Shown piece after piece: positions 1-38,876 of a DNA stretch of 38,876 bases. The position numbers and the translations under genes are program-made. Numbering within the stretch: the stretch's first letter is position 1; each line of letters begins with the position of its first letter. Source of the stretch: an uncultured Bacilli bacterium (lineage in GTDB: Bacteria > Bacillota_I > Bacilli_A > RFN20 > CAG-826); assembly GCA_944336335.1 (NCBI GenBank), contig CALVLC010000013.1, positions 1-38,876 of the forward strand, given 5' to 3'. The notes beneath the pieces are model-generated. The model saw only the letters and a list, made by a program, of their open reading frames with translations. It made no database searches and was not told where the DNA came from.

Positions 1-121
1 AACCATTTGAGCCCCATAATTGATTAAAAAATCTAATGATTTCTCTATCAATAGTTGTGACAGCTCCAGAAGAGAAATCGTTTGCTTTTTGTGTTGCAAA
101 AACAACTAACGAATCTAACAT
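1..121 (-). CDS. 5' end of an unknown protein (runs off the window)
   Basis: An ATG on the minus strand at 121 opens a frame that stays open for 40 codons to the window edge. It begins MLDSLVVFATQKAND and continues through DREIIRFFNQLWG. An AGGAG ribosome binding site lies 6 nt before the ATG (about 128-132), which makes this a real gene start. The visible part is mixed hydrophobic and charged, with no signal peptide. I do not recognise the family. It diverges from nifJ. Confidence 0.7.
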   Translation of the reverse strand, partial: MLDSLVVFATQKANDFSSGAVTTIDREIIRFFNQLWGSNG

Positions 122-169
122 TTCGAACTCCTTTTTATTTCTTTTGTGAAAAAATGTTTGTGAAAACTA

Positions 170-191
170 TTGTATCTTATATTTGATACAA
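170..191 (-). promoter_or_regulatory. Operator-like inverted repeat over the promoter of the leftmost gene
   Basis: TTGTATC (170-176) and GATACAA (185-191) form a perfect 7-bp inverted repeat with an 8-bp AT centre. Read on the minus strand, one arm contains a TACAAT -10 hexamer, so the palindrome covers the -10 and the spacer. That is the usual place for a repressor site. Closer to the gene, TTTGTGAAAA occurs twice in direct orientation (143-152 and 157-166, 14 bp apart). The regulator is unknown. Confidence 0.45.
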
Positions 192-381
192 AATAAAGGA
201 TTTAGAGAATCGAATTGAACAAAATAGCCACCATTTCAAGCTCTAAATTTCAATTTTTGTTTCGTAATAGTTTTAGTCTCTATTAAAATTTTTAATTTTT
301 AAAAGTGGCTAGTTTATCTTCTTATTTTGACATAGGCAAAATATCACTGAAAAAGGTGTTAAATTTTAAAACATAAAGTTA

Positions 382-404
382 TATAATTATCAAAGATTAA
401 GGAG
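382..404 (+). promoter_or_regulatory. nifJ -10 element and ribosome binding site
   Basis: A perfect TATAAT at 382-387 is followed by AAGGAG at 399-404 and the nifJ ATG at 416. The region where a -35 should be (359-364, TTAAAT) is a poor match. A perfect TTGACA at 327-332 has no -10 at the right distance. Confidence 0.45.
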
Positions 405-415
405 AATTATTTTTT

Positions 416-3400
416 ATGTCAGAAGTAAAGAAAACAATGCTTAGTGTTGATGGCAATACTGCTGCTGCCTTAATGAGTTATAACTTCACTGAAGTTGCAG
501 CTATTTTCCCAATTACTCCATCTTCACCAATGGCAAACTATGTTGATATTTACGCCTCCCAAGGTAAGAAGAATTTCTTTAACAGCACAGTTAAAGTTTG
601 TGAAATGCAATCAGAAGCTGGTGCAAGTGGTGCATTACACGGTGCATTAAATGGTGGTGTTTTATCAACAACATATACTGCAAGCCAAGGTTTACTCTTA
701 ATGATTCCAAACATCTATAAATGGTGTGGTGAATTATTACCAGCAGTTTTACATGTTAGTGCTAGAAGCTTAGCAACCAGATCACTTTCAATTTTCGGTG
801 ATCACCAAGATGTCTACTCAATTAGACAAAGTGGAATCGCAATGATTTGTTCAGATTCTGTTCAAGAAGTTGCTGATCTTGCTTCCGTTGCTCACCTTGT
901 TGCAATTGATGCTGAATATCCAGTCTGTCATTTCTTTGATGGATTTAGAACTTCACACGAAATCCAAAACGTTGAATTTTTAGCTGATGAAGAATGGAAG
1001 AAACTTGTTCCATGGGATAAAGTTAAAAAATTCAAAGAAAGAGCTTTAAATCCACACGGACACGCTGTTACAAAGGGCGGCGCTGAAAACGATGATATCT
1101 ACTTCCAAGGTAGAGAAGCTCAAAATAAACACTTTGATAACGTTCTTCCAGTTGCTGAAAAATACTTCAAGAAAGTTAGTGAATTAACTGGTAGAGAATA
1201 TGCCCCATTTGTTTATTATGGTGCTCCAGATGCAGAAAAAGTAATCATTGCTATGGGTTCTGTAAATGAAACAGCTTATGAAGTTGTCACTGATTTATGG
1301 AAGAACAAAGGTCAAAAGGTTGGTATGATTAGAGTCCACCTCTTTAGACCATTCTCAGCAAAACACTTAGTCGCTTGTATTCCTTCAACTGTTAAAGAAC
1401 TTGCTGTCTTAGATAGAAGTAAAGAATTAGGTAGTGTTGGAGAAGCTTTATATGAAGATGTCTGCTCCGCATTAGATCTTGAAGGAAGAACCGGAATTAA
1501 AGTTATCGGTGGAAGATATGGATTATCCAGTAAAGATACTCAACCAAAGCACATTAAATCTGTCTTTGATTGGATGTTAAGCGGAAAAGAACATCATAAT
1601 TTCTCAGTTGGTATTAATGATGATGTTACCTTCCTTTCAATTCCTGTTGATGAAGATTACGAAGTTAAACATAACTACACATCCTGCTTATTCTATGGAT
1701 TAGGTAGTGATGGAACTGTTGGTGCTAATAAATCATCAATTAAGATTATTGGTGATGCTACACATCAATATGCTCAAGCTTACTTTGCTTATGACTCCAG
1801 AAAATCTGGTGGTGTTACAAGAAGCCACTTAAGATTCGGTAAAGAACCAATTCACTCCACATATTATGTTGAACATGCTTCATTCATTTCATGTTCACTT
1901 GATACATATGTCTTCAGATTTGATATGTTAAAGAACCTCAGTGATGGTGGTACATTCTTACTCAACACTGATATGGATGATGAAACATTAATCAAATCCT
2001 TACCAAACAGAGTTAAATGGCAACTTGCTACAAAACATGCAAAATTCTATGTAATTGATGCTAACAAGATTGCTAGTGAAATTGGTATGGGAAGACATAC
2101 AAATACAATCTTACAAAGCGCATTCTTCTACTTAAATCCACAAATTATGCCTTATGCAGAAGCTAATACATGGATGAAGAAATTAGCTTTAAAGACATAT
2201 GGTAGAAAAGGACAAGATGTTGTTGAACTTAACTACAGAGCTATCGATAAAGGAACAGAAGGTTTAAGAGAAGTTAAAGTTGACAGTGAATGGGCAAAAT
2301 TACCATACAATAGAGAAAGAACATTAACAGGTGATGACTACTTCGATAGTTATGTTGATCTTGTTAACAATCTCGATGGTTACGATATCCCAGTCAGCAA
2401 ATTCACAGAATATGAATTACTCGACGGTACTATGAGAGAAGATGTTACTTTCATGGAACAAAGAGGTATCGCTGATAGAGTCCCAGAATGGAATAAAGAT
2501 TACTGTATTCAATGTAATACCTGTGCATTTGTCTGTCCACATACAACAATCAGACCATTCTTATTAACAGACGAAGAAATCAAAAATGGTCCAAAAGGAC
2601 TTGCTGATTCAGTCGTCGATGTTAAACCAGCAAAACCTGGATTAAAGTACATTATCCAAGTTTCACCAAAGAACTGTGTAGGTTGTGGTCTCTGTGTTAA
2701 AGAATGTTTAGCAAACGTTGCAGCAAAGAAAGCTGGAAATGATCACTTTGCATTAAAACTTGTTGAAGCTAAATCACAATTCGACAAAGAAGAATATGCA
2801 CAATACTTATACAAACACACTGAATATAAAGCTGATAAATTCCCAGTTACAACTGTTAAGGGTGCCGCATTCTTAATGCCATATATGGAAGTCAGCGGTG
2901 CATGTGCTGGATGTGGTGAAACTCCATATTACAACTTACTCTCTAGATTATTTGGTAAAGACTTAATGATTTCTAACGCAACAGGTTGTTCATCAATCTA
3001 TTGTGGTTCAACTCCATTAACTCCATTCGTTAATGATAAAGATAAGAATGGTGTTGCTTGGGCTAACTCCTTATTCGAAGACAACGCAGAAAACGGATAT
3101 GGTATGAGACTTGCAACTGATTATAAACTTGCTAATATCTGCAGAATCTTAAATGCAGCTTTAGAAAGTGAAACAGTTGAAGCTGGACTTAAAGAAACAA
3201 TTAATAAATATCTTGCTAACATCAAGAATAAAGATGAAGCTAGAAAGATTATTCCTGAACTTGTTAAAGGTGTTGAAGCTTCTAAAGATGAAGCTATCAA
3301 AGAAGTCCTTAACTATAAAGAAGACTTACTCGACAAGAGCGTTTGGATTGTCGGTGGTGATGGTTGGGCATATGATATTGGCTACGGCGGACTTGATCAT

Positions 3401-3976
3401 GTCTTAGCTAGTGAAGATGATATCAACGTTATGTGTCTTGATACTGAAGTTTACTCCAACACAGGTGGTCAAGCTTCTAAATCATCACAAACTGGTCAAA
3501 TTGCTCAATTCACAGCAAGTGGTAAGAAGACAAGTAAAAAGAACCTTGCTTTAATGGCAATGGCTTATGGTAATGTCTATGTTGCTCAAGTTGCTTTAGG
3601 TGCTAACATGATGGCTGCAATTAAAGCCTTCAAAGAAGCTGAAAGCTACAACGGACCATCCTTAATCATCTGCTATGCTCCATGTGTTAACCATGGTATT
3701 AAAGGTGGAATGGTAAACTCAATCGAAGTTGAAAAAGAAGCAGTCGCTTGTGGCTACTTCACAACATTTAGATATGACCCAAGAAAAGGCGAAGATGCAT
3801 TACAACTTGATTGCAAAGAACCAGACTTCAGCAAGTTAAGAGAATTCATCATGAAAGAAACAAGATATTCTCAACTTCCAAAGATTAACCCAGCCGAAGC
3901 AGAAGCATTATTCGAAAAGAACGAAAAATGTGCTCGTGAAAGATGGGCAAGAATTAAGAAATTTGGTGGTAAATAA
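416..3976 (+). CDS. nifJ: Pyruvate:ferredoxin (flavodoxin) oxidoreductase
   Basis: This cytoplasmic thiamine-diphosphate and iron-sulfur enzyme oxidises pyruvate and CoA to acetyl-CoA and CO2, passing electrons to ferredoxin or flavodoxin. It is the central pyruvate-cleaving enzyme of many anaerobes. At 1186 residues it is the usual length for the single-chain form. Visible domains in order are the N-terminal pyruvate-binding domain (DGNTAAALMSYNFTEVAA, then YPITPSSPMA-like PITPSSPMANY near residue 35), the domain II and gamma regions, and a two-cluster ferredoxin insert with CxxCxxCxxxC starting at Cys697 and Cys754. The C-terminal TPP domain carries CAGCGE near 830, GDGWAYDIG near 982 and NTGGQASKSSQTG. 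The cysteine of the CAGCG motif fits the ligand set of the proximal cluster. The start follows an AAGGAG site and matches the family N terminus. It is monocistronic, closed by a strong terminator. Confidence 0.97.
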   Translation: MSEVKKTMLSVDGNTAAALMSYNFTEVAAIFPITPSSPMANYVDIYASQGKKNFFNSTVKVCEMQSEAGASGALHGALNGGVLSTTYTASQGLLLMIPNIYKWCGELLPAVLHVSARSLATRSLSIFGDHQDVYSIRQSGIAMICSDSVQEVADLASVAHLVAIDAEYPVCHFFDGFRTSHEIQNVEFLADEEWKKLVPWDKVKKFKERALNPHGHAVTKGGAENDDIYFQGREAQNKHFDNVLPVAEKYFKKVSELTGREYAPFVYYGAPDAEKVIIAMGSVNETAYEVVTDLWKNKGQKVGMIRVHLFRPFSAKHLVACIPSTVKELAVLDRSKELGSVGEALYEDVCSALDLEGRTGIKVIGGRYGLSSKDTQPKHIKSVFDWMLSGKEHHNFSVGINDDVTFLSIPVDEDYEVKHNYTSCLFYGLGSDGTVGANKSSIKIIGDATHQYAQAYFAYDSRKSGGVTRSHLRFGKEPIHSTYYVEHASFISCSLDTYVFRFDMLKNLSDGGTFLLNTDMDDETLIKSLPNRVKWQLATKHAKFYVIDANKIASEIGMGRHTNTILQSAFFYLNPQIMPYAEANTWMKKLALKTYGRKGQDVVELNYRAIDKGTEGLREVKVDSEWAKLPYNRERTLTGDDYFDSYVDLVNNLDGYDIPVSKFTEYELLDGTMREDVTFMEQRGIADRVPEWNKDYCIQCNTCAFVCPHTTIRPFLLTDEEIKNGPKGLADSVVDVKPAKPGLKYIIQVSPKNCVGCGLCVKECLANVAAKKAGNDHFALKLVEAKSQFDKEEYAQYLYKHTEYKADKFPVTTVKGAAFLMPYMEVSGACAGCGETPYYNLLSRLFGKDLMISNATGCSSIYCGSTPLTPFVNDKDKNGVAWANSLFEDNAENGYGMRLATDYKLANICRILNAALESETVEAGLKETINKYLANIKNKDEARKIIPELVKGVEASKDEAIKEVLNYKEDLLDKSVWIVGGDGWAYDIGYGGLDHVLASEDDINVMCLDTEVYSNTGGQASKSSQTGQIAQFTASGKKTSKKNLALMAMAYGNVYVAQVALGANMMAAIKAFKEAESYNGPSLIICYAPCVNHGIKGGMVNSIEVEKEAVACGYFTTFRYDPRKGEDALQLDCKEPDFSKLREFIMKETRYSQLPKINPAEAEALFEKNEKCARERWARIKKFGGK

Positions 3977-4000
3977 TATCTAATTTAATTCAAAATTATA

Positions 4001-4025
4001 GCCACGACTAATGTCGTGGCTTTTT
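4001..4025 (+). terminator. Rho-independent terminator of nifJ
   Basis: GCCACGAC (4001-4008), loop TAAT and GTCGTGGC (4013-4020) form a perfect 8-bp GC-rich stem followed by five T. It lies 24 nt after the nifJ stop. Confidence 0.9.
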
Positions 4026-4040
4026 CATATATTGTAAGGG

Positions 4041-4080
4041 TTTTGCACGGTTTTTATAGAAAATAAAAGGAATTTACAAT
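4041..4080 (+). promoter_or_regulatory. Recurring TTTTGCAnnGTTTTT element with -10-like hexamer (copy 1)
   Basis: TTTTGCACGGTTTTTATA (4041-4058) is followed by TACAAT (4075-4080), 24 nt after the start of the T run. The same layout occurs at 15082, 24040, 25989 and on the minus strand at 9008-9023. Here it points into the 3' end of the convergent DUF362 gene, so if it is a promoter its product would be antisense or very short. Confidence 0.35.
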
Positions 4081-4108
4081 AAAAAACCTCGAACAAATGT
4101 TCGAGGTT
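4079..4108 (-). terminator. Terminator of the DUF362 gene
   Basis: AACCTCGAAC (4085-4094), a 4-nt loop and GTTCGAGGTT (4099-4108) make a perfect 10-bp stem. Read on the minus strand it is followed by a run of T (complement of the A run at 4081-4086), which fits termination of the minus-strand gene ending at 4130. Confidence 0.85.
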
Positions 4109-4129
4109 AAGAGCCTTTAAAATTGATTT

Positions 4130-4999
4130 TTATTCAACTTCGATTAATTCATACTCACGAGAACCATAACCAATTTTAGCAGCGGTTTCGATAGTATGAA
4201 TTCCATGTCTAGTTTCAACTCTTTCAACAAAGTGGTCTCTACCTGGATCTTTGCTATTATAAATTAAATCAATACAAGTTTGATCAATTGCTACTGGATC
4301 AGTAGAAGCTAAAATTCCAATATCTTTCATGCAAGGATCTTCAGCTACTGCGCAACAATCACAATCAACTGATAAATTTCTCATAACATTGATGTATAAA
4401 ATTTTTCCTTCAAAATATCTGATTACACTACCAGCAGCATCAGCCATTGATTCAAGGAAGCTATCTTGTTCAGCATCAAAACCAACCTTTGTATCGCCAG
4501 CACCATGAATATAAAGTTTTCCATAGGATGATGCGCATCCAATTGATAATTGCTTTAATGCACCACCAAAACCACCCATTGGATGACCTTTAAAGTGAGA
4601 AACAATTAACATTGAATCATATTTATCAAAATCTTTACCGATAAAGTTCTTTTTAATGCGAACACCATTAGGTATATCAAGTTCAATATCAGGACCAGTA
4701 GCATCTAATAAATCTAATTTGAAAGCTGTGCTCCAACCATGATTTTCTAAAAGTTTGATGTGCTTTTCTGTGGTGTTTCTTTCTCCATCATAAGCGGTAT
4801 TACATTCAACAACTGTACCATGAACATATTCGATTATTTCTTTTAAATAATCAGGACGTAAATAGTTTTGGTTGCCTTCTTCTCCAGAGTGAATTTTTAC
4901 TGCAACATTTCCAACTAATTCTTTGTCTAATAAGTTTAATAGTTTAACAAGACTATGCGAAGATAGATCTTTTGTAAAATATACTTTTGATTTCTCCAT
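4130..4999 (-). CDS. DUF362 domain-containing protein
   Basis: The 289-residue protein has the conserved DUF362 core: an N-terminal VAVKIHSGEEGN segment, the signature SHFKGHPMGGFGGALKQLS near the middle, and CDCC..DPCMKDIGILAS followed by DPVAIDQTCIDLI towards the C terminus. DUF362 proteins are often fused to or paired with ferredoxin domains and are thought to handle iron-sulfur or redox cofactors. No ferredoxin domain is present here, and the cysteines left are the CDCC cluster and a few singles. No biochemical role can be assigned. The start is preceded by GAGGG 8 nt upstream. It has its own terminator and appears monocistronic. Confidence 0.85.
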   Translation of the reverse strand: MEKSKVYFTKDLSSHSLVKLLNLLDKELVGNVAVKIHSGEEGNQNYLRPDYLKEIIEYVHGTVVECNTAYDGERNTTEKHIKLLENHGWSTAFKLDLLDATGPDIELDIPNGVRIKKNFIGKDFDKYDSMLIVSHFKGHPMGGFGGALKQLSIGCASSYGKLYIHGAGDTKVGFDAEQDSFLESMADAAGSVIRYFEGKILYINVMRNLSVDCDCCAVAEDPCMKDIGILASTDPVAIDQTCIDLIYNSKDPGRDHFVERVETRHGIHTIETAAKIGYGSREYELIEVE

Positions 5000-5125
5000 A
5001 AAATATCCCTCGTATTAATTTAAAAACAAAATTAGATTTCTTTCAAATAAAAAGAGAATTTGTCAATTAAGCTCATAACAAAACAACTTTCTAATTAAAA
5101 GAATACAAAAGAAAAATATTTTCTC

Positions 5126-5131
5126 TATAAT
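5126..5131 (+). promoter_or_regulatory. -10 element of the exonuclease III operon
   Basis: A perfect TATAAT lies 19 nt before the ATG at 5151, with a purine-rich AGAGG/TAGGAAA ribosome binding site between. No good -35 is seen upstream. Confidence 0.5.
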
Positions 5132-5150
5132 TATTAAAGAGGTTAGGAAA

Positions 5151-5918
5151 ATGAAAATTATATCTTTTAATGTAAATGGTATTAGAGCAATTTTAAATAA
5201 AGATTTTAAAAAGGATTTTGAAGTTTTAAATGCGGATGTTTTCTCTTTAAATGAGACTAAACTAAATGATGATATTCACAAAGAATTCCCTTTTAAACCT
5301 GATGGATATGAAATCTATTTTACTAATTCAACAGTTAAAAAAGGATACAGTGGAGTTGCTGTATTTACTAAAATTCATCCATTAAGTGTTCATTACGGTT
5401 TAATCGATAACAAATATGATGATGAAGGTAGAGTAGTTACTTTAGAATTTAATAATTTTTATTATGTTGCTTGTTATGTTCCTAATAGTGGCGATGAACT
5501 TAAGAGATTGGACTTTAGAATGACTTTCGAAAAGGACTTAGTGGTGTATTTAAACACATTAAAAGAAAAGAAAGCGGTTGTTTATGCTGGTGATTTAAAT
5601 GTTGCTCATGAAGAAATCGATCTTAAAAACCCTGATACAAACCATCATAATGCTGGTTTTACTGATGAAGAAAGAGATGCTTTCACTAATTTACTAAATA
5701 ATGGTTATGTAGATACATTCCGATATTTATACAAGGACACAGTAAAGTATTCTTGGCGGAGTTATCGAATGAGAGCAAGAGAAAGAAATGCAGGTTGGAG
5801 AATCGATTATTTCGTTGTTTCTCAAAATATAATTGATAAAGTGAAAGATTCTAAAATCTTAAATGAGATTTATGGAAGTGACCATTGTCCAATTGAATTA
5901 GATATTGATTTAGATTAA
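5151..5918 (+). CDS. exoA: Exodeoxyribonuclease III (AP endonuclease, ExoA/XthA family)
   Basis: This DNA base-excision-repair enzyme cuts the backbone at abasic sites and removes 3' blocking groups. The 255-residue chain is full length for the single-domain ExoIII fold of the endonuclease/exonuclease/phosphatase superfamily. Catalytic motifs are complete: NVNGIRA (residues 7-13), LNETK with metal-binding Glu35, YVPNSG near 109, GDLNVA with Asp148 and Asn150, WRIDYF, and GSDHCPIE with Asp244 and His245. Its stop is 2 nt before the next start, so it forms an operon with the NAD(P)HX repair gene; both are house-cleaning functions. Confidence 0.95.
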   Translation: MKIISFNVNGIRAILNKDFKKDFEVLNADVFSLNETKLNDDIHKEFPFKPDGYEIYFTNSTVKKGYSGVAVFTKIHPLSVHYGLIDNKYDDEGRVVTLEFNNFYYVACYVPNSGDELKRLDFRMTFEKDLVVYLNTLKEKKAVVYAGDLNVAHEEIDLKNPDTNHHNAGFTDEERDAFTNLLNNGYVDTFRYLYKDTVKYSWRSYRMRARERNAGWRIDYFVVSQNIIDKVKDSKILNEIYGSDHCPIELDIDLD

Positions 5919-5920
5919 CT

Positions 5921-7429
5921 ATGATTAATGTTATAACAGCTTGCGAAGCACAAGAAAATGATTCTTATACTATAAAGAATTTCACTCCATCGATCGAGTT
6001 AATGGAAAGAGCTGGAAAAGCATGTTTTGAGTTGATTAAAGAAAGAATTAGTAAAAACTCAAGTATCTTGATTGTTTGTGGTGGCGGAGGAAATGGTGGT
6101 GATGGCTTAGTCATTGCTCGTCACCTTTTAGAAAATAATTTTAAACCATTTGTTTATCTTGCTTCTTCACATTTAAAAGAAGAAACAGAAATTAATTTAA
6201 AGCGTTATAAAGGACTTATTATTACTGATTTAGATGATTTCCTTAATAAAAACAGTATAGACGTCATTGTGGATGCAGTTTTTGGTGTTGGATTAAGCAC
6301 TCCTATTAGACAAAACTACGTTGAACTTATAAATAAATTAAATCTAGTTGATGCTTATAAAGTTAGCATTGATATTAATAGTGGTCTAGACTCAACAAGT
6401 GGTTTATCTTTAGGAACATACTACGAAAGTGATTTAACAATTACAATCCAAGATTTTAAAACAGGGTTATTTTTAAATGATGGTAAAGGCTCTTACAGAG
6501 ATTTGAAAGTAGTTGATATTGGAATTAAACACGCAAAACCTAATAATTTTGTTCATATTTTAGAAAATAGTGATATTAAAGAAATTTTCAAAAAACGTGA
6601 TGAAAATACTAATAAAGGCTGTTATGGTCGTGTCGCCTTAATTGGCGGTTCAAAACTTACTCCAGGAGCTCTACTTTTATCATACAATGCGCTTGCTAGT
6701 TTAAGATGTGGAGTTGGCTATGCTTCGGTTTGTGTCCCTAGTTCTTTGTATGAAATTTATGCATTGAAAAATCCTGAAAATATTTATACTTTGTTCCACG
6801 ATGAAAACGGTCAAATTCTTTTTGATGAAGAAAGTTTAAAAAAGATCATTAATTATTCTGCAATTCTAGTTGGACCTGGCGTAGGAACTAGTGAAGAAGT
6901 TTATAAGATTATTAAATATTTACTTTTGAATTTTAAAGGTAATTTAGTTTTAGATGCCGACGCTTTGAATTCTTTATCTAGATATGGAGTGTCTATTTTA
7001 AAAGAGAAAGTTTGCAACTCAGTAATTTTAACTCCTCATATTAAAGAATTTTCTAGGTTATCCAATATTGAAATAGAAGACATTTTAAAGAATTCAGTTG
7101 AGCTTTGCGCAAATTTTGCTAAAGAATATGCTGTTATCGTCAATTTAAAAAATAATGTCAGCGTAATTAGTGATGGAGTAAACTCATATTTAAATATCAA
7201 CGGTAATGCCGGGCTTGCAAAAGGTGGCAGTGGTGATGTTTTAAGTGGAATTACTTTAGGACTTGCAAACAAAAATGACCATATGCTTTTAAGGGCTGCT
7301 TCAGCAGCTTATATATTAGGTTTAAGTGCTGATATTGCAGTTAAAAAGATTAATGAATATTCTTTACTTGCAAGAGATGTTATTGAAAACATTTCTGATG
7401 CAATAAATTCAATAATTGAAAATAAATAA
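5921..7429 (+). CDS. nnr: Bifunctional NAD(P)HX epimerase / ADP-dependent NAD(P)HX dehydratase
   Basis: This metabolite-repair enzyme restores hydrated, damaged NAD(P)H. The N-terminal YjeF_N half (about 1-215) interconverts the R and S hydrates, with the Gly-rich CGGGGNGGDG loop (53-62), DAVFGVGL and SIDINSGLDS. The C-terminal ribokinase-like half (about 220-502) dehydrates the S form using ADP, with GRVALIGGSK, GPGVGTSEE, LDADALN, TPHIKEFSRL and the anion-hole motif AKGGSGDVLSG. The two-domain length is normal for the bacterial fusion. It directly follows exoA and converges on the nuclease gene with only 4 nt between stops and no visible terminator in the gap. Confidence 0.93.
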   Translation: MINVITACEAQENDSYTIKNFTPSIELMERAGKACFELIKERISKNSSILIVCGGGGNGGDGLVIARHLLENNFKPFVYLASSHLKEETEINLKRYKGLIITDLDDFLNKNSIDVIVDAVFGVGLSTPIRQNYVELINKLNLVDAYKVSIDINSGLDSTSGLSLGTYYESDLTITIQDFKTGLFLNDGKGSYRDLKVVDIGIKHAKPNNFVHILENSDIKEIFKKRDENTNKGCYGRVALIGGSKLTPGALLLSYNALASLRCGVGYASVCVPSSLYEIYALKNPENIYTLFHDENGQILFDEESLKKIINYSAILVGPGVGTSEEVYKIIKYLLLNFKGNLVLDADALNSLSRYGVSILKEKVCNSVILTPHIKEFSRLSNIEIEDILKNSVELCANFAKEYAVIVNLKNNVSVISDGVNSYLNINGNAGLAKGGSGDVLSGITLGLANKNDHMLLRAASAAYILGLSADIAVKKINEYSLLARDVIENISDAINSIIENK

Positions 7430-7433
7430 ATTT

Positions 7434-8978
7434 CTATCTTCTTGTTTTTGTTAGTCTGTTCTTAACAGCTTTTCTGACTTTCTTTTTGTTACGCTTACTT
7501 AAGTTCGCGAAAATTATAATCAAAATTATTAAGATTAAGACAATAACAGCACCAGCTATTATTATTTGAAGAGTAGAAAAAGTAATTTCAATATGAATTG
7601 TATTTGATGAAACGAAAGTTCCGCTTTCAGTTTCTGCCATCGCAAAGAAATCTTTGTTCCCAAACGCTAGTAAAGTGTCGCCATCTTTAATTTCATTATT
7701 ATTTAAATAATATTTAACTGAAACAGGTTGAATTTCTTTATCTTCTTCTGTTAGAGTCGTTGTTAAGCCTTTAGAAGAAAAGTTGTCTAAGAAATTGTAG
7801 GAAGTTTTAAATTCGCTAGTGGCTTCAATTTTAAAAGAATATGCGCTGCCATTAAGATTTGAAAATTTGATTCCATCAGAATTTTCTGGGTCAAAACAAG
7901 CGTTTGCCCACTCCGGATAATCAACAAATGGGTTTCTGTTCCCTTGAACATTTTTATAGATTAGGTCATTTCGTGTAATTTCATATTTAGAAACAGGATC
8001 TTCAATGTTCCATTTTAATAGATCATCTAATTCTCCATAAGCTACAGGATTATCTTTAGTTTCGATAGGATCTCTTGTTGTCCCTTTATCGATGCCATTT
8101 CCTAAAGTAATAGCAGGGGTTTCGTCTCCATTTCCTAAATCTTCATAGTTGTGATAACGCGCACACATGTAAAAGATTGAACGAGCAATGTCGCCTTTAT
8201 CTTTATCGATTGGTTCAAAAACTTCCGTTCCATGAGAGCCAAAGCCAAGATAGCCAACAATTTCTCCTGTAATTTTACTTGTAATTTCTTTAGTTTCGTC
8301 TGAGTTTTTATCAACAACGTTACCATAAGGATAACTATTATGACCTTGTTGATTTGCTTGGTTATCTCCAGCATGAAGATTATGAGCGTCACAACCTGCG
8401 GTCAAATCTTTGTAGCCTTCAATATCATCTTTCATATTAAAGCCAAAAGATTTTGGTAAGATATGCTCTCTATCTAGACCAGCTCCAGAAGCGTTTAAGC
8501 AAGTAACAGGACCTCCTGTTAAATCAGGATAGTTTGGATAATATTTGTAATTTTCGTCATTGAAAGAGGATTCGATATAAATTGGAGAATTCAAATAAAG
8601 GACGTTAATCCAAATATCGCTAGTTTTGAATTTTCCATTTTTCTCTTGCTCAGTTAATGGTGATAAATCGTAGTTTCTTTCATATAAACTATAACCATAC
8701 CAAGCTTTAGAGCTTTCTCCTTCAATGTACCCAGTGTTGTAATCTACTTTAATCTGCCCCTCTTTAAGGATATTTTGGAGATTATCTAAAAGCTCGTCTC
8801 CTTTTTGCCCTTCAGTTAAAGAAGAATAATATTCATTTATTTCACTTTCTGTAGAGTTAGCATAATCAATGTTATTAGGTGATGGAGAAACATGATTTAC
8901 AGTTGCGTTTATAAATGAATATGGTACAACAATTGCACTAAGTGTGCTTAAAATTAACCATACACTTGCCATATACAT
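7434..8978 (-). CDS. Membrane-anchored extracellular endonuclease I-family nuclease
   Basis: The 514-residue protein begins with a hydrophobic signal segment (residues 4-25), has a soluble body, and ends with a transmembrane helix (about 470-492) followed by a Lys/Arg-rich tail, so it should sit on the outer face of the membrane. The nuclease core shows DREHILPKS with His172, GCDAHNLHAGDNQANQQ and GDIARSIFYMCARYH. These are the endonuclease I (EndA/Vvn-type, His-Me finger) motifs for non-specific DNA/RNA cleavage. The region after about residue 360 is Ig-like or unknown. A nutritional or biofilm-DNA role is inferred. No ribosome binding site precedes either ATG (8978 or 8972). A TATTGT hexamer lies 5 nt before the first, which suggests a leaderless or nearly leaderless transcript. 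Confidence 0.82.
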   Translation of the reverse strand: MYMASVWLILSTLSAIVVPYSFINATVNHVSPSPNNIDYANSTESEINEYYSSLTEGQKGDELLDNLQNILKEGQIKVDYNTGYIEGESSKAWYGYSLYERNYDLSPLTEQEKNGKFKTSDIWINVLYLNSPIYIESSFNDENYKYYPNYPDLTGGPVTCLNASGAGLDREHILPKSFGFNMKDDIEGYKDLTAGCDAHNLHAGDNQANQQGHNSYPYGNVVDKNSDETKEITSKITGEIVGYLGFGSHGTEVFEPIDKDKGDIARSIFYMCARYHNYEDLGNGDETPAITLGNGIDKGTTRDPIETKDNPVAYGELDDLLKWNIEDPVSKYEITRNDLIYKNVQGNRNPFVDYPEWANACFDPENSDGIKFSNLNGSAYSFKIEATSEFKTSYNFLDNFSSKGLTTTLTEEDKEIQPVSVKYYLNNNEIKDGDTLLAFGNKDFFAMAETESGTFVSSNTIHIEITFSTLQIIIAGAVIVLILIILIIIFANLSKRNKKKVRKAVKNRLTKTRR

Positions 8979-8983
8979 AATTT

Positions 8984-9023
8984 ACAATAAATCTTGTGAT
9001 TTTGAAACAAAAACTTTGCAAAA
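8984..9023 (-). promoter_or_regulatory. Promoter-like element of the nuclease gene (recurring element, minus-strand copy)
   Basis: On the minus strand TTTTGCAAAGTTTTTG (9023-9008) is followed 24 nt after the start of its T run by TATTGT (8989-8984), 5 nt before the nuclease ATG. The arrangement matches the copies at 4041, 15082, 24040 and 25989. This is the copy where the element best fits a role as promoter of a gene that lacks a ribosome binding site. Confidence 0.45.
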
Positions 9024-9082
9024 CTTATATATTTTTTTGAAAGTTGTACTTTTTAATAGGAAAGTTAACCTACATGCAAACT

Positions 9083-9104
9083 AAATATATCTTTAGATAT
9101 ATTT
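9083..9104. repeat. 22-bp perfect palindrome upstream of the Mn riboswitch promoter
   Basis: AAATATATCT (9083-9092) and AGATATATTT (9095-9104) are perfect inverted repeats with a 2-bp centre. The palindrome ends 4 bp before the -35 of the ATPase promoter and also lies upstream of the divergent nuclease gene, so it could be an operator for either. Confidence 0.5.
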
Positions 9105-9108
9105 CATA

Positions 9109-9137
9109 TTTACTTAAAACTCGATTTTAATTAGAAT
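9109..9137 (+). promoter_or_regulatory. Promoter of the Mn-riboswitch/ATPase transcript
   Basis: TTTACT (9109-9114), a 17-bp spacer and TAGAAT (9132-9137) lie immediately before the riboswitch, which would start a few bases into the transcript. Confidence 0.55.
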
Positions 9138-9146
9138 ATTAAGCAT

Positions 9147-9228
9147 GTGGGGATTAGTTTAAATTCAGGCTTCGTCAACACGATTGTCCTACCAATCCGG
9201 TCCTGAATGAGTCAATTTACGAGACCAC
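9147..9228 (+). ncRNA. yybP-ykoY (Mn2+) riboswitch
   Basis: The 5' UTR of the P-type ATPase carries the conserved parts of this riboswitch. GTGG (9147-9150) pairs with CCAC (9225-9228), flanking the two signature strands GGATTAG (9151-9157) and GAGA (9221-9224). The long arm ATTCAGG/CCTGAAT (9163-9169/9202-9208) encloses the TCGTCAACACGA hairpin and the second conserved loop ATCCGGT. The family senses Mn2+ and usually turns on Mn exporters. No terminator follows the aptamer and the AGGAGG site is close behind, so control may be at translation initiation; the switch partner was not resolved. Confidence 0.85.
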
Positions 9229-9247
9229 CATTAATTTAGGAGGTTTT

Positions 9248-12034
9248 ATGGAAGAAAAAGAAAACGTAGCCACTAGAACGTCTAGTTTAGATAGCGCTAC
9301 TTTACAAGCTGAAACTCTAAGCATTGAAGATGCTGAAAAGACATTCCAAACAAACTTTAAAACTGGATTAAGTAGCGAAGAAGCCAAAAAAAGACTAGAA
9401 AAATATGGTCCTAATAAGCTTCAAGAAAAGAAAAAGAAGACTTGGATCAGAATTTTCTTTGAGCAAATGGCAAATCCAATGATTTATGTTTTGTTTGCTG
9501 CAATTCTTGTTACAATCGGCATTTCAATTTATGAAACAGTTTTAGAAGGATTTGATTTCTTCAATGTTGGAGATTGGCCAGACGTTATTATCATTCTTGC
9601 TGTTATTGTAATGAATTCCGTTATTGGTACGGTTCAAGAAGTAAAAGCAGAAATTTCTCTTGAAGCATTAAAAAATCTTTCATCCCCAGAAAGCACTGTT
9701 TTAAGAGATGGAAAAAGATTTAAAGTTAAATCTAGTGAATTAGTTCCTGGTGATATCGTTGTTTTAGAAGAAGGTGATACAATTGGAGCTGATTTGCGTT
9801 TAATTGAAGCTGTTAACTTAAAAGTAAATGAATCATCTTTAACTGGAGAATCAGTTCCGGTCGAAAAAGATTCTTCAATTACTTTCTCAGATACTGTTGC
9901 AATCGGTGATAGAGTTAACCTTGCCTTTATGTCTACCCCAGTAACTTATGGTAGAGGTGTTGGTGTTGTTTCATCAACAGGTATGAATACTCAAATTGGT
10001 AAAATTGCAAAGGCTTTAGATAGTGAGGAAGAAGTTGAAACTCCACTTCAAAAATCACTTGATAATTTATCAAAGATTTTAGGTTTAATTACTTTAATCG
10101 TTGTTATTGCAGTTTTAATTGTTGATATTATTTGGATTTTTGTTGAAGGGCATTCAACTGAAGTCAGTGCTTGGATTGAAGCAGTTTTATCTTCAATTGC
10201 CTTAGCTGTTGCTGCAATTCCAGAAGGTCTTGCCGCTGTTGTTACAATTGTTCTTTCAATTGGTGTTCAAAGAATGGTTAAAGTTAACACTGTTGTTAGA
10301 AAACTTCCTAGTGTTGAAACATTAGGTGCTGTTAAAGTTGTTTGCTCTGATAAAACAGGAACTTTAACTCAAAATAAGATGACTGTTGTTCAAGCTTATG
10401 TCGATGATAAATATTTCATTAGTGAAGACTTCAAAAAAGAAAGTGAAGTTGATGGTTTAAAACTTTTAGCTACAGGTATGTCTTTATGTAGCAACGCAAC
10501 AGTTGATGAAGGATTATTTGGTGATCCAACTGAAATCGCTCTTGTTGCTTTTGCTAATCAATCCGATTCACATAAATCATTCCTTGAAGGAAAAACTCCA
10601 AGAATTGATGAATTACCATTTGATAGTGTTCGTAAAATGATGAGCACTAAGCACCAATTAGAAAATGGCAAAGCAATCATTTATACAAAGGGTGCTTTAG
10701 ATTCTATCTTAGCCCGCACTGTTAAAATTTTAGAAAATGGTGTCGAAAGAGAAATTACACAAACTGATTTTGATAAAATCAATGCTGCAAATAAATATTT
10801 CTCAGATAAAGCATTAAGAGTTTTAGCTCTTGCTTATTCTAATAAAGATATTATTGATGAAAACGATTTAGTTTTTGTTGGTCTTGTCGCAATGATTGAC
10901 CCAGCAAGACCTGAAGCAAAACCTGCTGTTGCTAAATTTAAAGAAGCTGGAATCACAACTGTTATGATTACTGGTGACCATAAAGACACAGCATTTGCAA
11001 TCGCAAAAGATTTAGGTATTGTTGAAACAATCGATCAATGTATGCTTGGAAGTGAAGTTGATAAATTAAATGAAACTGAACTTTGTGAAGCTTGCAAGAA
11101 AACAAGAGTCTTTGCTCGTGTTTCTCCAGAAAATAAAGTCCAAATTGTTAAAGCTTTTCAAGCTAATGGTAATATTTGTGCGATGACTGGTGATGGTGTT
11201 AACGATGCTCCTTCACTTAAAGCTGCTGATATTGGTATTGCTATGGGTATTACTGGAACCGATGTTGCAAAAGGTGCAGCTGATATGGTTCTTACTGATG
11301 ATAACTTTGCATCAATTGAAAAAGCAGTTGAAGAAGGTAGAGGAATCTACGCAAATATTAAAAAGACAGTTGTCTTCTTATTAAGCAGTAATATCGCTGA
11401 AGTTCTTGCAATGTTTATCATTATCTGTCTTGGACTTCCAGCTCCTTTAATTGCTATTCACTTATTATGGGTCAACTTATTAACTGATTCATTACCTGCA
11501 ATTGCTCTTGGTATGGACCCACGTGATCCTAATATCATGAGAGAACAACCACGTGATCCAAAAGAAGGAATCTTTGCTCGTGGAGGTATGAGAAATACAT
11601 TACTCTATGGCGCAATTCTTACAATTGGCGTTTTAATTTCTTATTTTAGTTGTGCTTGGCTCCATGATGCATATTCATTTATGGAAATTAAAGAGTTATA
11701 TGCTAGCGATCCTGATGTTTTACACCAAGCTCAAACAATGGCCTTTACAACTCTTGCCTTCTCTGAATTATTCCATATGGTTGGTATGAGTGATGTTAAT
11801 AGATCATTTGTTCATGTCTTTAAAGACAAGAACTGGATGATGCTTGTCGCATTCCTTGCTGGTATTGTCTTACAACTCTTCGTTATCGAGACTCCAGGGG
11901 TTCAAACATTATTCTCAACAGCAAATCTTGATTGGCAAGAATGGCTCATTACAATTGCCTTCTCATTTGTTCCATTAATTCTTCACGAAGCAATTGTTTT
12001 ATTCCATTACGTTAGAAGAAAACTTGTTAAGTAA
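9248..12034 (+). CDS. P-type cation-transporting ATPase, probably a Mn2+ (or Ca2+) exporter
   Basis: A 928-residue type II P-type ATPase of the membrane, in the Ca2+/Mn2+ (PMR1/YoaB-like) branch. Features in order are the N-terminal cation ATPase domain (KRLEKYGPNKL), actuator loop SSLTGESVPVEKD, M4 motif AIPEGLAAVV, phosphorylation site SDKTGTLTQNKM with Asp368, nucleotide-binding YTKGALDS, hinge MITGDHKDTA and MTGDGVNDAPSLKAADIG, then M5-M10 with VNLLTDSLPAIALGMDP in M6. All catalytic residues are present. Family membership alone would suggest Ca2+, but the Mn2+ riboswitch directly upstream argues for Mn2+ detoxification. The start has an AGGAGG site. A strong terminator ends the unit. Confidence 0.92.
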   Translation: MEEKENVATRTSSLDSATLQAETLSIEDAEKTFQTNFKTGLSSEEAKKRLEKYGPNKLQEKKKKTWIRIFFEQMANPMIYVLFAAILVTIGISIYETVLEGFDFFNVGDWPDVIIILAVIVMNSVIGTVQEVKAEISLEALKNLSSPESTVLRDGKRFKVKSSELVPGDIVVLEEGDTIGADLRLIEAVNLKVNESSLTGESVPVEKDSSITFSDTVAIGDRVNLAFMSTPVTYGRGVGVVSSTGMNTQIGKIAKALDSEEEVETPLQKSLDNLSKILGLITLIVVIAVLIVDIIWIFVEGHSTEVSAWIEAVLSSIALAVAAIPEGLAAVVTIVLSIGVQRMVKVNTVVRKLPSVETLGAVKVVCSDKTGTLTQNKMTVVQAYVDDKYFISEDFKKESEVDGLKLLATGMSLCSNATVDEGLFGDPTEIALVAFANQSDSHKSFLEGKTPRIDELPFDSVRKMMSTKHQLENGKAIIYTKGALDSILARTVKILENGVEREITQTDFDKINAANKYFSDKALRVLALAYSNKDIIDENDLVFVGLVAMIDPARPEAKPAVAKFKEAGITTVMITGDHKDTAFAIAKDLGIVETIDQCMLGSEVDKLNETELCEACKKTRVFARVSPENKVQIVKAFQANGNICAMTGDGVNDAPSLKAADIGIAMGITGTDVAKGAADMVLTDDNFASIEKAVEEGRGIYANIKKTVVFLLSSNIAEVLAMFIIICLGLPAPLIAIHLLWVNLLTDSLPAIALGMDPRDPNIMREQPRDPKEGIFARGGMRNTLLYGAILTIGVLISYFSCAWLHDAYSFMEIKELYASDPDVLHQAQTMAFTTLAFSELFHMVGMSDVNRSFVHVFKDKNWMMLVAFLAGIVLQLFVIETPGVQTLFSTANLDWQEWLITIAFSFVPLILHEAIVLFHYVRRKLVK

Positions 12035-12053
12035 GAAAATTTAAATTTAAATT

Positions 12054-12086
12054 AAAAAATCTTAGTCTGCGTGACTAAGATTTTTT
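12054..12086. terminator. Bidirectional terminator between the ATPase and the Imm5 pseudogene
   Basis: A 14-bp perfect stem (12054-12067 with 12073-12086, loop TGCGT) has an A run on the left and a T run on the right, so it can stop transcription from both sides. It overlaps the stop codon of the minus-strand reading frame. Confidence 0.88.
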
Positions 12087-12563
12087 AATTGCTTTGAATC
12101 ATATCTTTCAAGTGGATTATTTGCCGTTTTCTTTCTTTGATAAGAAATTTTTCTAATTCATCTTTATTCATTTTATCTTTATAAAAATTTTGAAGAGCGG
12201 ATAAAGCATACATTGCTGAACCTTCAGCGTGACGAGGAACGTGACAAGTAGCAAGAGTGTGACTTGTTGCTCTTAATATTTGACAGCACGTTTTATCTTC
12301 TTTTTCTATTTCTCTAGCAAGTGCCAGAATTTTCCAACAATATTTTCTAGCCTCCCACATTGTAATATTTCCATTCACCCATTCGTTTAATATTTTAAGT
12401 GCTGTATCAATTACATTATCTTCAGGATATCTTTCTTATATATAAATAGAACTCGCTTTAAGCAATGTACTGCCCATTTAGCTAATGTCCTTTGGTTAGT
12501 TTGACTAAGTAGTTCAATAATTTCTAGATCATGTTTTATTAAAGATTTATTCATATCTATCAT
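12085..12563 (-). pseudogene. Imm5-type putative immunity protein, frameshifted
   Basis: The intact-looking 97-codon frame (12085-12378) is only the C-terminal part. Upstream in the same frame lies ERYPEDNVIDTALKILNEW. Another frame starts at ATG 12563 and encodes MIDMNKSLIKHDLEI and LLSQTNQRTLAKWAVHCLKRVL before running off-frame to a stop. Together they give the alpha-helical Imm5 layout: LAKWA..C..RVL, then a YPED motif, then WVNGNITMWEAR, ATSHTLATCHVPRHAEGSAMYA. The break is a single -1 shift within about 12436-12445, in an AT-repeat. Imm5 members are predicted immunity proteins against polymorphic toxins. No toxin gene is visible next to it. A sequencing error cannot be excluded. Confidence 0.72.
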
Positions 12564-12606
12564 AATAATCTTTCTCTTTTACATTATACAAATTTGAAGC
12601 AAAGAA

Positions 12607-12634
12607 AAAGAGACTCCAACATTGAAGTCTCTTT
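12607..12634 (-). terminator. Terminator of the 45-residue small gene
   Basis: AAAGAGACT (12607-12615) pairs with AGTCTCTTT (12626-12634), with further pairing of CAA/TTG in the loop. On the minus strand it is followed by a T-rich tract. It lies 8 nt after the stop of the small reading frame, which supports that frame as a discrete gene. Confidence 0.75.
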
Positions 12635-12642
12635 ATAAAAGC

Positions 12643-12780
12643 TTAATTGATGTGATCTAGCACATCATAGTAAGTAACGTAAACATCGATAAGCTTTTCA
12701 ACACCACTTTCATTTCTGTTTGGTCTTTCGTGTATATCGGAGCTACGTTTACTTACCTTTCTAAATAATTTTGAAAGCAT
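12643..12780 (-). CDS. Small unknown protein (45 residues)
   Basis: An ATG at 12780 opens a 45-codon frame ending in TAA at 12643. It begins MLSKLFRKVSKRSSD and ends YVTYYDVLDHIN. The N-terminal third is basic (five Lys/Arg in the first 12 residues), and the C-terminal third is aromatic and acidic. There is no transmembrane helix. The start has a strong GGAGG site. A near-consensus promoter (12849-12876) lies upstream and a terminator directly downstream, so this is a complete transcription unit. I do not recognise the family. A regulatory peptide, a short antimicrobial-like or a ribosome-associated small protein would all be guesses. Confidence 0.7.
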   Translation of the reverse strand: MLSKLFRKVSKRSSDIHERPNRNESGVEKLIDVYVTYYDVLDHIN

Positions 12781-12826
12781 AAGTTTCCTTCCTCCTTTTA
12801 ATTAATGTCCTATACTTAGGAGTGGT

Positions 12827-12840
12827 GCCTCCTTTTCTAG
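12827..12840 (-). promoter_or_regulatory. Leader hairpins of the small gene
   Basis: In the about 60-nt leader an extra Shine-Dalgarno-like AAAGGAGG has no start codon behind it. Its GGAG can pair with CTCC a few bases on (loop GCACCA). The TCC of that arm can instead pair within TCCTA-AGTA-TAGGA. The two small hairpins exclude each other. Confidence 0.35.
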
Positions 12841-12848
12841 AAAAATTA

Positions 12849-12876
12849 AGTATAAAGCAAATTTGAGATTTGTCAA
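12849..12876 (-). promoter_or_regulatory. Near-consensus promoter of the small gene
   Basis: On the minus strand TTGACA (12876-12871), a 16-bp spacer and TATACT (12854-12849) form one of the best promoters in the window. It is placed to transcribe the 45-codon frame with a leader of roughly 60 nt. Confidence 0.8.
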
Positions 12877-12944
12877 ATTATTTTTTCAGAAAATTTGATC
12901 GCCACAAAGAAGGAAACTAAACTAGTGCTGCTAATTAAGAAGAT

Positions 12945-13766
12945 CTATAAATGGACCTTAACAAAATGAATTGCATAGTTTATCCAAGTTTTAATAAGTG
13001 GATCAATTTTATCAACATCTTTTTCACTAACAATTTCATTAGCTAAACTTAAACCATGCCATCCATCTGGGAATAAGTGGAATTCACACAAAACACCGAG
13101 TTCTGTAAGCTTTTTGACTAAATTAATACTATTTAAACAAGGGACTAATCCATCGTTTTGAGTAGTCCAAACGAATGTTTTTGGGAAAGTAGCAGTCATA
13201 TTTTTGATAATATCTGTTTCTTCTAAGTGTTCTGGAATGTTTCTTCTTAAGGCTTTTAAGTTAGCATCAAACGGACTATCTTTAGCCGTATAAACAACTG
13301 GATAAGATAAAATACAACCATTTACTTTTATAAGTTCTTTGTCTTTCCCAATTAATTTAGCGAATTTTTCACTCTCAGTGTTCATTGAAGTAAAAGCGGC
13401 TAAATGACCACCTGCACTAAAACCCATAACAGCAATTTTATCTTCATCAATATTATATTTGTCGGCATTTTCTCTAATATAAGCAAGTGCAGCAAAAGCT
13501 TCGATAAATGGATAAGGATATTTAAATTCAATTATTGAATAAGTTAATGTAAAAACTGCAATGTCTTCACTTATTAATTTTAGAGCGATTGGCTCGTTTT
13601 CTCTATCGCTAACAAATTCATAGCCACCGCCTGGAAAAACTAAAACACATTTTCTCTTTCTACCTTTTGAAAATTCGTCAAAGTTATCTGGAATATAACT
13701 TCTTAAAATCGCATTACTTTTAATCTTCTTATTAAGATCTTTTAACTTTAAAACTTCATGTAACAT
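12945..13766 (-). CDS. Alpha/beta hydrolase, acetyl-esterase-like
   Basis: A 273-residue cytoplasmic serine hydrolase without a signal peptide. The oxyanion region is FPGGGYEFVSDRENEP (44-59), the nucleophile is in GFSAGGH with Ser117, the acid is Asp205 in TQNDGLVP and the base is His237 in DGWHGLS. All three members of the catalytic triad are visible. The arrangement resembles the acetyl-xylan esterase / BD-FAE-like group that removes acetyl groups from carbohydrates, but the substrate cannot be read from sequence. Its start lies 2 nt after the stop of the Y-family polymerase gene, so the two are co-transcribed. The ribosome binding site is GAAGG. Confidence 0.85.
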   Translation of the reverse strand: MLHEVLKLKDLNKKIKSNAILRSYIPDNFDEFSKGRKRKCVLVFPGGGYEFVSDRENEPIALKLISEDIAVFTLTYSIIEFKYPYPFIEAFAALAYIRENADKYNIDEDKIAVMGFSAGGHLAAFTSMNTESEKFAKLIGKDKELIKVNGCILSYPVVYTAKDSPFDANLKALRRNIPEHLEETDIIKNMTATFPKTFVWTTQNDGLVPCLNSINLVKKLTELGVLCEFHLFPDGWHGLSLANEIVSEKDVDKIDPLIKTWINYAIHFVKVHL

Positions 13767-13768
13767 AA

Positions 13769-15016
13769 TTACCTTCTATGACCTCCTATTTGATTATGTC
13801 TTTCTCTAATTGTGGATTCTTTTGTAAGGCTTGATCCACGTAAAGCCTTATTTTTACCATATTTTTTATATATTTCATCAAGTGCTTGGTATAAATTTCT
13901 TTCTTTGTCTACAGCTTCAAGGTTTTTAAACAAGGATAGTTGTTCGCTTTTTCTTTCAACTAGGCCACCAAAAGAAATACCAACTTGCCTAATAAATCCT
14001 TCTTTTACATTATTATCATACAAATAAACAACTGCGTTATATAAATCACTATTTAAATCGGTTGGATCAACTTTTAATTGGTGGGCAAATGGTGGTTGAT
14101 TACTAGTAAAAGAATAGCGAATCATTAAAGAAACGCCAGTGGCTTTTAATTCAGTTTGACGAAGTCTGATACAAAGTTCATCAACCATTTCTTTTAAAAT
14201 TAAGCGAGTTTCTTTCGCTGTGTAATCCCTCATCAATACTTGACCTAAAGAAAGATTTTTATTTATTGGAATGTATTTATCGCGAATATCGCTTTCATCT
14301 CGCCCGTTAGCATGTTCATAGATATCTTCGCCTAAAATACCGAATTTTTCGATTAATATTTCTTTAGGGTAGTGCGCAACATCATAAACGGTATATAAAC
14401 CAAGTTTATTTAACCTTGCTTCAAAGCCTCTTGAAATGCCCCAAACTTCGCTAAGTGGTTTAAGTGGCCAAAGTTTAGTAGGAACATCTTTATATTCCCA
14501 TACTGCAATATAATCTTTGGCGTTTTTTGCTTCTTTATCATCAGCCATTTTGGCAAGAAACATATTTGGTCCAATTCCACATGTTCCAGTAAGGCCAGTT
14601 TGGTCATGAATCTTTTTTAAGATTCTTTTACAAAGTTCAACGGGAGTAGTCTTGTAAAGTTTAAGATAAGGTCCAATATTTAAAAAAGATTCATCAATTG
14701 AATAAACATGTAAATCTTCTTTACCAATAAAATCTAAAAAGATGGAAACGATTTCTGCACTCTTTTTAACGTACTTTTCCATTTGAGGCTTAGCGTAAAT
14801 CATACCTGGAATATTTGTTGGCAAATCTCTTCTTCTAAGTCTTGAGGGGACACCCAAACTCTTTAAATATGGTGAAACACTTAAAACAATAGTGGCACCT
14901 TTTCTTTCGGTGTCAGTTACTGCAAGAGGAGTGGCAAAAGGATCTAGTCCTCTTTCTACACACTCAAAAGTTGCATAATATGCTTTAAGATCGATTACGG
15001 CTACCCATTTCTCCAT
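13769..15016 (-). CDS. Y-family DNA polymerase (UmuC/UvrX-like translesion polymerase)
   Basis: This 415-residue polymerase bypasses damaged template bases. The catalytic palm has VIDLKAYYATFE with Asp9 and YSIDESFLN with Asp108/Glu109. A GPNMFLAKMA helix-hairpin-helix region follows, then the little-finger domain and a beta-clamp binding motif QLSLF near residue 365. The C-terminal sequence ALRGSSLTKESTIRERHNQIGGHRR-like end (shown here only as LRGSSLTKES and QIGGHR) is typical of the Gram-positive UmuC/UvrX branch rather than classical DinB. No LexA-type box (GAAC...GTTC) was found upstream. No Shine-Dalgarno site precedes the ATG. Confidence 0.9.
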   Translation of the reverse strand: MEKWVAVIDLKAYYATFECVERGLDPFATPLAVTDTERKGATIVLSVSPYLKSLGVPSRLRRRDLPTNIPGMIYAKPQMEKYVKKSAEIVSIFLDFIGKEDLHVYSIDESFLNIGPYLKLYKTTPVELCKRILKKIHDQTGLTGTCGIGPNMFLAKMADDKEAKNAKDYIAVWEYKDVPTKLWPLKPLSEVWGISRGFEARLNKLGLYTVYDVAHYPKEILIEKFGILGEDIYEHANGRDESDIRDKYIPINKNLSLGQVLMRDYTAKETRLILKEMVDELCIRLRQTELKATGVSLMIRYSFTSNQPPFAHQLKVDPTDLNSDLYNAVVYLYDNNVKEGFIRQVGISFGGLVERKSEQLSLFKNLEAVDKERNLYQALDEIYKKYGKNKALRGSSLTKESTIRERHNQIGGHRR

Positions 15017-15022
15017 ATCAAT

Positions 15023-15051
15023 ATTTTAATATCTTTGAAAATGAATATTAA
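15023..15051 (-). promoter_or_regulatory. Promoter-like sequence for a leaderless polymerase transcript
   Basis: On the minus strand TTAATA (15051-15046), a 17-bp spacer and TAAAAT (15028-15023) lie with only 6 nt between the -10 and the ATG. Transcription would start at or next to the start codon, which fits the missing ribosome binding site. Confidence 0.45.
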
Positions 15052-15081
15052 GTAAAATGTTAAATTTCAAAAATAATTAAG

Positions 15082-15122
15082 TTTTGCATTGTTTTTGAAT
15101 TATTTTCTATTGTTTTTATAAA
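15082..15122 (+). promoter_or_regulatory. Recurring TTTTGCAnnGTTTTTgA element with promoter hexamers (copy in 15 kb gap)
   Basis: TTTTGCATTGTTTTTGA (15082-15098) overlaps TTGAAT (15095-15100), which is followed by a 16-bp spacer and TATAAA (15117-15122). This is a good -35/-10 pair pointing at the glycosyltransferase about 160 bp downstream. A terminator-like hairpin follows almost at once (15134-15168). Confidence 0.45.
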
Positions 15123-15133
15123 TTGATCCATAT

Positions 15134-15168
15134 CTAATCATTGCACTTTTTATGATTAGTACTTTTTT
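15134..15168 (+). terminator. Terminator-like hairpin just after a promoter
   Basis: CTAATCAT (15134-15141) and ATGATTAG (15152-15159) form a perfect 8-bp stem followed by TAC and six T. TGCAC at 15142-15146 in the loop can instead pair with GTGCA at 15169-15173, an alternative fold spanning the T run. This could be an early attenuator in the leader of the glycosyltransferase gene, or a tiny RNA. Confidence 0.4.
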
Positions 15169-15268
15169 GTGCATTTATTCAAAAATTTTTATAAATTTAA
15201 AAGAAAAAGAAAGAATGACGCACAAAACCTCAGATTTGCTAAATAATCTATTTTAAAATTGTGTTATT

Positions 15269-15277
15269 TGCTACAAT
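15269..15277 (+). promoter_or_regulatory. Extended -10 of the glycosyltransferase gene (leaderless start)
   Basis: TG-C-TACAAT (TACAAT at 15272-15277) is an extended -10. The ATG at 15284 begins 6 nt later and there is no ribosome binding site between, so the transcript should start at the start codon. Confidence 0.5.
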
Positions 15278-15283
15278 GAATAC

Positions 15284-16558
15284 ATGCGGTACGATACATT
15301 ATATGAAGTTTTGTCAATTATTAATAACATTATTTTATGCATTATAGGTTTACCTTTTGCTCTCCAATTAATTTATATGTTTTTGTTTTGGGTGAAGAAA
15401 AAAACATATAAAAAGAGTGACACAAAACATCGCTGCGCGGTGCTTATTTGTGCACGAAATGAGGAAAATGTAATCTACAAAACTGTCAAAGACTTATTAG
15501 CAAATCAAGATTATCCAAAAGATTTATTTGACGTTTACGTTGTCGCACATAATTGTACGGACAATACTGCTAAAGAAGCAGAAAGGGCTGGCGCTAAGGT
15601 ACTGGTTTTAAACGATCCGAACAAAGCTCACCATTTATTAGCATATGCTTTGAACTTTGGCGTTGATCAAATAGTTAAATCTGGTATTGATTATGATTTT
15701 TTCATTAGAATAGATGCTGATAATCATTTAAATAAAGAATTTATTTCTCTTATGAATGATGCTTATTCTAGCGGAGTTGAACTTGCTCGTCCTTATGAAT
15801 CTGCTATCAACATTACACAAAATAACTATACTCAAGCTTGTGGATTATATTATATTTTTGATTCAAGATTTTCTTCTAGAGTGAGAGAAAGATTAGGAAT
15901 TGATGCGCATTGTCAAGGGCCAGGAATGATGTTTTCTATGGCTATTGCAAAAAAATATGGTTATGACACTGTAACAATTTCTGAAGACACAGAGTTCAAT
16001 TTTAATCGTTTACTCAATGGCTATAGAGCTCATTATGTAGAAGACGCAGTTGTTTATGAAGATTTGCCTTCAACAATGAAAGATACATATGCAAGAAATA
16101 GGCGTTTAGGTAGTGGAAACATGCTTCTTTTAAGAAAATACACTTTAAAATTACTTGGAAAATTCTTTACTACTTTTAGATTTAGTTTTATTGAGCAACT
16201 TCTTACTTTTATTTTTATTCCAATTTGTCCAATTTTGTGTATTTGGCTTCCAGCATTTTATATTTATTCAGCAATTCATTTAGGTGTAACTGGTCAGATA
16301 GATGCCTTAATTGATATGCTTATTTTAATTGCGGTTATTTTGCTTTGTTTATTTGTTTTTGTAGGTATTTTGCAAGGCGCACTGCTTGTTATATTAGATT
16401 ATAAAAAGATGGGCGCTAAGAGAAGAAGAGATTTGGTTAAAGGTGTTTTATTATTTCCACTTTTTACAATTGTATACTGTGTGACCATTACAATTGGTGT
16501 TTTCTCAAAACCAAAATGGATTCCTGTAAGAAGAAATCCAAAAGCAGTTCAAAAATAA
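15284..16558 (+). CDS. Membrane glycosyltransferase, family 2 (processive-synthase-like)
   Basis: A 424-residue inner-membrane GT2 enzyme. An N-terminal transmembrane helix (about 11-37) is followed by the cytoplasmic GT-A domain: AVLICARNEENVIYKT (52-67), VVAHNCTDNT, the metal-binding FFIRIDADNH with Asp144 and Asp146, the acceptor-site SEDTEFN (233-239) and YARNRRLGSGN (269-279), the equivalent of the Q/RxxRW motif of processive synthases. Three or more C-terminal helices (about 303-330, 343-370 and 380-410) form the membrane channel part. It resembles poly-beta-1,6-GlcNAc or cellulose-type synthases and may make a surface polysaccharide, but the sugar is unknown. The next gene follows within 25 nt. 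Confidence 0.88.
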   Translation: MRYDTLYEVLSIINNIILCIIGLPFALQLIYMFLFWVKKKTYKKSDTKHRCAVLICARNEENVIYKTVKDLLANQDYPKDLFDVYVVAHNCTDNTAKEAERAGAKVLVLNDPNKAHHLLAYALNFGVDQIVKSGIDYDFFIRIDADNHLNKEFISLMNDAYSSGVELARPYESAINITQNNYTQACGLYYIFDSRFSSRVRERLGIDAHCQGPGMMFSMAIAKKYGYDTVTISEDTEFNFNRLLNGYRAHYVEDAVVYEDLPSTMKDTYARNRRLGSGNMLLLRKYTLKLLGKFFTTFRFSFIEQLLTFIFIPICPILCIWLPAFYIYSAIHLGVTGQIDALIDMLILIAVILLCLFVFVGILQGALLVILDYKKMGAKRRRDLVKGVLLFPLFTIVYCVTITIGVFSKPKWIPVRRNPKAVQK

Positions 16559-16582
16559 AGCCCATATGCAAAGAGGGTGAAT

Positions 16583-17473
16583 ATGGAAGAAATAAGTTTT
16601 AAAAATCATTTTAATGACACATTATTTGGAACAAGTTGGGAAATTGAAAATCCTAAAGCAATTGTTTTAATTGTAACTGGAATGGCTGAACATTCTAGAC
16701 GTTACGATGGTTTTGCTAAATTTTTAAATAGCAATAAATTTTCAGTTTATTGTATTGATCATTATGGTCAAGGTATTGGTAAAAATGGTGAACTTGGCAA
16801 TCCTGGGAGAGACTATTTCTTTAAAATGCAAGAAACTATTAAAGAATATGTGTTAAAACTTAAAAGCGATACTGGATTAAAGGTTTACCTTTTCTCGCAT
16901 TCTATGGGGAGTTTTGTTACCCAAGGATTTATTGAAAAATATTCTAGAGTTATTGATAAAGTTGTTTTATGTGGGACAAATGGACCAAATCCATTAGTTA
17001 GATTTGGCTATCTATACACTAAAATCTTTATTAATAGTTATAACTATAATAAAACAGCTGGCTTTATTCATACTTTATCAATTGGAGCTTATGAAAATAG
17101 TGTAAAAGAAAGAAGAAGTAATAATGACTGGATCTCTTATAATAGAGAAAACGTTGATCAATATGATAAAGATGAATTTAGTGGTTACCGTCCAACTAAT
17201 GGCTTCTATAAAGAGTTTATGAAAGGTTTAGTTTCTATTCAAAAGAAGAAAAATGTAGCCTCTATATCTAAAAACTTACCTATTTTAATAATTGGTGGCA
17301 GTGATGATGCAGTTGGTAATTTTGGGAAAGGTTTAGAAAAACTTGCTTCTTTATATAAAAGATATAATCTCAATGTTAAACTAATAATCTATGAAAATAT
17401 GAGACATGAGATTCTTAACGAAAAAGATAATTTAAAAGTTTATAACGATATCCTTAATTTCTTTAATCTTTAA
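16583..17473 (+). CDS. Alpha/beta hydrolase, monoacylglycerol-lipase/lysophospholipase-like
   Basis: A 296-residue serine hydrolase of the Hydrolase_4 group. Motifs are VTGMAEHSRRYDGFAKFL (31-48), CIDHYGQGIG, the nucleophile elbow SHSMGS with Ser107, the acid in GGSDDAVG (Asp241 or Asp242) and His275 in NMRHEILNE. Members cleave monoacylglycerols or lysophospholipids; the substrate here is inferred. The ATG at 16583 is preferred over a GTG at 16577, because AGAGGG (16572-16577) is then a ribosome binding site 5 nt upstream, whereas the GTG would overlap it. It is probably co-transcribed with the glycosyltransferase. Confidence 0.87.
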   Translation: MEEISFKNHFNDTLFGTSWEIENPKAIVLIVTGMAEHSRRYDGFAKFLNSNKFSVYCIDHYGQGIGKNGELGNPGRDYFFKMQETIKEYVLKLKSDTGLKVYLFSHSMGSFVTQGFIEKYSRVIDKVVLCGTNGPNPLVRFGYLYTKIFINSYNYNKTAGFIHTLSIGAYENSVKERRSNNDWISYNRENVDQYDKDEFSGYRPTNGFYKEFMKGLVSIQKKKNVASISKNLPILIIGGSDDAVGNFGKGLEKLASLYKRYNLNVKLIIYENMRHEILNEKDNLKVYNDILNFFNL

Positions 17474-17489
17474 TTATTATTTACAATTT

Positions 17490-17514
17490 AAAATAATCGT
17501 TTAGAATTATTTTT
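17490..17514 (+). terminator. Weak AT-rich terminator after the lipase-like gene
   Basis: AAAATAAT (17490-17497) pairs with ATTATTTT (17506-17513), with T continuing after it. The stem has no GC pairs, so efficiency is doubtful. From here to 17661 the gap holds nothing else I can identify. Confidence 0.35.
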
Positions 17515-17661
17515 GTCCTTATTATTTAGTTCTTTTTTTGGGAAGAAAATCAAGAGTATTTTACACTAATTTTCTCTTTATGCAAACGAAAAACAATCAT
17601 TTTTAATGTGACCATAATATGAAAGTATTTTCTTAAATTTTAATATTTTTTTAACTATGAA

Positions 17662-17689
17662 TTGCTTTCTAAATGTTATTTAATATATG
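17662..17689 (+). promoter_or_regulatory. Candidate promoter of the purine-uptake operon
   Basis: TTGCTT (17662-17667), a 16-bp spacer and TATATG (17684-17689) lie about 15 nt before the first base of the riboswitch, the expected position. Confidence 0.4.
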
Positions 17690-17704
17690 AAATAAATCAA
17701 TTGG

Positions 17705-17777
17705 GATTTAGTGTATAAGCGATTATAAATGGCAATCGCGTCTCTACCCTTAAGCCTTATTAAGGACTACACAAATC
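17705..17777 (+). ncRNA. Purine riboswitch, guanine class
   Basis: All elements of the purine aptamer can be drawn. P1 is GATTT-(A)-GTGT with ACAC-AAATC (17705-17714/17769-17777). P2 is GCGATT/AATCGC with loop containing AAATGG. J2/3 is GTCTCTAC (17740-17747). P3 is CCTTAA/TTAAGG with loop GCCTTA, and J3/1 is ACT. TGG in L2 and GCC in L3 allow the loop-loop kiss. The base matching position 74 is C (17767), which predicts guanine or hypoxanthine rather than adenine. The base matching position 51 is U, unlike the Mesoplasma deoxyguanosine type. The expression platform is unclear; TCCTAA near 17819 could pair with TTAGGA of the ribosome binding site. Confidence 0.88.
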
Positions 17778-17867
17778 AAGTATTCGTCTGTAATACTAGT
17801 GGAGAATCAACACCGTTTCCTAAAGGATTTATAAGAAAGATTTTTCTTTAATTAGGAGGAATTTAGA

Positions 17868-18980
17868 ATGAAGAAAAATAGACTCATTGCCTTATCCGTT
17901 GCTTTATTAGGTACTGTAAGCGTTTTAGCATCATGTGGCAATTCAACATATGAATATGCTCTTGTTACTGATGTTGGCGACATCGATGATGAATCATTCA
18001 ACCAAACTTCTTGGGAAGCTTTAAAAGATTTTGCAGAAGAAAATAATAAAACTTATCAATACTATAGACCAACTGAAGATTCAACTGCAGCTAGATTAGT
18101 TTCAATCGATCAAGCAGTTCAAAGAGGAGCAAAAATTGTTGTTTGCCCTGGTTATTTATTCGAAGATGCTGTTTATGATGCACAATCCAAGTATCCAGAA
18201 GTTAAATTCGTTTTAATCGATGGTACACCTCATACAGCTGATTATTCAAAAACTGAAGTTGCTGATAACACAGTTTCAATTATCTACAAAGAAGAAATCT
18301 CTGGTTTCTTAGCTGGTTATGCTGCTGTTATGGATGGCAATAAATCAGTTGGATTCTGTGGTGGTATGGCTGTTCCTGCAGTTCAAAGATTCGGTTCAGG
18401 ATTTGTTCAAGGTGCTGATTATGCAGCTGGAGTTTTAGAACTCGATGATGTTACATGTAGATATTATTATGCAGGCGCTTTCCAAGCTACAGATGACGCT
18501 ACAGCAAAAATGAAATCATGGTATACATCAGGTGTTGAAACAGTCTTTGCTTCTGGCGGTAAAGTTTATCAATCAGTTGCTGAAGGCTGCAAAGAAAAAG
18601 AAGGCGCAACTTGGATTGGTGTTGACGTTGATCAAAGTAGTGTTGACGAAAATGTTTTAACATCAGCTACAAAAGGTTTAAGAGAAGCAGTCTTATCTGC
18701 ATTAGAAGTTTACAATGAAGGCAGTTGGGATGTTATCGGTGGCGAAAGCTACAACTTAGGTTTGAATGCTGAATTTGGCGACGTTGCTGCTAAAGACTAT
18801 GTCGGACTTCCTACAAATGAAGATGCTTGGAGATTTGAAAGTTTCACAGCAGAACAATACAACAGTATTTTAGCTGACATTAAATCCGGAAAGGTTACTA
18901 TTACAAATAGTACAACTGAAGAACCAACTGTCTCTAATATTAAAGTTACATACGAATCACCATTCGCAAGTGCTGAATAA
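17868..18980 (+). CDS. BMP/PnrA-family purine nucleoside-binding lipoprotein
   Basis: This is the substrate-binding protein of a nucleoside ABC importer, tethered outside the membrane. The 370-residue precursor has a basic start, a hydrophobic stretch and the lipobox VLASC with Cys23 as lipidation site. The mature protein starts the typical Bmp/PnrA fold with ALVTDVGDIDDESFNQTSWEAL, and later carries VCPGYLFEDAV, GFCGGMAVPAVQRFGSGFVQGA, ASGGKVYQSVAEG and WIGVDVDQ. It follows the guanine riboswitch and precedes its own ATPase and two permeases, the order of Bacillus nupNOPQ (guanosine uptake). An AGGAGG site precedes the ATG. An intercistronic terminator-like hairpin likely keeps its mRNA level above that of the transporter genes. 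Confidence 0.93.
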   Translation: MKKNRLIALSVALLGTVSVLASCGNSTYEYALVTDVGDIDDESFNQTSWEALKDFAEENNKTYQYYRPTEDSTAARLVSIDQAVQRGAKIVVCPGYLFEDAVYDAQSKYPEVKFVLIDGTPHTADYSKTEVADNTVSIIYKEEISGFLAGYAAVMDGNKSVGFCGGMAVPAVQRFGSGFVQGADYAAGVLELDDVTCRYYYAGAFQATDDATAKMKSWYTSGVETVFASGGKVYQSVAEGCKEKEGATWIGVDVDQSSVDENVLTSATKGLREAVLSALEVYNEGSWDVIGGESYNLGLNAEFGDVAAKDYVGLPTNEDAWRFESFTAEQYNSILADIKSGKVTITNSTTEEPTVSNIKVTYESPFASAE

Positions 18981-19004
18981 TAATATTAAAATATTTTAAA
19001 ACAT

Positions 19005-19040
19005 AAGGGCAGGCAGTGTATTACCCTGCCGCCCTTTTTT
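19005..19040 (+). terminator. Intra-operon terminator/attenuator after the lipoprotein gene
   Basis: AAGGGC (19005-19010) pairs with GCCCTT (19031-19036) and GGCAG (19012-19016) with CTGCC (19026-19030), with a single bulged A and a 9-nt loop. Six T follow. Partial termination here would give more binding protein than transporter. Confidence 0.8.
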
Positions 19041-19052
19041 ATAAAAAGGCGG
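19029..19052 (+). promoter_or_regulatory. Alternative hairpin that hides the ATPase ribosome binding site
   Basis: CCGCC-c-TTTTT (19029-19039) can pair with AAAAAGGCGG (19043-19052), the ribosome binding site of the ATPase gene, giving ten pairs with one bulge and a 3-nt loop. It uses the 3' arm of the terminator stem, so the two hairpins exclude each other. Confidence 0.5.
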
Positions 19053-19059
19053 TAATTTT

Positions 19060-20622
19060 ATGGACGAAAATTATGTTATAGAAATGGAACATATTTCAAA
19101 GTCCTTTCCTGGCATTAAAGCTAATGATGATATTACTCTCTGCTTAAAAAAAGGCGAAATACATGCTCTTTTAGGCGAAAATGGTGCAGGAAAATCAACT
19201 TTGATGAGTATTCTGTTTGGCTTTTATCAACCTGATGAAGGTATTATTAAAATTAATGGTGAAGTAGTTGATATTAAAAATCCAAATCAAGCAAATGATT
19301 TTGGCATAGGCATGGTTCATCAACATTTTAAGTTAGTTGATGTTTTTACTGTTTTAGAAAATATTATTTTGGGTGTTGAACCAACAAAATATAGATATGT
19401 ATTAACAAAAAAAGAAGCTCGCGAAAAAATTATTGAGCTCTCAAAAAAATATGGTCTAGAAGTAGATGTTGATGCCAAGATTGAAGATATCACAGTTGGC
19501 ATGCAACAAAAAACAGAAATTTTAAAAATGTTATATCGTGATAATGATATTCTTATTTTTGATGAACCTACAGCTGTTTTGACCCCGCAAGAAATTGATG
19601 AATTACTCATAATTATGAAAAATCTAGCAAAAGAGGGCAAATCTATTCTTTTTATTTCTCACAAGCTCGACGAAATTATGACTATAAGCGACACCTGTTC
19701 TGTATTAAGAAAAGGGAAACTAGTTGCTACTAAGAAAATCTGTGAAACCACAAAAGAAGAATTGTCTAAACTCATGGTAGGAAGAGACGTTTCATTTTCA
19801 GTTAATAAAAAAGAACAAGAACTTGGTGAAACCGTTCTTAAAGTTAGAAATCTTGTTATGGCTGATAAAGTTCACAAAGGCCATGATATTGTTAATGGGG
19901 TATCTTTTGATGTTAAGAAGGGCGAAATTGTTTGTATCGCTGGTATTGATGGAAACGGGCAATCTGAGCTTGTGTATGGAATTACTGGTTTAGATAAAGT
20001 AAAAGGTGGAAATATTTTCTTTAAAGATATTGATATAACAAATCTTTCAATTTTTAAAAGAAATAATTTGGGTTTAGCACATATTCCAGAAGATAGACAT
20101 AAACATGGTTTAGTTTTGGATTATCCATTATCATATAATTCTGTTTTAGAAAATTTCTGGAAACATGACTTTACTAAATTTAAATTTTTATTAGACGAAA
20201 AGAAAATAAATGCATATTCCGATAAATTAATTGAAGAATATGATATTAGAAGTGCTGAGGGGCCTAAAACCATAGTTAGAAGTATGTCAGGCGGCAATCA
20301 GCAAAAGATTATTGTTGCTAGAGAAATTGATAGAGATCCTGACTTATTAATAGCTGTTCAACCAACTAGAGGCCTTGACGTTGGTGCAATTGAAAATATT
20401 CATAAACAAATTGTAAACGAGAGAGATAAAGGTCACGGGGTTTTATTGGTTTCTTTTGAACTTGATGAGGTTTTAGATTTATCAGATAGAATTTTAGTTA
20501 TGTTTAACGGACAAATCGTTGGTGAATTTAGACCAAAAGAAACAACACCTGAAGAGCTTGGATTATATATGGCTGGCTCAAAACAAAATTATGAATTTAA
20601 GGAGGACGAAGTTAATGAATAA
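19060..20622 (+). CDS. Nucleoside ABC transporter, duplicated ATP-binding subunit
   Basis: A 520-residue cytoplasmic subunit with two ABC domains in one chain, as in sugar (RbsA-like) and nucleoside (NupO) importers. Domain 1 has Walker A GENGAGKST (39-47), signature-region ITVGMQQKTEIL and Walker B ILIFDEPTAVLTPQE. Domain 2 has the altered Walker A GIDGNGQSE, LAHIPEDRHKHG, signature MSGGNQQK and Walker B LLIAVQPTRGLDVG. The second Walker A lacks the Lys, as is normal for the family. It sits between the lipoprotein and two permeases, and its last 8 nt overlap the first permease gene, so translation is coupled. Confidence 0.93.
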   Translation: MDENYVIEMEHISKSFPGIKANDDITLCLKKGEIHALLGENGAGKSTLMSILFGFYQPDEGIIKINGEVVDIKNPNQANDFGIGMVHQHFKLVDVFTVLENIILGVEPTKYRYVLTKKEAREKIIELSKKYGLEVDVDAKIEDITVGMQQKTEILKMLYRDNDILIFDEPTAVLTPQEIDELLIIMKNLAKEGKSILFISHKLDEIMTISDTCSVLRKGKLVATKKICETTKEELSKLMVGRDVSFSVNKKEQELGETVLKVRNLVMADKVHKGHDIVNGVSFDVKKGEIVCIAGIDGNGQSELVYGITGLDKVKGGNIFFKDIDITNLSIFKRNNLGLAHIPEDRHKHGLVLDYPLSYNSVLENFWKHDFTKFKFLLDEKKINAYSDKLIEEYDIRSAEGPKTIVRSMSGGNQQKIIVAREIDRDPDLLIAVQPTRGLDVGAIENIHKQIVNERDKGHGVLLVSFELDEVLDLSDRILVMFNGQIVGEFRPKETTPEELGLYMAGSKQNYEFKEDEVNE

Positions 20623-21997
20623 TTTTAGAAATTTCATTAGTACATTATTATTGAAAACTTCTTCAATTCTTAAATCAAAAGGTGCATTTAAAACCTACTC
20701 ATCAATTATTTGTATTTTAGTAAGTTTAATTATTGGTCTTATTTTCCTCATATGTATGGATCCAGTAAATGCTTTTCCTGAATTTGGAAATTTGATTACT
20801 GGTGGCCTTTCTTTTGGTAGTGTTAATTTTTTCGCAATTTTAGCAAAGACTGCTCCATTGCTTTGCTGTGGATTATCAATTGTTTTTGCAAACAAAACTG
20901 GTATGTTTAACATTGGTGTTGCTGGGCAATATACAATTGGTGTTCTTGGAAGTTTGATGTTTGCTCTTCAATTTAAATGTCCATGGTATGTTTGCATCTT
21001 AATGTCGATGGTGTTTGGAGCGATTTGGGCTGCAATTCCTGGCTTGCTTAAAGCATTCTGCAACGTTAGTGAAGTTATTTCAGGTATTATGCTTAACTGG
21101 ATTGCATTGTTTTTTACAAATTATTCTTTTCAAACTTACTTAAATGGTTGTGTTGATTTGAGTCAAGGTTCAAAAACTTATGCAATAGAAAAGGTAAATC
21201 AAAGCGCATTAATTCCTGACTGGGGTTTATCTTCGGCAACTGGTGGATACTTTACTATTTCAATTTTTATTGCAATTATCGTTGCGATTTTAGTTTGGTT
21301 TATTATGAAAAAAACTACACTTGGCTTTCAATTAAAAGCCAGTGGTTTAAACAAAGACGCAACAAAATACGCAGGAATTAAAGAAAAAAGAAATATTATT
21401 ATTTCAATGTCTATAAGTGGAGCTTTAGCTGCGCTAGGAGCTTCTCTTTATTATTTATCAGGATTAGAAGAGTGGTCTGTTCAAGCCTCAACAGCCTTAC
21501 CACAAGTTCCATGGAATGGCATAGTCGTTGCTTTTGTTGGACAGCTTTCTCCTATTGGTACAATCTTTGCTTCAATGTTTACTACTTTGATTTCACATGG
21601 TTCAAGATTTATGCTCCAAACAAGCTTCCCTGCGGAAATTGGTGATTTCATTACAGGTTTGATTGTTTATTTAAGTGGTTTAACAAACTTAGCTTTAATT
21701 TTAGTGAATAAATATTTAACTAAGAAAAAAGAGAAGCAGTTACAAGACGGGGGTTCTTTACAAACTATCGTCCAAGAAACAAATGGAGATAATAACGAGG
21801 GAGAAATCAATTCTGGAGTAACTTCTTCAGACGAAATTATATATTTTAATAATCATGAAAATGAGTCTATTTCTCAAGGTATTTCTCAAGAAGTAAAAAG
21901 TAATAGTGTTAGCGAAATAGTACTTGAGGAAAAAACTTCTTCAGACGAAGTTAAAAATTTAAATTGTGAAGAAAAAAATGAGAAAGGAGGTAATTAA
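20615..21997 (+). CDS. Nucleoside ABC transporter permease 1
   Basis: A 460-residue membrane subunit of the branched-chain-amino-acid/sugar permease superfamily (NupP-like). The body (about 15-370) contains eight to ten helices with NKTGMFNIGVAGQYTIG, FCNVSEVISGIMLNW and the coupling segment LKASGLNKDATKYAGI. The ATG at 20615 is chosen because GGAGG lies 9 nt upstream; an earlier in-frame ATG would sit inside the ATPase gene. The last about 88 residues form a hydrophilic, Glu/Ser/Asn-rich cytoplasmic tail that contains TSSDE twice. This tail is unusual for the family and has no recognisable domain. Confidence 0.9.
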   Translation: MNNFRNFISTLLLKTSSILKSKGAFKTYSSIICILVSLIIGLIFLICMDPVNAFPEFGNLITGGLSFGSVNFFAILAKTAPLLCCGLSIVFANKTGMFNIGVAGQYTIGVLGSLMFALQFKCPWYVCILMSMVFGAIWAAIPGLLKAFCNVSEVISGIMLNWIALFFTNYSFQTYLNGCVDLSQGSKTYAIEKVNQSALIPDWGLSSATGGYFTISIFIAIIVAILVWFIMKKTTLGFQLKASGLNKDATKYAGIKEKRNIIISMSISGALAALGASLYYLSGLEEWSVQASTALPQVPWNGIVVAFVGQLSPIGTIFASMFTTLISHGSRFMLQTSFPAEIGDFITGLIVYLSGLTNLALILVNKYLTKKKEKQLQDGGSLQTIVQETNGDNNEGEINSGVTSSDEIIYFNNHENESISQGISQEVKSNSVSEIVLEEKTSSDEVKNLNCEEKNEKGGN

Positions 21998-21999
21998 TA

Positions 22000-22959
22000 A
22001 TGGGTGATCAATTCTTACTTTTGCTTTCTTACATGTTAATTTTCGCCGCAGCATTAACGTTTGTTGCTTTGGGCGGTATGTTCTCAGAAAGATCTGGTGT
22101 CATTAATATTGGACTTGAAGGTATTATGGTCGTCGGCGGTTTCTGTGGGTTATTAACTTTAAATGGGTTAAGCGCAGCAGGTTGCCCAGGATTCTTGACT
22201 GTCGTTATTACGATTTTGGTTGCGATTTTGGCTGGTATGGCCTACTCCATGCTATTAGCGGTTGTTTGTATTCAATTTGGCGCCGATCAAACTTTAACAG
22301 GCACAGCCCTAAATTTGCTTGCTACAGCTATTTCATTAATTTTTTCTAAGAAATTAAGTGGTGGTGTCTCAACTTCAATTAATTTCTCTCATGATTTATT
22401 TGTTTTTAGAGTTGGCACATCTTTCTCGTTCAATATTTTCTTATTCTTAGCAATCATTGCTTTAGGTATTGCTTTCTTTGTTTTATACAAAACAAGATTT
22501 GGCTTAAGACTAAGAGCTTGCGGAGAAAATCCAGCTGCCGCAGATAGCGTTGGTATTAATGTTAAAAAGTATAGGTATTCTGGTGTATTAATTTCTGGTG
22601 CTTTAGGTGGGGTTGGTGCCTTAGCTTATATTCTTCCAACAGCTTCTTTCTGGAATTCATCAACAGGTGTTGCTGGTTTTGGTTTCTTAGCTTTAGCAAT
22701 TATGATATTTGGACAATGGAAGCCAATTAGAATTGGCGTAATATCATTATTATTCTCATTCTTCCTCTCATTATCTTATGTTTATTCAGGAATTTTTGAA
22801 GCTATGTTTGGGTTTACACTTACTGCAGAAAATGGCGTAACATCAGAATTATTTAGAATGTTACCATTTATTGCTTCACTTATTCTTCTTGCGTTTACTT
22901 CCAAAAAGAGTAAAGCCCCAAAAGCCGAAGGTATACCTTACGACAAGTCTAGTCGATAA
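22000..22959 (+). CDS. Nucleoside ABC transporter permease 2
   Basis: A 319-residue membrane subunit (NupQ-like) that pairs with the preceding permease. It begins with a helix containing AAALTFVALGGMFSERSG, then VINIGLEGIMVVGGF, GADQTLTGTALNLLA, and the ATPase-coupling loop LRACGENPAAADSVGINV, all typical of this family. It starts 2 nt after the stop of permease 1 and has an AAGGAGG site. With the lipoprotein and ATPase it completes the importer. The predicted substrate is a purine nucleoside, inferred from the riboswitch and the binding protein. Confidence 0.93.
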   Translation: MGDQFLLLLSYMLIFAAALTFVALGGMFSERSGVINIGLEGIMVVGGFCGLLTLNGLSAAGCPGFLTVVITILVAILAGMAYSMLLAVVCIQFGADQTLTGTALNLLATAISLIFSKKLSGGVSTSINFSHDLFVFRVGTSFSFNIFLFLAIIALGIAFFVLYKTRFGLRLRACGENPAAADSVGINVKKYRYSGVLISGALGGVGALAYILPTASFWNSSTGVAGFGFLALAIMIFGQWKPIRIGVISLLFSFFLSLSYVYSGIFEAMFGFTLTAENGVTSELFRMLPFIASLILLAFTSKKSKAPKAEGIPYDKSSR

Positions 22960-22975
22960 TAGATTGAATTGTTTT

Positions 22976-23008
22976 GAAAATATCTTGCCAATAAGGTAAG
23001 ATATTTTC
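22976..23008 (+). promoter_or_regulatory. Long hairpin between the permease and prs
   Basis: GAAAATATCTTGCC (22976-22989) pairs with GGTAAGATATTTTC (22995-23008) around AATAA, 14 pairs including one G-U. No T run follows, so it is a poor terminator. It may be an mRNA-stability or processing element, or an attenuator between importer and prs. Confidence 0.55.
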
Positions 23009-23028
23009 GCTTATTAAAGGAGTTTAGC

Positions 23029-24003
23029 ATGATTAAGGATATTTTAGTTTTCTCATTAACTTCTAATGTTGCGTTAACCAAAAGTGTTTGTGCTTTACTT
23101 GGCATAGAAGCAAGCAAGAGTGAAGTTCATCATTTTGCAGATGGTGAATGTCTTGCTACATCCCTTGCTGATGTTAGAGGTAAAAAAGTTTATATTATTC
23201 AATCTACTTGTAAACCAGTTAATGATCGAATCATGGAAACATTGATTTTCATTGATGGTGTTAAAAGAGCAAATTGTCGTGAAGTGACGGTAATTATGCC
23301 TTATTATGGCTATGCAAGACAAGATCGTATCGCTCATATTAACGAGCCAATTAGTGCTAAACTTGTAGCAGATTTGTTTACAAATGCTGGTGTTAAAAGA
23401 GTTTTAACTGTTGAGCTTCATACTCCACAAATTCAAGGTTTCTTTGGTGTTCCAGTTGATAACCTCTCACCATCATATTTATTTGCAAAATACATTAATA
23501 ATAAATACGATACATCAAATCCTTCTGTCAAAAACACAATTGCCATTGTTGCTCCAGATCATGGTGCAATGCATAGAGCAAGAGATTTATCAAATTTCAT
23601 CCCACATACTTCAATTGTTGTTATTGATAAAAGAAGACCAAAACCAAACGTTGCCGAAATTACAAACGTAGTTGGTGATATCGAAGACAAGGTTTGTATT
23701 ATGGTTGATGATATTATTGATACAGGCGGAACAATTTTAGCAGGTGCAAAGGTCTTAAAAGACAAAGGTGCAAGAGAAGTCGTTATTTGTTGTTCACACG
23801 CTTTATTTAATGGCAACGCACTTCAAAAATTTGAAGAATGCGATTACATTAAAGAAGTCATTGTCACTGATACAATTGAGCATCCAGAATTTGCAAACAG
23901 CAAACGTATTACTGTAATTTCAATTGCTGAAATGATTGCAGATTGTATTAGATCACATGAATCTCACGAAAAGATCAAAGATCAATACGCAAGATTCCAT
24001 TAA
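23029..24003 (+). CDS. prs: Ribose-phosphate pyrophosphokinase (PRPP synthetase)
   Basis: This cytoplasmic enzyme makes PRPP from ribose 5-phosphate and ATP for purine, pyrimidine and NAD synthesis. The 324-residue chain is class I length. It has HHFADGE (34-40), IQSTCKPVNDRIMETL, MPYYGYARQDR (90-100), the catalytic HTPQIQGFF near 131, APDHGAMHRA and the PRPP-binding loop VDDIIDTGGT (226-235). An AAAGGAG site precedes the start. It follows the nucleoside importer by about 70 nt with no promoter seen between, so it may be read from the guanine riboswitch promoter. That would link uptake of purines to the supply of PRPP for salvage. Confidence 0.96.
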   Translation: MIKDILVFSLTSNVALTKSVCALLGIEASKSEVHHFADGECLATSLADVRGKKVYIIQSTCKPVNDRIMETLIFIDGVKRANCREVTVIMPYYGYARQDRIAHINEPISAKLVADLFTNAGVKRVLTVELHTPQIQGFFGVPVDNLSPSYLFAKYINNKYDTSNPSVKNTIAIVAPDHGAMHRARDLSNFIPHTSIVVIDKRRPKPNVAEITNVVGDIEDKVCIMVDDIIDTGGTILAGAKVLKDKGAREVVICCSHALFNGNALQKFEECDYIKEVIVTDTIEHPEFANSKRITVISIAEMIADCIRSHESHEKIKDQYARFH

Positions 24004-24035
24004 TTGAATTAAATTCAAATTTATTTTAAAATATT

Positions 24036-24075
24036 AGAGATTTGCAAGGTTTTTGACTTTTGTAAATCTCTTTTT
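24036..24075 (+). terminator. Terminator of prs
   Basis: AGAGATTTGCAA (24036-24047) pairs with TTGTAAATCTCT (24060-24071), 12 pairs with one G-U, followed by five T. Its loop contains the TTGACT hexamer of the next promoter. Confidence 0.8.
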
Positions 24076-24080
24076 ATAAC
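24053..24080 (+). promoter_or_regulatory. Promoter of the ABC-F gene, nested in the prs terminator
   Basis: TTGACT (24053-24058), a 16-bp spacer and TATAAC (24075-24080) lie 14 nt before the ATG at 24095, leaving a very short leader without a ribosome binding site. The upstream part ATTTGCAAGGTTTTTGA (24040-24056) is another copy of the recurring element. Confidence 0.55.
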
Positions 24081-24094
24081 TATTTTATATTTTT

Positions 24095-25987
24095 ATGGCA
24101 TTAATTTCTTTTTCAAATGTTACAAAATATTATTCCTTAAATTTGATTTTAGACCATGTCACATTTCAAATTAATAAAGGAGAAAAAGTCGCTCTTGTTG
24201 GCTCGAACGGAGCTGGAAAAACGACTCTTTTTAAACTTATCTTAAAAGAAGAAGAGCCTACACTTGTTGCTAAAGAAGATAAAGTTGGAGATATCTCAAT
24301 TTTAAGTGGAACTAAAATTGGCTACCTAAATCAAGATGCAATAAGCGATGTAAATAACACTGTTTATGAAGAATTAGAAATTCCATTTTTACCACTTAAA
24401 GAAAAACTAAATAAGTTTAATGAGCTTACTTTAAAATTAAACGAAAAAACTAGTGAAGAAGAACTCACTCGTTATAATGAGCTTTTAGAAGAGTTAACTG
24501 AAGAAGGCGCATTTACTATTAAAAATAAAGTTTGTGAATATTTATCACGTTTTAAACTTCCTGAAAGTATGCTTAATGAGAAAATTAAATCATTAAGTGG
24601 TGGTGAAAGGATGAAAATTGCCTTTATTAAACTACTTCTTATTGATTATGATCTTCTTTTACTTGACGAACCTACAAACCATCTTGATATTTCAACTATT
24701 GAACGGCTTGAAGATTATTTAAAAGATTATCGAGGAACGATTCTTTTTATTTCTCACGATAGATATTTTTTAAATACGTTAGCAACTAAAATTTTAGATT
24801 TAGAAAATCATAAAATTGATACTTATAACATGAGTTATGATAATTACTTAAAAGAAAAAGAAATTAAGTATCAAAATCTTCTTGCTCAATATGAAAAAGA
24901 GGAAGAAGAGATGGAAAGGCTTAAAAAGTTCATTGAATTTTACATGCCTAAACCAAGATTTGTTGGAAGAGCAAAAGATAGAGTTCATAAACTTGAAAAG
25001 CTAGAGGCAAATCATATTGATAAACCAACTAAAGAAAACCGAAATATTAAGTTTAGAATCGATGGAAGTAACCTTAAAAATAAAGGCTTAATCTCTTTTG
25101 ATAATGTTTCAGCAGGATATGATAGAGCTTTATTTCCGCCATTTTCTTTTACTTTATATGGTAAAGATCGACTCGCAATTATTGGAGATAATGGGATTGG
25201 AAAAACTACTTTAGTTAAATCTTTTTTACATGATTTACCTTTAATTTGCGGGGAAATTAAATATTTAAGAGAGTTAAAAATTGGGTATATTAAGCAAAAT
25301 GATTACGAATTTGTTTCAAAAGACACTTGTTTAGATTATCTTAAAAAGAAATATCCAACAAAACTTGAAAGGGAATTAAGAACTGCATTAGGCAGATTCT
25401 TATTTAAAAAAGAAGATGTATTTAAAAATTGTACTCTTTTATCAAATGGAGAAAGAATGCGCTTAGTTTTATGTGATCTTTCTTTATCTGAATATGATGT
25501 TTTAATACTTGATGAACCTACTAACCATCTTGACTTAGTAACAAAAGAATGTCTTTTAAGTGCTTTAAAAGAATATAAAGGAGCTATAATTTTCATCTCC
25601 CATGACCGTTATTTTATTAATTCTTTAGCTGATTTTGTTTTATATCTTTCTAGAGATAAGAGTGTGGTAAATGAAGGGAGTTACGATGATTTAAAAGTTT
25701 TACTTGATGAAAGCGCTGAAAATCAAAGTAAAGAAATCATTCAATCCAAACCGGCAGAAAAGAAAGAACTTGTTTATGATAAACTTGAAAAGAAAGAAAA
25801 ATTATCAAATAACAAGATTAATGAGCTAAAAGCAAAAGCTAAAGAAATCGAAGAAGAGCTTGAATTTATTGATGAAGAATTATCTAAAGATTTTGAAGAT
25901 TATATGATAATCGATAAACTCTCAGATAGAAAGAGCGAACTCGAAAGTGAATACTTTAAAATCTTGGAAACGTTAGAAAATAATTGA
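24095..25987 (+). CDS. ABC-F family ATPase (YdiF/Uup-like translation factor)
   Basis: A 630-residue soluble protein with two ABC domains and no membrane part, so it acts on ribosomes rather than transport. Domain 1 has GSNGAGKTT, LSGGERMK and LLLLDEPTNHLD; domain 2 has GDNGIGKTT, LSNGERMR and VLILDEPTNHLD, where the second signature has Asn for the usual second Gly. The interdomain linker (about 255-315) is helical and charged (KFIEFYMPKPRFVGRAK). A Lys/Glu-rich coiled coil occupies about 555-628. This layout suits the YdiF/Uup branch that helps stalled ribosomes. An antibiotic-resistance role is possible but unsupported. It is expressed from its own promoter with a very short leader. Confidence 0.9.
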   Translation: MALISFSNVTKYYSLNLILDHVTFQINKGEKVALVGSNGAGKTTLFKLILKEEEPTLVAKEDKVGDISILSGTKIGYLNQDAISDVNNTVYEELEIPFLPLKEKLNKFNELTLKLNEKTSEEELTRYNELLEELTEEGAFTIKNKVCEYLSRFKLPESMLNEKIKSLSGGERMKIAFIKLLLIDYDLLLLDEPTNHLDISTIERLEDYLKDYRGTILFISHDRYFLNTLATKILDLENHKIDTYNMSYDNYLKEKEIKYQNLLAQYEKEEEEMERLKKFIEFYMPKPRFVGRAKDRVHKLEKLEANHIDKPTKENRNIKFRIDGSNLKNKGLISFDNVSAGYDRALFPPFSFTLYGKDRLAIIGDNGIGKTTLVKSFLHDLPLICGEIKYLRELKIGYIKQNDYEFVSKDTCLDYLKKKYPTKLERELRTALGRFLFKKEDVFKNCTLLSNGERMRLVLCDLSLSEYDVLILDEPTNHLDLVTKECLLSALKEYKGAIIFISHDRYFINSLADFVLYLSRDKSVVNEGSYDDLKVLLDESAENQSKEIIQSKPAEKKELVYDKLEKKEKLSNNKINELKAKAKEIEEELEFIDEELSKDFEDYMIIDKLSDRKSELESEYFKILETLENN

Positions 25988-25988
25988 T

Positions 25989-26028
25989 ATTTGCATGGTT
26001 TTTGAAAAAATAATTTGTAAAGTATAAA
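25989..26028 (+). promoter_or_regulatory. Recurring ATTTGCAnnGTTTTTGA element with -10-like hexamer (copy after ABC-F)
   Basis: ATTTGCATGGTTTTTGA (25989-26005) starts 2 nt after the ABC-F stop and is followed by TATAAA (26023-26028), 24 nt from the start of the T run. No plus-strand gene follows, only the hairpin at 26036-26050. Confidence 0.35.
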
Positions 26029-26050
26029 AAAAATGAGGCGGATTCCACCT
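26024..26050 (-). terminator. Terminator of the fucose-isomerase-like gene
   Basis: AGGTGG-AAT-CCGCCT on the minus strand (26050-26036, one G-U pair) is followed by CAT and a run of eight T (complement of the A run 26026-26033). It lies after the minus-strand stop at 26074. Confidence 0.7.
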
Positions 26051-26073
26051 TGTTTTCAATAGTTATTTAATGT

Positions 26074-27270
26074 TTAAATTAATTTAATTCCTTTACTTTC
26101 AAAGAATTTAACTAACTCATTTTTGTTATGACCAAGGATAATTAATTCGTGATTTCCTAAAGGCGTTTTTAAGATTTTTTCAAGTTCTGGGAAGTGGCAA
26201 ACAATTTGTGTACGACAGAGTTTATTTTCGTATTGATTGTTTTCAATTGTTCCTTCTTCAACAAAGCACTCAGTTAAAGCAGAATTTAATCTAAATATTG
26301 TTGCTTCGCCTTCTTTGACTTCCCCGTGAATTCCAACACCAATTCCTGATTCGTAGTGAGTATCTAAAACAAAAGACTTACAAATATTACATGGAATTGT
26401 GCAATGTGCTAATAAAATTTCATTTTTACTAGTGTCAATACGTGAAGGATTACATTGGAAAGTTGATTTATCTAATAATTTTTGTGCAACATACATTCCA
26501 AGCATTGATGGAACATCGCCTTCACACGTAGCAATAATTCCTTCATCGTTAAAATGAGATAAAGCCAAACAAGCAGTAGTTTTAAGTGTTCCTAATAAAT
26601 CAAAGCAGCGAATCGTAAATCCACTTAAATTATATTTTTTGACTAAAACTTTAATAGCATTATAAAGTTTTTCGGCTTTTGAAACTTTTTTTGGATCAAA
26701 TTTTTTATCTTTGACTGAATCATATAATTCAAATGATTCAATTTTATTATATTCATCAATGAGTTCTTGGATTGGAATATAAACTAAGTTAATATCAAAT
26801 TTTTCTAATGCGTTATTAGGATCTACTGTTGAAGAAATTAGCCAATCTGATGAGTGACCGATTAAACCTAAGTTTGCGATGGCTTTTCTCTCGACTTTTT
26901 TAGGAGCTAATGCTTCAAGTCTAGAACGGATATATTCAGTTGAGCCATGTAAGACTTCACCTTTAAGATTGTGATTTTTTAAGAATGCCAAAATTTCTAA
27001 AGATGCAGCCAATGAATTATTGACACCGTAAGCTAATAGATAATATGGTTCTTTAAGTTGCGCGAAGTTCTTAATAAATAAATTTTCACTTCCGCCTGAT
27101 TGAACTAAGATTAAAACGAGGTCGCTATCTTCATATAATTTTGATGGATCATTTTCAATAGAAATAGATAAATTTTCGTTTTTTAAAGTGCGAATTAATT
27201 CACTTGTAGATTCATTTAAAACATTTTGATTGTGAAGATGAGATTGAATTGGATAAATTTTTACTTTCAT
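26074..27270 (-). CDS. L-fucose/L-arabinose isomerase-fold protein, substrate unknown
   Basis: A 398-residue cytoplasmic protein. The clearest signature is GIIATCEGDVPSMLGMYVAQKLL with Glu250 and Asp252, the conserved segment of the fucose/arabinose isomerase fold, followed by LAHCTIPCNICKSF and HYESGIGVGIHGEVKEGEATIFRLN. It is shorter than true L-fucose isomerases (about 590 residues) and belongs to the smaller uncharacterised fucose-isomerase-like proteins found in sugar-catabolic loci. It diverges from the flavoprotein/AcnX operon across a 186-bp regulatory gap and may serve the same pathway, which is inference. The ribosome binding site is AAGGAGC, 6 nt before the ATG. Confidence 0.75.
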   Translation of the reverse strand: MKVKIYPIQSHLHNQNVLNESTSELIRTLKNENLSISIENDPSKLYEDSDLVLILVQSGGSENLFIKNFAQLKEPYYLLAYGVNNSLAASLEILAFLKNHNLKGEVLHGSTEYIRSRLEALAPKKVERKAIANLGLIGHSSDWLISSTVDPNNALEKFDINLVYIPIQELIDEYNKIESFELYDSVKDKKFDPKKVSKAEKLYNAIKVLVKKYNLSGFTIRCFDLLGTLKTTACLALSHFNDEGIIATCEGDVPSMLGMYVAQKLLDKSTFQCNPSRIDTSKNEILLAHCTIPCNICKSFVLDTHYESGIGVGIHGEVKEGEATIFRLNSALTECFVEEGTIENNQYENKLCRTQIVCHFPELEKILKTPLGNHELIILGHNKNELVKFFESKGIKLI

Positions 27271-27372
27271 GACTAGCTCCTTATAAAGAAATTTTATATG
27301 TTTGATACGTAATTATCGAATAGAAAAGTGTTGCTAACCAATAAAAACATAAAAAATACTGAATTCAGATAC

Positions 27373-27398
27373 AAAAATACCATATATTTCGTATTTTT
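27373..27398. promoter_or_regulatory. Inverted repeat between the isomerase-like and flavoprotein genes
   Basis: AAAAATAC (27373-27380) and GTATTTTT (27391-27398) are perfect arms around a 10-bp centre, in the shared control region of the divergent genes. This is a candidate operator. Confidence 0.4.
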
Positions 27399-27425
27399 CT
27401 TTTCTTTAAGAGGTGCATTCTAGGT

Positions 27426-27431
27426 TATAAT
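27426..27431 (+). promoter_or_regulatory. -10 element of the flavoprotein/AcnX operon
   Basis: A perfect TATAAT lies 25 nt before the ATG at 27457, with TAGGAGAA as ribosome binding site between. The -35 is not recognisable, which would fit an activator-dependent promoter. Confidence 0.5.
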
Positions 27432-27456
27432 TAATATAGATTTAGGAGAATTTCAT

Positions 27457-29718
27457 ATGGATTACGAAAAAGAGATAAATAATCTTCTTTCAAGTTATGA
27501 TTCTTGGTGGGATAAGGGATTTGAAACTCCAACAATGAGCAAAAATCTTTATCCTTATACATCAATTTTTACTCCAATTAAAATTAATAATTGTTTAGTA
27601 AAAAATAGAATCGTAATGGCGCCAATGGGCAACATTGATATGGCTGAAGAAACTGGTCGACCTAATCAAATGATGCTCAAATATTTCGAGGCAAGAGCAA
27701 GAGGTGGAGTTGGCTTAATTACAACCGGCCTTGTTCCAGTAAGTTATGGGATTGATAAATCGCTTATTGAACTTGGTGATTTGACTTATTTCCCAAGAAT
27801 TGATCGTTCAAGAACTGTTTATCCAGGTTGGCGTGATTTAGCAATGCTTTGCCATACTCATGATGCAAAAGTTTTTGTTCAACTTACTCCAGGTTTAGGA
27901 AGAGTTGGAAATCCTCAATGTTTAATCACACAACATTCTTTCCCTCGTTCAGCATCATTTAATCCTAACTGGTATATGAGCGCTGTTCCTTGTTTAAGAC
28001 TTTCAGATAGATCACTTAAAAAGATTATCAAAAAAATTGGTCAAGCTAGTGCTGATGCTAAGGCTTGTAATTTGGATGGCGTTTATTTACATGGACATGA
28101 AGGTTATTTATTAGAACAAGTTTCAAATAGTGCTTTCAACCATCGTAAGCTTGGAAGATACGCCAATAAAGAAAACTTTGCATGCGATATGGTTAAAGAA
28201 ATTCGTAAAAGAGTTGGTCCGGATTACCCAATTATGTATAGAATTGATTTAACTTTAGCTTTAAATGCTACTTATAAAGATAAAATGAGAAACGTTAAGC
28301 CTCTTAAACGTTTTAGAAAAGAAAGAAGCGTTCATGAAGCTCTTCGCTTTATGGAACATTTAGTTAGAGCTGGTGTTGATATTTTTGACGTCGATATGGG
28401 ATGCTATGATAACTGGTTCTTACCACATCCACCAAGCAGTATGCCAAGTGGTTGTTTCTTAAAACTTTCTGAATTAGTTAAAGGTTATTTCAAAGAAAAA
28501 GGAATCAAAACTAATAAAGGACAAGAGGTCCCAATTGTTGGCGTTGGTAAATTAGGTTATCCGGATTTAGCTGAAGATGCTTTGAGAAAAGAAAAATGCG
28601 ATATGGTAATGCTTGGAAGACCACTTTTAGCTGATCCTGATTGGACAAATAAAGCGTTTAAAGGTGATGTTTTAGGAATTAGACCTTGTATTGGCTGCCA
28701 AGAAGGATGTTTAAATGAATTTGTGGAAGGTGGACATCCTCAATGTGCTGTAAACCCTTTAACTTCATTTGAATTTGAATTCCCTAATGAAGTTACTGAA
28801 GCCGAAGTTAAGAAAAATTGTCTTGTAATTGGTGCTGGCCCAAGTGGCGTTATGATGGCAAAAACTTTATTAAGAAGAGGTCACAAAGTTACTCTTGCTG
28901 AAAAAGAAAATGTACTTGGCGGACAGCTTAATGAAGCAAGTGTTGCAAAGATTAAATACGAAATGAAAAACTATCTTTCTTTCTTATATAACGAAGTTAA
29001 TAAGATGAAAGAAAACGAGAACTTTACTTTGTTTCCAGGACAAGAAATTAAAGCTGAAAATGTTAATGATAAATATGATGTAATTGTTGTTGCAACGGGT
29101 GCTAAAGAGTTTAAACCAAACATCCCTGGTATCAACAATGCAAATGTATTTTTAGCTGATGAAATTTTCAAAAATCCTGCAAAACTCAAGGATTTTAATA
29201 ATATTGTTGTCGCTGGCGGTGGTATGGTCGGTTGTGAAATGGCTTATTTCTTACGCTATGAGCAAAACAAAAACGTCACTGTAATTGAGATGGATAAGTA
29301 CTTTATGAATCATATGTGTACAGCAAATAGATCACATATTATTCATTATCTTGATGAAGGAAAAGTTAAACTTCTTAATATGACAAAACTTTTAGAAATT
29401 AAAGATAATTCTATTAAAGTTAGTGTCAATATTTCAAAGAATAAACCTAATCCATATGTTGCTTGGGCTCCAATTCTTCCAGAAAATATCGAAAATCCAA
29501 TTGATAAGTTAAAACCAATTAAAGATACTTGGAAAGAGGAAGAGATTAAAATGGATGCTCTTGTTGTTGCATTTGGTTCAAGAAGCGAATCGGCTTTATA
29601 TGATGAACTCGTTAAATTAAATGCTGCAAAAGAGATATATAAAGTTGGTGATGCAATTAAACCAGCTAGAGTTTGGGAAGCGACACGCTCAGCATTTAGA
29701 AAAGGAGCAAAGATTTAA
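27457..29718 (+). CDS. Old-yellow-enzyme/2,4-dienoyl-CoA-reductase-like FMN-FeS-FAD oxidoreductase
   Basis: A 753-residue three-part flavoprotein. The N-terminal FMN barrel (about 30-405) starts NRIVMAPMGNIDMAEETGRP, and carries LHGHEGYLLEQVSNSAFNHR and VDIFDVDMGCYDNW. The 4Fe-4S motif CIGCQEGC begins at Cys411. The FAD/NAD(P) domain has VIGAGPSGVMMAK near 459 and VVAGGGMVGCEMAYF. It is longer than FadH-type dienoyl-CoA reductases (about 640-680), with an extra segment around 270-330. The family reduces activated C=C bonds or demethylates with NAD(P)H. It is the first gene of an operon with both AcnX subunits (1-nt gap), so it probably acts on the product or substrate of that dehydratase; the reaction is unknown. 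Confidence 0.87.
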   Translation: MDYEKEINNLLSSYDSWWDKGFETPTMSKNLYPYTSIFTPIKINNCLVKNRIVMAPMGNIDMAEETGRPNQMMLKYFEARARGGVGLITTGLVPVSYGIDKSLIELGDLTYFPRIDRSRTVYPGWRDLAMLCHTHDAKVFVQLTPGLGRVGNPQCLITQHSFPRSASFNPNWYMSAVPCLRLSDRSLKKIIKKIGQASADAKACNLDGVYLHGHEGYLLEQVSNSAFNHRKLGRYANKENFACDMVKEIRKRVGPDYPIMYRIDLTLALNATYKDKMRNVKPLKRFRKERSVHEALRFMEHLVRAGVDIFDVDMGCYDNWFLPHPPSSMPSGCFLKLSELVKGYFKEKGIKTNKGQEVPIVGVGKLGYPDLAEDALRKEKCDMVMLGRPLLADPDWTNKAFKGDVLGIRPCIGCQEGCLNEFVEGGHPQCAVNPLTSFEFEFPNEVTEAEVKKNCLVIGAGPSGVMMAKTLLRRGHKVTLAEKENVLGGQLNEASVAKIKYEMKNYLSFLYNEVNKMKENENFTLFPGQEIKAENVNDKYDVIVVATGAKEFKPNIPGINNANVFLADEIFKNPAKLKDFNNIVVAGGGMVGCEMAYFLRYEQNKNVTVIEMDKYFMNHMCTANRSHIIHYLDEGKVKLLNMTKLLEIKDNSIKVSVNISKNKPNPYVAWAPILPENIENPIDKLKPIKDTWKEEEIKMDALVVAFGSRSESALYDELVKLNAAKEIYKVGDAIKPARVWEATRSAFRKGAKI

Positions 29719-29719
29719 T

Positions 29720-31021
29720 ATGATCGAATATAAAATGGAATTAAATGACGAATTAAAAGGGATTTTGGAAGGAAAAGAAGGTAAAACAAAGCAAAAAATT
29801 CTTGAAACTTTAGTTCTTTTTGGCGATATTTTTGGTGCTAAAAGAATGGTTAAAGTTACTCATAATGAAGGACATCTTGTTACTTCATTTGGTATTCCTT
29901 TATTAAAACCTCTTTTTAAAACAATGGATGAAATTAATGCTGAAGGCATTAAAGCAGAAGGTGGATTTACCTGCGATCCTCGCCCCTTAGATTATGCTAA
30001 CGTTAAATGTAATTTCTTAGAAAAAATCGTTTTTAATAAGATTTTATATGGCAAGCAAAAAGATTATGAAGCTCAACTTAAAAAAGCTGGCTTAACTGAT
30101 AGTGATTCATTTTCTTGTGCGTCTTATTTAAAAGAATGTGGTAATAGACCAAAAGAAGGCGACATATTAAGCTGGGCTGAAAGTAGTGCTGTAGTATTTG
30201 CTAACTCAGTTTTAGGAGCAAGATGCAACCGTAATAGTGGCATGCTTGATTTATTCGGGTCAATTATTGGTTATGTTCCTGAATTTGGTTTACTTCTTGA
30301 TGAAGGAAGAAAAGCAACTTGGATTATTGAAGTTAAAACAAGCAAAATTCCTGAAGCCCAAATTTTAGGTAGCGCCATTGGTATGAAAGTTATGGAAGAA
30401 GTTCCATATGTTTTCGGACTTGATAAATTTTTAGGTAACGAAATTGATGATAAAGTTGAAGCTTATTTAAAAGATTTTGGCGCAGCCAGTGCTTCAAATG
30501 GTGCAGTTGGACTTTTCCATATTGATGGATTAACACCAGAAGCTAAAAAATTAAAAGAAAAATTAATTAAAGAAGGCGCCAAAACTTATGTAATTGATGA
30601 TGCTGAACTTGAAAGAGTTTATAAATCATATCCAATTATGTGGAAAGATAAAGAAGCTAAAGCTAAACTTTGCTTTATTGGATGTCCACATTTAAATTAT
30701 TATCAATTAAATAAGTGGCATGAAGATATCAAAAAAGCATTACTTGAAAATCATCAAGAAAAAGTTTCTTGTCAATGTGTTTTGAATGCTCCACCAAAAG
30801 TATTAAATCGTTTTATTAAAGAAGAAAGTGCTAAATATAAAGAATTATATAATATGGGTGTTACTGTTTCTTCAATATGCCCACTCATGTATACAAATAA
30901 CCCATTAACCCATGGAAAAGCCATCATTACCAATTCTAATAAATTAAGAACTTATTCAATGGCTCGTTATTTTAAAGATGAAGAAATTTTAGCAATTCTT
31001 GCTGGAAAGAAGGTTTATTAA
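29720..31021 (+). CDS. Aconitase X (AcnX) large catalytic subunit
   Basis: A 433-residue protein of the AcnX (former DUF521) family. Family motifs are ETLVLFGDIFGAKRMVKVTH near the N terminus, GGFTCDPRPLDY, the signature WAESSAVVFANSVLGARCNRNSG and DEGRKATWIIEV. Characterised AcnX enzymes are iron-sulfur dehydratases, for example bacterial cis-3-hydroxy-L-proline dehydratase and archaeal phosphomevalonate dehydratase. The reaction here cannot be assigned. The ATG at 29720 lies 1 nt after the flavoprotein stop with AAGGAG upstream; longer in-frame starts would lie within the previous gene. The small subunit follows by 1 nt, so the enzyme is the split two-chain type. Confidence 0.88.
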   Translation: MIEYKMELNDELKGILEGKEGKTKQKILETLVLFGDIFGAKRMVKVTHNEGHLVTSFGIPLLKPLFKTMDEINAEGIKAEGGFTCDPRPLDYANVKCNFLEKIVFNKILYGKQKDYEAQLKKAGLTDSDSFSCASYLKECGNRPKEGDILSWAESSAVVFANSVLGARCNRNSGMLDLFGSIIGYVPEFGLLLDEGRKATWIIEVKTSKIPEAQILGSAIGMKVMEEVPYVFGLDKFLGNEIDDKVEAYLKDFGAASASNGAVGLFHIDGLTPEAKKLKEKLIKEGAKTYVIDDAELERVYKSYPIMWKDKEAKAKLCFIGCPHLNYYQLNKWHEDIKKALLENHQEKVSCQCVLNAPPKVLNRFIKEESAKYKELYNMGVTVSSICPLMYTNNPLTHGKAIITNSNKLRTYSMARYFKDEEILAILAGKKVY

Positions 31022-31022
31022 G

Positions 31023-31463
31023 ATGAAAGAATTTAAAGGTAGAGTTATTGCTAAAGGTCATTTTATAGGTGAAGCAGCTGTTACTCATGCAGGTTTCAAC
31101 ACTTTAGCTAGTTTTCAAAAATCAGCTTTAATGAATAAAAAAGAAGTTTATGTGAGTGATCAAAATAACAAAGAATTATTTAATAAAAATATCACTGGCA
31201 AAATTCTTTGCTTACCAATGACAATTGGGTCAACAACTGGGGGACTTGTCATTCAAACTGTTTGCGATATGAAAATCAATCCACGTGCATTTCTTTTTAG
31301 TGAAGAAATTGATTCTTTAGCCGCTAGTGGTATTGTTCTTGCTAAAGTCTGGCAAAATAGTGATGTTATTTGCATTGATAAACTTGGTAAGGAATTTTTA
31401 GATACAGTTAAAACTGGTGACAGGTTAGAAATTAAAGAAGACGGTACAGTTGTAATTCTTTAA
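31023..31463 (+). CDS. Aconitase X swivel-domain small subunit (DUF126)
   Basis: A 146-residue protein carrying the swiveling domain of AcnX. It begins FKGRVIAKGHFIGEAAVTHAG and has the loop LPMTIGSTTGGLVIQ, the most conserved part of DUF126, which completes the active site with the large subunit. The ATG at 31023 is chosen over an earlier in-frame start inside the large-subunit gene; GAAGG lies upstream. It is the last gene of the operon, closed by the terminator at 31492-31521. Confidence 0.9.
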   Translation: MKEFKGRVIAKGHFIGEAAVTHAGFNTLASFQKSALMNKKEVYVSDQNNKELFNKNITGKILCLPMTIGSTTGGLVIQTVCDMKINPRAFLFSEEIDSLAASGIVLAKVWQNSDVICIDKLGKEFLDTVKTGDRLEIKEDGTVVIL

Positions 31464-31491
31464 AATACTTAATTATTGCGATGTTTTTATG

Positions 31492-31521
31492 AAGAAGAGC
31501 TGGATTTTGGCTCTTCTTTTT
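31492..31521 (+). terminator. Terminator of the flavoprotein/AcnX operon
   Basis: AAGAAGAGC (31492-31500) pairs perfectly with GCTCTTCTT (31510-31518) around a 9-nt loop, followed by a T run. Confidence 0.88.
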
Positions 31522-31535
31522 GTTTGATTCTTTAA

Positions 31536-31590
31536 CTTTTTAAAAGAATTTTTAAATTGTAAGCGCTATCAAAAAAATTCTTTTAAAAAG
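31536..31590. repeat. 18-bp perfect inverted repeat enclosing a cre-like site
   Basis: CTTTTTAAAAGAATTTTT (31536-31553) is exactly complementary to 31573-31590. The 19-nt centre contains the cre-like sequence. It lies 4 bp before the candidate -35 of the MarR/exporter operon. It is not a normal terminator because no T run or GC pairs follow. Confidence 0.7.
31558..31571 (+). promoter_or_regulatory. cre-like site (CcpA/LacI-family operator)
   Basis: TGTAAGCGCTATCA matches the catabolite-responsive-element consensus (WTGNAARCGNWWWCA, including the T at 31557) at every position. It is 22 bp upstream of the candidate -35 of the MarR operon, a position used for activation by CcpA; another LacI-type regulator is possible. 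Confidence 0.6.
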
Positions 31591-31593
31591 TAC

Positions 31594-31621
31594 TTTACTT
31601 TTAAAAATTGATAACTAAAAT
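31594..31621 (+). promoter_or_regulatory. Promoter of the MarR/exporter operon
   Basis: TTTACT (31594-31599), a 16-bp spacer and TAAAAT (31616-31621) place the transcription start inside the palindromic operator just downstream. Confidence 0.5.
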
Positions 31622-31623
31622 AT

Positions 31624-31641
31624 TAGTACGGAACCGAACTA
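31624..31641. promoter_or_regulatory. MarR operator (18-bp palindrome)
   Basis: TAGTACGGAACCGAACTA is symmetric at 14 of 18 positions (TAGT.CGG..CCG.ACTA). It starts 3 bp after the -10 and ends 3 bp before the marR ATG. A dimeric MarR protein bound here would block its own operon, so autoregulation is likely. Confidence 0.75.
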
Positions 31642-31644
31642 ATT

Positions 31645-32082
31645 ATGGAAAACTATTTTTGTATGTCGATACGTGTTATTGGGAATTATGTTAAAAAATT
31701 CCTTAATGAAAAGATAGCTACCTTAGGGCTTACTAGCTTCCAATGTGGCGTCTTAAATTATATTGAACATGCAACTAGAAGCGGTTCAGTCGTTTTTCAA
31801 AAAAATCTTGAAGAATTCTTTGTAACTTCTAAAAGTTCAATGAGTGATCTCTTACAATCTTTAGAAAGTAAAGGTTTAATTGTTCGCCTTTCTCCTGAAA
31901 ATGGTGATTCAAGAAAAAAAGAGATTAGTTTAACTAAAGAAGGAAAAAGACTTTCGACCTTATCGCAAAGATTTTTGGATGAAGTTGAAGAATTTTATCT
32001 TTCTAGTCTTGATGAAGATGAAAAAGAATATTTATTTAAGATTTTGGCGAAATTTAATGAAAGGATGGAGAAAAAGATATGA
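31645..32082 (+). CDS. MarR-family transcriptional regulator
   Basis: A 145-residue winged-helix repressor. Helices H1-H2 are followed by GLTSFQCGVLNYIE, the recognition helix region VTSKSSMSDLLQSLESKGL and the wing IVRLSPENGDSRKKEISLTKEGKRL, the typical MarR pattern. The palindrome immediately upstream is its probable site. Its TGA stop overlaps the ATG of the exporter (ATGA), so regulator and transporter are translationally coupled. MarR plus two half-transporters is a common arrangement for drug- or peptide-responsive efflux. No good ribosome binding site is seen. Confidence 0.92.
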   Translation: MENYFCMSIRVIGNYVKKFLNEKIATLGLTSFQCGVLNYIEHATRSGSVVFQKNLEEFFVTSKSSMSDLLQSLESKGLIVRLSPENGDSRKKEISLTKEGKRLSTLSQRFLDEVEEFYLSSLDEDEKEYLFKILAKFNERMEKKI

Positions 32083-33926
32083 GTGTTGAGGTTAGTGTTG
32101 ATCCACCAAAATTTAAGTATGGTGAAATGATTCGTAAGTTTGGCACCGCAATTAGAGAGTACAAAAAACCAAGTATCATCGCAGTTATTTTTATCGCTTT
32201 AGAAACTCTTTTAGAATGTTTTATTCCTTTTGTTATGGCTAAACTTATCGATACGATGGGTGAATATCAAACAGTTGGCGATTCAAATGGTACGATTTTA
32301 AATACTGTCTTAATTTTTGCTGGAATTCTTATTGTTTTAGCGATGTGTTCATTGGTTTGTGGAATTACGGCTGGTAGATTTTCGGCACAAGCAGCAATAG
32401 GTTTTTCAACAAACATCAGGAGAGATTTATTTAATAAGATTACTAGTTTTTCTTTTAATAATATTGATAAGTTCAGTGTTTCTTCACTTGTTACTCGTCA
32501 AACAACTGATGTTTTCTATATTCAAATGTCCTATATGATGTGCATTAGAATTGCTTTAAGAGCTCCTTTAATGCTTATTTTTTCAATTGTTATGGCAGTT
32601 ATTCAAACTCCACAAATTAGCTGGGTTTATGCAATTACTGTTCCAATTCTTGCAATTGCTTTAGTTGCGATTATTTGGGTAGTTATGCCAATCTTCATTA
32701 AAGTTTTCAAAAAATATGATGCTTTAAATGAATCTATTGAAGAAAATGTTCGTGGAATCAGAGTTGTTAAAACATATGCTCGTGAAGAATACGAAAAAGA
32801 TAAATTTAAAGAAAGAAGTGCAGATATTAGAGATGGTTTTACTAAAGCTGAAAGAATTATGGCTTTAACAAACCCAGCTATGATGGCTTGCATGTATATC
32901 TCAATGGCTTTATTAATCTTTATTGGATCTTGGGCAATTATTAACGGAATTGAACTTAATGAAAAAGGAAAAGCCGTTTTTACTTATATGACTATTGGTC
33001 AATTATCTTCTTTAATTACTTATGGTGCTCAAATTCTTTCAAGTTTAATGATGATTTCTATGGTCTTCGTTATGATTTCTATGTCAACTGCTTCTATGCG
33101 AAGAGTTTATGAAGTTATGACTGAAGTACCTACAATTAAAAATCCTAAAAATCCACTTAAAGTTGTTGAGGATGGTTCAATTGTCTTTAAAGATGTTAAC
33201 TTCAAGTATAAAGAAAATGCTAAAAAATACGCTTTAAGTAATATTAATTTAGATATTAAGAGTGGCGAAATGGTTGGTATTGTTGGTGGAACAGGTTCCT
33301 CAAAATCAACTTTAGTTAACTTAATTTCAAGATTTTACGATACAACCACTGGTGAAGTTATTATTGGTGGAAAAAATGTTAAAGATTATGATCTTGAAAC
33401 ATTAAGAAATAACGTTTCAATGGTTCTCCAAAAGAATATTTTATTTAGTGGAACTATTAAAGAAAACCTTAAATGGGGTAATAAAGATGCTAGCGATGAA
33501 GAAATTGTTGAAGCATGTAAAATTTCTCAAGCTGACCCATTTGTTCAAACCTTCCCTAAAAAATATGATACATATATTGAACAAGGCGGAACAAACGTTA
33601 GTGGTGGTCAAAAGCAAAGACTTTGTATCGCTCGTGCAATTTTAAAGAAACCAAAAATCTTAATTCTTGACGACTCAACAAGTGCTGTTGATACAAAAAC
33701 AGACGCTTTTATTAGAAAAGGTTTAAGAGAAACTTTACCTGATGTTACAAAAATCATTATTGCTCAAAGAGTTTCTTCTGTCCAAGATGCTGATTTAATT
33801 ATCGTTATGGATAATGGAACTATCAATGGCATTGGAACTCATGAAGAACTCTTAAAGACCAATAAGATTTATAAAGAAATCTACGATATGCAAAACAAGA
33901 TCGGAGGAGGTGCTCAAAATGCTTAA
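32079..33926 (+). CDS. ABC exporter half-transporter A (degenerate ATPase site)
   Basis: A 615-residue fusion of a six-helix exporter membrane domain (about 30-335) and an ATPase domain. The membrane part carries SSLVTRQTTDVFYIQ and VRGIRVVKTYAREEYE, typical of BmrCD/TM287-288-type exporters. The ATPase has Walker A GGTGSSKST near 408, Q-loop VLQKNILFSGT, signature VSGGQKQRLC and Walker B ILILDDSTSAVD. The Asp in place of the catalytic Glu after Walker B, and RV in place of the usual HR at the H-loop (IAQRVSS), mark the degenerate site of a heterodimer. Its gene overlaps the next by 8 nt. Confidence 0.93.
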   Translation: MSVEVSVDPPKFKYGEMIRKFGTAIREYKKPSIIAVIFIALETLLECFIPFVMAKLIDTMGEYQTVGDSNGTILNTVLIFAGILIVLAMCSLVCGITAGRFSAQAAIGFSTNIRRDLFNKITSFSFNNIDKFSVSSLVTRQTTDVFYIQMSYMMCIRIALRAPLMLIFSIVMAVIQTPQISWVYAITVPILAIALVAIIWVVMPIFIKVFKKYDALNESIEENVRGIRVVKTYAREEYEKDKFKERSADIRDGFTKAERIMALTNPAMMACMYISMALLIFIGSWAIINGIELNEKGKAVFTYMTIGQLSSLITYGAQILSSLMMISMVFVMISMSTASMRRVYEVMTEVPTIKNPKNPLKVVEDGSIVFKDVNFKYKENAKKYALSNINLDIKSGEMVGIVGGTGSSKSTLVNLISRFYDTTTGEVIIGGKNVKDYDLETLRNNVSMVLQKNILFSGTIKENLKWGNKDASDEEIVEACKISQADPFVQTFPKKYDTYIEQGGTNVSGGQKQRLCIARAILKKPKILILDDSTSAVDTKTDAFIRKGLRETLPDVTKIIIAQRVSSVQDADLIIVMDNGTINGIGTHEELLKTNKIYKEIYDMQNKIGGGAQNA

Positions 33927-35841
33927 GAACAAGAACCTTCCACCAATTCTTAGAATTGTTTTCGGTTATATTTCATTACATAAAGTTGCTTTCATTAGTG
34001 CTTTAGTATGTGTTTTATTTACAGCTTTTGGTAACATAGCTGCTCCATTAGTTTTGCAAAATGTCACAAATTTAATTACTGAAACAGTAGAACACATCAA
34101 TCAAACTGGTAATATTGGAGACAAATTACATTTCTGGAATGAAATTGTCTTCAATGGTTGTTTGCTTATTGGATCTTATGTAATTTCGGTTGTTGCTGGA
34201 CTTACATATTCTCAAATTAATGCTGTTGCTGGTCAAAAATATATGGATGATCTTAGAAGAGCTTTATTTGGTCACATGCAAGATTTACCAGTTAAATATT
34301 TTGACCGTAATGATAAAGGCGATATCATGTCGGTTTACTTAAACGATGTTGATACAATTAGACAACTTATCATTAACTCAATTAGTGAAGTTGAATTCTT
34401 CATTTGTACCTTCGTTTCAGTCATGACCATGATGATTATGTTTAGCGTTTGGCTTTGCTTAATTACAGTTGCTGCTGGTGTTGCTATGGTTATTGCAACT
34501 CGTCATATTGGCGGACACTCTTCAAGAAACTTCCTCATTCAACAAACAAACATTGGTCGACAAGAAGGTTATGTTGAAGAAATGATGAATGGATTAAAAG
34601 TCATTAAATCTTTCTGTCATGAAAGAGAAGCAATTGCTGGATATAAGGAAATTACAGAAATATTCCGCAAAACCGGTACTAAAGCTAACAGTTATGCAAA
34701 TATTTTAATGCCTGTTCTTGGAAATATTGGCAATATCTTATATGTTGTTGTTGCAGTTGTTGGCACTTTATTCTTTATTTATGATGTTCCTAATTTATCA
34801 GGAATGGCTGGTTTATCACCATTCTCAATTGCAATTATTGTTTCGTTCCTTCCAATCGTAAGACAATTTACAAACTCTGCAGCTCAAATGGCTAACCAAG
34901 TTAATACAATTGCTCTTGCAAATGCTGGTAGTAAACGTATTACAGATCTTCTTGATGAAGAGCCAGAAAAAGATGAAGGTTATGTTACTCTTGTTAGAGG
35001 CCGTTACGATTTAAACGGAAATATTGTTGAATGTAGTGAAAAAGAAGCCACATTATGGGCTTGGAAACATCCTCACACAGCAGATGGAAGTGTTACTTAT
35101 ACTTTACTTCAAGGTGATATGAGAATGTTTGATGTTGATTTTGGTTATAACCAAGATAAGATTGTTCTTCATAACATCACACTTTATGCTAAACCTGGTC
35201 AAAAAGTTGCTTTCGTTGGTGCAACTGGTGCTGGTAAAACAACAATTACAAACCTATTAAATAGATTTTATGACATTGCTGATGGAAAAATTAGATATGA
35301 TGGAATCAACATTAATAAGATAAGAAAGAAAGATTTAAGAAGATCTTTAGGTATGGTTTTACAAGATACGAACTTATTTAGTGGAACCATCATGGATAAC
35401 ATTCGTTATGGTAAACTTGATGCAACTGATGAAGAATGTATTGCTGCTGCAAAACTTGCAAATGCCGATAGCTTCATTACACGTTTGCCTCAAGGTTATG
35501 ATACCTATTTAACTAACGATGGTGGGAACTTATCTCAAGGCCAAAGACAACTTCTTTCAATCGCTAGAGCTGCTGTTGCAAATGCTCCTGTTATGATTCT
35601 TGATGAAGCAACTTCATCTATTGATACACGTACAGAAGCTATTGTTACAGCTGGTATGGATAACTTAATGAAAGGCAGAACTGTCTTTGTTATCGCTCAT
35701 AGACTTTCGACAATTCAAAATAGTGATGTCATCATGGTTTTAGATCATGGCCGAATTATTGAAAGAGGCAGTCATGATGATTTAATCAAACTTAAAGGCG
35801 TCTACTATCAACTTTATACAGGTGCATTTGAGTTAGAGTAA
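33919..35841 (+). CDS. ABC exporter half-transporter B (active ATPase site)
   Basis: A 640-residue partner of the previous protein. It has a six-helix membrane domain (about 10-325) with LPVKYFDRNDKGDIMSVYLN and MMNGLKVIKSFCHERE. A short extra segment then links to the ATPase domain (about 345-405, containing YVTLVRGRYD and LWAWKHPHTADGS), seen in many Firmicutes members. The ATPase has Walker A GATGAGKTT near 434, signature LSQGQRQLLS, Walker B VMILDEATSSID with the catalytic Glu and H-loop IAHRLSTI. The ATG at 33919 is preferred over a GTG at 33910 because GGAGGAGG lies directly upstream at proper spacing. Exported substrate unknown. Confidence 0.93.
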   Translation: MLKNKNLPPILRIVFGYISLHKVAFISALVCVLFTAFGNIAAPLVLQNVTNLITETVEHINQTGNIGDKLHFWNEIVFNGCLLIGSYVISVVAGLTYSQINAVAGQKYMDDLRRALFGHMQDLPVKYFDRNDKGDIMSVYLNDVDTIRQLIINSISEVEFFICTFVSVMTMMIMFSVWLCLITVAAGVAMVIATRHIGGHSSRNFLIQQTNIGRQEGYVEEMMNGLKVIKSFCHEREAIAGYKEITEIFRKTGTKANSYANILMPVLGNIGNILYVVVAVVGTLFFIYDVPNLSGMAGLSPFSIAIIVSFLPIVRQFTNSAAQMANQVNTIALANAGSKRITDLLDEEPEKDEGYVTLVRGRYDLNGNIVECSEKEATLWAWKHPHTADGSVTYTLLQGDMRMFDVDFGYNQDKIVLHNITLYAKPGQKVAFVGATGAGKTTITNLLNRFYDIADGKIRYDGININKIRKKDLRRSLGMVLQDTNLFSGTIMDNIRYGKLDATDEECIAAAKLANADSFITRLPQGYDTYLTNDGGNLSQGQRQLLSIARAAVANAPVMILDEATSSIDTRTEAIVTAGMDNLMKGRTVFVIAHRLSTIQNSDVIMVLDHGRIIERGSHDDLIKLKGVYYQLYTGAFELE

Positions 35842-35865
35842 TCATCAAAAACTAAAATAATTATT

Positions 35866-35897
35866 AAGAGAGTTTCTTCAATGAAGCTCTCTTTTTT
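35866..35897 (+). terminator. Terminator of the MarR/exporter operon
   Basis: AAGAGAG (35866-35872) pairs with CTCTCTT (35887-35893), with an inner CTTC-AAT-GAAG hairpin, and a six-T run ends at 35897. Confidence 0.85.
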
Positions 35898-35909
35898 ATT
35901 ATAGAGATG

Positions 35910-36070
35910 AAAACTCGCTAGGAAGAATGTACACCTATAAGCAAAAACTCCCTTGGAAAAGTGTAATATATAAGTAAAAACTCCATTGGAAAAATGTAAT
36001 ATAAATGTAAAAACTCGCTAGGAAAAGTGTAAAATCTTGTTTAAAACTCCCTTGGAAAAGTGTAATATAA
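35910..36070 (+). repeat. Five 33-34 bp tandem repeats before an AAA/DUF4143 gene
   Basis: Five units start at 35910, 35944, 35977, 36010 and 36043 (spacing 34, 33, 33, 33). Each opens with AAAACTC, then (G/C)(C)(T)(A/T)GG or CATTGG, then AA(A/G)A(A/G)TGTA, followed by about 11 less conserved AT-rich bases (often ATATAA). Units 2 and 5 share CCCTTGGAAAAGTGTAATAT exactly, and units 1 and 4 share the GCTAGG variant, so two subtypes alternate irregularly. The array ends about 38 bp before the ATPase ATG. No promoter is obvious within it. It could be a multi-site operator or an iteron-like array. Confidence 0.85.
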
Positions 36071-36107
36071 TAAAAATTAATTTATTAAAATTTATCTAGG
36101 TGACAGA

Positions 36108-37454
36108 ATGCTAAAAAGAAAAATAACTGAAGAATTAATTAAATGGAAAACTAACGATAAAGTTAAGAAGAAAGCTTTGCTCATTAAAGGCCTTAGACAA
36201 ATAGGTAAAACTTTTATTGTTCGAGATTTCGCTCATAAATATTATAAAAATGAAATTTATATTGATTTTAAGAAGAATACCGAGTTAAAAAAAGTATTTG
36301 ATGGTGATTTCGATATCGATCGAATTATGATGGATTTATCAGCTAAAATTCCGGGCATTAGATTTAGTCCAAAAGAAACGGTTATTATTTTAGATGAAAT
36401 TCAAGAATGTGCAAATGCTAGAATGTCTATCAAATATTTTGTAGAAGATGGGCGATATGATGTTATTGCAACTGGATCTTTACTTGGAGTTCGCGGTTAT
36501 AATAAGAAAAAGGGTAAAGGAGTTCCAACAGGCTCTGAGCACATTATTTACATGAATCCATTAGATTTTGAAGAATTTTTATGGGCTAAAGGTGTGAGTG
36601 ATGCTGTTATCGATTACTTGAAAGAATGTTTTCAAAAAAGAAAGCCAGTGTCTCAAACTGTTCATGAATCTATGCTTAGATATTTTAAAGAATATATATG
36701 TGTTGGTGGTCTGCCAGAAGCTGTTAATGTATTTCTAAATACTGGAAATCTTGACCTTGTATATGAAGAACAACAGGATATTCTTGAGGAATATAAAGAC
36801 GATTTTGGAAAGCATCTTAACTCAGAGGAAAATGAAGAAATTGATAGAATTTTGTTAGCAAAAATTCTTGAAGTTTTCAATTCTATTCCAAGTCAATTAG
36901 CAAAAGAAAATAAAAAATTCCAATACAGCAAAATTAAAAAAAGTGCTCGTGCTTCGGAATATGAGAAGGCCATTCAATGGTTAGTTGATGCAGGTATTGT
37001 TTCAAAATGCTTTAATTTGACTAATCTTGATGCACCTTTAGAAGGAAATAAGATTAGTGAATGTTTTAAACTCTATATGAGAGATAGTGGTCTTTTTATT
37101 GCCATGCTTGATAAAGGCACGTCTGGTCAAGTTCTTTCTGGTAATTTAGGCATTTATAAAGGTGCAATTTTTGAAAATATAGTTGCTGATTATTTTTCGA
37201 AGATGAATAGAAAATTATATTATTTTCAGAAAGAATCAGGTTTAGAAATTGATTTTGTGACTACATATAAAGGAGAAGTAAACCTAGTTGAAGTTAAAGC
37301 GAAAACTGGTAATACTAAATCAGCTAATACTATTTTAAGTAATTATTCTTTGTATAAAGTTAAAAAATGTATCAAAATCGGCGAATATAATATTGGAGAA
37401 ACAGAAGATAAACTTACAATTCCATATTATCTCGTATTTCTTTTAAAAGAATAA
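36108..37454 (+). CDS. AAA ATPase with DUF4143 (archaeal-type AAA_14 family)
   Basis: A 448-residue protein with an N-terminal P-loop ATPase: Walker A KGLRQIGKTFI (27-37, Lys34), Walker B VIILDEIQECANA with Asp96/Glu97, sensor-like VIATGSLLG and the NPLDFEEFLWAKG motif of the family. The C-terminal DUF4143 part ends in GLEIDFV....VNLVEVKAKTG (about 386-408), which has the D-x(n)-E-x-K pattern of the PD-(D/E)XK nuclease fold. The family is abundant and often multicopy in anaerobes and archaea, and its role is unknown. It stands alone behind a tandem repeat array, with AGGTGA as weak ribosome binding site. Confidence 0.88.
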   Translation: MLKRKITEELIKWKTNDKVKKKALLIKGLRQIGKTFIVRDFAHKYYKNEIYIDFKKNTELKKVFDGDFDIDRIMMDLSAKIPGIRFSPKETVIILDEIQECANARMSIKYFVEDGRYDVIATGSLLGVRGYNKKKGKGVPTGSEHIIYMNPLDFEEFLWAKGVSDAVIDYLKECFQKRKPVSQTVHESMLRYFKEYICVGGLPEAVNVFLNTGNLDLVYEEQQDILEEYKDDFGKHLNSEENEEIDRILLAKILEVFNSIPSQLAKENKKFQYSKIKKSARASEYEKAIQWLVDAGIVSKCFNLTNLDAPLEGNKISECFKLYMRDSGLFIAMLDKGTSGQVLSGNLGIYKGAIFENIVADYFSKMNRKLYYFQKESGLEIDFVTTYKGEVNLVEVKAKTGNTKSANTILSNYSLYKVKKCIKIGEYNIGETEDKLTIPYYLVFLLKE

Positions 37455-37466
37455 CTTTAACAATAG

Positions 37467-37494
37467 AAAAAAAGGGACTTCGTGAGAAAGTCCC
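37467..37494 (-). terminator. Terminator of the PfkB-family kinase gene
   Basis: GGGACTT (37474-37480) and AAGTCCC (37488-37494) form a perfect stem. On the minus strand it is followed by seven T (complement of 37467-37473). It lies between the convergent ATPase and kinase genes. Confidence 0.88.
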
Positions 37495-37524
37495 TGAATT
37501 ATTTAAAATCAATGAAAAACTCGA

Positions 37525-38472
37525 TTAAAATTCTTTAATTTTATATACGTCAAAGTCAATGTCTTTGGCTTTTTCTTTAACTTCTTTTTGAGTTAAGAAA
37601 CCATTGCTTCCACCAGCTTCGCCAATCTTATATGAAGTAAAGACTTCACTAAGTTCGAGAGCTTCAAGACTATCAACATTTCTTAAATAGAAGTGGATAA
37701 AGGCACTAAATAAAGCATCACGGCTACCGACTGTATTAACAATTTCTCTTAAAGTAATTGCATCGATATGATAGATTATGTGTTTTTTAGCATCTAAAAT
37801 CATTGCGCCTTCTCTTCCTTCGCCTAAAACAATAATTTCATTATGATATTTTTCATATATTGAGATAAGGAAGTCTTCGTAATTGATTCTATCTAAGCCT
37901 TTCTTAGATAAAAATAAAATGTCGCTACCTGCCATAAAGTCAGCATTATAATCATCATTAATTGTGCCGATAATATGAACGTCAGTGGCGACTTTTTTGC
38001 CAAGTTCTTTAGCTTTTTTAAGAAGTGGTCTATTGAAGTTTGAATTGGTTAAAACAACAATATCTGCTTTAGCAAGTTTTTCTTCTTCCTCTTTGCTTAC
38101 TTCATTACTAATTTCTTGGATTTCTTTAAGATCCATGTAAGTTTTAACATTATTATCTCTGTCAACTAAAGAAACGGAATTTGGTGTAGTTTCTAAAGAA
38201 TCTTTCATAAGTGAAGTATCGATTTTTAATTTTTTAATTTGATCGATGACAACATCACCTAATAAGTCTTTGCCAACGTGACCCGAGAGAATGACTTCGT
38301 TACCACCAAGTGTTTTTAATGCTTTTGCAACATTATAAGCTTGACCAGAAATACCGCTATTCACACCAAAGAATGGGTATTCGATTGGACAATAGAAAAT
38401 AGGGAATGAGTCAACATCAATGATGGTTTCGAAATTGACAACCCCTGAAACATAAATTATTTTGTTTTTCAT
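37525..38472 (-). CDS. PfkB-family carbohydrate/nucleoside kinase
   Basis: A 315-residue ribokinase-fold kinase that should phosphorylate a sugar or nucleoside. Visible parts are IIYVSGVVNFETIIDVD, the substrate-side GVNSGISGQAYNVAKALKTLGG (two Gly motif), GHVGKDLLGD, and the C-terminal NTVGSRDALFSAFIHFY with the putative catalytic base Asp252. The usual anion-hole motif GAGD is here GSRD (249-252), so activity may be altered. The ATG at 38472 is preferred over upstream in-frame ATGs because the family fold starts there and AAAGGAGA lies 11-12 nt upstream. It diverges from a gene outside the window. Substrate unknown. Confidence 0.85.
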   Translation of the reverse strand: MKNKIIYVSGVVNFETIIDVDSFPIFYCPIEYPFFGVNSGISGQAYNVAKALKTLGGNEVILSGHVGKDLLGDVVIDQIKKLKIDTSLMKDSLETTPNSVSLVDRDNNVKTYMDLKEIQEISNEVSKEEEEKLAKADIVVLTNSNFNRPLLKKAKELGKKVATDVHIIGTINDDYNADFMAGSDILFLSKKGLDRINYEDFLISIYEKYHNEIIVLGEGREGAMILDAKKHIIYHIDAITLREIVNTVGSRDALFSAFIHFYLRNVDSLEALELSEVFTSYKIGEAGGSNGFLTQKEVKEKAKDIDFDVYKIKEF

Positions 38473-38497
38473 TATAGTTTTTGTCTCCTTTAAAGAT

Positions 38498-38503
38498 ATT
38501 ATA
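38498..38503 (-). promoter_or_regulatory. -10 element of the PfkB-family kinase gene
   Basis: A perfect TATAAT on the minus strand lies 8 nt upstream of the ribosome binding site (38484-38490). The candidate -35, TGTTAA at 38525-38520, is poor. Confidence 0.5.
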
Positions 38504-38634
38504 TTATGAGTTCGAAAAATTAACATCAAAAATTAATCAAGAAGTGATAAAAAAATGAAGTTGCTATATCTTTATATAGAACAAAAATTAAATCAAAATT
38601 TTTAATACTTTCGAATTTTTATTTGAAACGTAAT

Positions 38635-38804
38635 ATTTCGTAAATATCTAGGTCCTAAATTGGTTTTCTTTCTAATCTAAATTTACGAAATTTTACGTTT
38701 TGCAAAGTAAAACGAAAGTAAAATTTACTATATTTTTATCTATTTTGATACTATTGCAGAAGCTTAACTAAAAAAATTTTCGTTTTTATTAAAATTTCGT
38801 AAAT
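38635..38804. promoter_or_regulatory. Cluster of ATTTCGTAAAT operator-like motifs
   Basis: The 11-mer ATTTCGTAAAT occurs at 38635-38645 and 38794-38804 and, inverted, at 38681-38691. Between them AAATTTTACGTTTT (38687-38700) and a near-inverse AAAACGAAAGTAAAATTT (38709-38726) form an imperfect palindrome. The cluster sits upstream of the consensus promoter at 38812. No gene is visible in 38473-38876. Confidence 0.55.
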
Positions 38805-38811
38805 TTAGGTA

Positions 38812-38840
38812 TTGACAGATATATATGACAATGGTATAAA
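38812..38840 (+). promoter_or_regulatory. Consensus promoter reading out of the window
   Basis: TTGACA (38812-38817), a 17-bp spacer and TATAAA (38835-38840) form a near-perfect promoter. A GAAGGAG sequence follows at 38848-38854. The regulated gene starts beyond the window. Confidence 0.8.
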
Positions 38841-38852
38841 TTAAACAGAAGG

Positions 38853-38876
38853 AGATATTAGGAACACTTAATATCT
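38853..38876 (+). promoter_or_regulatory. Hairpin at the start of the outgoing transcript
   Basis: AGATATTA (38853-38860) and TAATATCT (38869-38876) are perfect arms around GGAACACT. The 5' arm overlaps the GGAG ribosome-binding-like sequence, so the fold could limit access to it. The stem may extend past the window end. Confidence 0.5.

What the first reader, a model, noticed from the sequence alone, without database searches (positions are those of the whole stretch)
35910..36107. Tandem 33-bp repeat array in front of an AAA/DUF4143 ATPase
Five units with fixed 33-34 bp spacing (about three helical turns) and two sequence subtypes lie directly upstream of a lone ATPase with a nuclease-like C-terminal motif. 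The conserved 22-bp core with a variable 11-bp tail looks like a phased multi-site protein-binding array or iterons. The ATPase family has no agreed function, so a cis-acting array next to it is a possible clue.
Basis: partly seen in the sequence, partly recalled or inferred. Interest (0 to 1): 0.62.

Follow-up and report, generated by a model that had tools for sequence, protein, structure and literature searches.

The report
Defence-candidate ATPases with private operator arrays
The 33-bp repeats are real and are not peculiar to this genome: relatives of this ATPase-nuclease gene, one of the commonest but untested candidate anti-phage genes, usually carry their own version of the array at the promoter, and single amino acids in the protein change together with single bases in the repeat, so the protein very probably reads and controls its own promoter.

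Summary
Confirmed and extended. Five 22-bp cores at 33-34 bp spacing (35910-36064) lie in front of a 448-aa AAA_14-DUF4143 gene; the core occurs nowhere else in the genome. The protein matches PADLOC's PDC-S01 (E 3e-144), a very common but unvalidated phage-defence candidate. It is modelled as an Orc/STAND-like AAA+ ATPase with a winged helix and an intact PD-(D/E)XK nuclease.

The array is a family trait. Of 109 relatives from several phyla, 72.5% have an upstream tandem array, all with period 32-33 bp, against 0.09% of shuffles and about 4% of neighbouring genes. Unit sequence follows the protein. Residue 402 (nuclease domain) predicts unit base 5: N with C/G, K/R with T, Q with A (67 of 68 loci; 7 independent switches). 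Residue 281 (recognition helix) predicts base 20. On sequences not used to find the rule it held in 14 of 15 cases.

The promoter is built into the array at fixed register. The module is a clean insertion between genes that are adjacent in three congeners.

Best reading: the ATPase-nuclease binds its private array with two reading heads and represses itself. No report of such arrays was found in the library searched. Binding, repression and anti-phage activity are not shown.

The parts
35866..35893 (+). terminator-like hairpin of the upstream ABC-transporter operon, marking the left edge of the module
   Evidence: congeners have one terminator here and then PfkB directly
35910..35931 (+). array unit 1 core AAAACTCGCTAGGAAGAATGTA
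35944..35965 (+). array unit 2 core AAAACTCCCTTGGAAAAGTGTA
35977..35998 (+). array unit 3 core AAAACTCCATTGGAAAAATGTA
36010..36031 (+). array unit 4 core AAAACTCGCTAGGAAAAGTGTA
36043..36064 (+). array unit 5 core AAAACTCCCTTGGAAAAGTGTA
36066..36071 (+). candidate -10 box TATAAT directly after the last core; no good -35 was found here by the consensus scan, so the window's own promoter is only tentative
   Evidence: sequence; scan; family-wide register
36098..36103 (+). ribosome-binding-site-like AGGTGA
   Evidence: sequence
36108..37454 (+). AAA_14-DUF4143 gene (448 aa), PADLOC PDC-S01
   Evidence: Pfam; PADLOC
36168..36581 (+). AAA_14 domain (residues 21-158), Walker A K34 and Walker B D96/E97
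   Evidence: conservation
36846..37079 (+). winged-helix region (residues 247-324) with recognition helix 282-294; residue 281 codon at 36948-36950
   Evidence: model; covariation
37113..37451 (+). PD-(D/E)XK nuclease domain (residues 336-448; E356, D382, E395, K397); residue 402 codon at 37311-37313
   Evidence: model and fold search; covariation
37473..37496 (.). second terminator-like hairpin between the gene and PfkB
   Evidence: sequence

Best explanation
The array is a private operator of the gene behind it. The gene product, an AAA+ ATPase with a winged helix and a PD-(D/E)XK domain, binds each 33-bp unit with two reading heads: a loop of the PD-(D/E)XK domain (residue 402) contacts base 5, and the winged-helix recognition helix (residue 281) contacts base 20. 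Units three helical turns apart allow cooperative ATP-dependent assembly on roughly one face of the DNA. Because the promoter is built into the last units, occupancy blocks RNA polymerase and holds a potentially dangerous nuclease at a low level. Infection, or another event that strips or titrates the protein, would then derepress or activate it. Shown here: the array as a family trait, the residue-base covariation, the promoter register, and intact catalytic motifs. Inferred: physical binding, direction of regulation, cooperativity, and the defence role.
For: (1) Association: 72.5% of 109 relatives reach lag score 16 upstream, against 2.9% downstream, 0% inside the gene and 0.09% of shuffles; all 79 arrays have period 32 or 33. 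Upstreams of 264 other genes in the same loci: 3.8%, and 4 of those 10 hits proved to be further DUF4143 genes. (2) Register: 78 of 83 close relatives have at least 2 cores; 158 of 168 spacings are 32 or 33 bp; 2-6 units; the last core ends 2-86 bp before the start codon. (3) Residue 402 and base 5: table 47/1/0/20, Fisher 3e-16 (not corrected for ancestry); 7 changes of each on the protein tree; supported independent pairs all go the same way, 0 against, sign test p 0.03. Proteins 84-85% identical switch residue and base together (Q with A, R with T). Sequences not used to find the rule: 14 of 15 with N, K or R follow it. (4) Residue 281 and base 20: table 35/2/3/29. (5) Promoter: TAnnTTTG starts at -2/-1 from the end of the last core in 11 of 20 Bacteroidota loci; TATAAT starts at +9/+10 in 22 of 49 Bacillota-type loci, which makes the core's own TTGAAA a -35 at 16-17 bp spacing. 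(6) Fold: pLDDT 93.8, matches to archaeal ATPases, CED-4/NLRs and origin-bound Cdc6/Orc1; C-terminal domain matches PD-(D/E)XK nucleases throughout. (7) Catalytic residues conserved in 96-100%. (8) No other array in the genome, so the target is cis.
Against: No binding, footprint or expression data. The covariation pair was chosen after a scan of all residue-base pairs, so its nominal p-values are optimistic; the check on other sequences partly answers this, but many of those are related to each other. One plasmid relative (L130) has R402 with G at the best-guess base 5; Q in L133 and Y in L024 fall outside the rule. Residue 281 is not significant by independent pairs alone. In the window itself no good -35 was found, so promoter overlap is tentative there. 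If the nuclease is active, binding its own array should be dangerous unless ATP state or Mg2+ access controls cutting; no such control is shown.
Confidence: 0.7

Rival explanations
1. The array is mainly an assembly or holding platform, a DNA antidote: protein parked on it is inactive, and release or altered occupancy during infection turns on the nuclease. Autoregulation is a by-product.
For: Intact nuclease residues; the nuclease domain itself covaries with the array base; AAA+ fold nearest to archaeal ATPases, CED-4/NLRs and Cdc6/Orc1, which assemble by nucleotide state; the sampled lineages with a broken E-x-K motif lack the tandem direct array.
Against: Only 2-6 sites per genome can hold few molecules. 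Several nuclease-dead relatives still have repeated palindromes at the promoter (inspected by eye), which fits regulation better. The promoter register already has a simpler explanation.
Confidence: 0.15
2. The array is a recognition end of a mobile unit: the ATPase-nuclease acts on its own repeats to move, as TnsA/TnsC or IstB systems do.
For: Clean empty site in three congeners; relatives 60-70% identical in distant phyla; PD-(D/E)XK plus AAA+ recalls TnsA and TnsC; orphan array relics exist.
Against: No array or inverted copy at the right end of the module in the window, no partner transposase, no target-site duplication seen; the promoter register would be unexplained; a replaced intergenic stretch could equally come from recombination.
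Confidence: 0.07
3. A separate host regulator, not the ATPase, reads the array.
For: RptR is such a case: a dedicated repressor on three direct repeats of a defence-island promoter (PMC12255303).
Against: Unit bases covary with residues of the ATPase itself, across phyla with unrelated host regulators, and paralogues in one genome have different units.
Confidence: 0.05
4. A neutral minisatellite, or an RNA-level or CRISPR-like repeat.
For: Tandem repeats arise readily by slippage.
Against: Period and unit conserved across phyla; promoter at or after the last units, so most of the array is untranscribed; no RNA structure signal (z -0.67) and no significant Rfam match.
Confidence: 0.03

Closest known systems
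PDC-S01 (PADLOC phage-defence candidate; guilt-by-embedding set)
   Same: The window protein matches it over its full length (E 3e-144). It is described as an ATPase fused to a PD-(D/E)XK domain, fourth most common system in prokaryotes, experimentally unvalidated (PMC12988326); the most frequent single locus in rumen genomes (PMC13356809).
   Different: No mention of a cis array, a private operator or a residue-base code was found in the passages read or in the library searches.
RptR repressor and its three direct repeats in a defence-island promoter
   Same: Tandem direct repeats over the promoter of defence genes, bound by a locally encoded repressor (PMC12255303).
   Different: RptR is a separate small homodimer on 9-bp repeats that contain a 6-bp palindrome; here the effector candidate itself is the likely reader, the units are 33 bp, and each locus has its own sequence.
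Archaeal Orc1/Cdc6 initiators and their origin repeats
   Same: AAA+ plus winged helix; initiator genes beside repeated binding sites with paralogue-specific sequence (own knowledge); structural match to origin-bound Cdc6/Orc1 2qby.
   Different: No PD-(D/E)XK domain in Orc1/Cdc6; nothing here indicates replication; the array overlaps a promoter.
MalT-type STAND regulators and direct-repeat boxes
   Same: ATP-dependent assembly on tandem direct repeats at promoters (own knowledge).
   Different: MalT activates other operons and has no nuclease domain; here the only array in the genome is in front of the gene itself.
SSO1545 / PAB2304 archaeal ATPases and PDC-S27 (ATPase_2-DUF234)
   Same: Best structural matches (Z about 15-16); PDC-S27 is likewise an ATPase fused to PD-(D/E)XK (PMC12988326). 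PDC-S27 genes sampled here also have upstream repeats (8 of 10).
   Different: The repeat period is 15 bp, with short palindromic-looking units.

Membership tests
PDC-S01 (PADLOC phage-defence candidate) | full-length match to the PDC-S01 profiles | tested here: met
   E 2.9e-144, residues 1-447 on profile 1-433/439
PDC-S01 (PADLOC phage-defence candidate) | AAA ATPase fused to a PD-(D/E)XK domain with intact catalytic residues | tested here: met
   residue conservation
PDC-S01 (PADLOC phage-defence candidate) | location inside other defence systems (the embedding by which the family was proposed) | tested here: inconclusive
   Among 113 nearest neighbours of the relatives, 5 match PDC-S01, 3 PDC-S27 and a few restriction-modification genes; most of the rest look like housekeeping genes. 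No baseline rate was measured.
PDC-S01 (PADLOC phage-defence candidate) | protection against phages | not testable with these tools
   needs plaque assays; the literature calls it unvalidated
AAA_14-DUF4143 (COG1373-like) ATPases | both Pfam domains above the gathering score | tested here: met
   110.5 and 87 bits
Plasmid-type iteron origin | Rep initiator and replication function at the repeats | tested here: inconclusive
   No Rep-type domain in the adjacent protein; the arrays sit at chromosomal promoters; replication itself was not tested.
CRISPR array | repeats separated by unrelated spacers, with cas genes | tested here: inconclusive
   The tails between cores are only 11-12 bp, too short for spacers; no cas-specific search was run.
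RptR-type separate repressor | a small repressor gene beside the repeats | tested here: not met
   The only gene directly behind the array is the ATPase; the upstream neighbours are ABC transporter genes.

The most novel reading that the evidence does not exclude
The array is part of the effector, not just its operator: an NLR-like ATPase-nuclease that keeps itself inactive by reading a private DNA sequence beside its own gene, with both the nuclease domain and the winged helix as reading heads, so that disturbance of this guarded DNA during infection triggers it. Single-gene AAA+/PD-(D/E)XK candidates (PDC-S01, PDC-S27) would then form one large class of systems with self-referential DNA tripwires.
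Probability: 0.2. Interest if true: 0.9.

Novelty: new variant of a known kind. Interest (0 to 1): 0.74.

Why it matters
PDC-S01 is reported as one of the most abundant candidate defence genes in prokaryotes and has no tested mechanism. A cognate DNA site for each member, with residues that predict bases, gives a direct experimental handle: a defined ligand, predicted specificity-swap mutants, a promoter to report on, and a control mutant for phage assays. It also points to DNA reading by the PD-(D/E)XK domain itself, and gives an annotation signature: arrays in the control set pointed correctly to four further family members.

Tried and rejected
Known RNA element: nothing significant in Rfam, and no structure beyond shuffles. 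Dispersed regulon or phage-borne array: no other array in the genome; one two-unit match and 12 protein relatives in 2.9 million viral contigs. Phage-encoded family: only 'Bacteriophage sp.' contigs from faecal samples match. 'Nuclease-dead relatives have no operator' was first read from the tandem-period scan; reading their upstreams showed repeated palindromes in L014, L159 and L163, so only 'no tandem direct array' is claimed. L164 was first scored as array-less because of a wrong start codon; it has three units. SNaCT as a related class: an unrelated term. Literature searches for DUF4143, COG1373, AAA_14 or DUF234 with repeats found no report of such arrays; only open-licence full text was searchable, so absence is weak evidence. 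No archaeal genomes were sampled, because a search cannot be centred on a locus.

Full report
Observation. Five cores lie at 35910, 35944, 35977, 36010 and 36043, spacings 34, 33, 33, 33. The core occurs nowhere else in the 2.0-Mb genome as an array or perfect copy. The gene behind it, 36108-37454, is AAA_14 + DUF4143 and matches the PADLOC phage-defence candidate PDC-S01 at E 2.9e-144.

Paralogues in the same genome. The genome has seven DUF4143 places. Of the six intact genes, five carry an upstream tandem array, each with a different unit: 33 bp (window), 32 bp (L012), 31 bp (L013) and 23/46 bp (L010, L011). The sixth, L014, has no tandem array.

Family-wide test. The window protein in 26 congeneric genomes and a three-protein alignment in GTDB genomes gave 110 loci, chosen by protein alone, from Bacilli, Lachnospiraceae, Treponema, Fibrobacter, Bacteroidales and others. 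Of 109 distinct upstreams (200 bp), 72.5% reach a lag score of 16, against 2.9% of downstream stretches, none inside the gene and 0.09% of 1090 shuffles; all 79 positives have period 32 or 33. Upstreams of 264 other genes in the same loci reach 16 in 3.8%; four of those ten proved on Pfam to be further DUF4143 genes, so the array signal found family members blind. In the close family the core is AAAA-S-TC-S-CTTGAAAAAGT-K; 78 of 83 loci have at least two copies and 158 of 168 spacings are 32 or 33 bp.

Covariation. Averaged units were compared with protein columns over 69 non-redundant loci. Unit distance follows protein distance (Mantel r 0.34; highest of 2000 permutations 0.17). The strongest of all residue-base pairs is residue 402 with unit base 5 (Z 10.4): N goes with C or G (47 of 48), K/R with T (19 of 19), and Q with A (L064, L067). 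On a protein tree built without the tested columns both traits change seven times, and supported independent pairs all agree (sign test p 0.03). Proteins 84-85% identical switch both. In sequences outside this set, rule-covered residues follow it in 14 of 15: N with C/G in L022, L027-L032, L045 and L168; K/R with T in L026, L034, L132, L166 and L167; exception L130. The unit alignment in the more distant members was made by eye. Residue 281, at the start of the winged-helix recognition helix, goes with base 20 (R with G, T/S with T; 64 of 69 loci), but independent pairs are too few for significance. Residue 402 lies five residues after the catalytic K397. I infer that two domains read one unit about 15 bp apart.

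Promoter. In Bacteroidota, the TAnnTTTG element begins at -2 or -1 from the end of the last core in 11 of 20 loci, with other occurrences near the same register on earlier units. In the Bacillota-type set, TATAAT begins +9 or +10 after the last core in 22 of 49, so that the core's own TTGAAA forms a -35 box at 16-17 bp. That these are the Bacteroidota and sigma-70 consensus elements is established knowledge. Occupancy of the last unit would thus block the promoter. In the window, a TATAAT directly follows the last core but no good -35 was found.

Protein. The AlphaFold model has mean pLDDT 93.8. Residues 1-335 match the archaeal ATPases 2qen and 2fna (Z 16.1 and 15.4), CED-4 and plant NLRs (Z about 13) and, by Foldseek, origin-bound Cdc6/Orc1. 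Residues 336-448 alone (pLDDT 85.7) match VRR_NUC, McrC, EndoMS, Can2, Hjc, FokI and DdmD, almost all PD-(D/E)XK nucleases, at Z 6-8; Z at this level would be weak alone, but the uniformity and the E356/D382/E395/K397 pattern agree. Catalytic and Walker residues are conserved in 96-100% of 110 proteins.

Mobility and context. In three congeners the ABC transporter (86-87% identical) and PfkB (90%) are adjacent with 72-81 bp and one terminator between them; the window holds terminator, array, gene and a second terminator there. Array and gene therefore came or went together. Relics occur: a two-unit array without a gene (L178), and one unit followed by only the start of the gene (L179). Of 113 nearest neighbours of the relatives, 5 are PDC-S01, 3 PDC-S27 and a few restriction-modification genes: mostly lone modules, with some self-clustering. 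Viral collections hold almost none.

Wider families. The 23/46-bp arrays belong to a separate clade with support 100. PDC-S27 genes (ATPase_2-DUF234) in the same taxonomic family have 15-bp-period repeats upstream in 8 of 10, against 3.7% of shuffles (profile identity of three). Lineages with a broken E-x-K motif have no tandem direct array but at least three show repeated palindromes. This was not tested statistically.

Literature. [quoted passage not shown]). The nearest regulatory parallel found is RptR (PMC12255303). No report of DUF4143-linked arrays was found, within an open-licence library.

Judgement. The array as a family trait read by its own protein: about 0.9. Negative autoregulation as its main role: about 0.7. 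Anti-phage function of the gene: plausible, not tested. Array as part of the trigger: about 0.2.

Noticed in passing
L181-L191 (PDC-S27 / DUF234 genes, G000 and taxonomic family): 8 of 10 ATPase_2-DUF234 genes have 15-bp-period, often palindromic repeats just upstream (e.g. TAACAACGTAGTTAT twice in L186), against 3.7% of shuffles.
   Followed up: partly
L010, L011, L151, L153, L160, L161: A separate DUF4143 clade has arrays of 23/46-bp period with unrelated units.
   Followed up: partly
L014, L159, L163: Nuclease-dead DUF4143 relatives lack tandem arrays but show private repeated palindromes near the start, e.g. TTTGGAAAAATTC...GAATTTTTCCAAA twice in L014.
   Followed up: no
L178 8742-8791 (G100:C3) and L179 start (G034:C4): Orphan array of two units with no gene within about 7 kb, beside a second 34-bp array; and a single unit followed by only the first codons of the gene: likely relics of lost modules.
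   Followed up: partly
L131 (Fusobacterium animalis plasmid) and L025: Units in some relatives are clear inverted repeats (ATGTGAGTATAATCACAT; TCACAATTATACGCCGTATAAATGTGA), which suggests dimeric reading in those branches.
   Followed up: no
L028-L030: In one genus clade the distance between the two half-sites of the core is 2 bp longer (CTTGAAATTTAGTG against CTTGAAAAAGTG), a possible test of the two-reading-head model.
   Followed up: no
L016 1391-1438: A 20-bp tandem repeat TCCGCCACCGGTTACAACTT next to a single array-like core; not identified.
   Followed up: no
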